Origin: Fibrobacter sp.
GTDB taxonomy: Bacteria; Fibrobacterota; Fibrobacteria; Fibrobacterales; Fibrobacteraceae
NCBI RefSeq assembly: GCF_017545445.1
Contig: NZ_JAFWOM010000140.1
Location: 1-64,000 of the forward strand
Direction of reading: 5' to 3'
Length of the DNA: 64,000 bases
Of this stretch, positions 1 through 64,000 are shown piece by piece. Under the pieces are notes generated by a model that was not told the DNA's origin, did no database searches, and was given only the letters and a program-made list of their open reading frames with translations. The position numbers and the translations under genes were made by a program. Positions within the stretch are counted from its first letter, which is position 1; every line of letters starts with the position of its first letter.

Positions 1-585
1 GCTAGCAATGCAAACGTCGAATTCCGGAGTGCGGAGTTCGTCGAGGAACTTTTCGAACGGGCCAACGTAATCGAGAGCGGAGGTTTCCGGAACGTCACGA
101 CCGTCGAGGAGAATGTGGACGCGAACCTTCTTGACGCCTTCCTTCTTGGCCTGGGCGACCATAGCCTTGAGGTGAGCGATGTTGGAGTGAACGTTACCAT
201 CGCTAAAGAGGCCGATGAAGTGGAGAACCGTGTTCTTTTCACGAACGTTGCCGGAGATTTCCTTCCAAGCGTCACGGTCGAAGATGTCGCCGCTGTTGAT
301 GGCGTCTGCAACGAGGGCTGCACCCTGGTTGTAAACCTGGCCAGCACCGATAGCGTTGTGGCCGACTTCGGAGTTACCCATGTCTTCGTTGGTCGGCATA
401 CCGACGGCGCGACCGTGAGCCTTCAAGAGAACGTTCGGGTACATCTTGAAGAGGTTGTCGAGAGTCGGGGTGCGGGCAGCCTTGATGGCGTTGCCTTCGA
501 CCTTATCGGTGATACCAAAACCGTCCATCACGATGGTGACGACCGGGCCCTTGATGCCAGGGAAGTTGGAAAGTTTCTTGAGCAT
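1..585 (-). CDS. gpmI: 2,3-bisphosphoglycerate-independent phosphoglycerate mutase, N-terminal part
   Basis: This is the first 195 codons of an iPGM, which interconverts 3- and 2-phosphoglycerate in glycolysis; the rest lies beyond the window edge. The protein opens MLKKLSNFPGIKGPVV and carries the metal-binding MDGFG motif, the NSEVGHNAIGAGQ segment around the catalytic Ser, and LLDGRD, all family hallmarks in the right order. DGFG replaces the more usual DGWG. The ATG at 585 follows GGAG with good spacing. The upstream leader (586-939) holds an unusual hairpin array, so expression may depend on RNA structure. Identity is firm. Confidence 0.93.
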   Translation of the reverse strand, partial: MLKKLSNFPGIKGPVVTIVMDGFGITDKVEGNAIKAARTPTLDNLFKMYPNVLLKAHGRAVGMPTNEDMGNSEVGHNAIGAGQVYNQGAALVADAINSGDIFDRDAWKEISGNVREKNTVLHFIGLFSDGNVHSNIAHLKAMVAQAKKEGVKKVRVHILLDGRDVPETSALDYVGPFEKFLDELRTPEFDVCIAS

Positions 586-603
586 ATTTACTCCATTAAA
601 ATG

Positions 604-932
604 TTACGCGACAAATTTAGAAACTTTTGCGTAAGGCGAGTGAAACGGGACTGTTTACAGGCCCACTTTTGAGCCTAGCAAAAGACACTCGAAGAGTGTC
701 AAAGGCGAGTGCTGCGGCAAAAGTGTGCAAGGTGAGAATGCGCAAAAACTTGTTTTTGCATTTGCGAGCCGTAGCCACTGACGTCGAAGACTTCAAAACA
801 ACTTGTTGTTTTGACATTGCCGAGCCGTACTAAATGCGTGCAAATTGAGTGCCGCAGGCAATGTTTACATTGCCTATGGCCGAGATGCAGCCGCATGGCA
901 TCGTAGATGCCAAAAGCGCTCCGAAGGAGCGC
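604..932 (-). repeat. Array of unlike hairpins in the gpmI leader
   Basis: The gene-free stretch 586-1067 is mostly filled by perfect or near-perfect inverted repeats. They are 604-634 (long loop), 647-664 (one mismatch), 684-700, 742-759, 793-814, 856-875, 896-912 and 916-932. Most have 2-4 nt loops and every stem sequence is different. Several are followed within 4-7 nt by CGAG, at 637-640, 706-709, 765-768, 821-824 and 881-884, giving a period near 60 bp. On the minus (gpmI) strand the stems at 684-700 and 916-932 are followed by TTTT and look like terminators. No convincing protein is encoded here. Confidence 0.8.
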
Positions 933-939
933 CAATATA
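932..939 (-). promoter_or_regulatory. Possible -10 box for gpmI
   Basis: The minus strand reads TATATTGG directly before the hairpin at 916-932. It resembles the TATATTTG boxes found before the que operon, cmk and the tRNA in this window. No clear -35 is visible. If used, the gpmI transcript would begin with the hairpin array as a leader of about 340 nt. Confidence 0.4.
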
Positions 940-1014
940 GAAAAGTGTGCAATGCATGAGAAGTGGGTGTGCTTGCAGATTCTTTTTTGAGTCTGGTAAA
1001 ATGTTTAAGGAGCA

Positions 1015-1045
1015 TTAAAAAAGCCCTCCCGACTTGGGAGAGCTT
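1015..1045 (-). terminator. Rho-independent terminator after the 1068-2105 lipoprotein gene
   Basis: Arms AAGC and CTCCC pair with GGGAG and GCTT around GACTT with one mismatch. On the minus strand the stem is followed by TTTTTT. It separates the lipoprotein gene from the gpmI leader. Confidence 0.75.
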
Positions 1046-1067
1046 CTATAGGAAAATCTATTTTAGA

Positions 1068-2105
1068 TTACTTCGCTTTATAGACGAGCAATTTGAAAGA
1101 GACGTCTCCGTTGGAATCAGGTGCAGAGGCTTCCGTGACAATAAATGCGTAGAAGTCTGTTGCAGAACCTGTATTGGGAACGTATTTAGGACCAATTCCC
1201 ACGTAGAACAAATCAACTACACCCAAGAAGTCCGGAACAGTTTCTTTAAGAGCGCCCTTGAGGTAAGTAAAGGAATCTGTTGTCGGATTTTGCGGCAACC
1301 AGTTCTTACTATAGTTAGTGGTTCTGTCTCCATCGCTTTCATTGTCAAAGGCCGCAAACTGGATGCCTGTTGTACTAGAAAGAAGAACGTTTCCGCCAGT
1401 GCCAAAGGTCTTGAAGCACATGTCTCCAGTAGTAGCATCTGAAGCTTTTCCTGAAGCAAAACTCAAGCATTTATGAATCTTGGTGTTGAATTCGATGGAA
1501 ATTGTATCAAGCGGTGCACCCGGAACCTTAGCTTCGGAGGAAGAGCTTTCTGGAATTTTGCATTTTTCTTCAGGACGAACGAAGCCAATTGTATCGATAG
1601 TGACGGATTCGATTGCTCCATCGTAGGCCTTTGCCGTAATGTAGAGCGTGAATTCGCCGCATTCGGTATAGTTTTCTTCGAGGTTCGTGTAAAGACCATA
1701 TTCCTGAAGGTTTATGGTTGTGATTTTAGAACTTGCAAAATCAATCGGTGTTAATGTCGTTGCAACACCACCGCTGGTTTGGCTCTTGCTGACAATATCG
1801 AATCTAATGTCGGTGAAACGAGCTTCATCAACGTTTGCAACTGTAGAGGAATCGCCCAAGTCGAGAGTGATATCTCCTCTAAACTTAACTTTGGTAGCGT
1901 TTGTTGCACTGACTCCAAGATTGGAGAATACGATTGCGGTTTCTATAGTAGGCTGAGGCAAAGACATTGGAACAAAGGCAGATGAAGAACTGCCTGACGG
2001 CATCGGCGGAGCGGAGGTGCTATCATTACCGCATGCAACAAAACTCAATGCACCCATACCGAGTGCACAACCTAAAATCAGTGGCGTTAAGAATTTTGAA
2101 TTCAT
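1068..2105 (-). CDS. Lipoprotein of unknown function
   Basis: A 345-aa protein with a lipoprotein signal (MNSKFLTPLILGCALGMGA, then lipobox SFVAC), so it is probably anchored in the outer or inner membrane. A short Ser linker (GSSSS) follows the Cys, and a second one (ESSSSE) divides an N-terminal beta-rich part from a C-terminal part. I recognise no catalytic motif. The start at 2105 is chosen over an upstream in-frame start because AAAGGG lies just before it and the signal peptide begins there. It lies downstream of uvrB on the same strand, 168 bp away, so it is probably transcribed separately. Confidence 0.8.
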   Translation of the reverse strand: MNSKFLTPLILGCALGMGALSFVACGNDSTSAPPMPSGSSSSAFVPMSLPQPTIETAIVFSNLGVSATNATKVKFRGDITLDLGDSSTVANVDEARFTDIRFDIVSKSQTSGGVATTLTPIDFASSKITTINLQEYGLYTNLEENYTECGEFTLYITAKAYDGAIESVTIDTIGFVRPEEKCKIPESSSSEAKVPGAPLDTISIEFNTKIHKCLSFASGKASDATTGDMCFKTFGTGGNVLLSSTTGIQFAAFDNESDGDRTTNYSKNWLPQNPTTDSFTYLKGALKETVPDFLGVVDLFYVGIGPKYVPNTGSATDFYAFIVTEASAPDSNGDVSFKLLVYKAK

Positions 2106-2242
2106 ATTAATACCCTTTCTCTGTAATCTTTTAATGAAAATAAACAAAATATGGAAAAAAAGCACTACTAATTTAAAAAAAAAGTGTTTAAAAAAGTTGT
2201 TGAAAATGCGTGATTTGCATCATAGAACAGTAATTTGGATAT

Positions 2243-2262
2243 TTTTACAAACGATTGTAAAA
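2243..2262. terminator. Inverted repeat after uvrB
   Basis: A perfect 8-bp inverted repeat, TTTTACAA then TTGTAAAA with loop ACGA, lies 12 bp beyond the uvrB stop. It is AT-rich and a weak stem, but its position suits a terminator. Confidence 0.4.
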
Positions 2263-2273
2263 TAAAGTTTTCG

Positions 2274-4574
2274 TTAGACGTTCATGGAGCGTATAATATC
2301 GCGGATTCGGGCAGCTTCTTCGAAGTCGAGGCGGGCTGCAGCTTCCTTCATTTGGCGTTCTAGATCCGCGAGCTTGGAGTTGCCTGGATTGCTTCGCCGG
2401 GCTCCCACGCTTCGCTCGGAGTAAGTGTAGCTTGCAATGACGTTAGACGGGGATGCCGCAGAACGGTTGCCGGTCGTGGCTTTCTTTCGTCCCTCGTCTG
2501 TAGCTCGCTTGCGAGCGTTCTCTCGTCTAAAGCGCGAGGGCTGCAACGGTTCCATCGGGCGGATACCAGGGGTGATGTCTTCGCTATTTTCCTCATCCCA
2601 TCTCTCGTCTCTCTCCCAGGTTGGTGAGCCTGTCGAACCATCGTCTAAATCGCCCAGCGGGTCGATGATTCGCAGGTCTTCTTCGATTTTGCGGGTGACG
2701 GACTTTGGTGTGATATGGTGTTCGGCGTTGAATTCCTCTTGCAAGGTGCGACGGCGGTTTGTCTCGTCGATGGCTTTTTGCAAACTTTCGGTCATGTTGT
2801 CCGCAAACAAAAGCACTGTGCCGTTCACATTACGGCTTGCGCGGCCCATCGTCTGGATGAGGCTGCGGTAGTTGCGGAGGAAGCCTTCTTTGTCGGCATC
2901 GAGAATCGCGACCATGCTCACTTCGGGGAGGTCGAGACCTTCGCGCAAGAGGTTGATGCCCACGAGCACGTCAAATTCACCGCTGCGGAGCCCGCGGATG
3001 AGTTCGTGGCGCTCGAGCGTCTTGATGTCGCTGTGGAGGTATTTGGCACGGATGTTTGCTTCGATGAAAAATTCCGTGAGGTCCTGCGCCATCTTCTTGG
3101 TGAGCGTCGTGACGAGCACGCGGTCGCCGTTTTTCACGACTTCTTCGATGCGATACAGGAGTACGTCCATTTGTCCTTGAATCGGGAACAACTCAATCTT
3201 CGGGTCCAAAAGTCCGGTCGGTCGGTTGATCTGTTCGGTCACGACTCCGCTGGTCTTTTTGAGTTCGTAATCGCCGGGGGTCGCGCTCACGAATAGCACC
3301 TGCTTCGGGTACATGTACTCGAATTCGGCGAAGTTCATCGGGCGGTTGTCGAGAGCGCAGGGCAGGCGGAACCCGTACTGCACAAGCGTGGTCTTGCGGG
3401 ACTTGTCGCCTTCGGCCATGCCGCCTACTTGCGGGATGCTCACGTGCGATTCGTCGATCATCAAAAGCCAGTCGTCGCCAAAGTAGTCGATAAGCGTGAA
3501 GGGGCGTGTGCCCGGAGCGCGGTCTTCGATGATGCGGGAGTAGTTTTCGATGCCGTTGCACATGCCGGTTTCGCGGAGCATTTCCATGTCGTAGCGGGTG
3601 CGGCTCGAAAGGCGTGCCGATTCCAATACTTTGCCTTCCTTGTCGAGTTCGGCAAGGCGGTCGGTAAGTTCGAGTTGGATGCGTTGCAGCATACCCGCGC
3701 GATTTTCTTCTTTGGTGACAAAGTGCTTAGCTGGTGCGATGGTGAGTTCTTCGACTTCCTTGATGACTTCGCCTGTGACAATGTTGAAACGGCAGAGGCG
3801 ATCGACTTCGTCGCCGAAAAGTTCAATGCGCAGCCCATCTTCGTCGTAGCTCGGGTGGACTTCGATCACGTCGCCGCGGACGCGGAATGAGCCTCGGTCG
3901 AGGCTAAAGTCGTTGCGCGAATACTGGATGTGGACAAGGTCTCGCAGAATGCGGTCGCGGTCGTAAATGTCGCCCTTCTTGATGCGAACCATCAAGTCGA
4001 AGTATTCGCTCGGGCTGCCGAGGCCATAAATGCAGCTTACGGAAGCAACGATGATGACATCGCGGCGGGTGAGGAGGTTGGCCGTTGCGCGCAGACGGAG
4101 CTTGTCGATCTCGTCGTTGATGCTTGCGTCTTTTTCGATGAACGTGTCCGTGTGCGGAATGTAGGCTTCGGGCTGGAAGTAATCGTAATAACTGACGAAG
4201 TATTCCACCGCGTTGTTCGGGAAGAATGACTTGAATTCCTGATAAAGCTGGGCGGCGAGCGTCTTGTTGTGCGTGAGAATGAGCGTTGGCTTGCCGACAT
4301 TTTTGATGACATTTGCCATCGTGAACGTCTTGCCGGAACCGGTCACGCCGAGAAGCGTCTGGAACTGTTCGCCGTTCTTGAAACCTTCGGTCAATTCTTC
4401 GATGGCTTTGGGCTGGTCGCCTGCAGCACCGTAAGGACTTACGAGGTCAAAATCCGCACGCGTGGGCGCCTGGAACTGCTTGAGTTTTCCGGGCAAGCTC
4501 TTGGAAGGCGGTAGCGGTTTAGCTATCGGTTTTGCATACGGATCAGGAGTAATAGTCTTACGTGCGCGAGCCAT
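2274..4574 (-). CDS. uvrB: Excinuclease ABC subunit B
   Basis: UvrB is the DNA-damage verification helicase of nucleotide excision repair, loaded by UvrA and nicked beside by UvrC. Seen here: Walker A GVTGSGKT (residues 76-83), the beta-hairpin segment around [20 protein letters not shown], the DESH box, helicase motifs including GRASRN, and a C-terminal UVR motif (about 735-764). At 766 aa it is roughly 100 aa longer than usual. The surplus is a 40-aa N-terminal extension and a low-complexity stretch (about 645-734) between helicase and UVR motif, part of which is coded by dispersed repeat DNA. No Shine-Dalgarno precedes the ATG. The start codon and upstream 50 bp are duplicated at 4751-4803. 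Confidence 0.97.
2619..2640. repeat. Dispersed palindrome core inside uvrB
   Basis: This 22-bp block begins GGTTGGTGAGCC and ends CGAACCA. The same core occurs in intergenic hairpins at 10972-11013 and 45954-46002. Here it is read in frame as DGSTGSPTW in the linker before the UVR motif. Confidence 0.8.
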
Positions 4575-4622
4575 GATTTAGTAGACAGTAGGAAGTAGAC
4601 GGTAGACAGGAAAGATAGTAAA
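4570..4622. repeat. 53-bp direct repeat, copy 1 (covers the uvrB start)
   Basis: An identical copy lies at 4751-4803, 181 bp away. The repeat contains the uvrB ATG (as CAT on the plus strand) and a minus-strand TATCTTTC box, so the presumed promoter and start region exist twice. The sequence is built of 7-bp words such as GTAGACA and TAGGAAG. Confidence 0.95.
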
Positions 4623-4865
4623 TAAGAAGTGATTAGTGGCTAGTGGTTGGTGGTTAGGAATGGTCATCTTGGAGGGGACCGTTTGATGGTTACATTGTCC
4701 TGTTTACTAACCACTGCGTACAGACTTCTTGTTGTGGCTAAGCATGGCGGGCCATGATTTAGTAGACAGTAGGAAGTAGACGGTAGACAGGAAAGATAGT
4801 AAAAGATTAAAAAATCCTTCCTACTTCCTACATCCTACTTCCTACTATTTTCTACATTGCGTTCC
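4575..4865. other. Repeat-filled spacer between uvrB and the UreE-like gene
   Basis: The 291 bp hold the two 53-bp repeats (second copy 4751-4803), stretches of 7-bp words (TAGTGGT, TAGGAAG, CTACTTC) and no plausible gene. A plus-strand TACATTGC box at 4853-4860 probably serves the next gene. Confidence 0.7.
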
Positions 4866-5132
4866 ATGCTTTGCAATCGGATTCTTGGCACGACTCATCA
4901 CGGCACTTACAAGAAGGTCGTTGACGTTCCTCTTTTACGAGAGGAACTGACGGCGCGTTCTATCCGCTGCATTGCACGCGATGGTGTGGAAATAGAAATC
5001 GACATTTACGAAGACTTGCAAGAAGGCGACATCGTCGCCGAGACGGACTTTAATGTGTATGCAATCAAGATTTACGTACCCAAGAAAAAGCCCGCCGAAG
5101 AACCGATGCCCAAGTTCAAGAGCTATTTGTAA
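4866..5132 (+). CDS. Small protein resembling the UreE N-terminal domain
   Basis: An 88-aa protein with the pattern LxxRxxR, then DGVEIEI, LQEGDIV and AIKIYV. That recalls the N-terminal domain of the urease nickel chaperone UreE, where a similar DGxEIxI...LxxGDxL order occurs. The C-terminal metal-binding UreE domain is missing and no urease genes are nearby, so a nickel role is only a guess. The ATG at 4866 is preferred over an in-frame TTG at 4857. TACATTGC ends 5 bp before the ATG and no Shine-Dalgarno is present, as expected of a leaderless message. Confidence 0.6.
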   Translation: MLCNRILGTTHHGTYKKVVDVPLLREELTARSIRCIARDGVEIEIDIYEDLQEGDIVAETDFNVYAIKIYVPKKKPAEEPMPKFKSYL

Positions 5133-5262
5133 TTGGATTTTTTGGTTATAGGTTTGCGCAGCGGTCATGCACGAAGTGCTTTGATGTTAAATTGGATTTT
5201 TTTTAGCGATTTGTTCAGAAAAGAGTTATATTGATTGTAATCCCCCCATTGTAGAGAGCTTT

Positions 5263-6540
5263 ATGTCGCCAAATAAAAAAATCTGGTCCATTTTTGCTGC
5301 ATTTCTTTTCGGCACACAGGTTTTTCTTGCATGTACTGAACCAAATCCATCGCTTCCGGTCGATGAGATTGCTGTTCCTCAGACTGCAACTAAGGATACT
5401 ACAGCGTCTGATACCGCTGTTACAAAAACTGATACCACCACAAAAGACACAGCAGAACTCCATGCAAATTCTGAAAACGGTGATATAATTCGCACCTACA
5501 TTCTGGGGGATAGTACGGGGGAACTCTACTCTGGCAAATTGTATCTCGATTACCCGGCGGATTCCTTCTTGACTAAGTTCGAACTTGGCGATATTGTGAC
5601 TGTGGCGATAGACGGCTACGATACTCTTGAAATGCCGGTAGCGGAGTCTTCTGGGGACGTGCCTATTGCATGGTTCATGGTTTCGGCAATAAGTGGTTCG
5701 GAAAATGTACTTTTGACAATCCATAACGGGCTGTTATCTGATGCTCTTAGAATAAAGGATTTAACGAAACCCATAAAAGTTACTATCTCCATGAAGGAAA
5801 AGGGCGGCTTTCTGTTTGGCCTCGAAATGCGTTATGCCCAGTACATGGATTATTACATAGAAAATTATCCAGAACTTTCCGTTGAAGAATTTGCAAACTT
5901 TAGGGAAGTCCGCACCACGGGTATGGGTAAGAACAAACTCTATCGTTCTTCTAGCCCCATTGACAATTGTCTCGGACGCAATCTCAAGGCGGATTCTCTC
6001 GCGAAAGAAGCGGGGGTTGCCACGTTTATAAATCTAGCGGATTCTGAGGAGAGTGCCAAGTCATTTAATGGTTTTGACTCATCTTATTATTCGTCGCAAA
6101 ACGCAATCTTTTTAGCAATGCCCGTAGAATTCTTTACCAGGTCGTTCCAAAAGAGACTTGTAAAAGGGTTCCGCTTTATGATTGAGCATGATGGGCCGTA
6201 TTTAGTGCATTGTACTTATGGCATGGACCGCACCGGTTTTACGATTTCCGTTTTGGAAGCGCTGATGGGGGCAACTTCCGAAGATATTCAGGCTGATTAC
6301 GCGAAGACGTTTAGCAACTACTATAACGTTGTCGATGGAAAGCAAGTTCCTTTGAATGAACAGCAAGTGGATTTTTTCAAGAATGTCGTTACAAGGAATT
6401 TGCAAGCAGTCTATCACGCAGAGAAGATTGAAGTTCCTGATATAGACCATGCCGATTGGGCTACCGCAACGGAGAAATATTTGAGAGTACTCGGAATGAC
6501 TCCGGAGGAAGTTGCTACTTTAAAAAGCAAGTTGAAGTAA
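5263..6540 (+). CDS. Lipoprotein tyrosine/dual-specificity phosphatase-like protein
   Basis: A 425-aa exported lipoprotein (signal through lipobox VFLAC). A Thr/Asp/Lys linker containing KDTT and TDTTTKD repeats follows, then an N-terminal beta-rich part and a C-terminal phosphatase domain. The signature is HCTYGMDRTGF, that is Cys317-X5-Arg323, the PTP loop. The earlier FREVRTTGMGKNKLYRSSSP stretch matches the substrate-side region of bacterial PTP/phytase-like enzymes. The substrate is unknown; phosphotyrosine or inositol phosphates (plant phytate) are both possible outside the cell. A TATATTGA box lies about 35 bp upstream. The catalytic Cys and Arg are intact. Confidence 0.85.
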   Translation: MSPNKKIWSIFAAFLFGTQVFLACTEPNPSLPVDEIAVPQTATKDTTASDTAVTKTDTTTKDTAELHANSENGDIIRTYILGDSTGELYSGKLYLDYPADSFLTKFELGDIVTVAIDGYDTLEMPVAESSGDVPIAWFMVSAISGSENVLLTIHNGLLSDALRIKDLTKPIKVTISMKEKGGFLFGLEMRYAQYMDYYIENYPELSVEEFANFREVRTTGMGKNKLYRSSSPIDNCLGRNLKADSLAKEAGVATFINLADSEESAKSFNGFDSSYYSSQNAIFLAMPVEFFTRSFQKRLVKGFRFMIEHDGPYLVHCTYGMDRTGFTISVLEALMGATSEDIQADYAKTFSNYYNVVDGKQVPLNEQQVDFFKNVVTRNLQAVYHAEKIEVPDIDHADWATATEKYLRVLGMTPEEVATLKSKLK

Positions 6541-6547
6541 TAGATTC

Positions 6548-7204
6548 TTAATACCAAATTTTCTCGTCACCGATGGTGGTCATCGGGCCGTGGCCGGGAA
6601 AAACGATGGTTTCGCTAGGGAGCGTGAGCAGTTTGCTTTTAATGCCGCTTACGAGGGTGAATTCGTCGCCGCCGAAAAGGTCGCTGCGTCCGCGGCTGCC
6701 TGCGAATAAAATATCGCCAGGGAAAAGGAGTGGCGGTACGTTGTCTTGTCCGTTCACTTTGCCGGGATTTTCGCAGTAGAACGCGAGACCGCCGGGGGAG
6801 TGGCCTGCAACGTGAATCACTTGCAATTTGATTTCTGGAATTTCAACGTTGTCGCCTTCGTCAAGGAATTTGCCGAGAGCGGGGGCGATGTCGTTGCAGG
6901 GGAGGCCGAACATTTGAGCTTGTTCTTGCTGCAAGCCTAAAAGGAATTCGTCTGCTTTATGCGCTTCGGCTTTGATGTTGTAAGTGCGTTCGATAAAGGC
7001 GTTTCCGAGCACGTGATCGAGATGCAAGTGTGTGTTCAGAAGGCGGCGAACGTTGAGGTGCTCGCTCTTGATGTAATCAGCTAGTGCCGCCTGTTCGCGG
7101 GCGTTGCTTACGCTGGGGTCTATCAAGATGGCGTCGCCGGCATTATTGCTTAAAATGTAGGCGTTTACACCGAACGGATTGAATACAAATTGCTTGATAT
7201 TCAT
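6548..7204 (-). CDS. MBL-fold metallo-hydrolase (glyoxalase II-like)
   Basis: A 218-aa protein with the metallo-beta-lactamase motif THLHLDH (His59, His61, Asp63, His64), then GHSPGG, PGDILFAGS and PGHGPMT, which supply the remaining zinc ligands. Such proteins hydrolyse thioesters such as S-lactoylglutathione analogues; the actual substrate cannot be told. There is no signal peptide, so it is cytoplasmic. Two adjacent ATGs exist (7207 and 7204). The second has the better 6-nt spacing to AGAGG, which overlaps the stop region of the MFS gene upstream, so the pair is probably translationally coupled. Confidence 0.88.
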   Translation of the reverse strand: MNIKQFVFNPFGVNAYILSNNAGDAILIDPSVSNAREQAALADYIKSEHLNVRRLLNTHLHLDHVLGNAFIERTYNIKAEAHKADEFLLGLQQEQAQMFGLPCNDIAPALGKFLDEGDNVEIPEIKLQVIHVAGHSPGGLAFYCENPGKVNGQDNVPPLLFPGDILFAGSRGRSDLFGGDEFTLVSGIKSKLLTLPSETIVFPGHGPMTTIGDEKIWY

Positions 7205-7214
7205 CATAAACCTC

Positions 7215-8516
7215 TTAACGTTTCTTTTTGCGCTTGCGTTTTAAACGTTCCCGTTTGACGCTTTCCATGGAAACTTCGTGGAGAATGTCTAGGACGCGTT
7301 CCCGTGCGTAAGATTTGTTGAGCTTGCGGTGCGTGACAAAGTCTAGCAGCAGTACGCATAAAAGTAATAATCCGACAAAGATGGAGAGGGAAATAGGCCA
7401 AAGATGGACGGAAAATTTAGTGGCGACGAGACCGAACGCAGGGGGCATGATGATGGAGCCGACGTAAGAACCGGCTAGCTGGATGCTGATGGCGCGGCTC
7501 GAAAGTGCTTCGCCGAAACGTGCCGGGGTCGCGTGGATGAGGGAGGGATAGACGGGGGCGCAGCCGAGTCCGAGCAAGCAAATGCAAACGGGCAACATCC
7601 ATAGCGGAAGTGGGAGCGAAAGCACTAGGCAGCCTGCAGCGACGATGAAAATGCCTGCGTAAATCAATCGGTGATCGGTAAACTTGATGGCGAAAAATCC
7701 ACTGATGATTCGCCCGATCATCACGGAGGCAAACATCAACGAAACGACCATTGCTCCGACTTCGGGCTTGAATCCGCAAGCGGTGAGGTAGGTGCCGCAC
7801 CAAAGGCTTGTCGAAATTTCGAGCGCAGAATAAAAGAAGAACGTGAAAAACGAAAGTTTCATGCCGGGAACGCGGAGGGCTTCGCGGAAACTGAGCTGTG
7901 CGGAATTGTTGGCTTTGCTATCGTGTGTTGCGGTTTCGAGATTCGTGGCGCCCGATACTCCGCCATTTGCTTCTTGCTTTTTCCACAGCGGGAGCGAAAT
8001 CAGAATCATCGTGAAAATGATTGCTAGAAGAATGGCGACCATTTCATAAGCTCCTCGCCAACCGTTGCTTGTCATAATCGAGAATGAAAGGAGCGATGGT
8101 CCGAGTGTCGCCCCGATTCCCCAGCTTGCGTGCAGCCAGTTCGTATGCTTGGATTCCAGATAAACGGCGGCGAAGTTGTTCATGGCCACGTCAACGGCGC
8201 CAGCTCCAATGCCCATCGGGATTGCCCATAAGCAGAGAATGTTGAACGAGTCCGCAAATCCGTAACCGATGGAGGCGATTGCTGTAAGCGCGATGCTGTA
8301 GGCGACGAGCTTGCCTGTCCCTAGAATGCGGAGGAACTTTGGTGTCAGTAAACTGGATATGATTGTCCCGATGGAAACTATAATGGAGAGAATGCCGGCT
8401 GCCGAAATGGGCGTGTTGAGGTCTTGCTGCATGAGCGGCCAAGCGGCTCCGAGAATGGTGTCGGGGAGGCCTAGCCCAATAAATGCTACGTATATGACGA
8501 TAAGCAAAAAAATCAT
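7215..8516 (-). CDS. MFS transporter (fucose permease-like)
   Basis: A 433-aa, roughly 12-TM major facilitator. The N-terminal YVAFIGLGLPDTILGAAWP is typical of the FucP/GlcP sugar:H+ symporter branch, and the C-terminus is a basic cytoplasmic tail. The cargo is not predictable beyond a small neutral solute or sugar. It is followed after about 10 bp by the metallo-hydrolase gene, so the two form an operon. The ATG at 8516 has no Shine-Dalgarno. A minus-strand TAAATTAC box ends 5 bp before it, the leaderless arrangement seen elsewhere in the window. Confidence 0.87.
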   Translation of the reverse strand: MIFLLIVIYVAFIGLGLPDTILGAAWPLMQQDLNTPISAAGILSIIVSIGTIISSLLTPKFLRILGTGKLVAYSIALTAIASIGYGFADSFNILCLWAIPMGIGAGAVDVAMNNFAAVYLESKHTNWLHASWGIGATLGPSLLSFSIMTSNGWRGAYEMVAILLAIIFTMILISLPLWKKQEANGGVSGATNLETATHDSKANNSAQLSFREALRVPGMKLSFFTFFFYSALEISTSLWCGTYLTACGFKPEVGAMVVSLMFASVMIGRIISGFFAIKFTDHRLIYAGIFIVAAGCLVLSLPLPLWMLPVCICLLGLGCAPVYPSLIHATPARFGEALSSRAISIQLAGSYVGSIIMPPAFGLVATKFSVHLWPISLSIFVGLLLLCVLLLDFVTHRKLNKSYARERVLDILHEVSMESVKRERLKRKRKKKR

Positions 8517-8537
8517 CGAAGGTAATTTATAAAAAAG

Positions 8538-8697
8538 ATGGCGGCTCTGGGGCCGCCATGATAATGTTTAGTCAGAGATCCTTCGACTCGTTGCACTCGC
8601 TCAGGATGACACTTTAAAAAAATGCCCGCACGATGGCGGGCATGACAATGTTCAGTTAGAGATCCTTCGACTCGTTACACTTGCTCAGGATGACACT
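8538..8697 (-). repeat. Two tandem units, each a terminator hairpin plus a 54-bp dispersed repeat
   Basis: Hairpin 8538-8559 (ATGGCGGC, 6-nt loop) and hairpin 8622-8643 (ATGCCCGC, 6-nt loop) are each followed by the same 54-bp block (8560-8613 and 8644-8697), which differs at 5 positions. On the minus strand both stems run into T-rich tracts and can terminate the cysS transcript. The stems differ yet both pair perfectly, while the flanks are nearly identical. The block contains GATCCTTCGACTCG and GCTCAGGATGAC, relatives of 33932-33974. Confidence 0.85.
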
Positions 8698-8742
8698 CTC
8701 CTAACCATTAACCACTGTCTACTTCCTACTTCCTACCGTCTA

Positions 8743-10197
8743 CTAACCTTTAATTTCCCAGGTCGTGCCTTCTTTGCTGTCCTTGATGACCACGTTCATG
8801 GCGGCGAGTTCGTCGCGGATGCGGTCACTTTCGGCCCAGTTCTTGTTGGCACGGGCTTCCTTACGGGCGGCAATCAGCGCTTCGATCTTTGCGACATCTA
8901 CGCCGTCGTTCGCGCCCTTCTTGGCGTATTCTTCACGAGGCTGGTCGAGCTTCAGGCCGAAAATCTGGTCGAAGTCGGCCACGAGGGCAGCCTTTTCGCC
9001 GTCATCGATTTCGCTCTTGAGCATCGTGTTCATGATGCCGAGTGCACGCGGCATGTTCAAGTCGTCGCCGATAGCTTCCTTGAACTCGTTCTGGAACGCC
9101 TTGGCTGCTTCGCTAGTGATGGCGGTAGCCTTGCCAATCAGCGGGTCTGTCTTCTTGTGCAAGCTCTTGAGGCCTTCCTTCGCGCCTTCCAAAGCTTCCC
9201 ACGTGAAGTTCAGGTAGTTGCGGTAGTGGCTGCCAATCGCGAAGAAGCGGTAGTCGAGCGGGTTGAAGCCGCGGTCCATCAGAAGCGTGACCGTCAGGAA
9301 TTCTCCGCTAGACTTGCTCATCTTGCCGAACTTGGTTTCGGTCGTGCCGTCTTCAAGCTTTTCTTCGCTAGCGGTGCGCAGGAATTCTCCGTGCATCCAG
9401 AAGCGTGCAAACTGAACGCCGTTGGCGCATTCGCTTTGGGCGATTTCGTTGGTGTGGTGCACGCGGATGTGGTCGGTGCCGCCGCAGTGAATGTCGAGTG
9501 TCGGGCCGTTATACTTCATGGCCATGGCGGAGCATTCGATGTGCCAGCCAGGGAATCCGACACCCCATGGGCTGTCCCATTCCATGGCGCGCTTTTTGTC
9601 CTTCGGGCTGAACTTCCAGAGAGCGAAGTCGGTGGCGTTCTTCTTTTCGCCCATGTCGATGCGGCTACCCTTGCGGAGGTTTTCCACGTCGAGGCGAGCA
9701 AAGTCAGCGTAGCGCGGGAACTTGAGGCTGTCGAAGTAGATGCCATCGCTAGTGCGGTAGGTGTAGCCCTTTTCTTCCAAGGTCTTCACCAAGTCAATTT
9801 GTTCCTGGATGTGTTGCGTTGCCGGCGTCCAGCGGGTCGGTTCCTGGATGTTTAAGCGGTGCCAGTCGGCCATGAATGCGTCGGTGTAGAACTTTGCGAT
9901 GTCCCAAACGGACTTGCCTTCGCGTGCAGCGCCCTTTTCCATCTTGTCGTCGCCGGAGTCTGCATCGCTGGTGAGGTGGCCCACGTCAGTGATGTTCACG
10001 ATGTGGTTCACCTTGTAGCCGTAGTACTTAAGCGTACGGACCAGGAAGTCTTCGAAAATGTAGGTGCGGAGGTTGCCGATGTGGGCAAAGTGGTACACCG
10101 TCGGGCCACAACAGTACATGCGCACGGCGGGAACGCCTTCAGGAAGTGTGAAAATCTCTTTCTTACGCGATGCAGTGTTATAGAATTGAAGTGCCAT
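8743..10197 (-). CDS. cysS: Cysteinyl-tRNA synthetase
   Basis: A class I aminoacyl-tRNA synthetase of 484 aa, the normal length. It shows the N-terminal YCCGPTVYHFAHIGNLRTY (HIGH-type site and zinc Cys), WHIECSAMA with the zinc-binding His/Glu/Cys, and the KMSKSSGEF loop. It charges tRNA-Cys in the cytoplasm. The ATG at 10197 is preceded by CGGAGG at good spacing. Two terminator-like hairpins follow the stop codon at 8538-8643. Confidence 0.97.
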   Translation of the reverse strand: MALQFYNTASRKKEIFTLPEGVPAVRMYCCGPTVYHFAHIGNLRTYIFEDFLVRTLKYYGYKVNHIVNITDVGHLTSDADSGDDKMEKGAAREGKSVWDIAKFYTDAFMADWHRLNIQEPTRWTPATQHIQEQIDLVKTLEEKGYTYRTSDGIYFDSLKFPRYADFARLDVENLRKGSRIDMGEKKNATDFALWKFSPKDKKRAMEWDSPWGVGFPGWHIECSAMAMKYNGPTLDIHCGGTDHIRVHHTNEIAQSECANGVQFARFWMHGEFLRTASEEKLEDGTTETKFGKMSKSSGEFLTVTLLMDRGFNPLDYRFFAIGSHYRNYLNFTWEALEGAKEGLKSLHKKTDPLIGKATAITSEAAKAFQNEFKEAIGDDLNMPRALGIMNTMLKSEIDDGEKAALVADFDQIFGLKLDQPREEYAKKGANDGVDVAKIEALIAARKEARANKNWAESDRIRDELAAMNVVIKDSKEGTTWEIKG

Positions 10198-10258
10198 TTT
10201 AGCCTCCGGTTAGTTAAATGCGGCGCGGGATGCGTCGGACGGGCACAAAATTAGAAAA

Positions 10259-10942
10259 TTATACCAATCTTTTCAGCCCTTCGATGTTCTTGAGTACGAT
10301 TTTTCCGCGCTTGATTTCGACAAGTCCTTTGGTGGCGAATTCCTTGAGCATGCGGGCGACGACTTCGCGGGCAGAATTTACGTCGCGGGCGATTTCTTCT
10401 TGCGTTTTCTTGATTTCGGGATTGCCTGTGCTTTGGTAGGCGTCAATGATGTAAGCGGCGAGGCGTTGGTCAAATCGCTTGAAAAGCATTTGCTGGATTG
10501 CCCAAATTGTCTGCGAATAACGTTTGGTGGAGCTTTCGAAGACGAATGCACGGACGTGAATGTTCGAATCCATAAGGCGAGCGCAAACGGAAGAGGGAAT
10601 GACAAGCACGGTTGTATCTTCTTCGGCGGTGACGATGGCATCGAATGTCAGTTGTTGGATGACGCAAAAGGCTGTCGAAACGCAGAACTCGTTTGCATGG
10701 GCGCGGTAGAGCGTGACTTCGCGACCTTCGTCAGAAATGAGGCTTACGCGGATTCCACCGCTCAAAATGAGGATGATTCCGAGGCATGCGGAACTGTTGC
10801 TGCTCACCAGCTGATTCTTGTTGAAGCGTTTTGTGATGGCACGCTGCGAAACAATCGCTTTTTCTTCTGAAGAAAGATTTGCCCAAAACGGAATTTTCGG
10901 TAAGATTTGGCTGATGGAAATTGCTTTGAATTCGTTGTTCAT
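10259..10942 (-). CDS. Crp/Fnr-family transcriptional regulator
   Basis: A 227-aa regulator with an N-terminal cyclic-nucleotide-binding-like beta-roll (ILILSGGIRVSLISDEGREVTLYRA, seen in part) and a C-terminal winged helix with KTQEEIARDVNSAREVVAR as the HTH. The N-terminal Fe-S cysteine cluster of classical FNR is absent, so the signal could be a nucleotide, haem or redox state. The ATG at 10942 is chosen over an upstream TTG because AAGGGG lies 6 nt before it. It lies just downstream of trxA on the same strand behind a terminator hairpin. A palindrome that could be its operator lies upstream of trxA (11393-11407). Confidence 0.9.
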   Translation of the reverse strand: MNNEFKAISISQILPKIPFWANLSSEEKAIVSQRAITKRFNKNQLVSSNSSACLGIILILSGGIRVSLISDEGREVTLYRAHANEFCVSTAFCVIQQLTFDAIVTAEEDTTVLVIPSSVCARLMDSNIHVRAFVFESSTKRYSQTIWAIQQMLFKRFDQRLAAYIIDAYQSTGNPEIKKTQEEIARDVNSAREVVARMLKEFATKGLVEIKRGKIVLKNIEGLKRLV

Positions 10943-10959
10943 TAAATGCCCCTTATACA

Positions 10960-10967
10960 GCAATATA
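10960..10967 (-). promoter_or_regulatory. Possible -10 box of the Crp/Fnr gene
   Basis: Minus-strand TATATTGC lies 17 bp before the ATG at 10942, directly after the trxA terminator. The box type matches others in the window. Confidence 0.4.
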
Positions 10968-10971
10968 AAAA

Positions 10972-11013
10972 ATGCCCGCTAAGGTTGGTGTGCTTGCTGA
11001 ACCACGCGGGCAT
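10972..11013 (-). terminator. trxA terminator formed by a long-loop dispersed palindrome
   Basis: Arms ATGCCCGC (10972-10979) and GCGGGCAT (11006-11013) enclose a 26-nt loop that carries the dispersed core GGTTGGTG...TGAACCA. On the minus strand the stem is followed by TTTTTT. It separates trxA from the Crp/Fnr gene. Confidence 0.75.
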
Positions 11014-11024
11014 GGTATGATTGC

Positions 11025-11333
11025 TTATAACATTCCGACGATTTGGTTTTTCGGGCGGACGCCAACGGAGGAGTTTACGACTTTGCCTTTTTTCATGACA
11101 ACGAGCAGCGGAATGCTGGACACGCGGAATATGGTGGCAAGTTCCCCTTCTTCATCGACGTTCACCTTACCGACTTTTACTTTGTCCTTGTATTCCTCCG
11201 TGATTTCGGAGATGGTGGGCGAAAGCATCCTGCAAGGGCCGCACCACGGTGCCCAAAAGTCGATTAAGACGGGCTTGTCGGAATTAAGGACTTCGCGTTC
11301 AAAATTTTCACTTGTGATTTTTAATTCAGTCAT
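11025..11333 (-). CDS. trxA: Thioredoxin
   Basis: A 102-aa cytoplasmic thioredoxin with the active site WCGPC (Cys31, Cys34) in FWAPWCGPCRM and the cis-Pro region SSIPLLV. It reduces protein disulphides, including those of ribonucleotide reductase and peroxiredoxins. GAGG precedes the ATG. A perfect 15-bp TGTGAC-TAG-GTCACA palindrome lies 60 bp upstream of the start, and the next gene downstream encodes a Crp/Fnr protein. Control of trxA by that regulator is therefore a reasonable inference. Confidence 0.95.
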   Translation of the reverse strand: MTELKITSENFEREVLNSDKPVLIDFWAPWCGPCRMLSPTISEITEEYKDKVKVGKVNVDEEGELATIFRVSSIPLLVVMKKGKVVNSSVGVRPKNQIVGML

Positions 11334-11392
11334 TGTTTTACCTCTTTTTTCTTGTTTACACCTATATTTTAGATTTTGCGGTGTGGTAAAAC

Positions 11393-11407
11393 TGTGACTA
11401 GGTCACA
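11393..11407. promoter_or_regulatory. Crp/Fnr-type operator upstream of trxA
   Basis: TGTGACTAGGTCACA is a perfect palindrome around one central base. It matches the Crp half-sites TGTGA and TCACA with 5 bp between them instead of 6. It lies 60 bp before the trxA ATG, where an activator could sit. The binding protein is inferred from the neighbouring regulator gene. Confidence 0.6.
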
Positions 11408-11437
11408 TTAGAGAAAATTTTTTTTAGAATCTCAGAA

Positions 11438-12100
11438 CTATACGCCTCGGCGGTTTGGATCCCAAATGACTTTGTGAAGTTGTACTTGGAAACGGGCGTT
11501 ATTTTGGAGCATTGTTTTGTCCGAAAGCATCCATTCCACTATTTTTTCGTTTTCAAGTTTTCCGAAGACTGGTGAAATAAATATTTGCGGCATGTTCTGC
11601 GGCAATCGATGTGCGAGTTCTGCGACTACCGAAGATGTTTCTTGCAAATCTTCTACGGAACCGACGACGAATTTGAGCACATCGTGTTTGTCGAGCGTTG
11701 CGAGATTTTCCATCTTCATTTGATGCGTCATGCCGCTACTTTTGCATTTCCAGTCCATTGTGTAAAAGACACCCGGTAAGTGCTTTTGACATGCGACTGT
11801 GCCGTTCGTTTCGATGTTCACTTGATAGCCGCGGTCGCTCAGAATTTGCAACAGTTCCCACGTACCGGGGTGAATCAATGGCTCGCCGCCGGTCAATGTT
11901 ACATGACGAATCCCAGTTTTTTCGATGGCCGCCATGATCTCTTCGACGCTCATTTGCGTGTAATCGTTACCCTCTACGGCGTACATCGAATCGCAGTAGG
12001 AACAACGTAAATTGCAACCGAACAGCCGAACGAAAACTGCGGCAAGTCCTGTGCGGATGCCTTCGCCTTCGATGCTTACGAAAATTTCGGAGACTTTCAT
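11438..12100 (-). CDS. queE: 7-carboxy-7-deazaguanine synthase
   Basis: A radical-SAM enzyme of 220 aa that turns 6-carboxytetrahydropterin into 7-carboxy-7-deazaguanine on the queuosine path. The iron-sulphur cysteines are in GCNLRCSYCDS (Cys29, Cys33, Cys36), the CX3CX2C spacing typical of QueE. GGEPLIHP provides the SAM-binding GGE motif. It is the last gene of queC-queD-queE, starting 11 bp after queD with GAGG before the ATG. It should share control by the preQ1 riboswitch upstream of queC. Confidence 0.94.
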   Translation of the reverse strand: MKVSEIFVSIEGEGIRTGLAAVFVRLFGCNLRCSYCDSMYAVEGNDYTQMSVEEIMAAIEKTGIRHVTLTGGEPLIHPGTWELLQILSDRGYQVNIETNGTVACQKHLPGVFYTMDWKCKSSGMTHQMKMENLATLDKHDVLKFVVGSVEDLQETSSVVAELAHRLPQNMPQIFISPVFGKLENEKIVEWMLSDKTMLQNNARFQVQLHKVIWDPNRRGV

Positions 12101-12111
12101 TTTAGCCTCGG

Positions 12112-12447
12112 TTATTTTTCGTACTCAACGATGTTGCCTTCGCTTTCCTGAATTTGCACTTTGTAGCAGTGCGGAACGCGGTCGCAAATCCAGCGGGCCA
12201 TGTTCTCGGCAGTTGGATTCACGTCGATGACGTCGTTCAAGAACTGGTGATCTAGCTTTCCGTGCACGAGTTCCTTGACTTTCGAAAAATCGACGACCAT
12301 GCCGTTCTCGTCAAGCGTTTCGGATTCGCAAAAGACGGTGATAATCCAGTTATGGCCATGGAGTCCACGGCATTTGCTTTCGTAAGGGAGCGAAAGACGG
12401 TGTGCTCCCGAGATTTCCATCCGCTTGATGACGCGATATTTGCTCAT
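12112..12447 (-). CDS. queD: 6-carboxytetrahydropterin synthase
   Basis: A 111-aa enzyme of the PTPS/QueD family that makes 6-carboxytetrahydropterin from dihydroneopterin triphosphate. Zinc ligands His16, His30 and His32 and catalytic Cys26 are seen (GAHRLSL and CRGLHGHNW). The start at 12447 overlaps the queC stop by 4 bp (ATGA), so translation is coupled. Longer upstream in-frame starts lie inside queC and are rejected. The length fits the short QueD class. Confidence 0.94.
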   Translation of the reverse strand: MSKYRVIKRMEISGAHRLSLPYESKCRGLHGHNWIITVFCESETLDENGMVVDFSKVKELVHGKLDHQFLNDVIDVNPTAENMARWICDRVPHCYKVQIQESEGNIVEYEK

Positions 12448-13109
12448 GCCAGATACTCCGTGTTGTCGGTGATGCCTGCTGCAGCGAGAGCTTCTTTGCG
12501 TTCGATACAAGTGCCGCATTTGCCGCAGTGCTTTTCGAGACCCTTGTAGCAAGACCAAGTTTGTGCGTAATCAATGCCGAGGGCCGCTCCCTTGCGGGCG
12601 ATATCCGCTTTTGAAATGGAAGTGTAGGGGGCATCGATGAATATATTCGCATATGTTCCTGCCGAAATTGCCGCCGACATGTTATCTACAAATTCTTTGC
12701 GGCAGTCAGGGTAAACGTCATGGTCGCCGAAGTGGTTTGCCATCATGACTTTTTGGAGTCCCTTGCTTTCTGCGAGGCCAGCCGCAATAGACAACATAAT
12801 TCCATTGCGGAAGGGAACTACGGTCGATTTCATGTTTTCGTCGGCGTAATGCCCTTCGGGAATTGCATCCGCTCCGGAGAGCAGCGATGATTCGAAATGT
12901 TCCGCCATAAACTTCAGCGGAATCACGACATGTGGAATGCCCAGAGCTTCGCAATGTTTTTTTGCGAATGGGATTTCCTTGTGGTTGTGGTTGCTGCCGT
13001 AATCGAACGAGACGGCGAGCGCGATTTCTTCGGCCCTGTCGTAGAGCAAGGTTACGCTGTCCATCCCTCCGGATAGGACTAATAACGCATTTTTTTTATT
13101 GCCATTCAT
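12444..13109 (-). CDS. queC: 7-cyano-7-deazaguanine (preQ0) synthase
   Basis: A 221-aa PP-loop ATPase that makes preQ0 from 7-carboxy-7-deazaguanine. The N-terminal SGGMDS (residues 13-18) is the pyrophosphate loop, and the C-terminal CYKGLEKHCGKCGTC holds the four zinc cysteines. It is the first gene of queC-queD-queE, with AGGAG upstream of the ATG. That Shine-Dalgarno is the 3' part of a probable preQ1-I riboswitch, so ligand binding would hide it and shut translation. Confidence 0.95.
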   Translation of the reverse strand: MNGNKKNALLVLSGGMDSVTLLYDRAEEIALAVSFDYGSNHNHKEIPFAKKHCEALGIPHVVIPLKFMAEHFESSLLSGADAIPEGHYADENMKSTVVPFRNGIMLSIAAGLAESKGLQKVMMANHFGDHDVYPDCRKEFVDNMSAAISAGTYANIFIDAPYTSISKADIARKGAALGIDYAQTWSCYKGLEKHCGKCGTCIERKEALAAAGITDNTEYLA

Positions 13110-13113
13110 TTTG

Positions 13114-13157
13114 GCTCCTAGTTTTGTTTATAGTCAGGATGGATTTCGAACTGACTG
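13114..13157 (-). promoter_or_regulatory. PreQ1-I riboswitch controlling queCDE
   Basis: Read on the minus strand, stem P1 is AGTCAG (13156-13151) with CTGACT (13137-13132). The loop between them begins TTCG and ends in a C-rich ATCCATC. The 3' tail is the A-rich ATAAACAAAACTAGGAG. This is the layout of the preQ1-I aptamer: a short hairpin, an A-rich tail and a pseudoknot between loop CC and tail GG. The tail's AGGAG is the queC Shine-Dalgarno, so control would be translational. Confidence 0.75.
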
Positions 13158-13161
13158 ATGG

Positions 13162-13169
13162 CAAATATA
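13162..13169 (-). promoter_or_regulatory. -10 box of the que operon
   Basis: Minus-strand TATATTTG lies just before the riboswitch, inside TTTTTCTATATTTG. The same string precedes cmk. A -35 is not evident. Confidence 0.5.
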
Positions 13170-13185
13170 GAAAAATGTGCCTTAG

Positions 13186-14640
13186 CTACCGTATGGAAAT
13201 TCTCGTTACGAGGCTTGCTGAACCGCTACGGACACGCACCACGTACAGACCGTCGGCGATGGAGGAAAGGTCGAATACGCCCTTGCTGTTTTCCATGCTG
13301 AAAATGGGGCGGCCTTGCATGTCGAACACTTCGACTTTGGAATCCTTCGCTGCGGTTCCCATAACGAACAACGTGCGGCCTGCAATGTGTATGGAAATGT
13401 TGTTCGGTATTGCGAACATCTTGATGGCATCGCTCGTGTCCTTGACGGTTGTATCGCGAACCGTCGTGTCTTTAACCGTTGTATCTTTTACTGTGGTGTC
13501 CTTTGCGGTTGTGTCGGGCGGGTTCAGGATAGAATCTGGGTATGGCGTTTTGACTTCAGAAGCGGGGTGCGCCTTGAGGCTTGCCATGACGCTATCGTAT
13601 GCGGGCTTCGGTTTGTATTGCTTGTCAAAGAGCAACCCTTCGGTCTTGCCCTGTTGTTCGTCGAGCCAGCTGTGCGCATCGGTAAGTCCCCAGATGACAA
13701 ATTCGCCCATGTTCGGTTCTTCGAGGAACACGTCCATGAATTGGCGGTACAAGTGCCCTTGCTTGGCGTAGTCTGCGGCAGTGAGCTTGCCTGCCGAACC
13801 CTTCGGAAATCCGATGTCGAGTTCGGTGATGTTCAATGTTACTCCAAGTTCAGCAAGTGCTTTTGCAAGAGCGCGCACATTTTGCGGAGTCGTTTCATGT
13901 GCAATTTCTATGTGCGTCTGCGTCCCTACGCAAGTGATGGGGATGTTGTTCTTTTTCCAACGCTTCACTTGTTCCACGACAAAACTTGCTTTGGAACCTT
14001 CGCGCAGCCCCCATTCGATGGAGTAGTCGTTATAGCAAAGTTCTGCGTCCGGGTCGGCTTCGTGTGCCCAGACAAATGCGGAGTCGAGAAATTCTGCGCC
14101 GATGCCTTCGTACCACACGGAGTTTGTAGAACGCCAATCGGCATTGTAATCGTCATTGATAGCTTCGTTCACCACGTCCCATTCGGCGATTTGGCCTTTC
14201 CAGTGTCCGACGACTTTGGTGATGTGGTTCTTGAGGACAGCGAGCAGTTTTTGTTTCTGCCCTTTGTAATTGTTCACCCAATTTGCAACTTGGCTGTGCC
14301 AGGCGAGTGCGTGGCCACGGACACGGAGTCCGTTCGCTTGTGCGTATTTGACCATCTTGTCGCCCTTTTCGAAGTTGAACTCGTCTTCTTTGGGTTCGGT
14401 CGCGTCGAACTTCATTTCGTTTTCGGCGACGACTACGTTGAATTGCGTCTTGTGGATTTCTTCGAATTCCGGTTCAATCGCATCGTTGAACCATTCGCTG
14501 TTCAAGATTGTGCCGATAAAGCGACCGCGTTCCTTGGCGAGCTGTCGAATAGTTTCGTCTGCGGCTTGGGCGTTCATGAAGCCTACGCCTATAATTGCGG
14601 TGCACAATGCAAAATGCGATAAAGCGTGAATCTTTTTCAT
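13186..14640 (-). CDS. GH10 endo-beta-1,4-xylanase (paralogue 1)
   Basis: A 484-aa secreted xylanase. The signal peptide covers residues 1-26 (ending MNAQA). The GH10 barrel follows with acid/base Glu159 in WDVVNEA, nucleophile Glu273 in ITELDIGF and the GHALAWHSQ strand. A linker of repeated KDTTV units follows. The end is a sorting-type beta domain (VEVFDMQGRPIFS to YVVRV), as in type IX secretion cargo. The start at 14640 has AAGGAA upstream; a longer frame would run through the toxin gene. A TATCTTTC box at about 14678-14685 is shared in form with the second GH10 gene. It probably arose with 15871-17286 by tandem duplication, the toxin module now separating the two. Confidence 0.95.
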   Translation of the reverse strand: MKKIHALSHFALCTAIIGVGFMNAQAADETIRQLAKERGRFIGTILNSEWFNDAIEPEFEEIHKTQFNVVVAENEMKFDATEPKEDEFNFEKGDKMVKYAQANGLRVRGHALAWHSQVANWVNNYKGQKQKLLAVLKNHITKVVGHWKGQIAEWDVVNEAINDDYNADWRSTNSVWYEGIGAEFLDSAFVWAHEADPDAELCYNDYSIEWGLREGSKASFVVEQVKRWKKNNIPITCVGTQTHIEIAHETTPQNVRALAKALAELGVTLNITELDIGFPKGSAGKLTAADYAKQGHLYRQFMDVFLEEPNMGEFVIWGLTDAHSWLDEQQGKTEGLLFDKQYKPKPAYDSVMASLKAHPASEVKTPYPDSILNPPDTTAKDTTVKDTTVKDTTVRDTTVKDTSDAIKMFAIPNNISIHIAGRTLFVMGTAAKDSKVEVFDMQGRPIFSMENSKGVFDLSSIADGLYVVRVRSGSASLVTRISIR

Positions 14641-14695
14641 CTCGTATTCCTTTATCAACCCATTTGCACCAAAACGAAAGATAAATAAAACTGCT

Positions 14696-15373
14696 TTAAA
14701 AGTCAAATACGAAAAAGCCCCAGCTCGCGTTGAGCCGGGGAATGACGTCGTTCTCTTTAGTTGAAAGGCTATAAACCTTCTCACGCCTTACAATAATGTA
14801 CATGAAATATCGACTGAATACTTTTTCCTTAGGCACTCCATGCCCACCTTGTTTCACACGGCTCTGAACGCGTTCCCAGTTGATTGTCGGATCTTGTGTT
14901 GATACAAAGTAGAGGTAAACCTTGAACCCCTTATCTTTTGCTTCCTGCAATAACTGCAGTTTTGATTTGTGTGAAAATACAGTTTCGTAGAAAAATGTGC
15001 CGTCATGTTCAAGCATTTTAGCCATCAAATAATCAACAATATAGGCTGCAACGGTATTTATGGTCTTGTAGTCTTTTTTACCATTCCATCTAAAAAGGTT
15101 TTTTTCAAACACGATTCTTTTTTCAATATATTCAATGGTCGTGTCATTGCTAGGACGTGTATTTTTACTTGCAGAAACAAGAAACTCTTCTATATGGCAT
15201 GAAATAGGCCAGCCTTTGATGCTGAACCCTTTTTGTTTTAAATCCTTGGCAATTTTATCTGCATTGATGTCGAGCCTTTCTGCGAAATATTTTTGTTTTA
15301 TGAGATGGTCATACAAACTGGATTTGCCGGAGCCATTAGGCCCAGCGAATACTCTAAAACGTTTCGTGATCAT
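14696..15373 (-). CDS. Zeta-toxin-like P-loop kinase
   Basis: A 225-aa protein with an N-terminal Walker A FAGPNGSGKSSLYD. Its fold order resembles zeta-toxin and COG4185 predicted ATPases, whose known members phosphorylate UDP-N-acetyl sugars or other small targets. The middle part FFYETVFSHKSKLQLL and KVYLYFVST matches that family (Glu, Ser/His and Arg of the active site). The ATG overlaps the stop of the small upstream gene (ATGA), the usual toxin-antitoxin layout. The last residues, VIPRLNASWGFF, are translated from a terminator-like dispersed palindrome (14711-14746), so the original C-terminus has probably been replaced. Confidence 0.8.
   Translation of the reverse strand: MITKRFRVFAGPNGSGKSSLYDHLIKQKYFAERLDINADKIAKDLKQKGFSIKGWPISCHIEEFLVSASKNTRPSNDTTIEYIEKRIVFEKNLFRWNGKKDYKTINTVAAYIVDYLMAKMLEHDGTFFYETVFSHKSKLQLLQEAKDKGFKVYLYFVSTQDPTINWERVQSRVKQGGHGVPKEKVFSRYFMYIIVRREKVYSLSTKENDVIPRLNASWGFFVFDF
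14711..14746 (-). repeat. Terminator-like dispersed palindrome forming the toxin 3' end
   Basis: AAAAAGCCCCAGCTCGCG and its continuation to the GAGCCGGGG arm pair as a GC hairpin. A 28-bp identical block occurs at 15786-15813 in the same orientation. It supplies the last codons of the toxin gene and could also stop its transcript. Confidence 0.8.
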
Positions 15374-15600
15374 ATGCAGATAACTTTTTTTTCGATTTTC
15401 ACGGGCGGTTTTACATGTCCGATGGCGGTTCGTTTTCCGCTGGGAAACATTTTATAGATTACGGTTCCTTCGGTAAAACAGACTGGCACTCCATTTGAAC
15501 GAGCCTTGTTGAACGCCGCAAAACCCGCCTTGGAATATACCGATTGGCGTTTCTTGTTATCTGATGACTCAGTTATGGCTTCTTTTGTTGCTGTGGCCAT
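15370..15600 (-). CDS. Probable antitoxin of the zeta-like toxin
   Basis: A 76-aa basic protein (many Lys and Arg, KKRQSVYSKAGFAAFNKARS) with no recognised domain. It sits directly upstream of and overlapping the P-loop toxin gene by 4 bp, which is why I call it an antitoxin. AAAGGATAAAC precedes the ATG at 15600. The role rests on context only. Confidence 0.65.
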   Translation of the reverse strand: MATATKEAITESSDNKKRQSVYSKAGFAAFNKARSNGVPVCFTEGTVIYKMFPSGKRTAIGHVKPPVKIEKKVICI

Positions 15601-15609
15601 GTTTATCCT

Positions 15610-15825
15610 TTAACCAAAAAGTCTGTTTTCATTAAATATATAATTATATCTGAAGAAGAATCTCTTTCTTGCTTTAATTTCGGCATGAAGATCGATTTTA
15701 AATTCATTGCAATGCAATATATGACGTTCATCTTTATTTGCTTTAGGAGAGGCTTTGATATCGTTATAAACAAGATTTTTTTTGAAAAAAGCCCCAGCTC
15801 GCGTTGAGCCGGGCCGGTAAATGCG
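15610..15825 (-). pseudogene. 5'-truncated gene remnant upstream of the antitoxin
   Basis: An open frame without a start codon runs into a stop at 15610-15612, 9 bp before the antitoxin ATG. Its readable part begins FFKKNLVYNDIKASPKANK and ends RFFFRYNYIFNENRLFG. The 5' end is cut by the repeated terminator-like element at 15786-15813. It may be a lost first gene of the toxin operon. Protein family not recognised. Confidence 0.45.
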
Positions 15826-15870
15826 TTGTCATCCAGGAGGGGCGAAGTCCGATAGGATTCATGAAGTCTT

Positions 15871-17286
15871 TTATTTTATCGTAACTCTCTGAATCAAATT
15901 CGACATTCCACTCTTGACGCGGACTACATAGAATCCTTCAGAAAGGTTATCCAGCTCTGCGGCTCCGTTTTTGCATAGTGTGCTGAACACGGGGCGGCCC
16001 TGCATGTCGAATATGTCAACTTTAGTTGCCTTGGCGGTGGCTCCCGTAATGAACAGCGTGCGACCGGCAAGGTGCATCGAAAGACTGCCGTGGTTTGCGA
16101 ACAGTTTGATGGCTTCTGCGGTGTCCTTTTTGGTCGTGTCCTTGACTGTTGTATCTTTTTTCGTCGTATCCGTTACAGTGGTGTCCTTCTTGGCTGTATC
16201 CTTGGGCGGTTCATAAGTCTGGAGTCTCACCAAGATGCTGTCGAAAGCGGGCTTCGGTTTCAAATTGTCATCGTAGATAAGGCCTTTTTGCCTATTCAGT
16301 CCGCCAAGCCAGCTCCATTTGTCAGATACGCCCCAAATCAGGTACGTGTCCGCATTCGGTTCTTCGAGGATGATGTCCAGGTATTGACGGAACGTTTGTC
16401 CCTGACGTTCAAGGTCTTTTTTGCTGACGTTGATGCCGCTCTTGAATCCGATATCGAGTTCTGTAATTTTCAGCTTGACATTAAGTTTTGCAAGTTCCTT
16501 GGCGAGAGAGCGGAGGCTATCTGGCGAGCCGATAAAGTGCTTGTCGGTGGTGGTGTCTTCCACGTGCGTCTGAGAACCCACGCAATGGATAGGAATGCCG
16601 TTCTTGACCCAACGCTTCACCTGCTCCAGCAAGAAACCCGCTTTTGCCTTCGGGTTGATGCCTTGTTCGAGGTTGTAGTCGTTATAGCAGAGTTCCGCGT
16701 CCGGGTCAACGGCGTGCGTCCACACGAATGCGGAGTCGATGAATTCCGGACCGATGCCCTGGTACCAGACGGATTGGGAGCGCCACATCGGTTCGTTGTT
16801 GCTGATGGCTTCGTTCACCACGTCCCATTCGGCAACTTTGCCTTTCCAGTGTCCGACCACATTTTGGATGTGGTTCTTGAGCACCTTGAGCAGTTTTTGC
16901 TTGTCATTCCTGTAGTTGTTCACCCAGCCCGGGACTTGGCTGTGCCAGGCGAGGGCATGGCCGCGGACTCGCATCCCGTTTTGCTGGGCGTATTTGACCA
17001 TTTTGTCGCCATTGCCGTAGTTGAACCTGCCTTCCTGCGGCTCGGTTGCATCGAACTTCATCTCGTTTTCGGCAACGACGATGTTGAATTGGGTTTTGTG
17101 AATTTGCTCGTAATTGCCGGGAAGGCCGCCACTGAACCATTGCGAATTCAGAATAGCTCCGACGTAGATGCCATTTTTTTCTGCAAGGGATCTAAGGGTT
17201 TCGTCTGCGGCGAAGGCATTTGTGATACCTGCACCTAAAAGGGTTGTGCCAAACACAAGACCCGCTAAAGCATGAGCCTTTTTCAT
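15871..17286 (-). CDS. GH10 endo-beta-1,4-xylanase (paralogue 2)
   Basis: A 471-aa secreted xylanase closely related to the gene at 13186-14640. The signal peptide ends TNAFA and the GH10 barrel has acid/base Glu159 (WDVVNEA) and nucleophile Glu276 (ITELDIGF). A KKDTTVTDTT-type linker follows, then a C-terminal sorting-type domain (VDIFDMQGRPVFS to FYVVRV). The ATG at 17286 follows GAGGAG. A TTTTATTTATCTT box lies about 50 bp upstream, matching paralogue 1. Both enzymes should cut xylan outside the cell. The loops around residues 240-260 differ, which may give different substrate preferences. Confidence 0.95.
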   Translation of the reverse strand: MKKAHALAGLVFGTTLLGAGITNAFAADETLRSLAEKNGIYVGAILNSQWFSGGLPGNYEQIHKTQFNIVVAENEMKFDATEPQEGRFNYGNGDKMVKYAQQNGMRVRGHALAWHSQVPGWVNNYRNDKQKLLKVLKNHIQNVVGHWKGKVAEWDVVNEAISNNEPMWRSQSVWYQGIGPEFIDSAFVWTHAVDPDAELCYNDYNLEQGINPKAKAGFLLEQVKRWVKNGIPIHCVGSQTHVEDTTTDKHFIGSPDSLRSLAKELAKLNVKLKITELDIGFKSGINVSKKDLERQGQTFRQYLDIILEEPNADTYLIWGVSDKWSWLGGLNRQKGLIYDDNLKPKPAFDSILVRLQTYEPPKDTAKKDTTVTDTTKKDTTVKDTTKKDTAEAIKLFANHGSLSMHLAGRTLFITGATAKATKVDIFDMQGRPVFSTLCKNGAAELDNLSEGFYVVRVKSGMSNLIQRVTIK

Positions 17287-17397
17287 CTTATGTACTCCTC
17301 AATTTACCCTAATCCAAATTGGAACACCCAATAATTAAGATAAATAAAAAAATGTACAATAGATGTAAAGAAAGATATACGAAAGAGGGCGCGCTCC

Positions 17398-18012
17398 CTA
17401 TTCGCTCTGTTGTTCTGGGCTATCGCATTCTTTTTTAAAGTGTTTTCTTAAAAAAAGTAAAATGATGGACATTATTGTTATGGCGATTGCGTATATAATT
17501 ATCGCTATCCAAAGATACTGATTGATTTTATAGTGGAAGGAAAATAAAATATCTAAGGAAAAAGAAAAAAATGAAAGAATGAATGGCGATGCTAGAACGA
17601 TTATGGCTTCGGCGTTGTTTTTTGCTACAAAAAGGTGCTTGTAAAAAAATAAGAATATCATGCTGAAAGCAAATGTCATTAGACACGGAAGAATTAATAA
17701 AAGGAAGTTCTCAAAATCAGAAATGATGTTTGTAAAACAAAATAATGAGGGAATGGATAAAAAAATTGTTGTGGCGATCTTGAAGCATTTTGTTGTTGTT
17801 CTAAATGAATTGTGAAAATTCTCGTTTTGCGATAAATTAAGAACCTCTCCATCTTTTGATGGAACTCGCCAAGGAGTGAGGTTTGTGATGCGCATGAGGA
17901 TAATGAACAATAATGTGGAACTTGGAATGATTATACATGAGAGAATACATGAGAGAACTATTGTCGGAAATAAAACGGATAAAATATACAATAATAAAAA
18001 TAAAAGTCCCAT
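17398..18012 (-). CDS. Four-TM membrane protein, small paralogous family (member A)
   Basis: A 204-aa very hydrophobic protein with about four to five membrane segments and a short charged tail. Between the first and second segments it carries the family mark QNENF...KCFKIATTIFLSIPSL. Members at 18025, 25121, 25720 and 26307 show the related QNK...KK..GFKIAT. I do not recognise a named family. It is the last gene after GH44 and member B, with 12-bp gaps, so it is likely in that operon. AGGA lies upstream of the ATG. Base composition is AT-richer than that of the enzyme genes. Confidence 0.75.
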   Translation of the reverse strand: MGLLFLLLYILSVLFPTIVLSCILSCIIIPSSTLLFIILMRITNLTPWRVPSKDGEVLNLSQNENFHNSFRTTTKCFKIATTIFLSIPSLFCFTNIISDFENFLLLILPCLMTFAFSMIFLFFYKHLFVAKNNAEAIIVLASPFILSFFSFSLDILFSFHYKINQYLWIAIIIYAIAITIMSIILLFLRKHFKKECDSPEQQSE

Positions 18013-18024
18013 CGAAATATCCTG

Positions 18025-18612
18025 TTACGAATTGCTTTGGTTTATTTTCAAGGTAAATGATTTTCTTATAGAAACTAAAATGAAGGCCATTATACCTAAG
18101 GCGATTGCATATAAAACAAGAAGTTCTATTCCAATAAGAAGAAAGAATGTCTTGATTCCTTCATCGATTGCTATTCCTAGAATGACGAAGTAGATACCTA
18201 AAGAAATTGATGGAATAAATGGCAATGATAAAAAGAATATCGCTTTGGCGTTGCTTGTAGCCGAAAAAAGTTGATTGCAAAAAAAGGATACGCATGACAT
18301 GCTGGATGCAAATACAGCAAGGGCCGGGATAATTAAGAGGATGTATGGATTTAAAACGTCATGATAACCAAGCTGTCCGTGTGAAATGTTTATAATGCAA
18401 TATAATGTGGGGATGAATAGGAACGCGTTTGTGGCGATTTTGAAGCCTCCTATTACTTTTTTTGTTGAAGAAAGTAATTTTTTGTTTCGCAATAAGTCGA
18501 GATGTTGGCTTTCTTTTGATGTGGTTCGCCTTTTAAAAGAGAAAAATGATATAAGCGATTGAATTAAAATCGGTATTGAAAATGGCAAAATAAAAATTAG
18601 TACAAGTTCCAT
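18025..18612 (-). CDS. Four-TM membrane protein, small paralogous family (member B)
   Basis: A 195-aa integral membrane protein with the family mark RNKKL...KKVIGGFKIATNAFLFIPTLYCI before its second membrane segment, and a basic C-terminus. It starts 11 bp after the GH44 stop, with AAGGAT before the ATG, and ends 12 bp before member A. Association with a secreted glucanase gene hints at a surface or export-linked role, but nothing in the sequence proves it. Confidence 0.77.
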   Translation of the reverse strand: MELVLIFILPFSIPILIQSLISFFSFKRRTTSKESQHLDLLRNKKLLSSTKKVIGGFKIATNAFLFIPTLYCIINISHGQLGYHDVLNPYILLIIPALAVFASSMSCVSFFCNQLFSATSNAKAIFFLSLPFIPSISLGIYFVILGIAIDEGIKTFFLLIGIELLVLYAIALGIMAFILVSIRKSFTLKINQSNS

Positions 18613-18623
18613 CGTCTTGATCC

Positions 18624-20600
18624 TTATTTCACGACAATGTTATAACTCTGTGCATCGACTTTTAAAATGTATTTGCCGGCGCGTGGCGCTGTAAGGTTGA
18701 GTGTTGGTGAGCCTGCGTTCCAAAATCCGCTTGCGATCACTTGTCCGAGAACGTTGCTTAAAGCGTATCGCGTTGTGGCGGCGTTATTTCGGTTGCCCGC
18801 AATACTCGACACAACTATGTTCCGGCCTTGTGTGGCGATGGCGAATCTCGCGGTGCTAATTCCTGAGCGTCTATGTAGCTCGCCGGGTTTGATGGCGTCG
18901 GTTGAATCTACGACTTGGGGTTTTTCTGTGCTCAAGAGTACTGCGGTGATGGATTTTGCAGGTAATGTCATTGTGAATTTATTTGCAAAACTTGTGGTTG
19001 TGCTGGTCGAACCCCCGCTGACTTTAGCACTTACGGCGTCTTCTTTCAGGGCGTTTTTCGTGTGCGATACGAACGTTTCGCCTGTAATTCCTGCAAGGGT
19101 GAGCGTTTTGAATTTTGTTTTTGCATCGAAATTTTCCACCTTCAGTTGCACGTCTTGAGCGTCTTTTTCGGCGCGGTTTACAAAGATGACTGTCAGCGAA
19201 TCGCCTTTGTTTGTAATGGAACTGTATGCGGAAACGAGTGAATCGTTAGAAGATGTCGATTGCACGCGGTTTGCGTGGCCGTAACGACTGAAAAGGTGAA
19301 GAACTTCGTACATGCCGTCGTTCCAAGTCCACGGGGTGAAAATCTCGACGCCGTTTTCTTGCATGGTGCCGATGAACGAGGCGTAGGTGAGGGCTGTGAC
19401 CATCGGGTCGTTTTCGTCGATAAGGCTTGTTTCGGTGATGCCAAGCGTGATGCCGTGGCCTTCGCCGAAGTATTGATTAAGCCAGTCGTTGATTCGCTTG
19501 AAGATGAATTCCTTGGTTTTGTTGTTGTCCCATTTGCCGGTGACGTTCTTGATTCCGTTGGCGCCGGGGTAGTTGTAGGTCGTGTCGAACAGTACGCGGT
19601 GCCAGTTCATGCGGGATTCGTAATCTTTTTCGCTCGGGTACCAATGTATGTCGAAAACGTCGAGCAGTCGCACTCCGGATTTTTTCTGTTCTTCGGCGAT
19701 TTTCATGATAAAGTATTCGAGCCAACAGTAGTTGCGGTCGGGACCTTTAGGACGGTCTTCTTTGTTGTACGAGCCGATAGAACACCATTGCCATTCGTTT
19801 GCAGTGACTGGGCCGGTGAGCTTGATGTCTTTCCACAGAGCTCGGGCTTTCTTGGCAACGTCAATGTAATGCTCTACTAGAAAATCTCCCGTGACGGGCA
19901 AGTCGAGGTCGGAATGCGTGCCGCGCCAGATTTCCATTTCGTTGTCCATGCTCCAGTACTTGAAACGGTTCATGTCAAACTTGAGCTCGTCACGCCAATA
20001 GGGAATGATAGCCACGGTGGAATCGGCGGGCCATTCCATGTTGTAGAGTTTGTAGTCGCCAGCCTTGATAAGCGTTTCGCCATCGTCAGCGACTTCGCCG
20101 CCACCCGCGAGATCGAGCGTTGATTTTGCGTTTTGACCATGTTCCTGTTTCCAGTTCCAGTCGCCAAAGTTGTATTCGGTGGAACTTGCTGCCCATCCGG
20201 TGAGCTGGAAAGCGTACATGGCGTCGATTCCGGGCATCTTACCGAGGACTTTCTGAGCGGTGTTTGCCCAGTCGTGCGAATAGACGTTGTTGTACCAGTC
20301 GGGGTGAACGGTCATTTTGTGGCGCCAGTTGTATCGCGTGGCGTTGTTGCCGTTGTTTGCACGCAAAAAGTGAACGCCCGCTTCGAGCATCTGGTTGATG
20401 AACGCTTCTTCGGTAGAATCGGTTTCGGCGGTGCCGTCGCTTATTTTGTCAATGTTTCGCCCGTACAGATACGGCGAAATTTTCATGACGCCTTTCTGCG
20501 TATTGACGGTGACGTCAATGGCGGCGTGAGTTGCGGTTGTGAAACATGCTGCTAAAAGCACAGCAGCAGTTCCGAAAATGTGGCTAGATGAATATCCCAT
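18624..20600 (-). CDS. GH44-type endoglucanase/xyloglucanase
   Basis: A 658-aa secreted enzyme. The signal peptide ends at ATHAA. A GH44-like catalytic barrel follows, with YWSMDNEMEIW as the acid/base Glu strand and LGITETS as the nucleophile strand; both match the GH44 pattern (WSLDNEP and related). After the barrel comes a beta-sandwich, then a C-terminal sorting-type domain (RYALSNVLGQVIASG to YILKVDAQ). The start at 20600 has AAAAGG before it; an upstream TTG frame is rejected. A promoter with TTGACT and TATACT 16 bp apart lies at 20715-20742. Members attack beta-1,4-glucans and xyloglucan. Two small membrane protein genes follow in the operon. Confidence 0.87.
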   Translation of the reverse strand: MGYSSSHIFGTAAVLLAACFTTATHAAIDVTVNTQKGVMKISPYLYGRNIDKISDGTAETDSTEEAFINQMLEAGVHFLRANNGNNATRYNWRHKMTVHPDWYNNVYSHDWANTAQKVLGKMPGIDAMYAFQLTGWAASSTEYNFGDWNWKQEHGQNAKSTLDLAGGGEVADDGETLIKAGDYKLYNMEWPADSTVAIIPYWRDELKFDMNRFKYWSMDNEMEIWRGTHSDLDLPVTGDFLVEHYIDVAKKARALWKDIKLTGPVTANEWQWCSIGSYNKEDRPKGPDRNYCWLEYFIMKIAEEQKKSGVRLLDVFDIHWYPSEKDYESRMNWHRVLFDTTYNYPGANGIKNVTGKWDNNKTKEFIFKRINDWLNQYFGEGHGITLGITETSLIDENDPMVTALTYASFIGTMQENGVEIFTPWTWNDGMYEVLHLFSRYGHANRVQSTSSNDSLVSAYSSITNKGDSLTVIFVNRAEKDAQDVQLKVENFDAKTKFKTLTLAGITGETFVSHTKNALKEDAVSAKVSGGSTSTTTSFANKFTMTLPAKSITAVLLSTEKPQVVDSTDAIKPGELHRRSGISTARFAIATQGRNIVVSSIAGNRNNAATTRYALSNVLGQVIASGFWNAGSPTLNLTAPRAGKYILKVDAQSYNIVVK

Positions 20601-20714
20601 AACAACAATCCTTTTGATTCTTCTTAAAATAAACAAATAAGTCTGTCATGTAACAATCCGTTTTTACGAAACTTGTTGATCTATATGCTACGATTGTTGC
20701 ATATATGTAAATTT

Positions 20715-20742
20715 AGTATAGATTTTTTGTGAAAATAGTCAA
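20715..20742 (-). promoter_or_regulatory. Promoter of the GH44 operon
   Basis: Minus strand TTGACT (20742-20737), 16-bp spacer, TATACT (20720-20715). This is a near-consensus sigma-70 promoter with a leader of about 110 nt. Confidence 0.65.
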
Positions 20743-20781
20743 TTTTTTGTTAAAAATTTAGATTTTTGTTGCATAAAGATA

Positions 20782-20810
20782 TTGACTAGACGGAAGGGTG
20801 ATTGTATATT
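20782..20810 (+). promoter_or_regulatory. Promoter of the 20842 lipoprotein gene
   Basis: TTGACT (20782-20787), 17-bp spacer, TATATT (20805-20810), followed by TAC. It is divergent from the GH44 promoter. Confidence 0.65.
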
Positions 20811-20841
20811 TACGATTGTAAAAAGGTTAAGGAAGTGTTTT

Positions 20842-21693
20842 ATGAAACGATTTTTATTGCCTCTATCTTCGTTGTTGCTCGTTGTCGCTTGTGGTGAAGA
20901 TTCCTCCAGTGCGTTCGACGCATGGTCCGAAAATCAGTCTAGTTCCGCATGGATTGCTTCGAGCTCTTCGAACTCTCGCAATGACATGAGTGGTTCATCT
21001 TCGTCATCCTGGACCCTATCGTCTAGCGACTCTAGGGTGACAAGTTGCAGTTCCAAGGTCCCTTAGCCTGTCGAAGGGTCGAGTTCTTCTGCAAAAAAAT
21101 TGTCGGGTGAAGTCTCTGGCGATCCATTGCAAATCTTCAAGACGCGGGTTCCGAAAAAAGCGGTTTATCACTGCGACTTGACGCAAGAATTGGGAGGTTT
21201 CGAAGGCGATTTCGACCAGAAAGATTGGATTTGTTCTTTTAAGTATGCGGGTATGGAAGGCTATGTTTATGTGCAGGCTTCGCCTACGGGGTGTACGTCG
21301 CATTGGGGTTTTTACCCTGATATTGGGGTCGATTCGGCTGTTATCTATGTCAACGGAAAGTATGAAACTTTGAATGACGTGACGTATGACTGGGGCGGAA
21401 ATCATCATGCTGACTCATTCCGCTTTAGCTATGATGGCAAAGTATTTGAATATTCACGTTCTTCAATAAACGGTTTTGCTTTTCGCCCTTGCCATGAAAT
21501 GGATTGTCTCAAAGTTTATGAGGCCGATGGTACGACGCTCATAGAAGACGGTTGCAACATTAATGGTGATGATTTAAGCAAGGTTCGGCAATTGCCTATT
21601 GTATGTCGTTTTGCGAACGTGGATGATGGTTCGTTTGGTGGTTTTACCGACAATTTTGAACTTTGTCCGGGCGATAGTCGTTTGTCTGAATAG
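20842..21693 (+). pseudogene. Lipoprotein gene interrupted by one in-frame TAG
   Basis: The frame opens MKRFLLPLSSLLLVVAC with a Ser-rich linker and meets TAG at 21064-21066, then stays open in the same frame to 21693. The downstream part (from about 21115) is clearly related to the C-terminal half of the lipoprotein at 24024-25124. Shared landmarks are ICSFKY, EGYVYVQ, RPCHEMDCLKVYEADG and the final CRF/CRH motif. The stop falls within a dispersed repeat whose usual form is CCTGAGCCTGTCGAAGGG; here GAG has become TAG. So the gene is a recent nonsense pseudogene, unless TAG is read through. AAGGAAG lies before the ATG. Confidence 0.8.
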
Positions 21694-21720
21694 TGAAAAA
21701 TAGTTTGTTAGGAGCTTATA

Positions 21721-24012
21721 ATGCGTTTGGGTCGCTTCGCTTATATTCAATTCTTGCTTGCATTACTGATGGCGGCGTTGTTGGCGTGTAGTGATGACAA
21801 TCCGGCTTTCGTTTTTCCTTGTGATGAACAATCTGGAGAATGTGGCGATGCAGTCTCTAGTTCTTCTCGTCATTCCGGGCTTGACCCGGAATCTTCGAGT
21901 GGCGTGGATTCTATCAGTTCTTCGAGTTCTCGCAATGACGTAAGCAGTTCATCCATAGGATCCAGCGATTCTCCGCTTCCCGTTTTTATCCAGAACGATG
22001 ATGAATATACCGGTTTTTACAAACAAGATGGCTACACGGCTTTCCGCAAGATGTCCTATGCCTCGAAAACGGAAATGGGGATAAGCTATCTCGTAAAATT
22101 TGTCATTGCGGATTTTGATACCGACAAACCTCAGGTCCATTTTATGAATACGATGAGGTATTCGTATCATTACGATTTTGCGGAAATGGTGCTGGGCGAT
22201 ACGCGTTCGCTTGCTGTTTTTAATGTGGAAACGTATTTTAGTGCCGAAAAGAATACTGCCGCAGGAACGCTTGCTTATTATCCGTCTGTCGATTCCATGA
22301 TTGCGTTGACGTTTTTCCCGTCGGATTATATCTCGCCGGAGCAAGTTGCTCTTGCTTATAAGTTAATTGAAGAAAGATTGTTGTTCCTCAATTCGAGTGG
22401 TTCTAAAAATCGCTTGTTCTATATGCCGGCGGGCTCGACCGCCGAGAGGGCTGCTGCCGAATACGCTGACGAATTTAAAAAAGCGGATATTCTCGTCTTT
22501 ACGCATGCGGAACTTTTTGGTGATATTCCTTACCAGATTATGAATACGGGAACGGCTTACGGGACGCTCCGCAAGCTCACTGCCGCAGAACTCGATACGG
22601 CGATTGTCTCTTCGCATGATATTTTGATTCTTGAAACGCTCCCTGCCGAAATACCGCTTGTCGCGGCTACCATCAGTAAGGACGCTCAGACGCCACTTTC
22701 GCATGTGAACCTTGCTGCTCAAGCACGCAAGACGCCGAACATCGCCTTTAACGGGAATGAACTCCCTGATAGTTTGCTAGCTCTTTGCGGAAAGCTTGTA
22801 AAGCTGGAAGTTAAATCGAACTCTTATACGGTCCACGAAGCAACGCTCGATGAGGCTCAAGCGTTCTGGAACAAGAATGTGCGTGAACAGAAAACGCTTT
22901 CGTTCGATTTGTCGGATTCGGGACTCGTCGATTTTGCAAATCTCGATTTCAAATCATCAAAATCAGTGGGCGTGAAGGCGGCGAATCTTGCTGAACTTCA
23001 CAAGTTGATTCCCGAAAATTCACCAGACGGATTTGCAGTTCCGTTCTACCATTACAGCAACTTTATGGATTACGCTCAAGTCACGGAGGAACTGTGCGGA
23101 CGCTCTTTTGAGGATTGCGGAAAAGAAGGCCGTGCGTCTGAAATTTGTACGCAAGTGAAAAATGCCTGCGTCAGTGCCCTTCGGCAAGCTCAGGGAACTG
23201 AATCAGCCGAAGCGTCCAAGTCTGCTACGCTCCGTAGCTACATTGAAAATCTTATCGCTCGTGAAGATTTTGTGACGGATACGCGTTTGCGAGAAGCTGT
23301 ACTCGACAACATCCGCTATATGTTCAAGCATATTCCTGTGGATAAAGATTTTGGCGATGCTCTCGATGCTAAAGTTCGCACGCTTTACGGTGAAGCGGGT
23401 GTGCGTCTGCGTTCCAGTACGAATTCCGAGGATTTGGAAGACTTTAACGGGGCTGGGCTTTATAAGTCCGTCAAGGCGACGGCACGCGAAAAGGATTTGC
23501 CGTCCGATGAAATTCGCAAGGTGTGGGCTTCTGTGTGGAGCTTCAAGGCGTTCGAGGAACGGACTCTTTGGAACATCAATCACATGTCTGTGCAAATGGC
23601 TGTTGCGGTTCATGAAGCGTACCCCGATGAAGTTGCGAATGGCGTTATCATCACGCAGAACATTGCGGATTACTCGGTTGCAGGAATTTATGCGAATATC
23701 CAAGTGGGCGAAACGTCAATTACGAATCCCGAAGGCGGCGAACTCCCGGAAATCATTTCGATTATTCCATCTCCGCCTCCGGCACGCGGCGTACAGAGTG
23801 TTTTGTTGCAACATTCTTCGTTGTGTCCTGATTCGTTGATTCTGACGGATGGTGAAATATATTCGCTTTATCAATTTGTTTTGAAAATTCAAAACCGTTT
23901 TGCGGTACTTTACAACGTGTATTCCGACGCACTTGCCCTCGACATTGAATTCAAGGTGATGGGGGAAGACCGCAAGTTGATTTTTAAACAAGTTCGTCCA
24001 TATATTCTTTAA
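21721..24012 (+). CDS. Lipoprotein with glucan-water-dikinase-like phosphohistidine and ATP-grasp modules
   Basis: A 763-aa lipoprotein (lipid Cys23 in ALLACSDD) with a Ser-rich linker at about 45-80. The middle has a phosphohistidine-type segment TPLSHVNLAAQARKTPNIA with His328. The C-terminal part has an ATP-grasp/PPDK-like segment, RLRSSTNSEDLEDFNGAGLY (from about 562) and KLIFKQVRPY near the end. In PEP synthase and PPDK the ATP-grasp domain comes first. The order here is that of starch/glucan water dikinases, and the PEP barrel is absent. An enzyme of this type needs ATP, which is odd for an exported protein, so it may be a binding or degenerate form. A dispersed repeat is translated within it as ALRQAQGTE. 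Confidence 0.8.
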   Translation: MRLGRFAYIQFLLALLMAALLACSDDNPAFVFPCDEQSGECGDAVSSSSRHSGLDPESSSGVDSISSSSSRNDVSSSSIGSSDSPLPVFIQNDDEYTGFYKQDGYTAFRKMSYASKTEMGISYLVKFVIADFDTDKPQVHFMNTMRYSYHYDFAEMVLGDTRSLAVFNVETYFSAEKNTAAGTLAYYPSVDSMIALTFFPSDYISPEQVALAYKLIEERLLFLNSSGSKNRLFYMPAGSTAERAAAEYADEFKKADILVFTHAELFGDIPYQIMNTGTAYGTLRKLTAAELDTAIVSSHDILILETLPAEIPLVAATISKDAQTPLSHVNLAAQARKTPNIAFNGNELPDSLLALCGKLVKLEVKSNSYTVHEATLDEAQAFWNKNVREQKTLSFDLSDSGLVDFANLDFKSSKSVGVKAANLAELHKLIPENSPDGFAVPFYHYSNFMDYAQVTEELCGRSFEDCGKEGRASEICTQVKNACVSALRQAQGTESAEASKSATLRSYIENLIAREDFVTDTRLREAVLDNIRYMFKHIPVDKDFGDALDAKVRTLYGEAGVRLRSSTNSEDLEDFNGAGLYKSVKATAREKDLPSDEIRKVWASVWSFKAFEERTLWNINHMSVQMAVAVHEAYPDEVANGVIITQNIADYSVAGIYANIQVGETSITNPEGGELPEIISIIPSPPPARGVQSVLLQHSSLCPDSLILTDGEIYSLYQFVLKIQNRFAVLYNVYSDALALDIEFKVMGEDRKLIFKQVRPYIL
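21868..21893. repeat. Dispersed hairpin inside a Ser-linker coding region
   Basis: CGTCATTCCGGG then a short loop and CCCGGAATC form a hairpin read as RHSGLDPES. A near copy is at 24378-24403 in the next lipoprotein gene. Confidence 0.8.
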
Positions 24013-24023
24013 TAGGTGTTGTT

Positions 24024-25124
24024 ATGAATTTATATAAGATTTTGCCAATTTGCTCACTGCTTTTTGTTGCTTGCGCCGATGAAAATTCCGATAGTATATT
24101 CAAAGTGGAATCTGAAAATTTAATGAGTTCCTCTTGGATTGCTTCGAGTTCTTCGAACTCTCGCAATGACGAGAATAGTTCTTCAAGCATTCGCAATGAC
24201 GTGAGTAGCTCATCGCAAACCGTCATCCTGAGCTCCAGCGATAATTCGACAAGCTCATCAACCGGATCCAGTAACAGTTCGTCAAGTGCCACGGCGGTCG
24301 CCGTGTCGTCGTCCGTGACTGCTCCCACGTCGTCATCCTCGGAGCAAAGCGTAGGGGATCCATCCAGCAGCTCCTCCCGTCATTCCGGATTTGATCCGGA
24401 ATCTTCAAGTTCTCGCAATGACGAGAATAGTTCTTCAAGCATTCGCAATGACGTGAGCAGCTCATCGCAAACCGTCATCCTAAGCTCCAGCGATAATTCG
24501 ACAAGCTCATTAACCGGATCCAGTAACAGTTCGTCAAGTGCCGCGACGGTCGCCTTGTCATCCAGCAGCGAAACGGTCGCAGACCCGACGAAACTTTTTG
24601 ATATCCGCGTTCCAAATCAGGAAGCTCTTTTCTGCATGGACAGCTCTGCATACACGGTGTTTAAAAGATATGTTGAAGAAAAAGATCTCATTTGTAGCTT
24701 TAAATATGATGGCGAAGAAGGCTTTGTGTATGTGCAGAGTAATCCGACAAAATGTATCGGAAGCGAGCTAATCCCTGTATATGATGTTCATAAGGCAGAA
24801 TTTTTTGTCAATGGTTCCAAGCAAGAAATTACGGATGTGAAATACTACGGTGGTGGATCGCATGGAACTTATTCCATTAGGTTTACATACAAAGGCAAAG
24901 TTTTTGATTACGGTTATTCTACGATGGGCATGGGCGGTCGCCCTTGTCAAGATGTCGATTGTATGAACGTCTATGAAGCTGACGGAAAAACTCTTGTCCA
25001 AAATGGATGCGTCAAGAGAGAACGCTCGCTTCCGGTAGTTTGCCGCCATGCTAAAAAAGACGGAACTTTCACCAGTTTCGAAGATACTTACCACATTTGC
25101 GAATCAGATATTTTTGAGGATTAA
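24024..25124 (+). CDS. Ser-linker lipoprotein, intact paralogue of the 20842 pseudogene
   Basis: A 366-aa lipoprotein (lipobox FVACAD). A very long linker of about 150 residues is built of Ser runs mixed with translated dispersed repeats (SRNDENSSSS, RHSGFDPESS, QTVILSSSD). A C-terminal domain of about 180 aa contains six or more Cys. Two linker segments, 24159-24302 and 24411-24554, are near-identical direct repeats 252 bp (84 codons) apart. The C-terminal domain is related to the one at 21115-21693. Function unknown; secreted, probably disulphide-bonded. Its stop overlaps the convergent gene at 25121 by 4 bp. Confidence 0.8.
   Translation: MNLYKILPICSLLFVACADENSDSIFKVESENLMSSSWIASSSSNSRNDENSSSSIRNDVSSSSQTVILSSSDNSTSSSTGSSNSSSSATAVAVSSSVTAPTSSSSEQSVGDPSSSSSRHSGFDPESSSSRNDENSSSSIRNDVSSSSQTVILSSSDNSTSSLTGSSNSSSSAATVALSSSSETVADPTKLFDIRVPNQEALFCMDSSAYTVFKRYVEEKDLICSFKYDGEEGFVYVQSNPTKCIGSELIPVYDVHKAEFFVNGSKQEITDVKYYGGGSHGTYSIRFTYKGKVFDYGYSTMGMGGRPCQDVDCMNVYEADGKTLVQNGCVKRERSLPVVCRHAKKDGTFTSFEDTYHICESDIFED
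24159..24554. repeat. 144-bp direct repeat within the linker (two copies)
   Basis: Copies at 24159-24302 and 24411-24554 differ at only about six positions and are in frame (252-bp offset). The hairpin element 24378-24403 lies between them. Recombination between copies would lengthen or shorten the linker by 84 residues. Confidence 0.9.
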
Positions 25125-25708
25125 CTCTCGCTTTGCTCTTGAATCAATTTGCATTCCGTATCCGCAATTGCCTTGTAAAACCGTTTTCTTTTTGATTGCA
25201 AAATTAAACCCGCTATGACCATGAAAATGGCACATGGAAAAAGAATCGGAAAAGCCACAAGACAACATAGGATTAAGAAGGAGAGCGGAATGCACAGGAT
25301 GATAGATGCTGTGTTGTCGCTAGCAACGTAAAAAAGAAAATTGTAGCAGTAAATCGTGCTGAATGATGAAAGGAATATGGCGATAGATACTCCAAGCAAG
25401 ATTGCAAAAGCGGCATCTCCGTAGCCGTTGTCCGCCGGTTCGCAGGCGAATGGAATGAGCAATAGTAATGGGATGGACAAAAATGCGATGGTGGCAATCT
25501 TGAATCCCAACGCGGCTTTTTTGGATTTAATCCACAATTCCTTGTTTTGCGGCTTTTCGAGTTTTAGCCTCTCGTTTTTTGTCAGGTGCCGCACAATGAA
25601 TATATTGAATGCGATTATGATTCCGAGAAATAAAATGAACGGGCTACAGAAACATAAAAAAGTCAGAAAGTCTATGAAATGAATATAAAAAGTTGAAAAA
25701 TTTTCCAT
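25121..25708 (-). CDS. Four-TM membrane protein, small paralogous family (member C)
   Basis: A 195-aa membrane protein. After the first segment comes HLTKNERLKLEKPQNKELW, then KKAALGFKIATIAFLSIP, the family mark, then STIYCYNFLF in a later segment. The C-terminus is basic then acidic. AAAGGAATCC lies before the ATG at 25708. It is last in a cluster with D and E, all on the minus strand with gaps of 11 and 14 bp, a likely operon. Confidence 0.77.
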   Translation of the reverse strand: MENFSTFYIHFIDFLTFLCFCSPFILFLGIIIAFNIFIVRHLTKNERLKLEKPQNKELWIKSKKAALGFKIATIAFLSIPLLLLIPFACEPADNGYGDAAFAILLGVSIAIFLSSFSTIYCYNFLFYVASDNTASIILCIPLSFLILCCLVAFPILFPCAIFMVIAGLILQSKRKRFYKAIADTECKLIQEQSES

Positions 25709-25719
25709 TGGATTCCTTT

Positions 25720-26292
25720 TTACTGGTTGCCCTGCTTTGCGTAAAAACGCTTTCTTTTTTTAGATAAAATTTTTGCCATTATGATGATGCAAAAGATGAT
25801 TGTGCAAGGAATAATAATAAGCGAAAGTATGTTATCTATGTTTAGAGCAATTGCATAAAGTACGGAAAATAAAGCATCTATGAGGATTGCTAAGGTTACT
25901 GGAACAAGCAGAATCTGGGTGGCTTTTTCTCTGTTTACGAAAAAGAGAAAATTGTAACAGTATATGCTTGATAACGATGACGCAAATATGATTGTGGAAA
26001 GAGCGAAAATCTCAAAAAAGATGACCGCAGCCCCAAAATCATCATCGTTGACGATCGGTAACAAAAATAAGTAATGAGCGGCTCCAAATAATACTGTGGC
26101 TATCTTGAATCCTAACGCGGCTTTTTTGCATTGAATCCAAAAATTTTTATTCTGAGGAAGCCGAATCTCTTGCCTTTCTTTTTTTGTCATCCGTCGCACG
26201 ATGAAAATGTGAATTGCGATTATGAACAATACCACCGGAAACGTTATCATTGCGAAAAATAAAACGGCACGTAAATCGGAACTTAAATACAT
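25720..26292 (-). CDS. Four-TM membrane protein, small paralogous family (member D)
   Basis: A 190-aa membrane protein closest to member C: RRMTKKERQEIRLPQNKNFW then KKAALGFKIATVLF, and SSIYCYNFLFFV. The cytoplasmic KKER/QN stretch is the best conserved part and is probably the functional face. No enzyme motif is visible. It lies between E and C in the same operon. The Shine-Dalgarno is weak. Confidence 0.77.
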   Translation of the reverse strand: MYLSSDLRAVLFFAMITFPVVLFIIAIHIFIVRRMTKKERQEIRLPQNKNFWIQCKKAALGFKIATVLFGAAHYLFLLPIVNDDDFGAAVIFFEIFALSTIIFASSLSSIYCYNFLFFVNREKATQILLVPVTLAILIDALFSVLYAIALNIDNILSLIIIPCTIIFCIIIMAKILSKKRKRFYAKQGNQ

Positions 26293-26306
26293 AGAAATTC
26301 TTTGAA

Positions 26307-26834
26307 CTAGTCGGTCTGTTTTGCGTTAAACTGTTTTCTTTTAAAATACAAAATTCTTGCCATTACGGCTAAAATAATTACGTATGGAATTATGAGAAAT
26401 ATTCCGAGAAAACCGCCGCCTACTAGAGTCAAAAAGATTCCTGTCAAGAAAATGTGAATGAATGGAATGAGTAGAATGTAAAAGACTTTCGTGTTGTCGA
26501 CTGTGCTGAAAAGGTAATTGTAGCTAGGAATGCAACAAAGTGATGGAATGAGTATTTCTATAGATAAAAAAATGAAGAATACAAGAAGGTCGTCTGCGCT
26601 AGAGTGTGTTGGTTTATCGAATAGAAATGGGAAGAGCAATAGCAGGGGGAGGCAGACGGATGTGATTGTGGTAATCTTGAACCCTTTGGCAGTTTTTTGA
26701 AATTGAACAAGTAAATTCTGATTTTGCTCTAACTTGGATGCATGTCTTTCTTTTTTTGTTATGAACCATGCAAGCCCGAATGTAATGATGAACATTATAA
26801 AACCGAGCAATAAGGCAATGATTATAAATTCCAT
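26307..26834 (-). CDS. Four-TM membrane protein, small paralogous family (member E)
   Basis: A 175-aa membrane protein, first in the E-D-C cluster, with a strong GGAGGAG before the ATG. The family mark here is WFITKKERHASKLEQNQN followed by KTAKGFKITT, and CCIPSYNYLF later. It is divergent from the exported flavodoxin gene at 26897. Function unknown. Confidence 0.77.
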   Translation of the reverse strand: MEFIIIALLLGFIMFIITFGLAWFITKKERHASKLEQNQNLLVQFQKTAKGFKITTITSVCLPLLLLFPFLFDKPTHSSADDLLVFFIFLSIEILIPSLCCIPSYNYLFSTVDNTKVFYILLIPFIHIFLTGIFLTLVGGGFLGIFLIIPYVIILAVMARILYFKRKQFNAKQTD

Positions 26835-26896
26835 GGAACTCCTCCTTTTAAAAAATAAATATCTTTTTCATTGAAAAGTTTAACTTGGAGGTCTTT

Positions 26897-27793
26897 ATGT
26901 CCCATTCCTTGAAATTTACTCTTGCAGTGTCGACGGTATTTGCCGCATCGGCGATGTTCTCTGCTTGCAACAAGCAGGAAGCTGCACTTTCGAAGTCGCT
27001 GTCTGAAGGTGGAGCCGAAGTTGCTGCGCAAACGTCCAAGTCTGTGGTCGTTTATTTCTCGCAGACGGGTGCGACCAAAAAATTAGCACAAGTTATCAAG
27101 GAAGCCCGCCATGCCGATGATTTTGAACTCCTGCTGGTGAAGCCTTTCCCCTCGACTTATGACAGCACGATTGCCGAAGTCCGTGCCGAACGCGAAAGCA
27201 AACAGTGGCCCGCTCTCGTGAATGCAAAACTCAACGTTGACAAGTACGATACCGTGTTCCTTGGCTATCCGATTATGTTCGGGACGTTCACTCCGCCGAT
27301 TTACACGTTCCTCGAAGCGAACGATTTGAGCGGTAAAGTCGTTGTGCCGTTCTGCACATACGGCAGCGGCGGTCGCAAGGCGAGCTCGGAAGAACTCAAG
27401 ACGCTTGAACCGAACGCCAACGTGACGCTCGCTTATGGGATTTCTAACAAGCGAATCAACGCCGAAGGCGGTGTCGAAACGGCTAAGGCCGAAGTCGCTG
27501 CGTTCTTCGGAAATCTCGAAACGGGAGCGACCGAAGAAATGCTGATGGGCGGTTTTTCGGAACAGCGTCCGCTCACGGCTGAAGATTCTGCTGCATTTGC
27601 CGAAGGCACGAAGGATTATGCTTACTTAGGCTTGAAGCCGCTCAGCGTATCTTCGCAAGTGGTGGCTGGCATGAACTACCTCTTTGTCTGCGAAATGAAC
27701 GCTTTTGGCGGTCCTACGGTGCAGACGAACGTTAAAATTTTCAAGCCGCTCCCGGGACGTGGCGAAGCCCAGCTCATCGGTGTGGAAAAGTAA
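26897..27793 (+). CDS. Exported lipoprotein flavodoxin with extra C-terminal domain
   Basis: A 298-aa protein with a lipoprotein signal (AMFSAC, Cys26), then a flavodoxin fold. VVVYFSQTGATKKLA is the FMN phosphate loop, YDTVFLGYPIMFGTFTPP the first isoalloxazine loop and FCTYGSGGRKASSEEL the second. A C-terminal domain of about 90 aa (from TEEMLMGGFSEQRPL) resembles the small cystatin-like modules found in secreted proteins. Electron carriers of this kind are usually cytoplasmic; a membrane-anchored one outside would serve an extracytoplasmic redox chain. The start at 26897 has GGAGG upstream. Confidence 0.85.
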   Translation: MSHSLKFTLAVSTVFAASAMFSACNKQEAALSKSLSEGGAEVAAQTSKSVVVYFSQTGATKKLAQVIKEARHADDFELLLVKPFPSTYDSTIAEVRAERESKQWPALVNAKLNVDKYDTVFLGYPIMFGTFTPPIYTFLEANDLSGKVVVPFCTYGSGGRKASSEELKTLEPNANVTLAYGISNKRINAEGGVETAKAEVAAFFGNLETGATEEMLMGGFSEQRPLTAEDSAAFAEGTKDYAYLGLKPLSVSSQVVAGMNYLFVCEMNAFGGPTVQTNVKIFKPLPGRGEAQLIGVEK

Positions 27794-27803
27794 AGTCGAA
27801 AAT

Positions 27804-27857
27804 AGATGGCGGTCATGGCGGACTAAGGTCACTGAGCTTGCCGAAGTGCCGCCATCT
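27804..27857. repeat. Long-loop dispersed palindrome
   Basis: Outer arms AGATGGCGG and CCGCCATCT enclose the dispersed core CTAAGGTCACTGAGCTTGCC. It lies 11 bp after the flavodoxin stop and may terminate it. Confidence 0.65.
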
Positions 27858-27901
27858 GTCCGCACTGACTCTGCCATTAATTGAGCTACCTTCATGAATT
27901 T

Positions 27902-27929
27902 GTCATGCCCGACTTGGTCGGGCATCTCC
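27902..27929. repeat. Short-loop dispersed palindrome
   Basis: GTCATGCCCGA, loop CTTGG, TCGGGCATCTCC. It has the same outer design as 45954-46002 but without the inserted core. It lies just before the FISUMP gene. Confidence 0.7.
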
Positions 27930-27944
27930 CTTAAAAACTTGAAT

Positions 27945-28532
27945 ATGAATTATCTATCATCAGCTCTTGTAATAGCACTTGTCGCTTCCAGCACATCTCT
28001 TGCCGCTCCCAAAGCAAACAAGCAAGAACTTAAAGACTCTCGCGATAAGCAAAAATACCGCACCGTCAAAATAGCTGACCGCACTTGGATGGCGGACAAC
28101 TTAAATTACAATGTGCCCGGCAGCACCTGCTATAGGGAAGATGAAGATAATTGCATGGTTTATGGGCGGCTCTATACGTGGGAGGCGGCAAAGGTCGCTT
28201 GCCCTGATGGATTCCATTTGCCGACAAACGAAGAATTTGAAAGCTTGTGGAAAGCTGCTGGCGGAGATTTCAATGCAGGCTACCTCATCAAAGCTAGTTA
28301 CGGCTGGTCTGGCGAGACGAATGGAAACGATTCGCTCAAGTTCAGTGCAATGCCCGCAGGCAATATGTTCGACGACGAAACATACGGCAACGAAAACAAG
28401 TTCGCGTTTTTCTGGAGTGCCGATGTCGAAGGCGATAAAGCCTCCGTGTGGTACTTGTCGTCAAAGTCAATGGGCTTCAGTTATATGATGAAACCGAAAA
28501 AGTTCGGATTCTCTGTAAGGTGCGTTCAATAA
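27945..28532 (+). CDS. FISUMP-domain secreted protein
   Basis: A 195-aa protein with a signal peptide (to SLAA) and one Fibrobacter major paralogous domain. Landmarks are YRTVKIADRTWMADNLNYN, GRLYTWEAAKVACPDGFHLP, NKFAFFWSADVE and the end KKFGFSVRCVQ. The role of the family is unknown; the domain is abundant in Fibrobacter surface proteins. The ATG at 27945 is chosen because an earlier in-frame start would translate the palindrome at 27902-27929. No clear Shine-Dalgarno. Confidence 0.88.
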   Translation: MNYLSSALVIALVASSTSLAAPKANKQELKDSRDKQKYRTVKIADRTWMADNLNYNVPGSTCYREDEDNCMVYGRLYTWEAAKVACPDGFHLPTNEEFESLWKAAGGDFNAGYLIKASYGWSGETNGNDSLKFSAMPAGNMFDDETYGNENKFAFFWSADVEGDKASVWYLSSKSMGFSYMMKPKKFGFSVRCVQ

Positions 28533-28559
28533 AATTTTGAACAAACTAATTCTATCGAA

Positions 28560-29777
28560 CTAGAATGCCTGGTATATCTTGAATATCGCGAGAATTTTTC
28601 CGATGATGGCGGGAAATCCAGGACAAAGGAAACAGAGGATGACGCGTGTCACGCGGTTCTTCCACCAGTGCCGGACTTGCCAAATGTCATCGGAGAGCGT
28701 TTCCATTTCAGACACGCGAGGCGGCCTCACATAGGCTTGCGTGAGTGCAGTGAAAAACCCGACTCCGATTAGCGGAGTGAGGCCTGTGAACGGAGCCATG
28801 ACCAGCGCTACAAGTATGGTCAGCGGATGGCCGCCAGCGATGATCGCTCCAAGCATGGCGCCCCCGCCAGTGTACATTGCCCACTGCAGACTGAGTTGGC
28901 CGGCTTTTTCGATTCCTGCAACATAACCAATTAGAACAATGCTTGCGATAATGGCGAGCGTGATAGTCCAACCGAGAATAGTCCAAAGCGATGTGCCCTT
29001 TGGAATAATGGAAATAGACTCCTCGCTTGGCAGTTCCTTGTCGTCTTCGATAATGCTTGCGATGCCGCGCATGTGACCAGCTCCGACTACAGCGACGACC
29101 TTGTTTCCTTGTGCGTTCTTGATCTTGCTGGCGAGGAATTGGTCTCGTTCGTCAATCAGCACTTGTTTCACTTCGGGGAAACTCTTGCCGAATTCCTGCA
29201 TCATGGAGTTGAGAGCGTCCTTCTCCTTGATCTTCTGGAGTTCTTCTTCGTTGATTTCGGTTTTGTCAAAAATACTTGTGAACAACCCGCCGAGCAAGTT
29301 AAACTTGCGGTACCACGGAGTGCATGCCCATGTGCGGCGTAGCGTAATCTTGATGTCGCGGTCGGCGAGCACCAGAGGAATGTTTTTGCTGTTGGCGATA
29401 TCGACCGCTTCCTTGAGTTCGGCCCCAGGTTTTACTCCGGTCTGTGCTCCCATGCGTTTTTGGTACGAACCGAGCACGAGGTTCGCGATAAGGGTCGCCA
29501 GTTGTTTTTTCTTGATAACTTCTTTCAGGTCTGTATTTTTCCAGCGGTCTGGGTCTTGGATAGACTTGTAACGTCCTTCGTCGAGTTCAACGCAGACGGT
29601 ATCCGGTGATTCGTTTTCGATGGTCTCGTGGACGAGGTCCTTGGAAATTTGCGAAATGTGTGCGGTCCCCACGAGGATGATTTCTCTATTGTCCTTGGTG
29701 TGGATGCGATAGACGTCGGACTTTTCTCCCGGCATGGGTTCCGCGTTTTCAACAGACTGAGTATTAGATTCGTTCAT
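28560..29777 (-). CDS. TraB/PrgY-family membrane protein
   Basis: A 405-aa protein with an N-terminal cytoplasmic TraB domain: REIILVGTAHISQIS with the GTxH motif, VELDEGRYK, and VVAVVGAGHMRGI with the GxGH motif. Several C-terminal membrane segments and a basic tail follow. The conserved His/Glu residues suggest a Tiki-like metalloprotease fold; in Enterococcus PrgY limits pheromone activity. The start at 29777 (MNESNTQSV) is preferred. TACATTAC lies 9 bp before it and no Shine-Dalgarno is present, another leaderless candidate. It appears to be a single gene. Confidence 0.85.
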   Translation of the reverse strand: MNESNTQSVENAEPMPGEKSDVYRIHTKDNREIILVGTAHISQISKDLVHETIENESPDTVCVELDEGRYKSIQDPDRWKNTDLKEVIKKKQLATLIANLVLGSYQKRMGAQTGVKPGAELKEAVDIANSKNIPLVLADRDIKITLRRTWACTPWYRKFNLLGGLFTSIFDKTEINEEELQKIKEKDALNSMMQEFGKSFPEVKQVLIDERDQFLASKIKNAQGNKVVAVVGAGHMRGIASIIEDDKELPSEESISIIPKGTSLWTILGWTITLAIIASIVLIGYVAGIEKAGQLSLQWAMYTGGGAMLGAIIAGGHPLTILVALVMAPFTGLTPLIGVGFFTALTQAYVRPPRVSEMETLSDDIWQVRHWWKNRVTRVILCFLCPGFPAIIGKILAIFKIYQAF

Positions 29778-29926
29778 ACAGTGGTGGTAATGTAGAAAAT
29801 GAGAGGGAATTTTTTCCACTATCGTTTGATTTGGGTTCTTTTTATGCAAAAAAAGTAATAACTTAAATAAAATGTATGTTTTAAATTGTTTATATTTCTA
29901 ATGAAATTTTTTTAGGAGGAGTTCTC

Positions 29927-30535
29927 ATGAAAAAACTTTTTGCTCTTTTATCCGTAGTAAGTATATTCCTTTGGGGTTGCGCGGGTAACGCTCCGAAGGG
30001 GAACGAAGAAGTTTACAGCTTGGATGAAACGCTGGTGTCGTTTACCTCTAGCGTCCAGAGTTCTCGTTGGCAAGAAGCTTTGGGCTATGTGACTCCGAGT
30101 GAAGCCATGGCTATCGGTACGTCGGACGGCTATGAGTTCTTGCCGGAATACCAGACGGCTGCAAATCGTCTCCCGCTCTCTACGCTCCGCAGGTCGTCGA
30201 ATCTCTCGCTGGACTCCGAGGGGCGTCTCGTGGGCATCAAGGCTGTGATGGATGAATCCAACGAACGTTACAGGGTTTCTGAAGAACAGGCTCAGGTGGG
30301 CAGGAACTTGAAGCAGATGGAAGAAGACCGCATCAAGCGCCGTCTTGAAGAAGGGCAGAAGATTCTCATGGAAGAAGAAGCTAACGCTAATCAGGAACCG
30401 CAGGTTGAAGTTCTCACGAACCGCCTCACGGACGACGAAAAGCGCAAGTACGGCAGCACCGGTGAACTCCTTGCCCCGGAAGCTACTCGTGATAATGGCT
30501 CGGTCGAGTCTTACAATGGTGCTTACGGTAAGTAA
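29927..30535 (+). CDS. Lipoprotein with coiled-coil segment, function unknown
   Basis: A 202-aa lipoprotein (lipobox LWGCAG). A helical domain (EETLVSF-like start, SRWQEALGYVTPSEAMAIG) is followed by a charged coiled coil (about 120-150, QVGRNLKQMEEDRIKRRLEE) and a flexible end. AGGAGG precedes the ATG. Not recognised. A terminator at 30573-30605 follows. Confidence 0.75.
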   Translation: MKKLFALLSVVSIFLWGCAGNAPKGNEEVYSLDETLVSFTSSVQSSRWQEALGYVTPSEAMAIGTSDGYEFLPEYQTAANRLPLSTLRRSSNLSLDSEGRLVGIKAVMDESNERYRVSEEQAQVGRNLKQMEEDRIKRRLEEGQKILMEEEANANQEPQVEVLTNRLTDDEKRKYGSTGELLAPEATRDNGSVESYNGAYGK

Positions 30536-30572
30536 TCCTGTTGGCTTTTGTTAATTTATTTTTGTAGATTGT

Positions 30573-30605
30573 AATCCCCGGCTCTGGCTTGGGGATTATT
30601 TTTTT
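30573..30605 (+). terminator. Terminator of the 29927 lipoprotein gene
   Basis: AATCCCC (30573-30579) pairs with GGGGATT (30591-30597), followed by ATTTTTTT. The T-run runs straight into TAGGAG, the Shine-Dalgarno of the next gene, so any read-through transcript could be translated immediately. Confidence 0.85.
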
Positions 30606-30615
30606 AGGAGTGACT

Positions 30616-31113
30616 ATGAAGCGTTTTTGTGCTTTGCCTTTGTTGCTGATTGCTTTTGCCTTAGTGGCTTGCGGGCCGGATTTGAGTGTTGGTCCAGACG
30701 ATGGCGGGTACGGTGGTTCAGGCGGTGGCGGATACGGTGGTGGTTCTGGTGGCGGAGTCAGCCGTTCTTTCTATAACCGATTCTATTACTACTATGGTGA
30801 AGATTGCCGCTACGATGCTTTTGGGCAGTCGTATAATTGCGGATTTCCTTATATCTTGTCTCCTTCGTTGAGTGTCGATGTACGGATTACTTACGATGGT
30901 TTTGCAACGTTCTGTATCGATGACGAATGCTCGTATTACGACCCTGATGAATATTTTGAGCGATTTGATGGCGGTGACCGCTTTTATGAATTCCCGGGAG
31001 ACGATGAAAGGTATATAGTCTATACCGACGGTCTCGAATTTATCTATATAGATACCTACGAAGGCTACGCCAACTATTATTATTACGATCGCCCCACTGA
31101 TTATTATTACTAG
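30616..31113 (+). CDS. Small Gly/Tyr/Asp-rich lipoprotein
   Basis: A 165-aa lipoprotein (lipobox LVACGP). After a Gly-rich linker (GGSGGGGYGGGSGGG) comes a very Tyr- and Asp-rich domain: RFYYYYGEDC, FIYIDTYEGYANYYYYDR, ending DYYY. Four Cys could form two disulphides. I recognise no family. TAGGAG precedes the ATG at 30616. The acidic, aromatic surface could bind carbohydrate or cations, but this is only a guess from composition. Confidence 0.72.
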   Translation: MKRFCALPLLLIAFALVACGPDLSVGPDDGGYGGSGGGGYGGGSGGGVSRSFYNRFYYYYGEDCRYDAFGQSYNCGFPYILSPSLSVDVRITYDGFATFCIDDECSYYDPDEYFERFDGGDRFYEFPGDDERYIVYTDGLEFIYIDTYEGYANYYYYDRPTDYYY

Positions 31114-31160
31114 TCATTAGTCGTTAGTTATTGGTCAATGGTCATTAGTCGATAGTTGAA
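31114..31160. repeat. Heptad spacer (TAGTCAT type)
   Basis: This block is made of 7-bp words such as TAGTCAT, TAGTCGT, TGGTCAA and TGGTCAT. Related blocks are at 32057-32098, 35297-35339, 43672-43714 and 44165-44260. Confidence 0.8.
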
Positions 31161-31290
31161 AAAGCCTTATTTTTGACTTCATTCTCTCGTCTTTGTACTT
31201 TCGCTTCGCTCAAGTACCAAATGCTAGCCTCAACCATGCCCAAGCAAGCTTGGTCGCGGTATTCGGCTTTACGCATTTGTCGTCTTTTTC

Positions 31291-31298
31291 TATATTTG
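31291..31298 (+). promoter_or_regulatory. -10 box of cmk
   Basis: TATATTTG in TTTTTCTATATTTG lies 9 bp before the cmk ATG, so transcription would begin at or near the start codon. Confidence 0.5.
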
Positions 31299-31307
31299 CT
31301 CGCACTC

Positions 31308-31976
31308 ATGAGTAATTCGGAAAATTTTGTTATCGCCCTTGATGGGGGCTCTGGCACAGGCAAGAGTACCACCGCAAAGCTTATTGCAAAGAAATTGGGC
31401 ATTACCTACCTCGACACAGGTGCGATGTACCGCGCCGTGACGCTCGCCGCCCTCGATGCCGGTCTCGCTGCTGAAGAAGGCCCGGCTATGGACGAATTGC
31501 TCTCTAACCTCACACTCGGGTTCGACTCCGAAAACCACGTGCTTATCAACGGCGTTTCCCGTGAAAGCGAAATCCGTGGCATGCGCGTATCGAGCAACGT
31601 GAGCATCTACTGTGCCCTCCCGTCGGTCCGTGCCGCAATGACCAAGCAGCAGCGCGAAATCGGCAAGAAGCAGAGCTGCATTTTGGATGGCCGCGACATC
31701 GGAACTGTCGTATTCCCCGATGCGAAGTACAAGTTTTTCATGGTGACGGACGTGAAGGTCCGCGCTGAACGCCGCTACAAGGAACTCCTTGAAAAAGGCG
31801 AAAAAGTTACCCTCGAAGAAGTCCTCAACAACTTGGTCGAACGCGACCGCTTGGACTCCTCTCGTGCGACCGCCCCGTTAAAGAAGGCGGACGATGCTAT
31901 TGAAATTGACACTACACACATCTCAATCGAACAACAGGTTCAAAAGATTCTCGACTACGTAGGTGTAGTGGCGTAG
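31308..31976 (+). CDS. cmk: Cytidylate kinase
   Basis: A 222-aa enzyme that phosphorylates CMP and dCMP. The P-loop is GGSGTGKSTT (residues 13-22), followed by LDTGAMYRA and DGRDIGTVVFPDA, all diagnostic, with SSRATAPLKKADDAIEID near the end. The start at 31308 is chosen because the upstream frame has no protein-like sequence and TATATTTG sits just before. It is followed by rpsA, the same order as in many bacteria. Confidence 0.96.
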   Translation: MSNSENFVIALDGGSGTGKSTTAKLIAKKLGITYLDTGAMYRAVTLAALDAGLAAEEGPAMDELLSNLTLGFDSENHVLINGVSRESEIRGMRVSSNVSIYCALPSVRAAMTKQQREIGKKQSCILDGRDIGTVVFPDAKYKFFMVTDVKVRAERRYKELLEKGEKVTLEEVLNNLVERDRLDSSRATAPLKKADDAIEIDTTHISIEQQVQKILDYVGVVA

Positions 31977-32056
31977 CCCTGAGTCTTTTAACCACAACAA
32001 TCAACAGGAGTATGTATTTAATCTGATTAGCTTCCTTAGTCTAGAGTTGGTTTTCA

Positions 32057-32098
32057 CTAACCACCAACCACTAACCACTAACCACTAACCACTAAATA
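32057..32098. repeat. Heptad spacer (ACCACTA type) before rpsA
   Basis: Six tandem or near-tandem copies of a 7-bp ACCACTA/ACCAACC word lie between cmk and rpsA. No protein or RNA seen. Confidence 0.85.
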
Positions 32099-32125
32099 TC
32101 TTCTCCTGCAAAAGAAACAAACAAT

Positions 32126-33895
32126 ATGTCTCAAAATCTCAAATTCGGAACTCGAGAAGATCTCGAAGAAATTCTCGCCGCTCAGGGTGAATGCTCCCCG
32201 GACTTCCGCAAGGCCAACGCTGACGTCTATGCCGGCATGGGCTGCCTCGAACAGGGCAAGCTCGTCACGGGCAAGATCAGCCAGGTGAACGAACAGGAAG
32301 TTCTCGTCGACGTGAACTACAAGTCCGAAGGCGTTATTGATCGCGCCGAATTCAAGGATACTGATTCTCTCGAACTCGGTTCCGAAATCGAAGTGTTCGT
32401 CGAAAAGCTCGAAGACGAAGACGGTCGCCTCATCCTCTCCAAGCAGAAGGCTGACTTCGTTCGCGTGTGGGATCGCATCCACGCTGCATTCGAAAACAAC
32501 GAAGTCGTACGCGGCACTCTCACGAAGCGCATCAAGGGCGGCGTTGTCGTCGATCTCTTTGGTATCGATGCCTTCCTCCCGGGCTCTCAGATCGACCTCC
32601 GTCAGATTCCGGACATCAACGCTCTTATCGGTCAGGACTTCGACCTCAAGGTTATCAAGGTCAACAAGGCTCGTCGCAACATCGTCGTTTCTCGCCGTGT
32701 TGTTCTCGAAGAAGAACGCAACAAGCAGCGTGGCGACGTTCTCGAAACTCTCGAGAAGAACCAGGTCCGCAAGGGTATCGTCAAGAACATCACCGACTTC
32801 GGTGCATTCATCGACCTTGGCGGCGTAGATGGCCTCCTCCACATCACCGACATGAGCTACAAGCGCATCAACCACCCGTCCGAAATGCTCCAGCTCGGCC
32901 AGGAAGTCGAAGTCATGGTTCTCGACTTCAACGACAAGAAGGAACGCATCTCTCTCGGCATGAAGCAGCTTAAGCCGCATCCGTGGAAGGATATCGCCGA
33001 ACGTTATCCGGAAGGCGCTATTGTTAAGGGTAAGGTTGTTTCCATCACGGATTACGGTGCATTCGTTGAACTCGACAGCGGTGTTGAAGGTCTCATCCAC
33101 GTTTCTGAAATGTCCTGGACCCAGCACGTCAAGCACCCGTCCAAAATCCTCACCGTCGGTCAGGAAGTTGAAGCTGTCGTTCTCAAGGTTGAAGAAGATG
33201 CAGAACGTATCTCTCTCGGCATGAAGCAGCTCGAATCTGATCCGTGGGATTCTATCGAAACCGAACTTCCGCCGGGCGCACGCGTCGTCGGTGAAATCCG
33301 CAACATCGCTTCCTTCGGCGCATTCGTCGAAATCAAGGAAGGTGTTGATGGCCTCATCCACGTCTCTGACATGTCCTGGACCAAGAAGATCACCCACCCG
33401 AACGAAATGGTCAAGAAGGGTGACAAGGTTGAATGCGTCGTTCTCGCCGTCGATAAGGAAAAGCGCCGCATTTCTCTCTCCATGAAGCACCTCACCGAAG
33501 ACCCGTGGGATTCTATTGATTCCACCTACCCGGTTGACTCTGAAGTCAAGGGCAAGATCGTTCGCATGCTCGACCGCGGCGTCGTGGTTGAACTCGCTGA
33601 CGGTATCGAAGGCTTCATCCCGGTCTCCAAGCTCACCGCTGAATACATCAAGGTTCCGGCCGATGCATTCAAGGTTGGCGACGAAGTTCCGGCTGTCGTG
33701 ACCGAAATCGATCAGAACAACCGCAAGATCTACCTCTCCGTTGTTGACTACTTCAAGAACCGTGAATCCGCTGAACTCAAGGCTTGGATGGACTCCCACA
33801 AGCCGGGCGAAAACGGCACCACGATTGGCGAAGCTGTTGCTCCGAAGAAGAAGGCTTCCAAGAAGAAGGCTGAAAAGTCTGAAGAAGAAGCTTAA
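32126..33895 (+). CDS. rpsA: 30S ribosomal protein S1
   Basis: A 589-aa protein with six S1 RNA-binding repeats. Later repeats show the pattern GAFVEL(D), EGLIHVSEMSW and ERISLGMKQL three times, the first two being more divergent as usual. It ends in a Lys-rich tail (KKKASKKKAEKSEEEA). S1 brings structured or SD-poor mRNAs to the ribosome, which matters here because many genes lack a Shine-Dalgarno. As in other bacteria the rpsA leader has no clear Shine-Dalgarno. Confidence 0.97.
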   Translation: MSQNLKFGTREDLEEILAAQGECSPDFRKANADVYAGMGCLEQGKLVTGKISQVNEQEVLVDVNYKSEGVIDRAEFKDTDSLELGSEIEVFVEKLEDEDGRLILSKQKADFVRVWDRIHAAFENNEVVRGTLTKRIKGGVVVDLFGIDAFLPGSQIDLRQIPDINALIGQDFDLKVIKVNKARRNIVVSRRVVLEEERNKQRGDVLETLEKNQVRKGIVKNITDFGAFIDLGGVDGLLHITDMSYKRINHPSEMLQLGQEVEVMVLDFNDKKERISLGMKQLKPHPWKDIAERYPEGAIVKGKVVSITDYGAFVELDSGVEGLIHVSEMSWTQHVKHPSKILTVGQEVEAVVLKVEEDAERISLGMKQLESDPWDSIETELPPGARVVGEIRNIASFGAFVEIKEGVDGLIHVSDMSWTKKITHPNEMVKKGDKVECVVLAVDKEKRRISLSMKHLTEDPWDSIDSTYPVDSEVKGKIVRMLDRGVVVELADGIEGFIPVSKLTAEYIKVPADAFKVGDEVPAVVTEIDQNNRKIYLSVVDYFKNRESAELKAWMDSHKPGENGTTIGEAVAPKKKASKKKAEKSEEEA

Positions 33896-33931
33896 TTTAG
33901 TTGGAAACTGGCAGTAGAAAGTAGATAGAAC

Positions 33932-33974
33932 GTGTCATCCTGAGCGAAGTGCGTAGCACGAAGTCGAAGGATCT
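33932..33974. repeat. Dispersed repeat (GTCATCCTGAGCGAAG type)
   Basis: It starts GTGTCATCCTGAGCGAAG and ends GAAGGATCT, with GTGCGTAGCAC forming a small palindrome at the centre. It is a relative of the two 54-bp blocks at 8560-8613 and 8644-8697. Confidence 0.75.
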
Positions 33975-34021
33975 AGTTAAATCTCGAAACTGCTAACCAA
34001 CATCTTCACAAGCTTAAAAGG

Positions 34022-34055
34022 AATCCCGCGTTCACTCGCGGGGTTTCTTTTTTTG
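34022..34055 (+). terminator. rpsA terminator
   Basis: Arms CCCGCG and CGCGGG with flanking A/T pairs, followed by TTTCTTTTTTT. Confidence 0.85.
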
Positions 34056-34227
34056 TCACCTCGGATTTTATTCTCTTTGACCACTTGCGCTTTGACGCTT
34101 ATGTGGTCATGATCCGCGAATGTGGACGGGGTCGCCGGACACATCCATTCTACGTTGTCACCTCGGCCTTAGTGCCGGGGTTGCCATACACATCTTGAAA
34201 TGCATATAAATTTTATATTATTGTTGT

Positions 34228-35262
34228 ATGGAATTTCAAAAATCACGCATCACAAAACGCATCGTTTGGATAGACAACTGCAAGGCCCTTGCTATTAGTT
34301 TGGTTGCACTAGGACATGTTCAATCAATATACCTTGTCAACGAAATAATTTTTTCGTTTGTCATGCCTGCGTTCTTTTTTCTTTCGGGGTTCACTTTTGA
34401 TCGTTCTGCGAATGTTCCTTTTACGAAATTAGTCCGAAAAAAGAGTCGTGCGCTTGTTGTTCCTTACTTTGGATTTTCGGCAATTCTCTTTGCATTTTGG
34501 TTCTTTGTCCGTTGTAATTTTGGCATGTCGTTCCAGACGGATGCTTCGCCACTAGATGTCTTGTTGCAGATTTTATGTGGAACGAACAGCGAATTTTTTG
34601 TGACTCCGCTTTGGTTCTTGACATGTCTTTTCATGACGGAACTTTGCTTTTGGGGACTGCTTCGTTTGCGGAAAAATATTTTGATGGCTTTTTTGGTAAT
34701 AGTTCTATATGTTCCCGGACTCTTTTATATAACATATATGGAAAAACTTCAACTGCCGCATTTGTTTTGGAATATCGATCAAATCCCTTTTTGCCTTTAT
34801 TTCCTTGCTCTAGGGTATGTGATTTCGAAATGGAATGTTACGGATAAGATCCTTTGTTCTACAAAGCGAAATGTGATTGCTTTTGTTGCTTCCGCTTTTG
34901 TATTTGGCTTTGCGTTTATTGTTCGTGAAAATACGGATACCCTATTTTTGTTGATGCATACAGTGATGATTCATTCTGGATTATTAACGTTAGTCGCTTT
35001 TTCAAAAATTCTAAAAAATAATGTTATCCTAAATTTTGTAGGACAGAATACGCTGACGATTTTTGCGTTACATATGATTGTTCAGAGTCTTTTACGAGGT
35101 GTACTCTTTAAAGTGTTGCATGTGCCCCCTGAAATTCTAGAAACTTCGCTAGCCGCGGGCCTTGCAATGACTATCGCGACGCTCACCATCCTTGTTCCCG
35201 TAATTTTGTTTATCAATCGCTTTATTCCTTGGCTTGCTGGGAAAAAAGTTAAAAGTTTGTAA
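34228..35262 (+). CDS. Acyltransferase family 3 membrane protein
   Basis: A 344-aa protein with about ten membrane segments and the AT3 start RIVWIDNCKALAISLVALGHV, which includes the conserved His, then SFVMPAFFFLSGFTF. Such enzymes O-acetylate surface polysaccharides or lipids. No partner gene is adjacent. TATATTAT ends 6 bp before the ATG and no Shine-Dalgarno is present. Confidence 0.85.
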   Translation: MEFQKSRITKRIVWIDNCKALAISLVALGHVQSIYLVNEIIFSFVMPAFFFLSGFTFDRSANVPFTKLVRKKSRALVVPYFGFSAILFAFWFFVRCNFGMSFQTDASPLDVLLQILCGTNSEFFVTPLWFLTCLFMTELCFWGLLRLRKNILMAFLVIVLYVPGLFYITYMEKLQLPHLFWNIDQIPFCLYFLALGYVISKWNVTDKILCSTKRNVIAFVASAFVFGFAFIVRENTDTLFLLMHTVMIHSGLLTLVAFSKILKNNVILNFVGQNTLTIFALHMIVQSLLRGVLFKVLHVPPEILETSLAAGLAMTIATLTILVPVILFINRFIPWLAGKKVKSL

Positions 35263-35296
35263 TAGAATTCTGATTTTTACGCTTTGTCACCTCGGA

Positions 35297-35339
35297 TTAA
35301 GGTTGGCCAATGACTATTGACCAATGACTATTAACTAAG
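35297..35339. repeat. Heptad spacer before coaBC
   Basis: Words of the type TGACTAT and TGGCCAA/TGACCAA are repeated in tandem. Confidence 0.75.
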
Positions 35340-35371
35340 CTATTTCTCGTTATTTTTCTATCTTGCATTCC

Positions 35372-36742
35372 ATGAATCTCGCTGGAAAGAAAATTCTTCT
35401 TGGAGTCTCGGGCGGAATTGCCGCTTACAAGAGCTGTGAGCTGTTGCGCCTGTTGCAAAAGAAGGGCGCGGAAGTACGCGTCTGCATGACCGAAGCCGCG
35501 ACGCAGTTTGTCGCTCCGCTTACATTTGCAAGCCTCTCTAAGTGTCCCGTTTACCTTAAAAATGGTGCCGTCGAAGCGCGCCCGTTCCAGCATATAGATT
35601 TTCCGCGTTGGGCCGACCTTTATCTCGTCGTTCCGGCGACAGCAAATGTCATTGGAAAGTTTGTCTATGGCATTGCGGATGACCCAGTGAGTCTTTGCTT
35701 TATGAGCTGTACGGGTCCGCGTTTTATCGCCCCTGCGATGAATGTCGCGATGTACAATTCTCCGGCGGTCAAGCGCAATCTCGAAACGCTCCGCAGTTTT
35801 GAAAATACGTTTGTGATGGACAGTCCGGCGGGCGAGCTTGCCTGCGGCGAAGTCGGCAAAGGTCGCCTCCTCGACCCCGCCGAAATCGTCGCCTATTTGG
35901 AAGCAAGCAGTGTCATCCTGAACGAATCCGTCACCCTGAGTGAAACGAAGGGTCCAGTCAAATCTTGCGCAGCGCAATCTCCAGCCGCGCAGTACCTTCA
36001 AGAAACCGCCTTGCAGGATTTTCCCGCATTTGCCCAAATCGAAGCCACGTCCTCTGTTCCTCGCGTCCTTATCACGGCTGGTCGCACCGAAGAAGCGATT
36101 GACCCGGTACGCTACATCAGCAATCGCAGTAGCGGAAAAACTGCGGTCGCTATTGCGGCGACGTTCCTTGCGAACGGCTTTGATGTGAGCGTTGTCGCGG
36201 GCCCGATGGAAGCGGAATTCCCGGGTGCTGTCCACGTGACGAAAATTAAAAGTGCTTGCGACATGCACAAGGCAGTTCTCGAACAGATGAAAAACGCCGA
36301 TGTGCTTGTGCATTGTGCCGCCGTGGCCGATTACCGTCCGAAGGTTGCCGCCACCGAGAAAATCAAGGATAGTCGCAGCCAGCTCATTCTGGAACTGGAA
36401 CCGAATCCGAACATCTTGCGCGACAGTGTGGCTCAAAAACGCGCTGACCAAGTGATTATCGGTTTTGCGCTTGAAACTGATCATTTCAAGGAACATGCCG
36501 CAGAAAAACTCAAGAAAAGTGGTGCCGATGCGCTCCTCCTCAACGCTCCCGTGGCCGCAAACAGCGGTTTTGGTTTTGATGAAGTGCGTTACACTTTGAT
36601 CCGCGCGAATCTTGCTACTGCGAAACACGTCGAATCTGGCGATGCACCTTGCATTGAAATTCCCGAAATGAAGTTGGGTTCTAAAATCGATCTCGCTCAA
36701 GAAATTGTAGATTTTACGCTGGACCAGTTAAAGAACGTTTAG
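35372..36742 (+). CDS. coaBC: Bifunctional phosphopantothenoylcysteine decarboxylase/synthetase
   Basis: A 456-aa coenzyme A biosynthesis enzyme. The N-terminal CoaC flavoprotein part has KILLGVSGGIAAYK, the FQHIDFPRWAD active-site His and PAMNVAMYNSPA. The C-terminal CoaB part has VLITAGRTEEAIDPVRYISN, SSGKTAVAIA and VLVHCAAVADYRP. The two halves are normally joined directly. Here about 50 residues (180-228) intervene, begun by the translated dispersed repeat SVILNESVTLSETKGP. The ATG at 35372 is preferred over a TTG at 35363, because TATCTTGC ends 5 bp before the ATG (leaderless layout). Confidence 0.95.
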   Translation: MNLAGKKILLGVSGGIAAYKSCELLRLLQKKGAEVRVCMTEAATQFVAPLTFASLSKCPVYLKNGAVEARPFQHIDFPRWADLYLVVPATANVIGKFVYGIADDPVSLCFMSCTGPRFIAPAMNVAMYNSPAVKRNLETLRSFENTFVMDSPAGELACGEVGKGRLLDPAEIVAYLEASSVILNESVTLSETKGPVKSCAAQSPAAQYLQETALQDFPAFAQIEATSSVPRVLITAGRTEEAIDPVRYISNRSSGKTAVAIAATFLANGFDVSVVAGPMEAEFPGAVHVTKIKSACDMHKAVLEQMKNADVLVHCAAVADYRPKVAATEKIKDSRSQLILELEPNPNILRDSVAQKRADQVIIGFALETDHFKEHAAEKLKKSGADALLLNAPVAANSGFGFDEVRYTLIRANLATAKHVESGDAPCIEIPEMKLGSKIDLAQEIVDFTLDQLKNV

Positions 36743-36751
36743 AGGATGGAC

Positions 36752-37711
36752 ATGCCCGAAGAATTGAATTTTAGCGAACTTCGCAAGTATCTGCAAGGCC
36801 AAATTGACATGGGCGAGGCGGACTTGCTTTTCGACGAGCCGTGGACATTGACCCGCAAAAAGTCCGCTGTTAGCGCATCCCGTCCGTCAAATCCGATGCC
36901 GCAAATGTCGCGTCCTGCGTTCACGCCTCCGAAACCTGCTTTTGCGACTCCCGCCGCTTCGTCCGCACCGTTCCCGAATTCCGCGCAGTCCGCTTTCCAA
37001 CAGCCCGCGTCATTCGCGACTCAAGCGCCTACGCAGTCCGCATTCCAGCAACCGGCCCCTTTCGCGACTCCTGCACAACCTGCAGCTCCGCAGCCGCGCC
37101 CGGCTCCAAAGCCTACAGCCGATGCCGCGATGACAATCGCTCCGCGTGCAGTTAAAAAAACGACTGCCGCTTACGAACTCGCCGATTCTCTCAACGCTTT
37201 CTACGATGCGCTCAAGACAGACGCCCTTTACGCGCGTGCAGCAAACGTTGTTCGTTACGAAGGCCCGGAACACCCGCGTCTCTTGATTTTGCTTGCCGCC
37301 CCCAAGCCGGGCGAGCTGACGGGCATTTTTTTCAAGTCGCCCACAGGTGAAATGATTTCTCGTTTGTTTGCAAGTCTTGGCTACGCCCCGGAAACGCTGG
37401 GCATCACGTATTTCTACAAGGATGCACCGCGAGCGCTCTCTCCGATTCTGCTTGCCTCGCTCCGTCGAATGCTGACAAAGGAACTTTCCTTTATCGCGCC
37501 CGAAATCATGATAACCTTTGGCGAACCGCTTTTCTATGACGTGTTCAGCAAAGGCAAAAACTTCAACGATCTCGCCGGTACGGCGCTTGATTTCAACGGC
37601 ACAAAGACGGTTTCGCTAGTCGATGCATATGCAATGACGAGCGACAAACAACTCAAATGGCTGACGTGGAAGGTGCATATCCCGCGTAGCGGCCTCTTTA
37701 CTGCAAAATAA
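36752..37711 (+). CDS. Uracil-DNA-glycosylase-superfamily-like protein
   Basis: A 319-aa protein whose first third is a Pro/Ala/Gln-rich linker with repeated SAFQQPA.FATPA units. The C-terminal 190 aa resemble the family 4 UDG fold: LLILLAAPKPGELTGIFF in place of the VGEAPG loop, SPTGEMISRLFASLGY, ITYFYKDAPR, and ELSFIAPEIMITFGE. The usual Fe-S cysteines and the catalytic GEAPG Glu are not evident, so it may bind DNA without glycosylase activity. AGAGG suits the second ATG (36752) better than the first (36746). It follows coaBC closely and is likely co-transcribed. Confidence 0.7.
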   Translation: MPEELNFSELRKYLQGQIDMGEADLLFDEPWTLTRKKSAVSASRPSNPMPQMSRPAFTPPKPAFATPAASSAPFPNSAQSAFQQPASFATQAPTQSAFQQPAPFATPAQPAAPQPRPAPKPTADAAMTIAPRAVKKTTAAYELADSLNAFYDALKTDALYARAANVVRYEGPEHPRLLILLAAPKPGELTGIFFKSPTGEMISRLFASLGYAPETLGITYFYKDAPRALSPILLASLRRMLTKELSFIAPEIMITFGEPLFYDVFSKGKNFNDLAGTALDFNGTKTVSLVDAYAMTSDKQLKWLTWKVHIPRSGLFTAK

Positions 37712-37745
37712 TGGCTTGGCTCTGATCAAGTCTTTGTCGGAACTG

Positions 37746-37759
37746 TGCGAAATCGCACA
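37746..37759. repeat. Small hairpin
   Basis: GTGCGA, AA, TCGCAC lies between the UDG-like gene and dnaB. No T-tract follows, so its role is unclear. Confidence 0.4.
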
Positions 37760-37856
37760 CATCGCGATACACATGCCATTGTTTTGGCTCTCTAGGGTGC
37801 TTTATCGAAAGTTCCTCGTAACATAATATTGTTATATTTTAGTAGGTTTTTATAGT

Positions 37857-39278
37857 ATGTCAGAAGAAAATTCGTCAAAGTCGTTTGATGGCCGCCAAAT
37901 GCCCGCCGATGTCGAGGCGGAGCGTTGCCTGTTGGGCGGTATTTTGCGCGATCCCGAAGTGATGGGCGTCGCGGTGATGGCCATTACGGACGATGATTTC
38001 TTCTACATGGAACGCCATCAGCTGATTTGGAATGCCCTTTGCAGCTTGAACAAGGCGGTGACTCCCATTGATCCTGTGACGCTTTCTGCGGAACTCACGA
38101 AGATGGGTAAGCTTGACCTTGTCGGTGGCCGTGAATACATCTTTGAATTAATGGAGTCCGTTGCGTCGTCGGCGAATGTACCGTGGCAGTTGGAACATCT
38201 CCGCAGCAAGGCGGTGCTCCGCAAGCTTATCCGTACGTCTTCTGAAATTATCCGCAAGTCGATGGATCCGTCTTCTACGCCGGATAACGTTTTGCAGGAT
38301 GCAGAACGCGACATCTTTGCAATTGCCGATAACCAAGTGCGCAACACCCTCAAGTCTATCGACAACTTTGTGGCTCCGCTTCTGGAACGCCTCAACAACC
38401 GCAAAGACGGCATGACAGGCGTGCCGACGGGCATCACGGAACTCGATGAACTTACGAACGGTCTCCAGAATTCCGATTTGATTATCTTGGCCGCACGCCC
38501 TGGTGTCGGAAAAACATCTTTTGCGCTCACGGTCGCTGCAAACGCCGCCATCAAATTCGGGAAGAACGTAGCATTCTTCAGCCTCGAAATGGACGGCATG
38601 CAGCTTGCACAGCGTCTGCTGTGCTCGCAGGCTCAAGTCGATCAGAGCCGTCTCCGCAATGGCAAGCTCAATCACGACGAGATGAAAAAACTCATCGCCG
38701 CGGTGACTCCGATTAACCAGTCTCCGCTGTTCGTCGATGACAACGCCGACCTTGGCATCATGGAACTCATGAGCAAGGCGCGCCAGCTCAAGCATAAGGG
38801 CCACCTTGACTTGCTCATCATCGACTACTTGCAGTTGATGAAAACCGGCAAAGAAGAAAACCGTGCCGTCGCTATCGGTGCGATTTCCCGTGGCTTAAAA
38901 ATTCTCGCGAAGGAACTGCAAATCCCGGTCATCGCGCTTGCTCAGCTCAGTCGTAAGGTCGAAGAAAAAGGCCGCGAACGCCCGCAGCTTTCGGACTTGC
39001 GTGAATCCGGTTCTATCGAACAGGACGCCGACATGGTGTGGTTCGTGGAACGCGAGTTCGTCCAGACGCACAAGGACGAAGACCGCTACAAGGCACGTCT
39101 CATTGTGGCAAAGCACCGTAACGGTTCCGTGAAGGATATTGACATGAGTTTCGTGCCGGAATACACGACGTTCTACGATGCGACGGAGCAGCAGGGCGGT
39201 GAAGGCGACGAAGCTTATCAGTATGGTTCAGATGACGATGGCGGCGGACCGCAGGTCGCCGATTTCGGTGAATTTTAA
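37857..39278 (+). CDS. dnaB: Replicative DNA helicase
   Basis: A 473-aa hexameric helicase. The N-terminal domain starts MPADVEAERCLLGGIL. The RecA-like domain has GVPTGITELDELTNG, the Walker A ARPGVGKTSFAL, the Walker B LLIIDYLQLM, and LSDLRESGSIEQDADMVWF. An acidic C-terminal tail follows. TATATTTT lies 16 bp before the ATG; an AGG is 10 bp upstream. The next genes, an MlaE/F-type transporter, start 9 bp later, so the group may be one operon. Confidence 0.97.
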   Translation: MSEENSSKSFDGRQMPADVEAERCLLGGILRDPEVMGVAVMAITDDDFFYMERHQLIWNALCSLNKAVTPIDPVTLSAELTKMGKLDLVGGREYIFELMESVASSANVPWQLEHLRSKAVLRKLIRTSSEIIRKSMDPSSTPDNVLQDAERDIFAIADNQVRNTLKSIDNFVAPLLERLNNRKDGMTGVPTGITELDELTNGLQNSDLIILAARPGVGKTSFALTVAANAAIKFGKNVAFFSLEMDGMQLAQRLLCSQAQVDQSRLRNGKLNHDEMKKLIAAVTPINQSPLFVDDNADLGIMELMSKARQLKHKGHLDLLIIDYLQLMKTGKEENRAVAIGAISRGLKILAKELQIPVIALAQLSRKVEEKGRERPQLSDLRESGSIEQDADMVWFVEREFVQTHKDEDRYKARLIVAKHRNGSVKDIDMSFVPEYTTFYDATEQQGGEGDEAYQYGSDDDGGGPQVADFGEF

Positions 39279-39287
39279 GAGGTGACG

Positions 39288-40070
39288 ATGCCATTGATTC
39301 TGAAACCTATACATTGGATTGGACAAGTAATTGTCGATGCGATCGCCGCAGTGGGCGAGTGCATTTGCATTTTGCTTATCACGCTCAAGCAGTTCCGCTT
39401 TGTACATAAAAATCCTGCATTGATTGTCAAGGAAATGATTTCCGTGGGAGTTTCATCGCTTCCGCTTTTGTTCGTGACCTCCATCTTTACAGGCATGGTC
39501 GCGACTATCATGGCAGAGTTTGAATTCCACAATCTCGTCTCGGACAAGTTTGTGGGGACGGCGGCATGCAAGATGGTGCTCATTGAACTGGGCCCTTTGC
39601 TTACGGCAATCGTGCTTTCGGGACGCGTGGGCAGTGCTGTTGCCGCAGAAATCGGTTCCATGAAAGAAAAGGAAGAACTTGCTGCATACGTGGTGCTTGG
39701 GCTAGACCCGTACCGCTACCTCGCGATGCCGAGGTTCTTTGCCTTCTTGACGATGATTCCGTGCTTGACTGCCATTTCCAATGCTCTGGCGTTGATTGGC
39801 GGCTGGATAGTTTGTGTGCTTGCGCTTGATATCACGACCTACACGTATTCTACGGGTATGCAATACTTGTTCAGCAATATGGACTTGTGGGCGGGGATTA
39901 TCAAGTCTGTTGTGTTTGGAACGATCATCTTTGTGCTCGCATACTACCACGGGACGCATTCCAAGGCGGGGGCTCATGGCGTGGGCCTTGCAACGATGAG
40001 CGTTGTTGTTTCGAGTTGCCTTATGATTTTGGTTTCTGACTTTATTCTTGATGCGTTCATGTTCTTCTAG
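39288..40070 (+). CDS. mlaE: MlaE-type ABC transporter permease
   Basis: A 260-aa inner membrane permease of the Mla/Ttg2/Mce class with five to six membrane segments. It shows MVATIMAEFEFHNLVSDKF, IELGPLLTAIVLSGRVGSAVAAEIG and MKEKEELAAYVVLGLDPYRYLAMPR, all family landmarks. With the ATPase next door it should move phospholipids between membranes. The substrate-binding MlaD partner is not adjacent. The ATG at 39288 follows AGAGG; an in-frame GTG at 39282 overlaps that site and is rejected. Confidence 0.92.
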   Translation: MPLILKPIHWIGQVIVDAIAAVGECICILLITLKQFRFVHKNPALIVKEMISVGVSSLPLLFVTSIFTGMVATIMAEFEFHNLVSDKFVGTAACKMVLIELGPLLTAIVLSGRVGSAVAAEIGSMKEKEELAAYVVLGLDPYRYLAMPRFFAFLTMIPCLTAISNALALIGGWIVCVLALDITTYTYSTGMQYLFSNMDLWAGIIKSVVFGTIIFVLAYYHGTHSKAGAHGVGLATMSVVVSSCLMILVSDFILDAFMFF

Positions 40071-40082
40071 AGGTCTTAGTTT

Positions 40083-40877
40083 ATGCCGAATGTAAAAATC
40101 GATCCGAACGATATCGCCATCCGACTCAAAGGTCTTAAAAAGTCCTTTGGACCTCAGACCGTTCTCGAAGACGTGAACTTGGATATTCGCCGTGGCGAAA
40201 CGATGGTCATCATCGGAAAGTCCGGTGGCGGTAAGTCTGTTATCTTGAAGCACATGATTGGACTGCTACAGCCGGATGGCGGTGAAGTGACTGTCGATGG
40301 CGTGACGATTAGTACTCCGCAGTTTTTCGATACGCGAACGATTCGTCGAAAAATGGGAATGTTGTTCCAAATGGGAGCCTTGTTCGACTCCATGGACACA
40401 GGCGAGAATATCGCTTTTGCGCTCCGCGAACACCATCCTGAAATGTCCGAAAAGGAAATTCAGGACGTAGTGACAGAAAAACTCAAGTTGATAAACTTGG
40501 TGCCGTCATTCCGTACAAAGATGCCGTCGGAACTTTCGGGGGGCATGCGCAAACGTGTGGCGCTTGCAAGAGCGATAGCCTTGAATCCTGAAATTCTTTT
40601 GTACGATGAACCGACGACCGGCCTTGACCCGATTACGAGTGACGTCATTAATGACCTTATTCTCGATATGCAGAGCAAGCTCGGCGTTACGTCAGTCGTA
40701 GTGACGCATGACATGGTGAGCGCGTTCAAGGTGGCCGATCGAATTGCGATGCTCTTGAACGGTCGCATTATCGAAGTCGGTACTGTCGAAGAAATCAAAA
40801 ATACAAGCAATCCTTACGTGCACCAGTTCATTACTGGACAACGTAAAATATCGGTGGATGGTGAAACGCAGGAATAG
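40083..40877 (+). CDS. mlaF: MlaF-type ABC transporter ATPase
   Basis: A 264-aa ABC ATPase: Walker A IGKSGGGKSVILKHMIG, signature LSGGMRKRVALARAIA, Walker B ILLYDEPTTGLDP and a switch His in VVVTHDM. The length and LSGGMRKR signature match MlaF. It starts 12 bp after the permease stop, so the two form a transporter. It energises lipid transport at the inner membrane. Confidence 0.93.
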   Translation: MPNVKIDPNDIAIRLKGLKKSFGPQTVLEDVNLDIRRGETMVIIGKSGGGKSVILKHMIGLLQPDGGEVTVDGVTISTPQFFDTRTIRRKMGMLFQMGALFDSMDTGENIAFALREHHPEMSEKEIQDVVTEKLKLINLVPSFRTKMPSELSGGMRKRVALARAIALNPEILLYDEPTTGLDPITSDVINDLILDMQSKLGVTSVVVTHDMVSAFKVADRIAMLLNGRIIEVGTVEEIKNTSNPYVHQFITGQRKISVDGETQE

Positions 40878-40900
40878 AATTTAAAGAAATGGGGAATAAT

Positions 40901-42088
40901 ATGAAAAGAACATTTTTAATGCCGTTAATTTTCTCGTCTGCAATGATGTTCATGTGGGCGTGTGGTGAAGGTGATGTTTTATATGCCGATGACCAGGACG
41001 AAATGGTGAAAACCAAAATGGGCGAAGCTAGTACCTACCAAGTCGCAGAAGCCTTTATGAATTACTGCGAAAGCAAGGAGGGCAAGAAAAATGGCTGTAG
41101 CGCTGTTTATCTTGTTAGTAGCAGCTCCGAGGATGCTAGTAGCAGCTCACGCAGAGAACGCTCTAGTAGTTCTAGCGCCGTTTCCAGTTCGAGTAAGCCC
41201 AAGTCCAGCAGTTCTGTGTCTAGTTCGAGTAGAGTAAGATCCAGCAGCTCGAAGAAACGTTCTTCCAGTTCGGCTGTTTCTAGCAGTTCGGTGGGGCCGC
41301 AAGTTTCTGGCTGGTGCGTTTTGGACGCGCCTGATGTTGTGTATGTCGGGGATACTGTTACCTGGCGTTATCTGCCTGAGGAAAATTCCATTGATTCCGC
41401 CAAATTTGAATGGAAGGACGTGAATAAAGCTAAGGATGTCGAAAATGGACTTGTGAAGGGCGAACTCACTGGTTCCGGATTGCCTGAAATTACGGTGAAG
41501 TTCACGTCGAAGGGCACAAAGCTAGGGCCTGAGCTTACTTTTGGCGATGTGGAAGTTGACTGTAGGAATGTGGTTGTCCATGTTGAGGGCGAAACGATTT
41601 CTTCGTCTTCTGTGGTATCCTCTTCGTCTGCCGCCAGAAGGAGCAGCTCGTCAGGGAGGTCTTCGTCTAGCGCCATACCTGAAGGTCACTGTGCTGTAAG
41701 CAAGTCGAAGGTGTTTGTGGGCGATACTGTTGAATGGTTTGTCGCGGATTCTATTGGTGGAGCTCTTTCGGCTTACCATAACTGGAGTGACCTTGGAAAA
41801 GATGGCAAGCTCGTTTCTGGACAAAAGCAAGGCAATGGTGCCACGAATATTACTGTAACGTATTCGTCTCCGGGACAAAAATCTCCGATGGTGCAGTTTG
41901 CAGGACAGGGCATGCTTGATTGCGGCATTGACGAGAATGGAGATCCGTACCTTACTGTCGAGGCGAAGGCTGCAAGCTCTGCTTCTGAGCCGCCACCTGA
42001 AGAAAGTTCTTCCTCGACTGCACCGAAGTCAAGCTCTTCCAAGGCGGCCCCGAAATCGTCATCTTCAATTGGACTCATTGACCTTTAG
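40901..42088 (+). CDS. Ser-linker lipoprotein with two Ig-like repeats
   Basis: A 395-aa lipoprotein (lipobox FMWACG). It has a short N-terminal helix, a long Ser-run linker (about 70-125), an Ig-like domain (GWCVLDAPDVVYVGDTVTW), a second Ser linker, a second related domain (GHCAVSKSKVFVGDTVEW) and a third Ser-rich tail. The two domains share VxVGDTVxW and a Cys pair, so they arose by duplication. A surface protein of unknown role. GGGG before the ATG at 40901 favours that start over 40889. Confidence 0.8.
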   Translation: MKRTFLMPLIFSSAMMFMWACGEGDVLYADDQDEMVKTKMGEASTYQVAEAFMNYCESKEGKKNGCSAVYLVSSSSEDASSSSRRERSSSSSAVSSSSKPKSSSSVSSSSRVRSSSSKKRSSSSAVSSSSVGPQVSGWCVLDAPDVVYVGDTVTWRYLPEENSIDSAKFEWKDVNKAKDVENGLVKGELTGSGLPEITVKFTSKGTKLGPELTFGDVEVDCRNVVVHVEGETISSSSVVSSSSAARRSSSSGRSSSSAIPEGHCAVSKSKVFVGDTVEWFVADSIGGALSAYHNWSDLGKDGKLVSGQKQGNGATNITVTYSSPGQKSPMVQFAGQGMLDCGIDENGDPYLTVEAKAASSASEPPPEESSSSTAPKSSSSKAAPKSSSSIGLIDL

Positions 42089-42150
42089 CTGCAACCTTAT
42101 GAAACGTTTTGTTGCATAAATGAATAAAATCTGTATAATTAAATTTACAA

Positions 42151-42183
42151 ACGCTCCGGATGCTTTTTCTGGAGCGTTTTTTT
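42151..42183 (+). terminator. Terminator after the 40901 lipoprotein gene
   Basis: ACGCTCC pairs with GGAGCGT around a 13-nt loop, followed by TTTTTTT. Confidence 0.85.
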
Positions 42184-42263
42184 GTGGAAATCCTTAATAA
42201 AAAACGCTTACAGTATTTGCATATTGCCATGATTTATGTTATTTTTCAGCTAAGAGGTTTTTT

Positions 42264-43499
42264 ATGAATAAAAAGATTTATGCAGGATTAATGTCTTTGG
42301 GTATAGCTACAACTTTTTGGGCTTGCGGAAGCGGAGACATTGTAAAGTTTGATCTTGAGGGCAGCGATGGTATTATGATTGTTCAGACTGACCCAGAGGA
42401 TATTACGGGTCTCGCTACCTCGGCAATAACTCGTGAAAGTTGCCCTGAATGTTTTGTAGGTGCTGTAGTAAGTAGTTCTTCTGTAGCTCCAAAACCAAGA
42501 TCGAGTTCTTCGATATTTATTCCGACATTTTCTTCGGTGGTGCAGCAGTCTTCATCGTCGTTTGAAATTAACCTTAGTTCATCAAGTTCTTTCATCTATG
42601 ACCCGGGTTCGTCTAGTTCAAGGCCTCCATATAAGGAAGTGTCTAGTTCGTCTGTAGCTCCTAGTAACACAGGTGGTGGAACCTGTGCTCCGCTTGAACC
42701 GATTGTTGATCAGGGTAAGCCTGTCGTTTGGAAATATACTGTGGGCGGAATTGTGAAGACAACGGACATGCTTTCTGCTCAGCTGAAGTGGTCAACCCCT
42801 GGTGGTTCGCCTGAAGCACTTGATGGTAAAGGTGCAAAGTTTATGAGCGATACCGTCTTGTATGCAACATCTGGACAGCATACTGCAACGCTTATTCTCG
42901 CAACGTCAAAGGGTTCCTTTAGTATTAACTGCGACCCTGTTCAGGTAAATGGCGCTAAAATTACGGGTTGCAAGTGCACGAGTGCATCTAAGTCGGTGGA
43001 CTTTACCGCAACTCCGGATGTGTCTTGGTCCGTGTCGGGTTGTACTACGGGTGCCGGTTTGACTCTTTCTTACGAGTGGGATGGCGTTCCGGGTGATACT
43101 TCATATACCAAGAACTTTACCGCTGCAAATGAGGGATATGTTCCGAAACTCATGGTCAAGAACAACGACAATACTGTGATTGAAGTAAAGACTTGCCCTG
43201 CAGTAAAGATTACTGACGGTCCGGAATATCAAATTACGACGACTCAAGGCGCTGGTGCTATCGATTTGCCTAAGGGTACATCGGCTGTTGTTGTGAATGT
43301 AAATAATGATGGTTATGTATTCTGCAAGATTGATCGTGTAAAAGCAAATTCCTCGACTGGTGCCTTTAGCGGAACCATTAATAAGGTTCCTATTAGTGGG
43401 CAAGATTATAAGGAAGTTCAGGTGATTGCTGGTGGAATACCTGTCGGTACGACTCTAATGTTTGATATTGATGTTCCGCTGACATGCGGTGTTCGCTAA
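42264..43499 (+). CDS. Ser-linker lipoprotein with beta-rich repeats
   Basis: A 411-aa lipoprotein (lipobox FWACGS). A Ser-interrupted linker (about 70-135) precedes beta-sandwich-like domains. GGTCAPLEPIVDQGKPVVWKY resembles the VGDTVxW opening of the domains at 40901-42088, and CKCTSASKSVDFTATPDVSW begins the next. It is probably a relative of the preceding gene with extra C-terminal domains. AAGAGG precedes the ATG. Function unknown; surface exposed. Confidence 0.78.
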   Translation: MNKKIYAGLMSLGIATTFWACGSGDIVKFDLEGSDGIMIVQTDPEDITGLATSAITRESCPECFVGAVVSSSSVAPKPRSSSSIFIPTFSSVVQQSSSSFEINLSSSSSFIYDPGSSSSRPPYKEVSSSSVAPSNTGGGTCAPLEPIVDQGKPVVWKYTVGGIVKTTDMLSAQLKWSTPGGSPEALDGKGAKFMSDTVLYATSGQHTATLILATSKGSFSINCDPVQVNGAKITGCKCTSASKSVDFTATPDVSWSVSGCTTGAGLTLSYEWDGVPGDTSYTKNFTAANEGYVPKLMVKNNDNTVIEVKTCPAVKITDGPEYQITTTQGAGAIDLPKGTSAVVVNVNNDGYVFCKIDRVKANSSTGAFSGTINKVPISGQDYKEVQVIAGGIPVGTTLMFDIDVPLTCGVR

Positions 43500-43525
43500 T
43501 AAAAAGCGTATAACGTAAAATTTTA

Positions 43526-43552
43526 AAAGGCCTCCCCATCGGGAGGTCTTTT
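43526..43552 (+). terminator. Terminator after the 42264 lipoprotein gene
   Basis: GCCTCCC, loop CATC, GGGAGGT followed by CTTTT. A second hairpin, CAGCTAAACG and CGTTTAGCTG (43564-43589), lies beyond and can serve either strand. Confidence 0.75.
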
Positions 43553-43671
43553 GCATATAAAAACAGCTAAACGATAAAACGTTTAGCTGCTTTAAATCAC
43601 TGGATACTTCGTGGTGTTGCCACTCCGTATGACGTGTTGTAAGCTGTTCATTCTGCAAAAATCATTAGCCG

Positions 43672-43714
43672 ACGACCAACACCCATTGACTAATGACCAT
43701 TGACCAATAACTAC
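43672..43714. repeat. Heptad spacer after the ACT-domain gene
   Basis: Words CCATTGA, CTAATGA, CCATTGA and CCAATAA in tandem abut the end of the ACT-domain gene. The type resembles heptamer repeats known from cyanobacteria. Confidence 0.75.
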
Positions 43715-44136
43715 CCCAGCATTTCTTCGGTGCTGAGCGTCTTGAATTTCTTTTCGTTCAAGACGGCGAGAGCCTTTTCGGTATCGCTGAATCGAAGAAT
43801 CATGATGTTCGTCGCCGTCTTGCATTCAGACGGATAGGCGTACATGTAGTCAATCTGCAAGTCGCCAAGAACGTCGAGGAGGTCTGCGAGACCACCCACT
43901 CTGTCTTCGACTGGGCATGCGACAACGTCAGTGACGGTTGCACTGAGGCCGGATTTCGCGAGAACATCGACAGCCTTTTCCGAGTCGTTCACGATAAGGC
44001 GGATAAGCCCGAATTCGCCGGAATCGGCAAGCGTGAGCGAGAGAAGGTTGATGCCTGCGTCAGCCAATGAACGGCAGACTGCTTGGAGACGGCCCGGACG
44101 ATTCGTAACGAATACGGATACTTGTGGAATCTTCAT
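43711..44136 (-). CDS. Tandem ACT-domain protein
   Basis: A 141-aa cytoplasmic protein made of two ACT-like halves: QVSVFVTNRPGRLQAVCRSLADAGINLLSL begins the first and YMYAYPSECKTATNIMILRF lies in the second. ACT domains bind amino acids; small stand-alone tandem ACT proteins are often encoded beside phenylacetate-CoA ligase genes, as here (paaK at 44261). AGGAG precedes the ATG. It probably senses an aromatic amino acid or its keto acid. Confidence 0.85.
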   Translation of the reverse strand: MKIPQVSVFVTNRPGRLQAVCRSLADAGINLLSLTLADSGEFGLIRLIVNDSEKAVDVLAKSGLSATVTDVVACPVEDRVGGLADLLDVLGDLQIDYMYAYPSECKTATNIMILRFSDTEKALAVLNEKKFKTLSTEEMLG

Positions 44137-44164
44137 AAAATTTCTCCTTGTATAAACGTTGCTA

Positions 44165-44260
44165 GGTATTAGTGGTTAGTATGCAGTGGTTAGTAAACAG
44201 GGCGGCTTTGCCGCATTTGTAAATTCTAACCACCAACCACTAATCACTAACCACTTCCTG
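44165..44260. repeat. Heptad spacer between ACT and paaK genes
   Basis: TAGTGGT words on one side and ACCACTA/ACCAACC words on the other, in inverse orientation, make a long imperfect hairpin around 44190-44220. Confidence 0.65.
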
Positions 44261-45598
44261 CTAAATCTTCTTCCTGTTATCAATGACTCTCTTGGCCTTG
44301 CCTTCGCTACGCGGCAGCGAATCCGGTTCGCACAACGTAACGATTACGGAAATACCGAGAATTTGTTCAATGGAGTGCTTGAACTTCTTGTTCAGCTGTT
44401 CCATGTCGCTCATGGAGTCGCTCACCATGTCGCGGGAAACTTCGACCTTGACTTCGAGCGTGTCCATGTTGTTCTTGGTGTCAAGCACAATCTGGTAGTG
44501 CGGCAAAGCCTTTTCGGCGCGGAGGAGTGCTGTTTCGATCTGGCTCGGGAACACGTTCACGCCACGCATGATGATCATGTCATCGCTGCGGCGGCCAATG
44601 CGGCGGATGCGGCGGATGGTGCGACCGCACTTGCACTTCGTATTTTCGATAGCGGTGATGTCACGAGTGCGGTAGCGCAAAATCGGCATGGCGCGCTTGC
44701 TGAGCGTGCTGATGACGAGTTCGCCTTCTTGTCCGTCCGGGAGCGGTTCAAGCGTTTCCGGGTCAACAATTTCGGGGTAGAAGTGGTCTTCGAAAATGTG
44801 GATGCCGTCGCGGCATTCGCATTCGCAACCGACACCCGGTCCGACAATTTCAGAAAGGCCGTAAATGTCGTATGCCTTGATGCCCGTCTTTTCTTCGATG
44901 TAGTCGCGCATGCCGTCGCTCCACGGTTCTGCACCGAAGATACCGCGCTTGACCTTGAGCTTCGAAATATCGACGCCCATCTTTTCGGCCACGTCGATAA
45001 TGCGGACAAAGTAGCTCGGAGTGCCACCGACGGCGGTCACGCCAAAGTCCTTCATGAGCATCACCTGACGTTCGGTGTTGCCGCCGCTAATCGGCACGAC
45101 TGTGGCGCCGAGCGCTTCGAAACCGCCGTGGATGCCAAGGCCGCCTGTAAAGAGACCGTAGCCGTAGAAGTTCTGCACGATGTCTGTGCTGCGGAATCCG
45201 CAGGCGAGGAGGCCGCGCTTCACGACCTGGGCCCAGACTTCCATGTCTTCCTTGGTATAACCGACGACAATCGGCTTACCGGTAGTGCCGGAGCTTGCAT
45301 GCAAACGCACGACTTCGCTCATATCGACTGCAAAGAGACCGTACGGATAAGTGTCGCGCAAGTCCTTCTTCATGGAGAACGGAATCTTCACGATGTCCTT
45401 CAAGGTTTTGATGTCGTCGGGGGTCACGCCTTTTTCGACCATGCGTTCGTGGAACAGCGGAACCTTTTCGTAGGCGAGTTTCACGGTTGCACGCAGACGC
45501 TGCAACTGCAGTTCGCGTAATTTTTCTTCGGGCATAAAGTCGAGTGCCATTTCGGGCAGGACTTTGTTTTCTTCGTCGTTCCAAGCTGTAGAGCGCAT
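44261..45598 (-). CDS. paaK: Phenylacetate-CoA ligase family protein
   Basis: A 445-aa adenylate-forming enzyme: LHASSGTTGKPIVVGYT is the ATP-binding loop, FYGYGLFTGGLGIHGG, YDIYGLSEIVGPGVG and the C-terminal GRSDDMIIMRGVNVFPSQIE are typical of PaaK. It activates phenylacetate or a related aryl acid to its CoA thioester. In anaerobes without a paa pathway it probably serves reductive aromatic amino acid synthesis from phenylacetate, which fits the ACT-domain neighbour (inference). The ATG at 45598 with AAGGA upstream is preferred over a TTG at 45610. Confidence 0.92.
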   Translation of the reverse strand: MRSTAWNDEENKVLPEMALDFMPEEKLRELQLQRLRATVKLAYEKVPLFHERMVEKGVTPDDIKTLKDIVKIPFSMKKDLRDTYPYGLFAVDMSEVVRLHASSGTTGKPIVVGYTKEDMEVWAQVVKRGLLACGFRSTDIVQNFYGYGLFTGGLGIHGGFEALGATVVPISGGNTERQVMLMKDFGVTAVGGTPSYFVRIIDVAEKMGVDISKLKVKRGIFGAEPWSDGMRDYIEEKTGIKAYDIYGLSEIVGPGVGCECECRDGIHIFEDHFYPEIVDPETLEPLPDGQEGELVISTLSKRAMPILRYRTRDITAIENTKCKCGRTIRRIRRIGRRSDDMIIMRGVNVFPSQIETALLRAEKALPHYQIVLDTKNNMDTLEVKVEVSRDMVSDSMSDMEQLNKKFKHSIEQILGISVIVTLCEPDSLPRSEGKAKRVIDNRKKI

Positions 45599-46173
45599 AA
45601 TATCCTTCAATAAGGGTTGAGTTAAAAATTTCGCCTTAAATATATATAATGCTCATGCGTTGCGTTTAAATAAGGTTCGTTTCTTTTTCTTTGCGGAAAA
45701 GAGCTGTTAGATTTTATCCATATATATGGGTAATGATGTCTTCACCCGCGAACGCTATGATGTTTGTGTAATACTTTCAAAAAGTGTAAAATGCGCTTTG
45801 AAAAATGGTGTGCTATGGCACGTGGTGGACCTGATCCGCCATCTTTAGCGAATTAGATTCCGGCTTACTTCGACTTCGCTCAGCACAGGCTCCGGTCGGA
45901 ATGACGAAGAAGCCGAAGGCGATAGACAACCTCTAAAGGCGAACACCATTGCTGTCATCCCCGACTAAGGTTGGTGAGCTTGCCGAACCATCGGGGATCT
46001 CCTTGCACGTAATCTCTTGCATATACGACACTTCCTCGCTCAGTCATCACGTAAGCGATGATCTTAAATCGGTCATGAGCCTGTTTTTCAAAAACTCGAG
46101 TGGGCGAGGGAAACGTAATTTTTGTATTTTTGGTCAGAAATTTAAATAAACTGCTTTTATAGGTAGGTCTATT
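45599..46173. other. 575-bp spacer between paaK and bamA
   Basis: No convincing gene. The minus-strand paaK leader lies at 45599-45660. Dispersed repeats lie at about 45870-45907 and 45954-46002. A TATTTTTG box at 46125-46132 may be the bamA promoter. The remainder shows nothing I can name. Confidence 0.6.
45954..46002. repeat. Long-loop dispersed palindrome
   Basis: Outer arms ATCCCCGA and TCGGGGAT with flanks GTC and CTCC enclose the core CTAAGGTTGGTGAGCTTGCC plus GAACCA. The same outer design with a 5-nt loop is at 27902-27929. Confidence 0.8.
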
Positions 46174-48954
46174 CTGCGTTCCCGTTCGCTTTTATTTGCT
46201 CTTGCTTTGGTCGGTATGTCGAATGCCCAATTGTTGGACATGTCGCAAATTTCCGACAAATATATGGTTGAGAATAAGATCAACAAGATTCGTGTCGAAG
46301 GTACACACCATATGGATGAACGTTCCGTTCTTGGACGTATCGGCATTCGTGTGGGGCAAAGTTTTTCTCCCACGTCTCTTTCAGAAAAAGTTGAAAATTC
46401 GGTGAGTTCGCTTTACGCTTCCGGCTTGTTTGACGATGTGACTGCCTGGGTGGATTACGTGGGTGAAGGTTCCGATGTGGAACTTGTGTTCAAGATCAAG
46501 GAACTCCCGGCCTTGGATACGACGATTTTGGATGGTTGCGACGAAGTTTCCGAAGATGACTTGCGGCTCAAGATTCACATGATTCCGGGGCACGTCTATA
46601 GCAAGGCGCAGTTGGAACGTACACGCCAGGCTTTGCTCGAACATTACCGCTCCGAAGGTTTTTTGCTTGCCGAAGTGGGCTACCGCGAAGAGCCGATTGA
46701 CGAATACCAGAACAAGGTGACTTTCGTGATTCGCGAAGGTTCCAAGGTGCGTGTCCGCGGCTTTGACGTGAAAGGCAACGACCACGTGCCGATTGAAGAA
46801 ATCACCGAGCACATGCTTTCCAAAGAAAATCAGTGGTGGGGCGGCGGCGAATTTAAGGAAAACGTCTTTGAAGCAGACCGCGATACGGTGCTGAACGTGT
46901 TCCGCCATTTCGGTTTCTTGGATGCAGAACTCAACGACTATCACGCGGAGTATCTGCCGGATTCCACTTGCTTGTTCTATCTTGGACGGATGGTGCCGGT
47001 TGGAGAACGTCTGGCTCCGCTTTACACGCAATTGAACGAGGCCATAGCCGATACGTCGAACCCGCTTTACAAGATGGCTGGCATGCCGACGATGGAAGCG
47101 ACTCACTTCTATAGGCACATGCGCAAGGCGGGCGACAAGAATCCGGTGACCAGGCGCGTTCCTCAGATCAAGGAAGAAGAAGACGCATGGAAGCTTTTGA
47201 ACGACATTATCCGTTACGAAAGTGCCCGCGACAAGTGGCTTGGACTGGTCGCTGACCGCAAGTGGAGTAACTCGAAGATTGATTCTCTCCTCAAAATCAA
47301 GAAACGCACCGCTTACGAAAGCAAGCTCCTCGTGCGTTACATGATTGAAGACATGATTCCGGCCTTGTACAAGTACGACAACATCAAGACGTCGAGCGAT
47401 ATCATCGTGCATATCGACGTGACCGAAGGTCGTCGCTACTACATGGGTAGCCTACACTTTACGGGGAACGAAGTGCAGAGCGACAAGATGCTGGCGTACG
47501 AATTCCGTTTGGATAGCGGTGCCGTTTTTGACCAGTATCTTTACGAAGCGTCCCGCAAGGCTTTGCTGGATTCCTACCGCGAAGACGGGTATCTCTTTGC
47601 CCAGTTCGACGAAGAAAGAACGTTTGAAAACGATTCTATCGTGAACCTTGCGTACAAGATGAACGAAGGTCTGCCCGCTCAGATTCACAAGGTGCATATC
47701 CATGGGAACACCAAGACGAACGAAAAGGTGATTCGCCGCGAAGTGCGTCTGTATCCGGGCGATACATACCGCCAGTCTGCTTTGGAGCGCAGTTTCCGCG
47801 ACATTATGCAGCTCAACTACTTCGACATGGTTGTACCGGACATCAAGGTCGTGGGCGAGCAAGAAGTAGATTTGGACTTTGCCGTGCAAGAAAAGCAAGC
47901 CGGTACGGGCCAGTTCAGTTTGGGTGTTTCTTACAGCGAAAGCGATGGCTTTGTCGGTACTGCAAGTGTCTCGATCCCGAACTGCTGTATGGGTGATGGT
48001 CAACAGGCGGCTCTTAGCCTCGAATACGGTGCTGACAAGAAGAGCGCAACCATCAGCTTCACCGAACCGTGGTTCCTCGATAAGCCGATTACGTTGGGTG
48101 CTAGCCTCAGCTACTCCTGGTGGAACATGGAAAAGTACGACGACCACGACATTACGCGTTACGGCGGAAACATCTTTGTGGGTAAGCGACTCAAGTGGCC
48201 GGATGACTACTTCTACGGACAAGTGGGTTACGGCTGGCTCATGAACGACCAGGGCCCGAACATCAAGAACAGCTACGTGGTCTATACAGGTATCGAATCG
48301 GCGTTCAACTTCCGCATCCAGCGTGATGACAAGAACTTGCCACAGTTCCCGACTGAAGGCTCCCGTTACGTGCTCGACGTGCAGTGGGCGAATGCCGCCT
48401 TTGGCAGTGACTTTGAGTTTATCAAGGCGGACTTCTCCATCAAGTGGTGGTTCCCGCTGTTCCGTGACCGCTTGTCGATTGCACTTACAAACGAATACGG
48501 CATTATCTTTGGCGATAAACTGCAACACCGCACTTTGTACAGAATGGGCGGCGTGCTCGGGTATGACGGTATGATGCGCGGTTACGGTTCTGGTTCCATC
48601 GGCAGTAGCCGCTTGGGCCGCAGCTACCAGTACATCGGTGCGGAACTCCAGCTGGGCCTTGTGCCGCAGACGTTCTATCTCTTGCCGTTCTTCTTTGATG
48701 CCGGTAACGTGTTCGGTGAACGCATTGATACGGAAAAGCGTATTGACAAGCCAAAGAAGAATCCGCTCAGCGAATGGGATCCGACCACCCTCAAGAAGGA
48801 TATCGGTTTCGGTTTCCGCGTTGTGGTACCGATGCTTGGCATTATCGGTTTCGACTTTGCTTGGCCGCTCGATCCGGGTGAAGCCTACAACGGTACAAGA
48901 TACTCCAAGGTGGGCGATATGGAATTCAACTTTGTCATTGGTCAGGCTTTCTAA
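46174..48954 (+). CDS. bamA: Outer membrane protein assembly factor BamA, non-canonical start
   Basis: A protein of about 926 aa that folds beta-barrel proteins into the outer membrane. It has a signal peptide ending MSNA, five POTRA domains, then a barrel with MMRGYGSGS (the conserved RGF/RGY loop) and a C-terminal Phe. An insert of about 140 residues (helical, charged) splits POTRA3. No ATG or GTG opens the signal peptide: the frame reads ATT (46171), CTG (46174), CGT, TCC, with AGG repeats 6-7 nt upstream and a stop at 46147. The first ATG (46216) is near the end of the hydrophobic core, so ATT or CTG must start it, or a base is wrong. skp follows 18 bp later. Confidence 0.93.
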   Translation: MRSRSLLFALALVGMSNAQLLDMSQISDKYMVENKINKIRVEGTHHMDERSVLGRIGIRVGQSFSPTSLSEKVENSVSSLYASGLFDDVTAWVDYVGEGSDVELVFKIKELPALDTTILDGCDEVSEDDLRLKIHMIPGHVYSKAQLERTRQALLEHYRSEGFLLAEVGYREEPIDEYQNKVTFVIREGSKVRVRGFDVKGNDHVPIEEITEHMLSKENQWWGGGEFKENVFEADRDTVLNVFRHFGFLDAELNDYHAEYLPDSTCLFYLGRMVPVGERLAPLYTQLNEAIADTSNPLYKMAGMPTMEATHFYRHMRKAGDKNPVTRRVPQIKEEEDAWKLLNDIIRYESARDKWLGLVADRKWSNSKIDSLLKIKKRTAYESKLLVRYMIEDMIPALYKYDNIKTSSDIIVHIDVTEGRRYYMGSLHFTGNEVQSDKMLAYEFRLDSGAVFDQYLYEASRKALLDSYREDGYLFAQFDEERTFENDSIVNLAYKMNEGLPAQIHKVHIHGNTKTNEKVIRREVRLYPGDTYRQSALERSFRDIMQLNYFDMVVPDIKVVGEQEVDLDFAVQEKQAGTGQFSLGVSYSESDGFVGTASVSIPNCCMGDGQQAALSLEYGADKKSATISFTEPWFLDKPITLGASLSYSWWNMEKYDDHDITRYGGNIFVGKRLKWPDDYFYGQVGYGWLMNDQGPNIKNSYVVYTGIESAFNFRIQRDDKNLPQFPTEGSRYVLDVQWANAAFGSDFEFIKADFSIKWWFPLFRDRLSIALTNEYGIIFGDKLQHRTLYRMGGVLGYDGMMRGYGSGSIGSSRLGRSYQYIGAELQLGLVPQTFYLLPFFFDAGNVFGERIDTEKRIDKPKKNPLSEWDPTTLKKDIGFGFRVVVPMLGIIGFDFAWPLDPGEAYNGTRYSKVGDMEFNFVIGQAF

Positions 48955-48972
48955 CTTGACGGGAGGAGCGTT

Positions 48973-49488
48973 ATGTTTCGCAAGTTGATCGTTTTAATTT
49001 CGGTAGTATTTGCTTGTGCAAGCTTTGCCGAAGATGGACTCCGCATTGCCCATGTGGATTCAAAGATTATCTTCGACGGGTATAAGGGCACTAGAAGGGC
49101 GCAAGAAGAATACGACCGTCAGGTGGCTAAATGGGAACAGCAAGCGAACCTCTTGCAGAAGGAACTTGCCGCCATCAAGGAAAAACTTGATAAGCAGGTT
49201 CTCATGCTTTCTGACGAAAAGAAGCGCGAACTTGAAGCCGAGTACAACAAGAAGGATACGGAACTCAAGTCCTTCATTGACCGCGTGTATGGCCGTAATG
49301 GTGAACTCATCACCGAAAATGAAAAGGTGAGTGCTCCGATTATCCAGCTTATCCGCAAGGCCGTGAACGAAATCGCGTTGCAAGAAGGCTACGACATGGT
49401 GGTTGATCGTGCCACGGGTGCCGTGCTCTTCTGGAAAAAAGAAAACGACCTTACGAATAAAGTTCTGGACTACTTGAATAATAGATAG
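48973..49488 (+). CDS. skp: OmpH/Skp-family periplasmic chaperone
   Basis: A 171-aa protein with a signal peptide (to ASFAED). The N-terminal strand LRIAHVDSKIIFDGYKG is followed by a long coiled coil (about 40-110, KWEQQANLLQKELAAIKEKL) and a C-terminal strand region EGYDMVVDRATGAVLF, the Skp order. It holds unfolded outer membrane proteins on the way to BamA, encoded directly upstream. GGGAGG precedes the ATG. Confidence 0.93.
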   Translation: MFRKLIVLISVVFACASFAEDGLRIAHVDSKIIFDGYKGTRRAQEEYDRQVAKWEQQANLLQKELAAIKEKLDKQVLMLSDEKKRELEAEYNKKDTELKSFIDRVYGRNGELITENEKVSAPIIQLIRKAVNEIALQEGYDMVVDRATGAVLFWKKENDLTNKVLDYLNNR

Positions 49489-49533
49489 TTGGATGTTGGC
49501 TATGGGCGGCTGAAATGTCGCAGCGTTGAAACT

Positions 49534-50309
49534 ATGAAAAAATATATAGCCTTTACTTTGATTGTTTTTTTGTTGGGAGCAGCTTTTGTTGCTTGCGGGG
49601 ATGAAAAAAGCACTTCCGCTCCAGATTCTACAGAATCTAGCGAATCCCGTTTATATTTAAGCAGCTCAGTCGTTAAAACATATTTGTCGAGTTCATCGAA
49701 AAAAGCGATTACTCCTGCGGATGTGACTCATGGAAGCTTTGTCGATGAACGTGATGGCCAATCGTACAAGACGGTCGCTATTGGCGAACAGGTGTGGATG
49801 GCGGAGAACTTGAATTATGCTTCAGAATCCAGTTTCTGCTACTATGGCCTTGACGAAGCTTGCAAAAATGCGGGTCGCCTTTATACATACGAAGCTGCTG
49901 AAAAAGTTTGTCCTAAAGGCTATCGACTCCCGACAAGGGAAGATTTTGCAATTATGCTGAGACCGCTGTCTGAAAGAATTCAGGAGGCATCTTTGGACTG
50001 GAGCTACTATATGGCTCCATTTGGAATTATGTCCAAAGAGGGATGGAACGAGTGCACCCAGTCATTTGTTGGTGGTGTTACTTATCCTGCTCCGACGAAT
50101 TCAACGGGTTTTCCGCAGTTGGTGCTGGCTATCGATCGTCTCATGGTTCTTTTATGGATTTGGGTGAGCGTGCCGTTTTTTGGTGTTCTACAGACGGCCC
50201 TGAAGAAAATACTAAAAACGCTTTGGAACTTGATTATTGCAGTTTTTTTGCTCAATTTTATTGGTGGTCGAAAAAAGCGGCGTTTTCAGTACGATGCATA
50301 AAGGAATAG
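49534..50309 (+). pseudogene. FISUMP lipoprotein gene with a frameshift
   Basis: The frame opens MKKYIAFTLIVFLLGAAFVAC with a Ser linker, then a FISUMP domain (YKTVAIGEQVWMAENLNYA, GRLYTYEAAEKVCPKGYRLP). Near 50105-50112 (GGGTTTTCC) the frame breaks. The expected C-terminal part, GFSAVGAGYR, FWCSTDGPEE and KKAAFSVRCIKE, continues in another frame to 50309. One T missing from the T-run explains it. The in-frame product instead ends in an unrelated hydrophobic tail at 50301. It could be a recent pseudogene, a phase-variable gene or a sequencing error. Confidence 0.8.
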
Positions 50310-50321
50310 AATTTTACAAAT

Positions 50322-50355
50322 AAAAAAAGTTGCGTCTTGTGACGCAACTTTTTTT
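50322..50355. terminator. Bidirectional terminator
   Basis: A perfect 15-bp inverted repeat, A7 GTTGCGTC and GACGCAAC T7 with loop TTGT, lies between the convergent FISUMP and icd genes and serves both. Confidence 0.92.
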
Positions 50356-50368
50356 ATGGCGATGCTGT

Positions 50369-50393
50369 TCCCGGCACAAGGCCGGGATGACAA
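50369..50393. repeat. Short-loop dispersed palindrome
   Basis: TCCCGGC, loop ACAAG, GCCGGGA then TGACA. The same arms with a long loop occur in the triplicate at 58112-58333. Confidence 0.7.
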
Positions 50394-50406
50394 GCCAGTG
50401 GACAAT

Positions 50407-52701
<2,295 letters not shown>

Positions 52702-52724
52702 TCAAACGATTGCACTTGCAAAAA

Positions 52725-53030
52725 CTAGTGCTCAACATTTTGCAAACGATTATAGGCATCGTAATGGCAACCGCCTACAATGTTATGGCTTGTGATGATT
52801 CCTTGAGCATCCATATTGAACGTTGCAACGCAATCGCCATCGGCACGGAATATGGCCGTAGAAGTCCCATTTTCATTCTTTTGCATTTCGGTGGGCGCGC
52901 CCCAATGGTATTCAAGAATTTCGTATTTCTTGCCGTCCCAATAAGTCGCTGCGGCGTTTCCCATGCAACCTGCAACAATAGACATGATTCCGACAGCAAT
53001 GGATATCGTTATTATTTTGTGCAATTTCAT
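52725..53030 (-). CDS. Small lipoprotein, BamE/SmpA-like
   Basis: A 101-aa lipoprotein (lipobox IVAGCM). The region YEILEYHWGAPTEMQKNENG, then FNMDAQGIITSHNIVGGC, recalls small SmpA/OmlA-type lipoproteins in which a WGxP turn is followed by a two-strand hairpin. Too short and diverged to be sure. GAGGAGC before the ATG at 53030 fixes the start. Confidence 0.65.
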   Translation of the reverse strand: MKLHKIITISIAVGIMSIVAGCMGNAAATYWDGKKYEILEYHWGAPTEMQKNENGTSTAIFRADGDCVATFNMDAQGIITSHNIVGGCHYDAYNRLQNVEH

Positions 53031-53116
53031 AATACGCTCCTCATAGATGAAATCCAAAGTAATATATATATAAATGTTTTGTAGATATACCGTAAAATTT
53101 TTTATTGCAAACAAAA

Positions 53117-53178
53117 GTCATCCCCGAACAAGTCGGAGATGACGTTTTAGGAAGTCAGGGAGGCTTCCCCCTCCTGAT
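53117..53178. repeat. Two hairpins between lipoprotein genes
   Basis: GTCATCCCCGA, ACAAG, TCGGAGATGAC (short-loop dispersed type) is followed by TCAGGGAGG, CTTCC, CCCTCCTGA. The second probably terminates the gene at 53212-54735. Confidence 0.6.
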
Positions 53179-53211
53179 GGCGCGTGTTTTTAAGAAGGTG
53201 ATGAAATGAAG

Positions 53212-54735
53212 TTAGTTTGAACCGAATAGTTTTACATATTCGCCATAATCGTACATCGTAGAAATAATCCACTCACCGTATGGCTCAATTTTTGTAAGAG
53301 ATTCCGGCTTGTCGCAATTCCATTTGTCGCTTGCATAAGTCGTTTTCACAATGGGGTGATTCAAACCATCCCAATCCGGTGAATCCGCCAACAAAATTAT
53401 AGGATAGTAAACCGTCGTATCTTCGGGGCAGCTGCTTCCGCTCTTCACGATATCTGTCACATAAATTCCATTTCCGTCAATGCGAGTCAATAAATGTCCC
53501 TTGGCGCCAACGTCTTTCAGAACAACGAGGTAGTAAATGGAGTTCTTAGAAGAACGGTACGTCCTAAACTCGTCCAATCTGCCCGGATATTCAGCCAACT
53601 TGGGGAAGAACGTTGTCACTAACGAATCCGGCAATACATAAACGCCTTCTTTGCGGTATGCATCTGCGAATGGAGTATTGGGTAGCGTATTATAACCGAG
53701 ACTCAATCCTCCATAAAGCTTACTATCATCTATTTCTTTGTAAATAACTTTGCCGCTCGAATTAACTTTGACTGTACTATCGATTATCGAGAACTGCCAC
53801 TTATAAGCATACGTTGTACGCTTTAAAGTATTAGCCCAATCTCTTTCCGCAAAGGCGACTCTATTCAAACTATCCAAATAAGGCTGGTACGTATAAGGGT
53901 CGATGCGAACGTAATTTTCGTCATCAAACGGAGCATAGTTTATGGAATCATCAAGACATTGCTTTTGATACTGTGCGGTATAAGTGTTCAAGACATCATA
54001 CCATGCTTGATCGTCCGGGAGGAAAGAGGCGCAAACCACTTCCAAGTCATCTTCGCTACACCCGTCTCCCAAATCCCAGAAGAGTCCGTTCAAAGAGGTA
54101 CAAGACTGCTTGAAGCGATCCAATGCCTCGGCACAAGAAACTCCATATCCCCAGAAACTATTTCTCATTTTTCTTGATCCCATGGAGCTGATTACGACAG
54201 GGACGCTATCAACATAAACAATTTTTGTAGCTTCGATGGTTTCGTTAGGATGATTGTAGAAATAGTCTTGTGCGGCTTCGTCCGAGTAGCATTTTTTATA
54301 CGGATCGAAGTTGTGGGCGCATTCATGGTCGTCATCATACGATGTGGCGATCAACACGCCATTCCTTTCTAATTTGTTTTCCATCGAATAAGTCACAATG
54401 TCGCAAACTTTACGTCCATCCTTGCTGGGATGGTGGTAAACACGGTTGTTCTTGATACTCCACGGAAGCGGGTGAATGTATTCATTGTACATTTTGTTGA
54501 TATCATAACCCGAAGATGCGTATGCTGAATCAAAAAGATTCTTTAATGAATCGCTTGCTACCGGATCCATCAAGAATAATAGCGACTTTGCCAAAATAAC
54601 TTTCTGCTCATCTGTCAGCTGAGCTACAGGCGAAGTGTTCGGTTCGGTGGTTGCACCAGTAGTGCTCTGTTCGCTCGAACAAGATGCACAAAAGGCGACT
54701 AAACCCACCAGGATTAATTTATTCAGTTTTCTCAT
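53212..54735 (-). CDS. Large lipoprotein paired with a TIGR02147 regulator
   Basis: A 507-aa lipoprotein (lipobox FCASCSS) with a short Thr/Ser linker, an N-terminal helical part and a long Cys-containing, Tyr-rich remainder (paired Cys near HECAHNF, KKCYSDE, SCAEALDRF, SCTSLNG). I recognise no enzyme motif. It starts 1 bp after the regulator gene stop, and its strong GGAAGGAGG lies inside the regulator's last codons, so the two are translated together. The regulator likely controls it. Confidence 0.77.
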   Translation of the reverse strand: MRKLNKLILVGLVAFCASCSSEQSTTGATTEPNTSPVAQLTDEQKVILAKSLLFLMDPVASDSLKNLFDSAYASSGYDINKMYNEYIHPLPWSIKNNRVYHHPSKDGRKVCDIVTYSMENKLERNGVLIATSYDDDHECAHNFDPYKKCYSDEAAQDYFYNHPNETIEATKIVYVDSVPVVISSMGSRKMRNSFWGYGVSCAEALDRFKQSCTSLNGLFWDLGDGCSEDDLEVVCASFLPDDQAWYDVLNTYTAQYQKQCLDDSINYAPFDDENYVRIDPYTYQPYLDSLNRVAFAERDWANTLKRTTYAYKWQFSIIDSTVKVNSSGKVIYKEIDDSKLYGGLSLGYNTLPNTPFADAYRKEGVYVLPDSLVTTFFPKLAEYPGRLDEFRTYRSSKNSIYYLVVLKDVGAKGHLLTRIDGNGIYVTDIVKSGSSCPEDTTVYYPIILLADSPDWDGLNHPIVKTTYASDKWNCDKPESLTKIEPYGEWIISTMYDYGEYVKLFGSN

Positions 54736-54736
54736 C

Positions 54737-55558
54737 TTAGGCCTCCTTCCCTTTCGTAAGTGGGAAAAGTTGTAAATTTAAACGATATACTTTATCGTAA
54801 TCTTTTTCTTTGGCAGCAATGGCAACCACCTGCTGCCTGAGCAATTCAAGCTTTTGCACGAGCCATTTGTACGTGGCGTCGGACAAACCAAGCGTCACGC
54901 CGGCAATATGGCGCTTTTCTGATGGAATATCGTCAATGGCGTCTGTCGCAAACTTTGACATTTGGCGGTTCATGGAACGAAGCGCCAAAGGAATCGCCTC
55001 GGAAGATCCCGTCACAATCTTTTCTGTTTGTTCGTAGGTATCCTCACCGATCTTTTTCAAGAAATTCGCGTGGACCATAAAGTCCAGGGATTGGCGGACT
55101 TCAGTCGCGCTCACGACCGGGTAGCAGTTGCGCGCCAGTTCCAATGGCTTTGCTCCAGGCTTGATCGGGGCAAGTTCCCGCATGACCGGGTTCACCCACG
55201 ATTCGAAATACTTGAACGCTTCGCCATCGACGACACGCAAGCGGTTTTCTTTCGCGATTTTCTGCATTTCGTTGAATGCTAGGATTTTCTTGCTGTCGCT
55301 TTTGGCATCGCCAAAACGCTCCATCGCAAGGAAATAATCGCGGTCGGAACCCGCAAGCTCCATGGCCGTAGCGACCTTTTCGACACCCGTTTTGCTCAGG
55401 CGGCTTTTTCCTTCGCATACGAGCTGGATGTAGTTGGGCGAGGTGAACCCCGCCAACTTGGAGAATTCGCGCCACGAGAACAAAGAACTGCGTTTGCGTT
55501 CTTCGTAGAAGTCGCGCATGTATTCTCGGTAGTCTTGATATTCAGTTATTGGTTTCAT
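54737..55558 (-). CDS. TIGR02147-family (DUF4423-type) regulator
   Basis: A 273-aa cytoplasmic protein with an N-terminal HTH of the family (ITEYQDYREYMRDFYEERK, SWREFSKLAGFTSPNYIQLV, KTGVEKVATAMELAG). The C-terminal DUF4423-like part has SSEAIPLALRSMNRQMSKFATDAI and EKRHIAGVTLGLS. This family is known mainly from many paralogues in Fibrobacter and is thought to bind DNA. It forms a tight operon with the lipoprotein gene. A minus-strand TAAATTAT box is close to the ATG. The divergent intergenic region upstream carries several palindromes. Confidence 0.87.
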   Translation of the reverse strand: MKPITEYQDYREYMRDFYEERKRSSLFSWREFSKLAGFTSPNYIQLVCEGKSRLSKTGVEKVATAMELAGSDRDYFLAMERFGDAKSDSKKILAFNEMQKIAKENRLRVVDGEAFKYFESWVNPVMRELAPIKPGAKPLELARNCYPVVSATEVRQSLDFMVHANFLKKIGEDTYEQTEKIVTGSSEAIPLALRSMNRQMSKFATDAIDDIPSEKRHIAGVTLGLSDATYKWLVQKLELLRQQVVAIAAKEKDYDKVYRLNLQLFPLTKGKEA

Positions 55559-55841
55559 ACCTATAATTTAAACTAATTTTAAGAAGTATGCAACAAATTT
55601 TATTATACAAACATCAATTTTTTAAAGAATTTTAAGGAAAAATGAACTTTCTTAAAAATTTTTAGAAAAATATAATACGGTGCGTATTATAAATGAGCTG
55701 CGTCATCTTGAGGATTCACGTCCGAAGACTCTGTTGAACAAAACTTCACGGAATTGTGCGCTTTTGGTGCGTGCGTCGCCGCATCGCATGCATCGCCGTG
55801 TCGCATGCGTTGTCGCATTCTTAGGTGCGTGCTTTGTCGCG

Positions 55842-56144
55842 TTACATACTAAATGCACCCAAATGGGCTTTTAGTATGTAAAACGGAAAATGTTAATTTG
55901 TTTGAATACATACTAAAAAAGAAAATGGACGTTTTAGTATGTAAAAATGGGTCGGAAGATCTAAAAAATCCCCTCAAAATACGATTTTAAGGTTCTCAGG
56001 CCTTCTAAAAACCTCAAAAAGCGTCTTTTTAACGTCAAAATTACATACTAAGTGCCCCAAAAATGCCATTTAGTATGTAAGGGGTGAAAAACGATTGCCT
56101 CGTTTACATACTAAATGCGGGCAAAGGTGCTTTTAGTATGTAAA
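55842..56144. repeat. Four palindromes with fixed arms and variable centres
   Basis: Elements at 55842-55881, 55907-55943, 56041-56080 and 56103-56144 each have arms TTACATACTAAA and TTTAGTATGTAA (two slightly shortened). The centres of 15-17 bp differ in every copy. Centre-to-centre steps are about 63, 135 and 63 bp. From the first element, the others lie near 6, 19 and 25 helical turns. As RNA each would form a 10-12 bp stem with a large loop. Confidence 0.88.
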
Positions 56145-56256
56145 ATTGCCTCGCATTTTCGCTTTAAAAGGCCGTTTTAGGCTGATTGCTCGTTCTTTTA
56201 GGCCGTTTACTCGTTCACATTGCCAAAAAATTGAATAGAGAATAAAAATAATGCGA

Positions 56257-56275
56257 TGTCTATAGTCTATAGACA
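56257..56275. promoter_or_regulatory. 19-bp perfect palindrome before the pectate lyase gene
   Basis: TGTCTATAG, T, CTATAGACA lies 87 bp before the ATG at 56362. Size, symmetry and position are those of a repressor or activator operator. The binding protein is unknown. Confidence 0.6.
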
Positions 56276-56361
56276 ACACTTAAAAAAAATTCATAATGAA
56301 AAACGTATTATTTAAATATAGATTATAAAGGTAGTGTGGGAAAATCTTCAAAAGGGTTAGA

Positions 56362-58104
56362 ATGAAGAGCATTTGGTTTGGCAATTACATTTTTCTTGTA
56401 GCGACAATGTCTGTCGCGACATATTCTGCGGCTGCGAGCTATGTTCCCCCGGCGACGGCGGTCTCGAAAATCAATAGCTATCGCGGCTATTCGGAGCTGA
56501 CGTCGGCGGCATCAGGCATGGACATTGACCAGTACACCTACAACATGACGACTTGGCAAATCGCAAATGGCGGTTTTTACAAAGCAATGGCCGACAAGTA
56601 CAAAAGTGCCTATTCCGGCGGGCAAAAATCCGAATGGCAAGCGAAAGGCGGCGGCGACCTCGGCACTATCGACAACAATGCGACTATCCAAGAAATGCGA
56701 CTCCTCGCCGTGCGTTACAAAGCAACGACGAACGCATCTTACAAGGCCGCTTTCAAGACAAGTTTCAACAGGGCTGTTAACTTCCTTTTGACGATGCAGC
56801 GTTCCAAGGGCGGACTCCCGCAAGTATGGCCCAAGCGTGGCAACTATTCTGACCAAATTACGCTGAACGACAACGCCATGATCCGCGCCATGGTTACGAT
56901 GATGGACATCGCGAATTCCACATCGCCTTTTGACTCGGACATGATCGACGACGCCACCCGCAGCAAGATGAAAAGCGCATTGGACAAGGCTATCGACTTT
57001 TTGCTCAAAGCGCAAATCGTAAACGACGGGAAACCCACCGTCTGGTGCGCCCAGCACGACACAAACAGCATGGCTCCAGTTGGCGCACGCGCTTACGAAC
57101 TCGCCAGCAAATCCGGCAGCGAATCCGCAGGAGCCGTATGGTTCTTGATGAACTGGCCCGAACAAACCGAAGCCATCCAGAAATCCGTCAAGGGAGCCAT
57201 CGAATGGTACAAGAAAACCCGCGTCACCGGACTTTACTTCAACAAGAAAGCGGGCACATTCGAAAAACGCGACGGCAACGTTCTGTGGTATCGCTTTTAC
57301 GAAGTCAACAACGACAACTACTTCTTTTGCGACCGCGAAGGGGCTAGCACCAAGACGCAAGACTTCACAAAAATCAGCGAAGAACGCCGCACCGGCTACC
57401 AGTGGGCTGGCGATTACGGCACGGCGCTCTTGAGCACGGAAAAAGCTTACCTCGAAGCACTTGCCAAAATGGATGACGATTACGTTCCGCCTCCGCCGCC
57501 AGCGGCAATGTGCGGGAGCGATACTTGCAAAGCGTACATCGACGGTGTGAACTTTATCGATATCAAGGGCGTCAAGGAAACGACGAATACGGGGTATGTC
57601 GGCGATGGCTATGCGAACGTTGACAATTCGATCGGAAGTTTTGTGACTTATGGCATTACGGCAGAAAAAACGGGGAAGTATAAGTTGTATGTAAGATTCG
57701 CAAACGGCGGTGGTTCTGGTCGCGGCTTTAGCATTACTGTGGGCGATAAGACGCTGCTCGCCGACGGCAGCATGGAATCGACCGGCAACTGGACGGAATG
57801 GAAAACGGCTACGTTGGAATTGGAACTGCCCCAAGGCTACAGCGAACTCAAGTTCACGAGTCTTTCGAAAGATGGCATGGCGAACATCGATTACATCGGC
57901 TGGCAGGATGCTGGGCTGCATGCGGGCAATGTCGATGTCGGCGATTCGGACAGGACTGTGATTGGCGAGTTTGAATCGCAGCGGGCCGCGAACGTTTCGC
58001 CGGACCGTTACTTTGTTAATTATAGAAACAACGGCAAAAGTGCAGGAGTCTATTTTATGCGTAATGACGGAAGAACATTTAGAGTAAACGGGGCGACCAA
58101 GTAG
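56362..58104 (+). CDS. PL10-type pectate lyase with CBM35-like domain
   Basis: A 580-aa secreted protein. The signal peptide ends SAAAS. The catalytic part (to about 370) resembles pectate lyase family 10: IDNNATIQEMRLLA, LPQVWPKRGNYSDQITLNDNAM, KPTVWCAQHDTNSMAPVGARAYE and a late WAGDYGTALL. After a Pro linker (PPPPPAAMC) comes a CBM35-like sandwich (GYVGDGYANVDNSIGSFVTY to ANIDYIGW). A short tail follows. It cleaves polygalacturonate by beta-elimination with Ca2+. AAAGGG precedes the ATG. A pectin methylesterase gene follows, a functional pair. Confidence 0.9.
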   Translation: MKSIWFGNYIFLVATMSVATYSAAASYVPPATAVSKINSYRGYSELTSAASGMDIDQYTYNMTTWQIANGGFYKAMADKYKSAYSGGQKSEWQAKGGGDLGTIDNNATIQEMRLLAVRYKATTNASYKAAFKTSFNRAVNFLLTMQRSKGGLPQVWPKRGNYSDQITLNDNAMIRAMVTMMDIANSTSPFDSDMIDDATRSKMKSALDKAIDFLLKAQIVNDGKPTVWCAQHDTNSMAPVGARAYELASKSGSESAGAVWFLMNWPEQTEAIQKSVKGAIEWYKKTRVTGLYFNKKAGTFEKRDGNVLWYRFYEVNNDNYFFCDREGASTKTQDFTKISEERRTGYQWAGDYGTALLSTEKAYLEALAKMDDDYVPPPPPAAMCGSDTCKAYIDGVNFIDIKGVKETTNTGYVGDGYANVDNSIGSFVTYGITAEKTGKYKLYVRFANGGGSGRGFSITVGDKTLLADGSMESTGNWTEWKTATLELELPQGYSELKFTSLSKDGMANIDYIGWQDAGLHAGNVDVGDSDRTVIGEFESQRAANVSPDRYFVNYRNNGKSAGVYFMRNDGRTFRVNGATK

Positions 58105-58440
58105 AGGAAAAGTGTAAGCCGATCCCGGCACTTCGACAGGCTCAGTGACCTGAGAGTCCGGGATGACAGGAAAAAAGAGTCAGGGATGACAGGGAAAAGA
58201 ATGTGTAAGCCGATTCCGGCACTTCGACAGGCTCAGTGACCTGAGAGTCAGGGATGACAGGGAAAAGAATGTGTAAGCCGATCCCGGCACTTCGACAGGC
58301 TCAGTGACCTGAGAGTCCGGGATGATAGGGAAAAAAATTGTCATTGCGAGCCGGAGGCGATATTCGAAACTTGGCAATTTGTTGCCTTAGTTGAGTTAGG
58401 TTCGCAGGAGCAGCAATCCATGCGTTAGAATCGAGGTGAT
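58105..58440. other. Spacer between pectate lyase and pectin methylesterase genes
   Basis: No gene. The first two thirds are the triplicated repeat 58112-58333. A CATTGCGAGCCGGAGGCGA-type dispersed word lies at about 58341-58360. Nothing else is recognised. Confidence 0.7.
58112..58333. repeat. Triplicated long-loop palindrome
   Basis: Three copies begin GTGTAAGCCGAT at 58112, 58203 and 58271. Each has arms CCCGG/CCGGG (or TCCGG/CAGGG) around CACTTCGACAGGCTCAGTGA and ends GGGATGA. The first copy carries an extra 23-bp partial duplication. Confidence 0.9.
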
Positions 58441-60546
58441 ATGTTAAACTGTTGGTTGTTCAAATTTTCTATGTGTGCGTCGCTTGCAGTTGCGACGAGT
58501 GCTTTCGCTATTGCGAAGCGCGGTTTTGACTTTGTCGTGGGAGTCGATGGCGACTTCAAGGCGGCCATCGCCAAAGCTGCCGCATCTGGGGCTAGCGAAT
58601 CCAAACGTTTCATCATCTTTCTCCCGAACGGTGAATACGACTTGACAAAGCTTACGGGTGATGAACATGGAAAGACGACGTTCAGCCCATCGCATGTTTC
58701 CATCATCGGGCAATCCCTCGAAAATACGACTATTTCGAACACGACCGATACCGAAGGCATCAGCACCACGGCTACGCTCTACTTCCCGAAAAATAACGAC
58801 ATGTACATGCAAGATATCACGCTCAAGAACAAGAGCACCTTCAGTACATCCGGTGCGGCTCGTCAAGTGGCTTTGCAGCAAAACGAAGGCGACAAGTTTA
58901 TTTATAAGAACGTCCGTTTGCTGAGCGGCCAAGACACGTACTACACCAAAAAAGGTCGCACGTACTGGGAAGGCGGCGAAATCGACGGAACGGTTGACTT
59001 TATCTGCGGCGGCGGCGACGTATTCTTCGAAGGCACAAAGCTTGTGATGACGCGAAACGGCGGTTACATCACCGCATCGCAGAATCCAGGGGATTGGGGC
59101 TACGTCTTTAATAACACAACCATAACAGTTTCGAACAACAGTTTTAACGGAACGTTTTATTTGGGACGTTCCTGGGGACACGCCAAGGTGGTGTTCTTGA
59201 ACACCAAGATGGTTGCGCAGCCTGCCGCCGAAGGCTGGTTTACGAACATGAATTCCGCCCCTGTCGTCTATGGCGAATACAACAGCAAGGACGGAAACGG
59301 AAACCCCGTCAACACGAGCCGCCGCCGCACCTACTTTGACGGGAGCAAGGATGGCTCCACTTCGACGCTCAAGACCGTTTGGGATGCAAACGATGCCGCC
59401 AAATACACTCTTGCAAACGTCCTTGGCGGAACAGACAACTGGGCTCCGAATAAACTTACCGCGCAAGTCTCCGCTCCGAAAATTTCACAAGAAGGCGCGA
59501 ACATCGTTTGGGATGACGACGACAACGCCATCTGCTGGGCTGTCTTTGTGAACGGCAAATACCACAGCAACACCACATCCAATTCCATTGATGTGGGGAG
59601 TATCGCTGCTGGCTCTAAAGTAACGGTTCGAGCAGCAAATTCCATGGGCGGACTCGGCGCAACTTCGAACGAAATCACGGTCCTCGAAGCGAACGTGACA
59701 TACTACAAAGTAACGCTATCGCAATCCATCGGCGGAACTGTTACTATCTCTCCGAATCGCGAAAAAATTGCAGAAGGAACCGCCATTACCATCACTGCGG
59801 AACCTGCCGCAGGTTGGAAATTCGCTGGCTGGACTGGCAAGGATGCCGTGACTGCAGGCACATCCAACACTTGGAAAACCACGATGACCAAGGACATCGA
59901 TATCGGTGCAACCTTTGAAGCCAAAGGAACGACGAAATTCCAAGCGGAATCCGGCATCGTCGATAACGCGATTATCGAAAGCACGAACGCAGGGTTTGCA
60001 GGCACAGGTTACATCAACTTCGGCACGGGACATTCGACCGTCCAAGTCCCCGTCTATGCGGAATTCCCCGGCGAATACACGATGGTCATGACGTATGCGA
60101 ATGGCAGTGGCAAAGCGCGCGGCCTCGCCATTGCTGCCCCCGGAAAATGCACCGCCGGGATTGACGGCTGCAAGGGAGCCGAAACTCGCATGTACGACGC
60201 AACGGACAACTGGACGACATGGGCAACGGACACCACGACCATCACGCTTTCCAAGGGTGCCGGCTACATCACGTTTGCCACCGTTGACGGAAACGACGGC
60301 CCCAATCTCGACCAAATAGAATTGATCGAAAAGAAAGTCGAAAAGGGCGACACCTCGACAACCATTCTTTCAAAAGCTCTCTGGTTCAACAACTCTGTTG
60401 AAGCGACCCGCATTTACGATATGAACGGAAAACTCGTTCGCTATGCAAAGGGTTCTGCCTCGTTGAATGGACTTGCTCCCGGAATTTACATCGTAAGAAC
60501 CGCATCGCAAGGATATCATAAACAAAAATTGGTCCAAGTCCGTTAG
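58441..60546 (+). CDS. CE8 pectin methylesterase, multidomain
   Basis: A 701-aa secreted enzyme. After a signal peptide (to SAFA) the CE8 right-handed helix shows SGQDTYY (Asp165), DGTVDFICGGGDVFFE (Asp186) and LGRSWGHAKVVF. Then come a fibronectin-like domain, an InlB/B-repeat-like segment (ITAEPAAGWKFAGWTGK), a CBM35-like sandwich (AGFAGTGYINFGT to PNLDQIELIE) and a C-terminal sorting-type domain (ATRIYDMNGKLVRY to YIVRTAS). It removes methyl esters from pectin so that the neighbouring lyase can cut. GAGGTGAT precedes the ATG. Confidence 0.93.
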   Translation: MLNCWLFKFSMCASLAVATSAFAIAKRGFDFVVGVDGDFKAAIAKAAASGASESKRFIIFLPNGEYDLTKLTGDEHGKTTFSPSHVSIIGQSLENTTISNTTDTEGISTTATLYFPKNNDMYMQDITLKNKSTFSTSGAARQVALQQNEGDKFIYKNVRLLSGQDTYYTKKGRTYWEGGEIDGTVDFICGGGDVFFEGTKLVMTRNGGYITASQNPGDWGYVFNNTTITVSNNSFNGTFYLGRSWGHAKVVFLNTKMVAQPAAEGWFTNMNSAPVVYGEYNSKDGNGNPVNTSRRRTYFDGSKDGSTSTLKTVWDANDAAKYTLANVLGGTDNWAPNKLTAQVSAPKISQEGANIVWDDDDNAICWAVFVNGKYHSNTTSNSIDVGSIAAGSKVTVRAANSMGGLGATSNEITVLEANVTYYKVTLSQSIGGTVTISPNREKIAEGTAITITAEPAAGWKFAGWTGKDAVTAGTSNTWKTTMTKDIDIGATFEAKGTTKFQAESGIVDNAIIESTNAGFAGTGYINFGTGHSTVQVPVYAEFPGEYTMVMTYANGSGKARGLAIAAPGKCTAGIDGCKGAETRMYDATDNWTTWATDTTTITLSKGAGYITFATVDGNDGPNLDQIELIEKKVEKGDTSTTILSKALWFNNSVEATRIYDMNGKLVRYAKGSASLNGLAPGIYIVRTASQGYHKQKLVQVR

Positions 60547-60565
60547 AATTTGTTAATTTTAAACC

Positions 60566-61474
60566 ATGCTTGGAATTGAACAGAAAAAAGGAAATGACGA
60601 ACAGTTATGTGGCAGAATGATTGCTTACGCACGCATTTTGCCTACCCCGGATGCCGAACCTGCAGAAACGCCGTTTGACGACATGATCAAAAACGGCCTT
60701 TTGACGTTGGAAGGTGATTTTCGACAGTTCAATGACAGGCCCAGCAAACGTGAAAGAGACCGCGTCGTCGATGCGAAATTCAACAGCTTCCTCAAGACGA
60801 TGGAAGAAAACGGCGTAGAACTCCCTGAAAACGTCGATGTTGATGCCATGCGCGAACGCCTCCATGAACTTTCGAGCATGGAAGTTATTCCCATTCCTGC
60901 TCGCATCGGAAATTTCAGCAACGAAGAAGACATCCTCAAAGAAGATGCCGACATCTATTACATCGGCGAATTCATCGGTGCAAACCAAGCTCATTATTGC
61001 CTCACGACGCTCCCCATCTACTACCAGGCGAAGTATCGCGAACAAGCAAAACGCAGCGAAATGGATATGCTGAACGAAATGCTTTCGCAGTTCGAAGAAG
61101 GCGATTTCGTGGGCACCGAGGACCTCCAGAACGATACCGAAGAACTTTTTCCGAAGGGGCTCACGCTCAACACGTTCATGGGCGACCTCTCGAAGCTCCT
61201 CAACGTACGAGTCATCCCGTTCTTGCTCGCTTGCGAATCCGACAGCGAGTACAACACACAAATTCAGCTTTTCTACACGTTCATGAAGGGCTACCCCGAC
61301 CAGAACGACGTCAAGCGAATCGACAAGGCATTGCGTGAACTCCGCAAACAAAGCGATTCTATTGAGGCCCGCAATTTGCTCGAACTTAGTTGCAAACGAA
61401 TTAACGCAATTTATAACGAAGATTCTCAGCTAGCGAGTGAACTCTCGAAGCAGATCGAGACTATAGAAAAGTAA
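60566..61474 (+). CDS. Conserved-looking cytoplasmic protein, function unknown
   Basis: A 302-aa acidic, mostly helical protein without signal peptide or membrane segment. An N-terminal GRMIAYARILPTPDAEP suggests a beta strand pair, and EDADIYYIGEFIGANQAHYCLTTLPIYYQAKYRE is a possible folded core. I recognise no family. It lies 20 bp after the pectin methylesterase stop, but its base use and character are cytosolic. A TTAATTTT box ends 5 bp before the ATG and no Shine-Dalgarno is present. Confidence 0.72.
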   Translation: MLGIEQKKGNDEQLCGRMIAYARILPTPDAEPAETPFDDMIKNGLLTLEGDFRQFNDRPSKRERDRVVDAKFNSFLKTMEENGVELPENVDVDAMRERLHELSSMEVIPIPARIGNFSNEEDILKEDADIYYIGEFIGANQAHYCLTTLPIYYQAKYREQAKRSEMDMLNEMLSQFEEGDFVGTEDLQNDTEELFPKGLTLNTFMGDLSKLLNVRVIPFLLACESDSEYNTQIQLFYTFMKGYPDQNDVKRIDKALRELRKQSDSIEARNLLELSCKRINAIYNEDSQLASELSKQIETIEK

Positions 61475-61513
61475 AAAAGTTTAGCTTCGCGACCGTCAAC
61501 GAACCGCTAGTTA

Positions 61514-62026
61514 TTAAAACCTATACGCATATCCGGCTTGCCAGATGACTGTGGGTTCATTGTGTTTTGAAAAGAAGTGGAGTGGAATTCCTAGTTCTGT
61601 GAAAAATCCATAAATGTTCGCTCGGATGTCTGCGGATACGTCGAACGATTCTTTGTAATTGTACGAACGCACGTAGCGTTTTTTGTTTGCTCTATTGAGA
61701 GCCCTCAAAATTTCGTTTGGCGCCTTTGCAAATGCGTAACCGCTGCTAATTCCTAAGTCTAGCGAAAAGGGGAGTTCGCGGAAAAACTTCCATGCGAGGT
61801 TTCCTCGGTAACCGACCCAGAATTCGTTGGATCCGAGGTGCAAGCCTCCGCCTGTGACTCTAAAAAAAACATTCTCGTAACCGACTCCAGCATTGATCAT
61901 GATTGGGGTGGGCCGACCCGCTGAAATGCCCGCTTCGAACTGCCAAGGCGATTTGTGCTCGGTGGCTGCGGCAGTTCCGATGCAAAAAAATGCGGTAATT
62001 GCAAAAATGAGGCTTCTGAGTAGCAT
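61514..62026 (-). CDS. Small outer-membrane-type beta-barrel protein
   Basis: A 170-aa protein with a signal peptide (to TAAATEH), then alternating amphipathic strands (FEAGISAGRPTPIMINAGVGYE, FWVGYRGNLAWKFF, IWQAGYAYRF) ending in Phe, as outer membrane barrels do. Probably an 8-strand barrel; function unknown. The start at 62026 is chosen for the signal peptide. TATTATTG ends 5 bp before the ATG and there is no Shine-Dalgarno. Confidence 0.72.
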   Translation of the reverse strand: MLLRSLIFAITAFFCIGTAAATEHKSPWQFEAGISAGRPTPIMINAGVGYENVFFRVTGGGLHLGSNEFWVGYRGNLAWKFFRELPFSLDLGISSGYAFAKAPNEILRALNRANKKRYVRSYNYKESFDVSADIRANIYGFFTELGIPLHFFSKHNEPTVIWQAGYAYRF

Positions 62027-62147
62027 GTATGCAATAATAGTAATGTATTTGTTGTTAGATAACTTTTTCCAAAAAAAATAATTATCTTTAATAGCAAATA
62101 AGTTCAATGGGTCTGATGGAATGAAAGACCGTAAACAAGGAAGTGAT

Positions 62148-63038
62148 ATGAAGAAATCGTTGCTTACAATTGGATGCGCTGCTCTTATTTCTGCATCGGC
62201 GGCTTTTGCTGATGGTGGCATGTTTGAAGGCTATCTCCCGGAAGAATGGGGGGGGAAGGCTGACGTTGTCGCCGCCATCAAGTACACCCGTATGGATTTC
62301 CACAACTGGAAACAGGAAAGCGGGACTTCTTCCTCAACGTGGCTTTTTACGTACAATGCCGATCTCAGGATCCCCTTCAGCATCGCTGATTGGACTAGCA
62401 AAGTGGATCTCGAACTGGGGCAGACCTGGACGGATGGCTTTGGCCGCCGCAAGTCTTCGGATAAGATTTTTGTCGAGACGATGGCTGATTTCCATGCGTT
62501 CCCGTTGTTCAAACCCTACATTGGCGCTCGTTTCGAATCTCAGTTCATGAGAGGCTATGTCTATAGCGAAGACGAAGATGGCAACGAAATCAAGACGACT
62601 GTTTCGCATTTCATGGCGCCGGGCTATGTCACGCAGATGGCTGGTATCGGGTATTTCCCGAATGAAAATTTCTCGACACGTCTTGGTTTTGCTAATCGCA
62701 TGACGATAGTGGCTGATGATTCGGACACTTACGCTTATGCCGATGACCCTGATACGAAAAAGATCGAAAAGTTCAAGGATGAACCGGGTCTTGAAAGCAT
62801 TACCGAATTTAAGTATGTTGTGACGGAATTCGTGACTTTCAAGAGCCGTCTGTGGGCTTTCATTAACTTTAAGGGATTCGATGAAATTGACGGCAAATGG
62901 GAAAACCTCCTTGCAGTGACGTTTTCTCCGCTATTTGAACTCCAGGTTGGTTACGATATCGCTTACGACAAGGACTTGGACAAGGACTCTCAGCACAAGA
63001 ACACGATTCTCATCGGTGTGACTTGGCGCTGGTTCTAA
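62148..63038 (+). CDS. Tsx-like outer membrane protein
   Basis: A 296-aa protein with a signal peptide (to SAAFADG) and a likely 12-strand barrel: YTRMDFHNWKQESG, PFSIADWTSKVDLELGQTW, FKPYIGARFESQF and a C-terminal VTWRWF with terminal Phe. The layout recalls nucleoside-channel Tsx or related Fibrobacter barrel proteins. AAGGAAG precedes the ATG at 62148. A hairpin terminator follows at 63068-63090. Confidence 0.75.
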   Translation: MKKSLLTIGCAALISASAAFADGGMFEGYLPEEWGGKADVVAAIKYTRMDFHNWKQESGTSSSTWLFTYNADLRIPFSIADWTSKVDLELGQTWTDGFGRRKSSDKIFVETMADFHAFPLFKPYIGARFESQFMRGYVYSEDEDGNEIKTTVSHFMAPGYVTQMAGIGYFPNENFSTRLGFANRMTIVADDSDTYAYADDPDTKKIEKFKDEPGLESITEFKYVVTEFVTFKSRLWAFINFKGFDEIDGKWENLLAVTFSPLFELQVGYDIAYDKDLDKDSQHKNTILIGVTWRWF

Positions 63039-63065
63039 TTTGCGAATCGAAAGAACTTGTATAAA

Positions 63066-63098
63066 AGAACCGCTCCGGCGGTTCTTTTTCTATCTTTG
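63066..63098 (+). terminator. Terminator fused to the hisH promoter box
   Basis: AGAACCGC, loop TCCG, GCGGTTCT is followed by TTTTTC and directly by TATCTTTG (63091-63098), a probable -10 box for hisH. Stop and start signals thus share the T-tract. Confidence 0.7.
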
Positions 63099-63119
63099 CG
63101 GTGTAAAAAAGAGGTTCTT

Positions 63120-63734
63120 ATGGCTATTACTGTTGTGGATTACAATGCGGGCAACTTGACATCGGTGATGAATGCGCTCAAGTTTATTGGCGTAGATGCG
63201 AAGGTCAGTCGCGATGCTGACGAAATCGCGAAAGCGACTCGGTTGATTTTCCCGGGAGTCGGTGCTGCAGCATCGGCTATGGAAACCTTGACTAAGACGG
63301 GTATCGGCGAAGCGATTAAGGCTGTCGTGAAGGCCGGCAATCCGGTGCTCGGCATTTGCATTGGCTGCCAGATTGTGCTCGAAGAAAGCGAGGAAGACGG
63401 CGGCGTCAAGACGCTTGGACTTATTCCGGGGCGTGCCGTGCGGTTCAAGGACGAACCGGGCCTCAAGATTCCGCACATGGGTTGGAACCAAGTGAACTTT
63501 ACTCGCGAACATCCCATCATGAAGGGAATCCGCAGCGGTTGCGATTTTTATTACGTGCATTCGTACTATCCGCAAGTTCCTGCGGAGTACGCCTTTGCAG
63601 AAACGACTTACGGCACGCAGACGTTCTCCGGACTTATTGGTAAGGACAACTTAATTGCAAGCCAGTTCCATCAAGAAAAAAGCGGCGAAGTCGGCCTTGC
63701 CATGCTCAAGAATTTCTGCGACTGGAACGTATAA
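63120..63734 (+). CDS. hisH: Imidazole glycerol phosphate synthase subunit HisH
   Basis: A 204-aa glutaminase that feeds ammonia to HisF in histidine synthesis. The nucleophile is Cys80 in GICIGCQ, the oxyanion region PGVGA, and the His-Glu pair is in SQFHQEKSGEVG. VVDYNAGNLTSV is the family N-terminus. GICIGCQ replaces the more usual GICLGMQ. AAGAGG precedes the ATG at 63120. No other his gene is seen next to it in the window. Confidence 0.96.
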   Translation: MAITVVDYNAGNLTSVMNALKFIGVDAKVSRDADEIAKATRLIFPGVGAAASAMETLTKTGIGEAIKAVVKAGNPVLGICIGCQIVLEESEEDGGVKTLGLIPGRAVRFKDEPGLKIPHMGWNQVNFTREHPIMKGIRSGCDFYYVHSYYPQVPAEYAFAETTYGTQTFSGLIGKDNLIASQFHQEKSGEVGLAMLKNFCDWNV

Positions 63735-63743
63735 AGCAGGCGT

Positions 63744-63775
63744 TTGACGAAAATAAATAAATTTTGCTATATTTG
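63744..63775 (+). promoter_or_regulatory. Promoter of tRNA-Arg
   Basis: TTGACG (63744-63749), 18-bp spacer, TATATT with TG (63768-63775). It is one of the few promoters here with a good -35, and it supports TATATTTG as the -10 form. Confidence 0.75.
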
Positions 63776-63795
63776 AGCCACCTTAAACAGGTTAG

Positions 63796-63869
63796 GCCGT
63801 CGTAGCTCAGTTGGATAGAGCAATTGCCTTCTAAGCAATGGGTCGTGGGTTCGAATCCCGCCGACGGTA
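63796..63869 (+). tRNA. tRNA-Arg (anticodon TCT)
   Basis: A complete 74-nt cloverleaf: acceptor GCCGTCG with CGACGGT, D-arm GCTC/GAGC, anticodon arm ATTGC-CTTCTAA-GCAAT and T-arm GTGGG-TTCGAAT-CCCGC. The loop gives anticodon TCT (reads AGA/AGG). CCA is not encoded. Confidence 0.95.
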
Positions 63870-63871
63870 CG

Positions 63872-63898
63872 AAAAAAGCCCCCTCGTGGGGCTTTTTT
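63872..63898 (+). terminator. Terminator after tRNA-Arg
   Basis: AAAAAAGCCCC, CTCGT, GGGGCTTTTTT: a perfect hairpin with A- and T-tracts that works on both strands. Confidence 0.9.
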
Positions 63899-63934
63899 CA
63901 TACCGTCTGGTGACGTAAAAAGTGTGGAAATACC

Positions 63935-64000
63935 TTACTGCTTCTTCAGAATCTGGTTCAGCGTAGCGCGGAGATGGTTCATGTTCGCTTCGTTCAGCGT
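63935..64000 (-). CDS. C-terminal end of an unidentified protein
   Basis: The last 21 codons of a minus-strand gene (ends NMNHLRATLNQILKKQ, stop at 63935). Too short to identify. The tRNA terminator on the other strand also serves it. Confidence 0.6.
   Translation of the reverse strand, partial: TLNEANMNHLRATLNQILKKQ

Follow-up and report, generated by a model that had tools for sequence, protein, structure and literature searches.

The hairpin array at positions 604-932 of the window, the 64,000 nucleotides of Fibrobacter DNA analysed here, is composed of three copies of a dispersed element and of one copy that is split by another. Taken as a whole, these observations are probably best explained if the array is pieced together from units of a dispersed and non-autonomous Fibrobacteraceae element that forms hairpins, which a trans-acting enzyme reads by its shape as a hairpin of single-stranded DNA and which resides at gpmI as a passenger.

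Composition of the array and architecture of the element

The array contains six perfect hairpins (stem of at least 7 bp, loop of 2-3 nt), with stems of 7-10 bp, and an imperfect seventh; their positions are collected in Table 1. Shuffling the region 300 times with dinucleotides preserved gives a mean of 0.14 perfect hairpins and a maximum of 2, which bears out the hairpin cluster described in the sequence-only reading of this DNA, and no other 329-bp stretch of the window is as rich in hairpins. RNA folding of the region yields z = -5.6 for the minus strand and -4.6 for the plus strand. CGAG words recur at 637, 706, 765, 821 and 881, in steps of 69, 59, 56 and 60, and the periodicity that had been proposed is therefore real; however, the words do not simply follow successive stems, as had been thought, but constitute both sides of a tandem G.A motif.

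Table 1. Parts of the array, associated promoter-like words and a further copy in the window
Feature	Position	Strand	Description
Unit 1	621..702	+	covariance model match 632-677, 25.9 bits, E 0.001
Unit 1, P1	624-630 / 678-684	+	CTTTTGC / GCAAAAG
Unit 1, core	632-677	+	tandem G.A, AC/AC loop, GGGaCTG-TTTA-CAGgCCC (imperfect hairpin, 647-664)
Unit 1, second hairpin	684-700	+	GACACTC-GAA-GAGTGTC; perfect hairpin
Type-B unit, 5' half, broken by unit 2	701..722	+	AAAGGCGAGTGCTGCGGCAAAA; intact type-B units at L003 1409-1476 and L163
Unit 2 (type A)	723..794	+	model match 32.8 bits, E 1.3e-5
Unit 2, P1 and core	core 728-772	+	P1 GTG.GC/GC.CAC
Unit 2, P4	742-759	+	GCAAAAAC-TT-GTTTTTGC; perfect hairpin
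Unit 2, second hairpin	780-794	+	GACGTCGAAGACTTC; imperfect
Type-B unit, 3' half	795..836	+	AAAACAACTTGTTGTTTTGACATTGCCGAGCCGTACTAAAT, with most of the perfect hairpin 793-814; intact counterparts GCGGCAAAACAACTTGTTGTTTTGACATTGCCGAGCC (L239) and GCGACAAAACAACTAGTTGTTTTGGCATTGCCGAGCC (L039)
Unit 3	835..912	+	model match 48.5 bits, E 6.6e-10; core 841-888
Unit 3, P4	856-875	+	AGGCAATGT-TT-ACATTGCCT; perfect hairpin
Unit 3, second hairpin	896-912	+	TGGCATC-GTA-GATGCCA; perfect hairpin
Type-B unit, second hairpin	916..932	+	GCGCTCC-GAA-GGAGCGC; perfect 7-bp stem, GNA loop; follows type-B units elsewhere
Likely gpmI -7 box	612..619	-	TAAATTTG (TAnnTTTG type), downstream of the array; from alignment across Fibrobacter gpmI loci
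Second -7-like word	932..939	-	TATATTGG, on the distal edge of the array; weak promoter candidate; from the sequence
Further copy in the window	31225..31270	-	model match 49.9 bits; Pfam

Units of the element measure ~70-100 bp and form a long imperfect hairpin, in the array on the strand antisense to gpmI, whose core can be written P1-nnAA-GGC·GA·G-n-NNN-GC-[P4, CTTG loop]-AT-N'N'N'-C·GA·GCC-P1'. The outer stem, P1, comprises 5-8 bp of any sequence and is followed by a small A-rich loop, whilst P2 is usually GGC/GCC and is also found as GAT/ATC, GTC/GAC or GCC/GGC. The tandem G.A formed by the two CGAG words, which is probably of the sheared type, is kept in 98-99 of 100 copies, and the bulged base is T, A or C, with a single G in 100 copies. 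P3 consists of three pairs in 25 combinations (triples including GTC, GCC, GAA, GCA and GTA) and P4, with 96 different arms in 100 copies, is closed by CTTG, CTCG or TTTA. The core is often followed, 8-9 bases on, by a second hairpin whose loop is C(GNA)G. The fixed features are the tandem G·A, a GC/AT mismatch pair and the bulged base, the conserved positions are CGAG/CGAG, GC/AT and the AA before P2, and all stems covary; shared flanks with exchanged stems, as first described for the array, hold as a rule throughout the family. In another class of copies (L057, L068, L076, L018 and the window copy at 31225), the second hairpin is GGACTT-GA-GCGAAGC-GA-AAGTCC, which again contains tandem G.A together with a GCGAAGC mini-hairpin and is often flanked by AGACGA words.

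Distribution, genomic context and the gpmI locus

The element family is dispersed and, among the genomes searched, limited to the Fibrobacteraceae. Besides the array itself, 12 sites of its own genome match the sequence of 604-932, as do sites in 14 of the 18 congeneric genomes compared, whereas the 12 genomes from outside the genus gave no match. With a covariance model, the element is detected in all 49 Fibrobacter genomes and, within the sister genera of the Fibrobacteraceae, in 10 of the 17 genomes; among the genomes listed outside this family, no copy was detected. Copies per Fibrobacter genome, counted as lower bounds, range from at least 10 to at least 130, and 800 kb of the genome G004, taken regardless of matches, contains 36 copies, corresponding to about 160 per genome; density was assessed from this stretch, from pieces of G000, some of them chosen for holding matches, and from the lower-bound genome scans. 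Searches of the open literature brought to light no account of such repeats in Fibrobacter. With this element, an entire bacterial family gains a family of dispersed repeats.

Copies are located in tandem, divergent and convergent intergenic space and in both orientations, with no preference relative to genes (16 same and 20 opposite in tandem space; 10 and 10 in convergent space), as judged by simple codon-usage gene calling in which single assignments may be wrong. In-frame copies are found within truB, an SNF2-type helicase gene and a glycosyltransferase gene, in the uvrB linker of G001, and in a PHP-like gene (our reading, with no Pfam match). Pfam places glycosyltransferase domains on both sides of the in-gene copy and splits TruB_N around the truB insert, which in G004 amounts to ~46 residues in frame and is missing in the closest homologue, that of G013 (98% identical downstream). 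All five in-gene insertions found here lie on the strand of the gene. Stop codons were rejected as the cause of this, as frames are commonly open both ways (86 plus and 91 minus of 100).

The same TruB loop (L207 and orthologues; G004:C1:238888-239940) hosts several unrelated dispersed repeats, all in frame, whose peptides, e.g. CHCERSEAI, ANCTLAWPRSSADECSL and HPGAEGDRIQ, differ between relatives. Dispersed repeats, GGTGAGCCTGTCGAACCATCG and TCTCGTC, are also present at 2274-2650 of the window, in the region coding for the C-terminal linker of UvrB, and Fibrobacter intergenic regions (the window and pieces of G000) are rich in other short dispersed words (CTACTTCCTACT, ACTAACCACTAACC, TCTCGTCTCTCGTC and GTCATCCTGAGC..GGATCCAG).

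The element is present at 8 of 50 Fibrobacter gpmI loci, invariably right behind a conserved box, TAnnTTTR, that is ~30-60 nt away from the start codon; almost every gpmI locus of Fibrobacter has this box in an aligned form, TAAATTTA, TATCTTTG or TAAATTTG. Across 527 upstream regions from G000 and G004, the motif TAnnTTTR, which resembles the Bacteroidetes -7 element, TAnnTTTG, is overrepresented at 10-50 nt ahead of start codons, which suggests that Fibrobacter has a -7 promoter element similar to that of the Bacteroidetes. In the window, the likely -7 box is situated between the array and the gpmI start, and the array would therefore stand upstream of the likely promoter rather than in the gpmI leader, where the sequence-only reading placed it.

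That reading also took the array for a set of leader attenuators or terminators controlling gpmI, as TTTT follows two of the stems on the gpmI strand (684-700 and 916-932 in reverse) and the minus strand folds strongly. Such control is highly improbable. An attenuator lies between promoter and start codon and is conserved with its gene, whereas here the likely -7 box is downstream of the whole array and 42 of the 50 gpmI loci are without any copy; the structured strand is the antisense one, and copies also occur at unrelated genes, including in convergent intergenic regions and coding sequence.

Unit 1 occurs alone at gpmI of G015 and upstream of prfA. At gpmI of G009 a type-B unit separates the TAAATTTAG box from AAGATAGAAAAAAGGCTCCCC, and RUG14497 has AAAGATAGAAAAAAGGCTCCCC and no insert; this comparison suggests that a -7-like box is either carried in or duplicated by the type-B unit, which ends in CAATTTAG / CAAGATAG / CATATAG. 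The order of units at gpmI is unit 1, type B broken by unit 2, then unit 3 in the window, and 2-3-1 in G001. In these close genomes, the arrays (window 604-932 and G001:C4:730-1054) look as if rotated via a circle or unequal exchange.

Covariation, folded strand and mobility

The structure of the element covaries. A pairing-blind pattern, GAGnNNNGC...ATNNNCGAG, in which only GAG..GC and AT..CGAG are fixed, gave 34 matches in the ~750 kb searched; the three NNN bases are all paired in 22 of these, compared with 7 when the arms are re-dealt, and scrambled versions of the motif gave 0-1 matches. The covariance model (R1) was built from 21 copies picked partly for pairing, and the statistics of these seeds are biased accordingly: both-sided changes occur at 14 of 16 pairs, 91% of cells are paired (62% when shuffled) and double-sided changes number 98 (28 when shuffled). 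More weight is therefore given to the two stems outside the model. A P1 of 6 bp or more is formed by 43% of copies, a share that drops to 3% with re-dealt arms, and the second hairpin is present in 64 of 100 copies, with 52 distinct stems and a GNA loop in 35. Paired changes are already evident where no more than two to five differences separate two copies: GGC/GCC to GCC/GGC is the sole difference between two copies, and in unit 3 a C-G pair is changed to T-A between the window and the same locus of G001. The earlier suggestion that the stem is kept rather than the sequence is thus upheld. Although such covariation is unusually strong and clean for bacterial interspersed repeats, it is by itself no proof of a functional RNA or of a riboswitch-like leader.

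Folding as single-stranded DNA is more likely than folding as RNA, because G·U pairs are scarce and because of the GNA loops. G.U contributes 27 of 1437 element pairs (1.9%), whilst tRNAs from these genomes have 29 of 387 (7.5%; p = 3e-7, Fisher test). On the plus strand G.T is found 27 times and A.C 6 times, and this is therefore the folding strand; thermodynamic DNA folding of pieces of the window clearly favoured neither strand. The excess of G.T would also fit a structured RNA family, whose copies are transcribed and act as small RNAs or as hairpins for mRNA stability or processing, with the structure selected copy by copy. The strong covariation and fixed internal-loop motif resemble those of such a family, the commonest P4 loop is G(CTTG)C, CTTG being also a stable RNA tetraloop and hence compatible with DNA or RNA, and selection at the RNA level could also explain why all five in-gene insertions lie on the gene's strand. 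An RNA family is nevertheless unlikely, as orientation and position relative to genes are not fixed, the frequency of G.U pairs is a quarter of that in the tRNAs, only a tRNA reaches the gathering score in an Rfam search of the window, with no match to the element, and the loop of the second hairpin is a C(GNA)G triloop, a type whose stability in DNA is exceptional (PMC4686876).

Nested insertions, empty sites and near-identical copies point to mobility of the element. The L003 array holds one intact type-B unit and another with a type-A unit inserted at CAAAA, with AAAA on both sides; likewise, unit 2 of the window lies inside a type-B unit and is bordered by AAAA at 719-722 and 795-798, as most type-A copies are bordered by AAAA. 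Whilst AAAA borders type-A units, AGACGA borders some others, and each may be an element end or a target repeat rather than a genuine duplication of the target site. Many orthologous sites have no copy; to the further window copy at 31225-31270, for example, empty sites correspond in the alignments with G001 and G013 (L186 and L189). In the 800 kb of G004, one subfamily is represented by eight near-identical copies whose flanks are unrelated.

It has also to be considered that the copies are old, immobile repeats kept as host DNA sites (for nucleoid, gyrase or replication), spread by recombination and kept paired through template switching between arms. The rotated unit order of the window and G001 would accord with this, as would the paired changes, including a lone G-C to C-G flip between two copies, which suggest that both arms change together. 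Template switching would erase mismatches, yet the tandem G.A persists in 98-99 of 100 copies, and the eight near-identical copies of G004, their flanks being unrelated, suggest that the element spread recently, so that this origin is rather improbable.

None of the candidate partners tracks the occurrence of the element. The Y1 transposase (PF01797) is found neither in G000 nor in 13 of the 18 element-carrying relatives of the same genus, the Y2 transposase and reverse transcriptase (RVT_1) are absent from most or all element-carrying genomes of the genus, and the integron integrase (TIGR02249) never exceeds its cut-off in 13 genus genomes, its weaker matches resembling an XerC/D-type background that is also seen in 14 of 14 controls; Y1, Y2, integron integrase and reverse transcriptase were each rejected as mobilising partner. 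Single-strand transposition often shows a bias between leading and lagging strands; the copies show none (20:16).

In the preferred reading, that of a mobile hairpin element, a trans-acting enzyme, not identified among the candidates searched, would recognise the shape of the folded single DNA strand, and the letters of the stems would therefore be free provided that they pair. Intergenic sites that are AT-rich or repetitive would take up new units, those of type A at AAAA and those of type B next to -7 promoter boxes. Upstream of gpmI they would be passengers that may alter the upstream side of the promoter, rather than a leader attenuator. More tentatively, and with somewhat less than even confidence, the element could represent a new class of mobile element, in which the enzyme recognises single-stranded DNA by its folded shape (tandem G.A, GC/AT and bulge at fixed positions), with stem sequence almost free, and in which at least 100 copies per genome diversify with strict Watson-Crick arms and land in frame within host genes and beside promoters. 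The element makes three questions accessible to testing: which enzyme reads a structure with free letters, whether DNA hairpins are subject to compensatory change, and by what route short palindromes come to lie in frame within coding genes.

Relationship to known systems

Integron attC sites are sequence-variable palindromes recognised via irregularities of the folded strand (PMC3053210), and the Fibrobacter element is likewise a sequence-variable palindrome with such irregularities. However, its conserved positions contain no GTTRRRY/RYYYAAC boxes, its P3 triple varies freely, and it has neither gene cassettes nor, in 13 genus genomes, an integron integrase above cut-off. MITEs such as Correia/NEMIS are small, non-autonomous and intergenic, and lie near or carry promoter-like boxes (PMC10969869). 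The Fibrobacter element shares its small size, intergenic location and promoter-like boxes with these, but its outer inverted repeat, P1, varies in sequence, leaving no constant terminal inverted repeat, and no autonomous transposon partner sharing terminal inverted repeats was found.

REP/BIME sequences fold as single-stranded DNA in a strand-specific manner and have a conserved stem mismatch (PMC8266576). The Fibrobacter copies resemble them as short, high-copy, intergenic imperfect palindromes, often arranged as mosaics, with a conserved mismatch in the stem. In contrast to the REP/RAYT system, there is no GTAG foot at the conserved positions, the stem letters are almost free and the Y1-family TnpA-REP gene is absent from the window's genome and most relatives. 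Rickettsia palindromic elements (RPE) are palindromic repeats inserted in frame within conserved genes (PMC10969869), and the in-frame copies in truB, SNF2-type helicase, glycosyltransferase and uvrB genes liken the Fibrobacter element to these by behaviour; its copies, however, are mostly intergenic and have a fixed tandem G.A core with covarying stems. As defining features of REP/RAYT and attC are lacking, the element is filed as a dispersed palindromic element outside the named families. By analogy, it appears to work most like REP/BIME and, inside genes, to behave like RPE.
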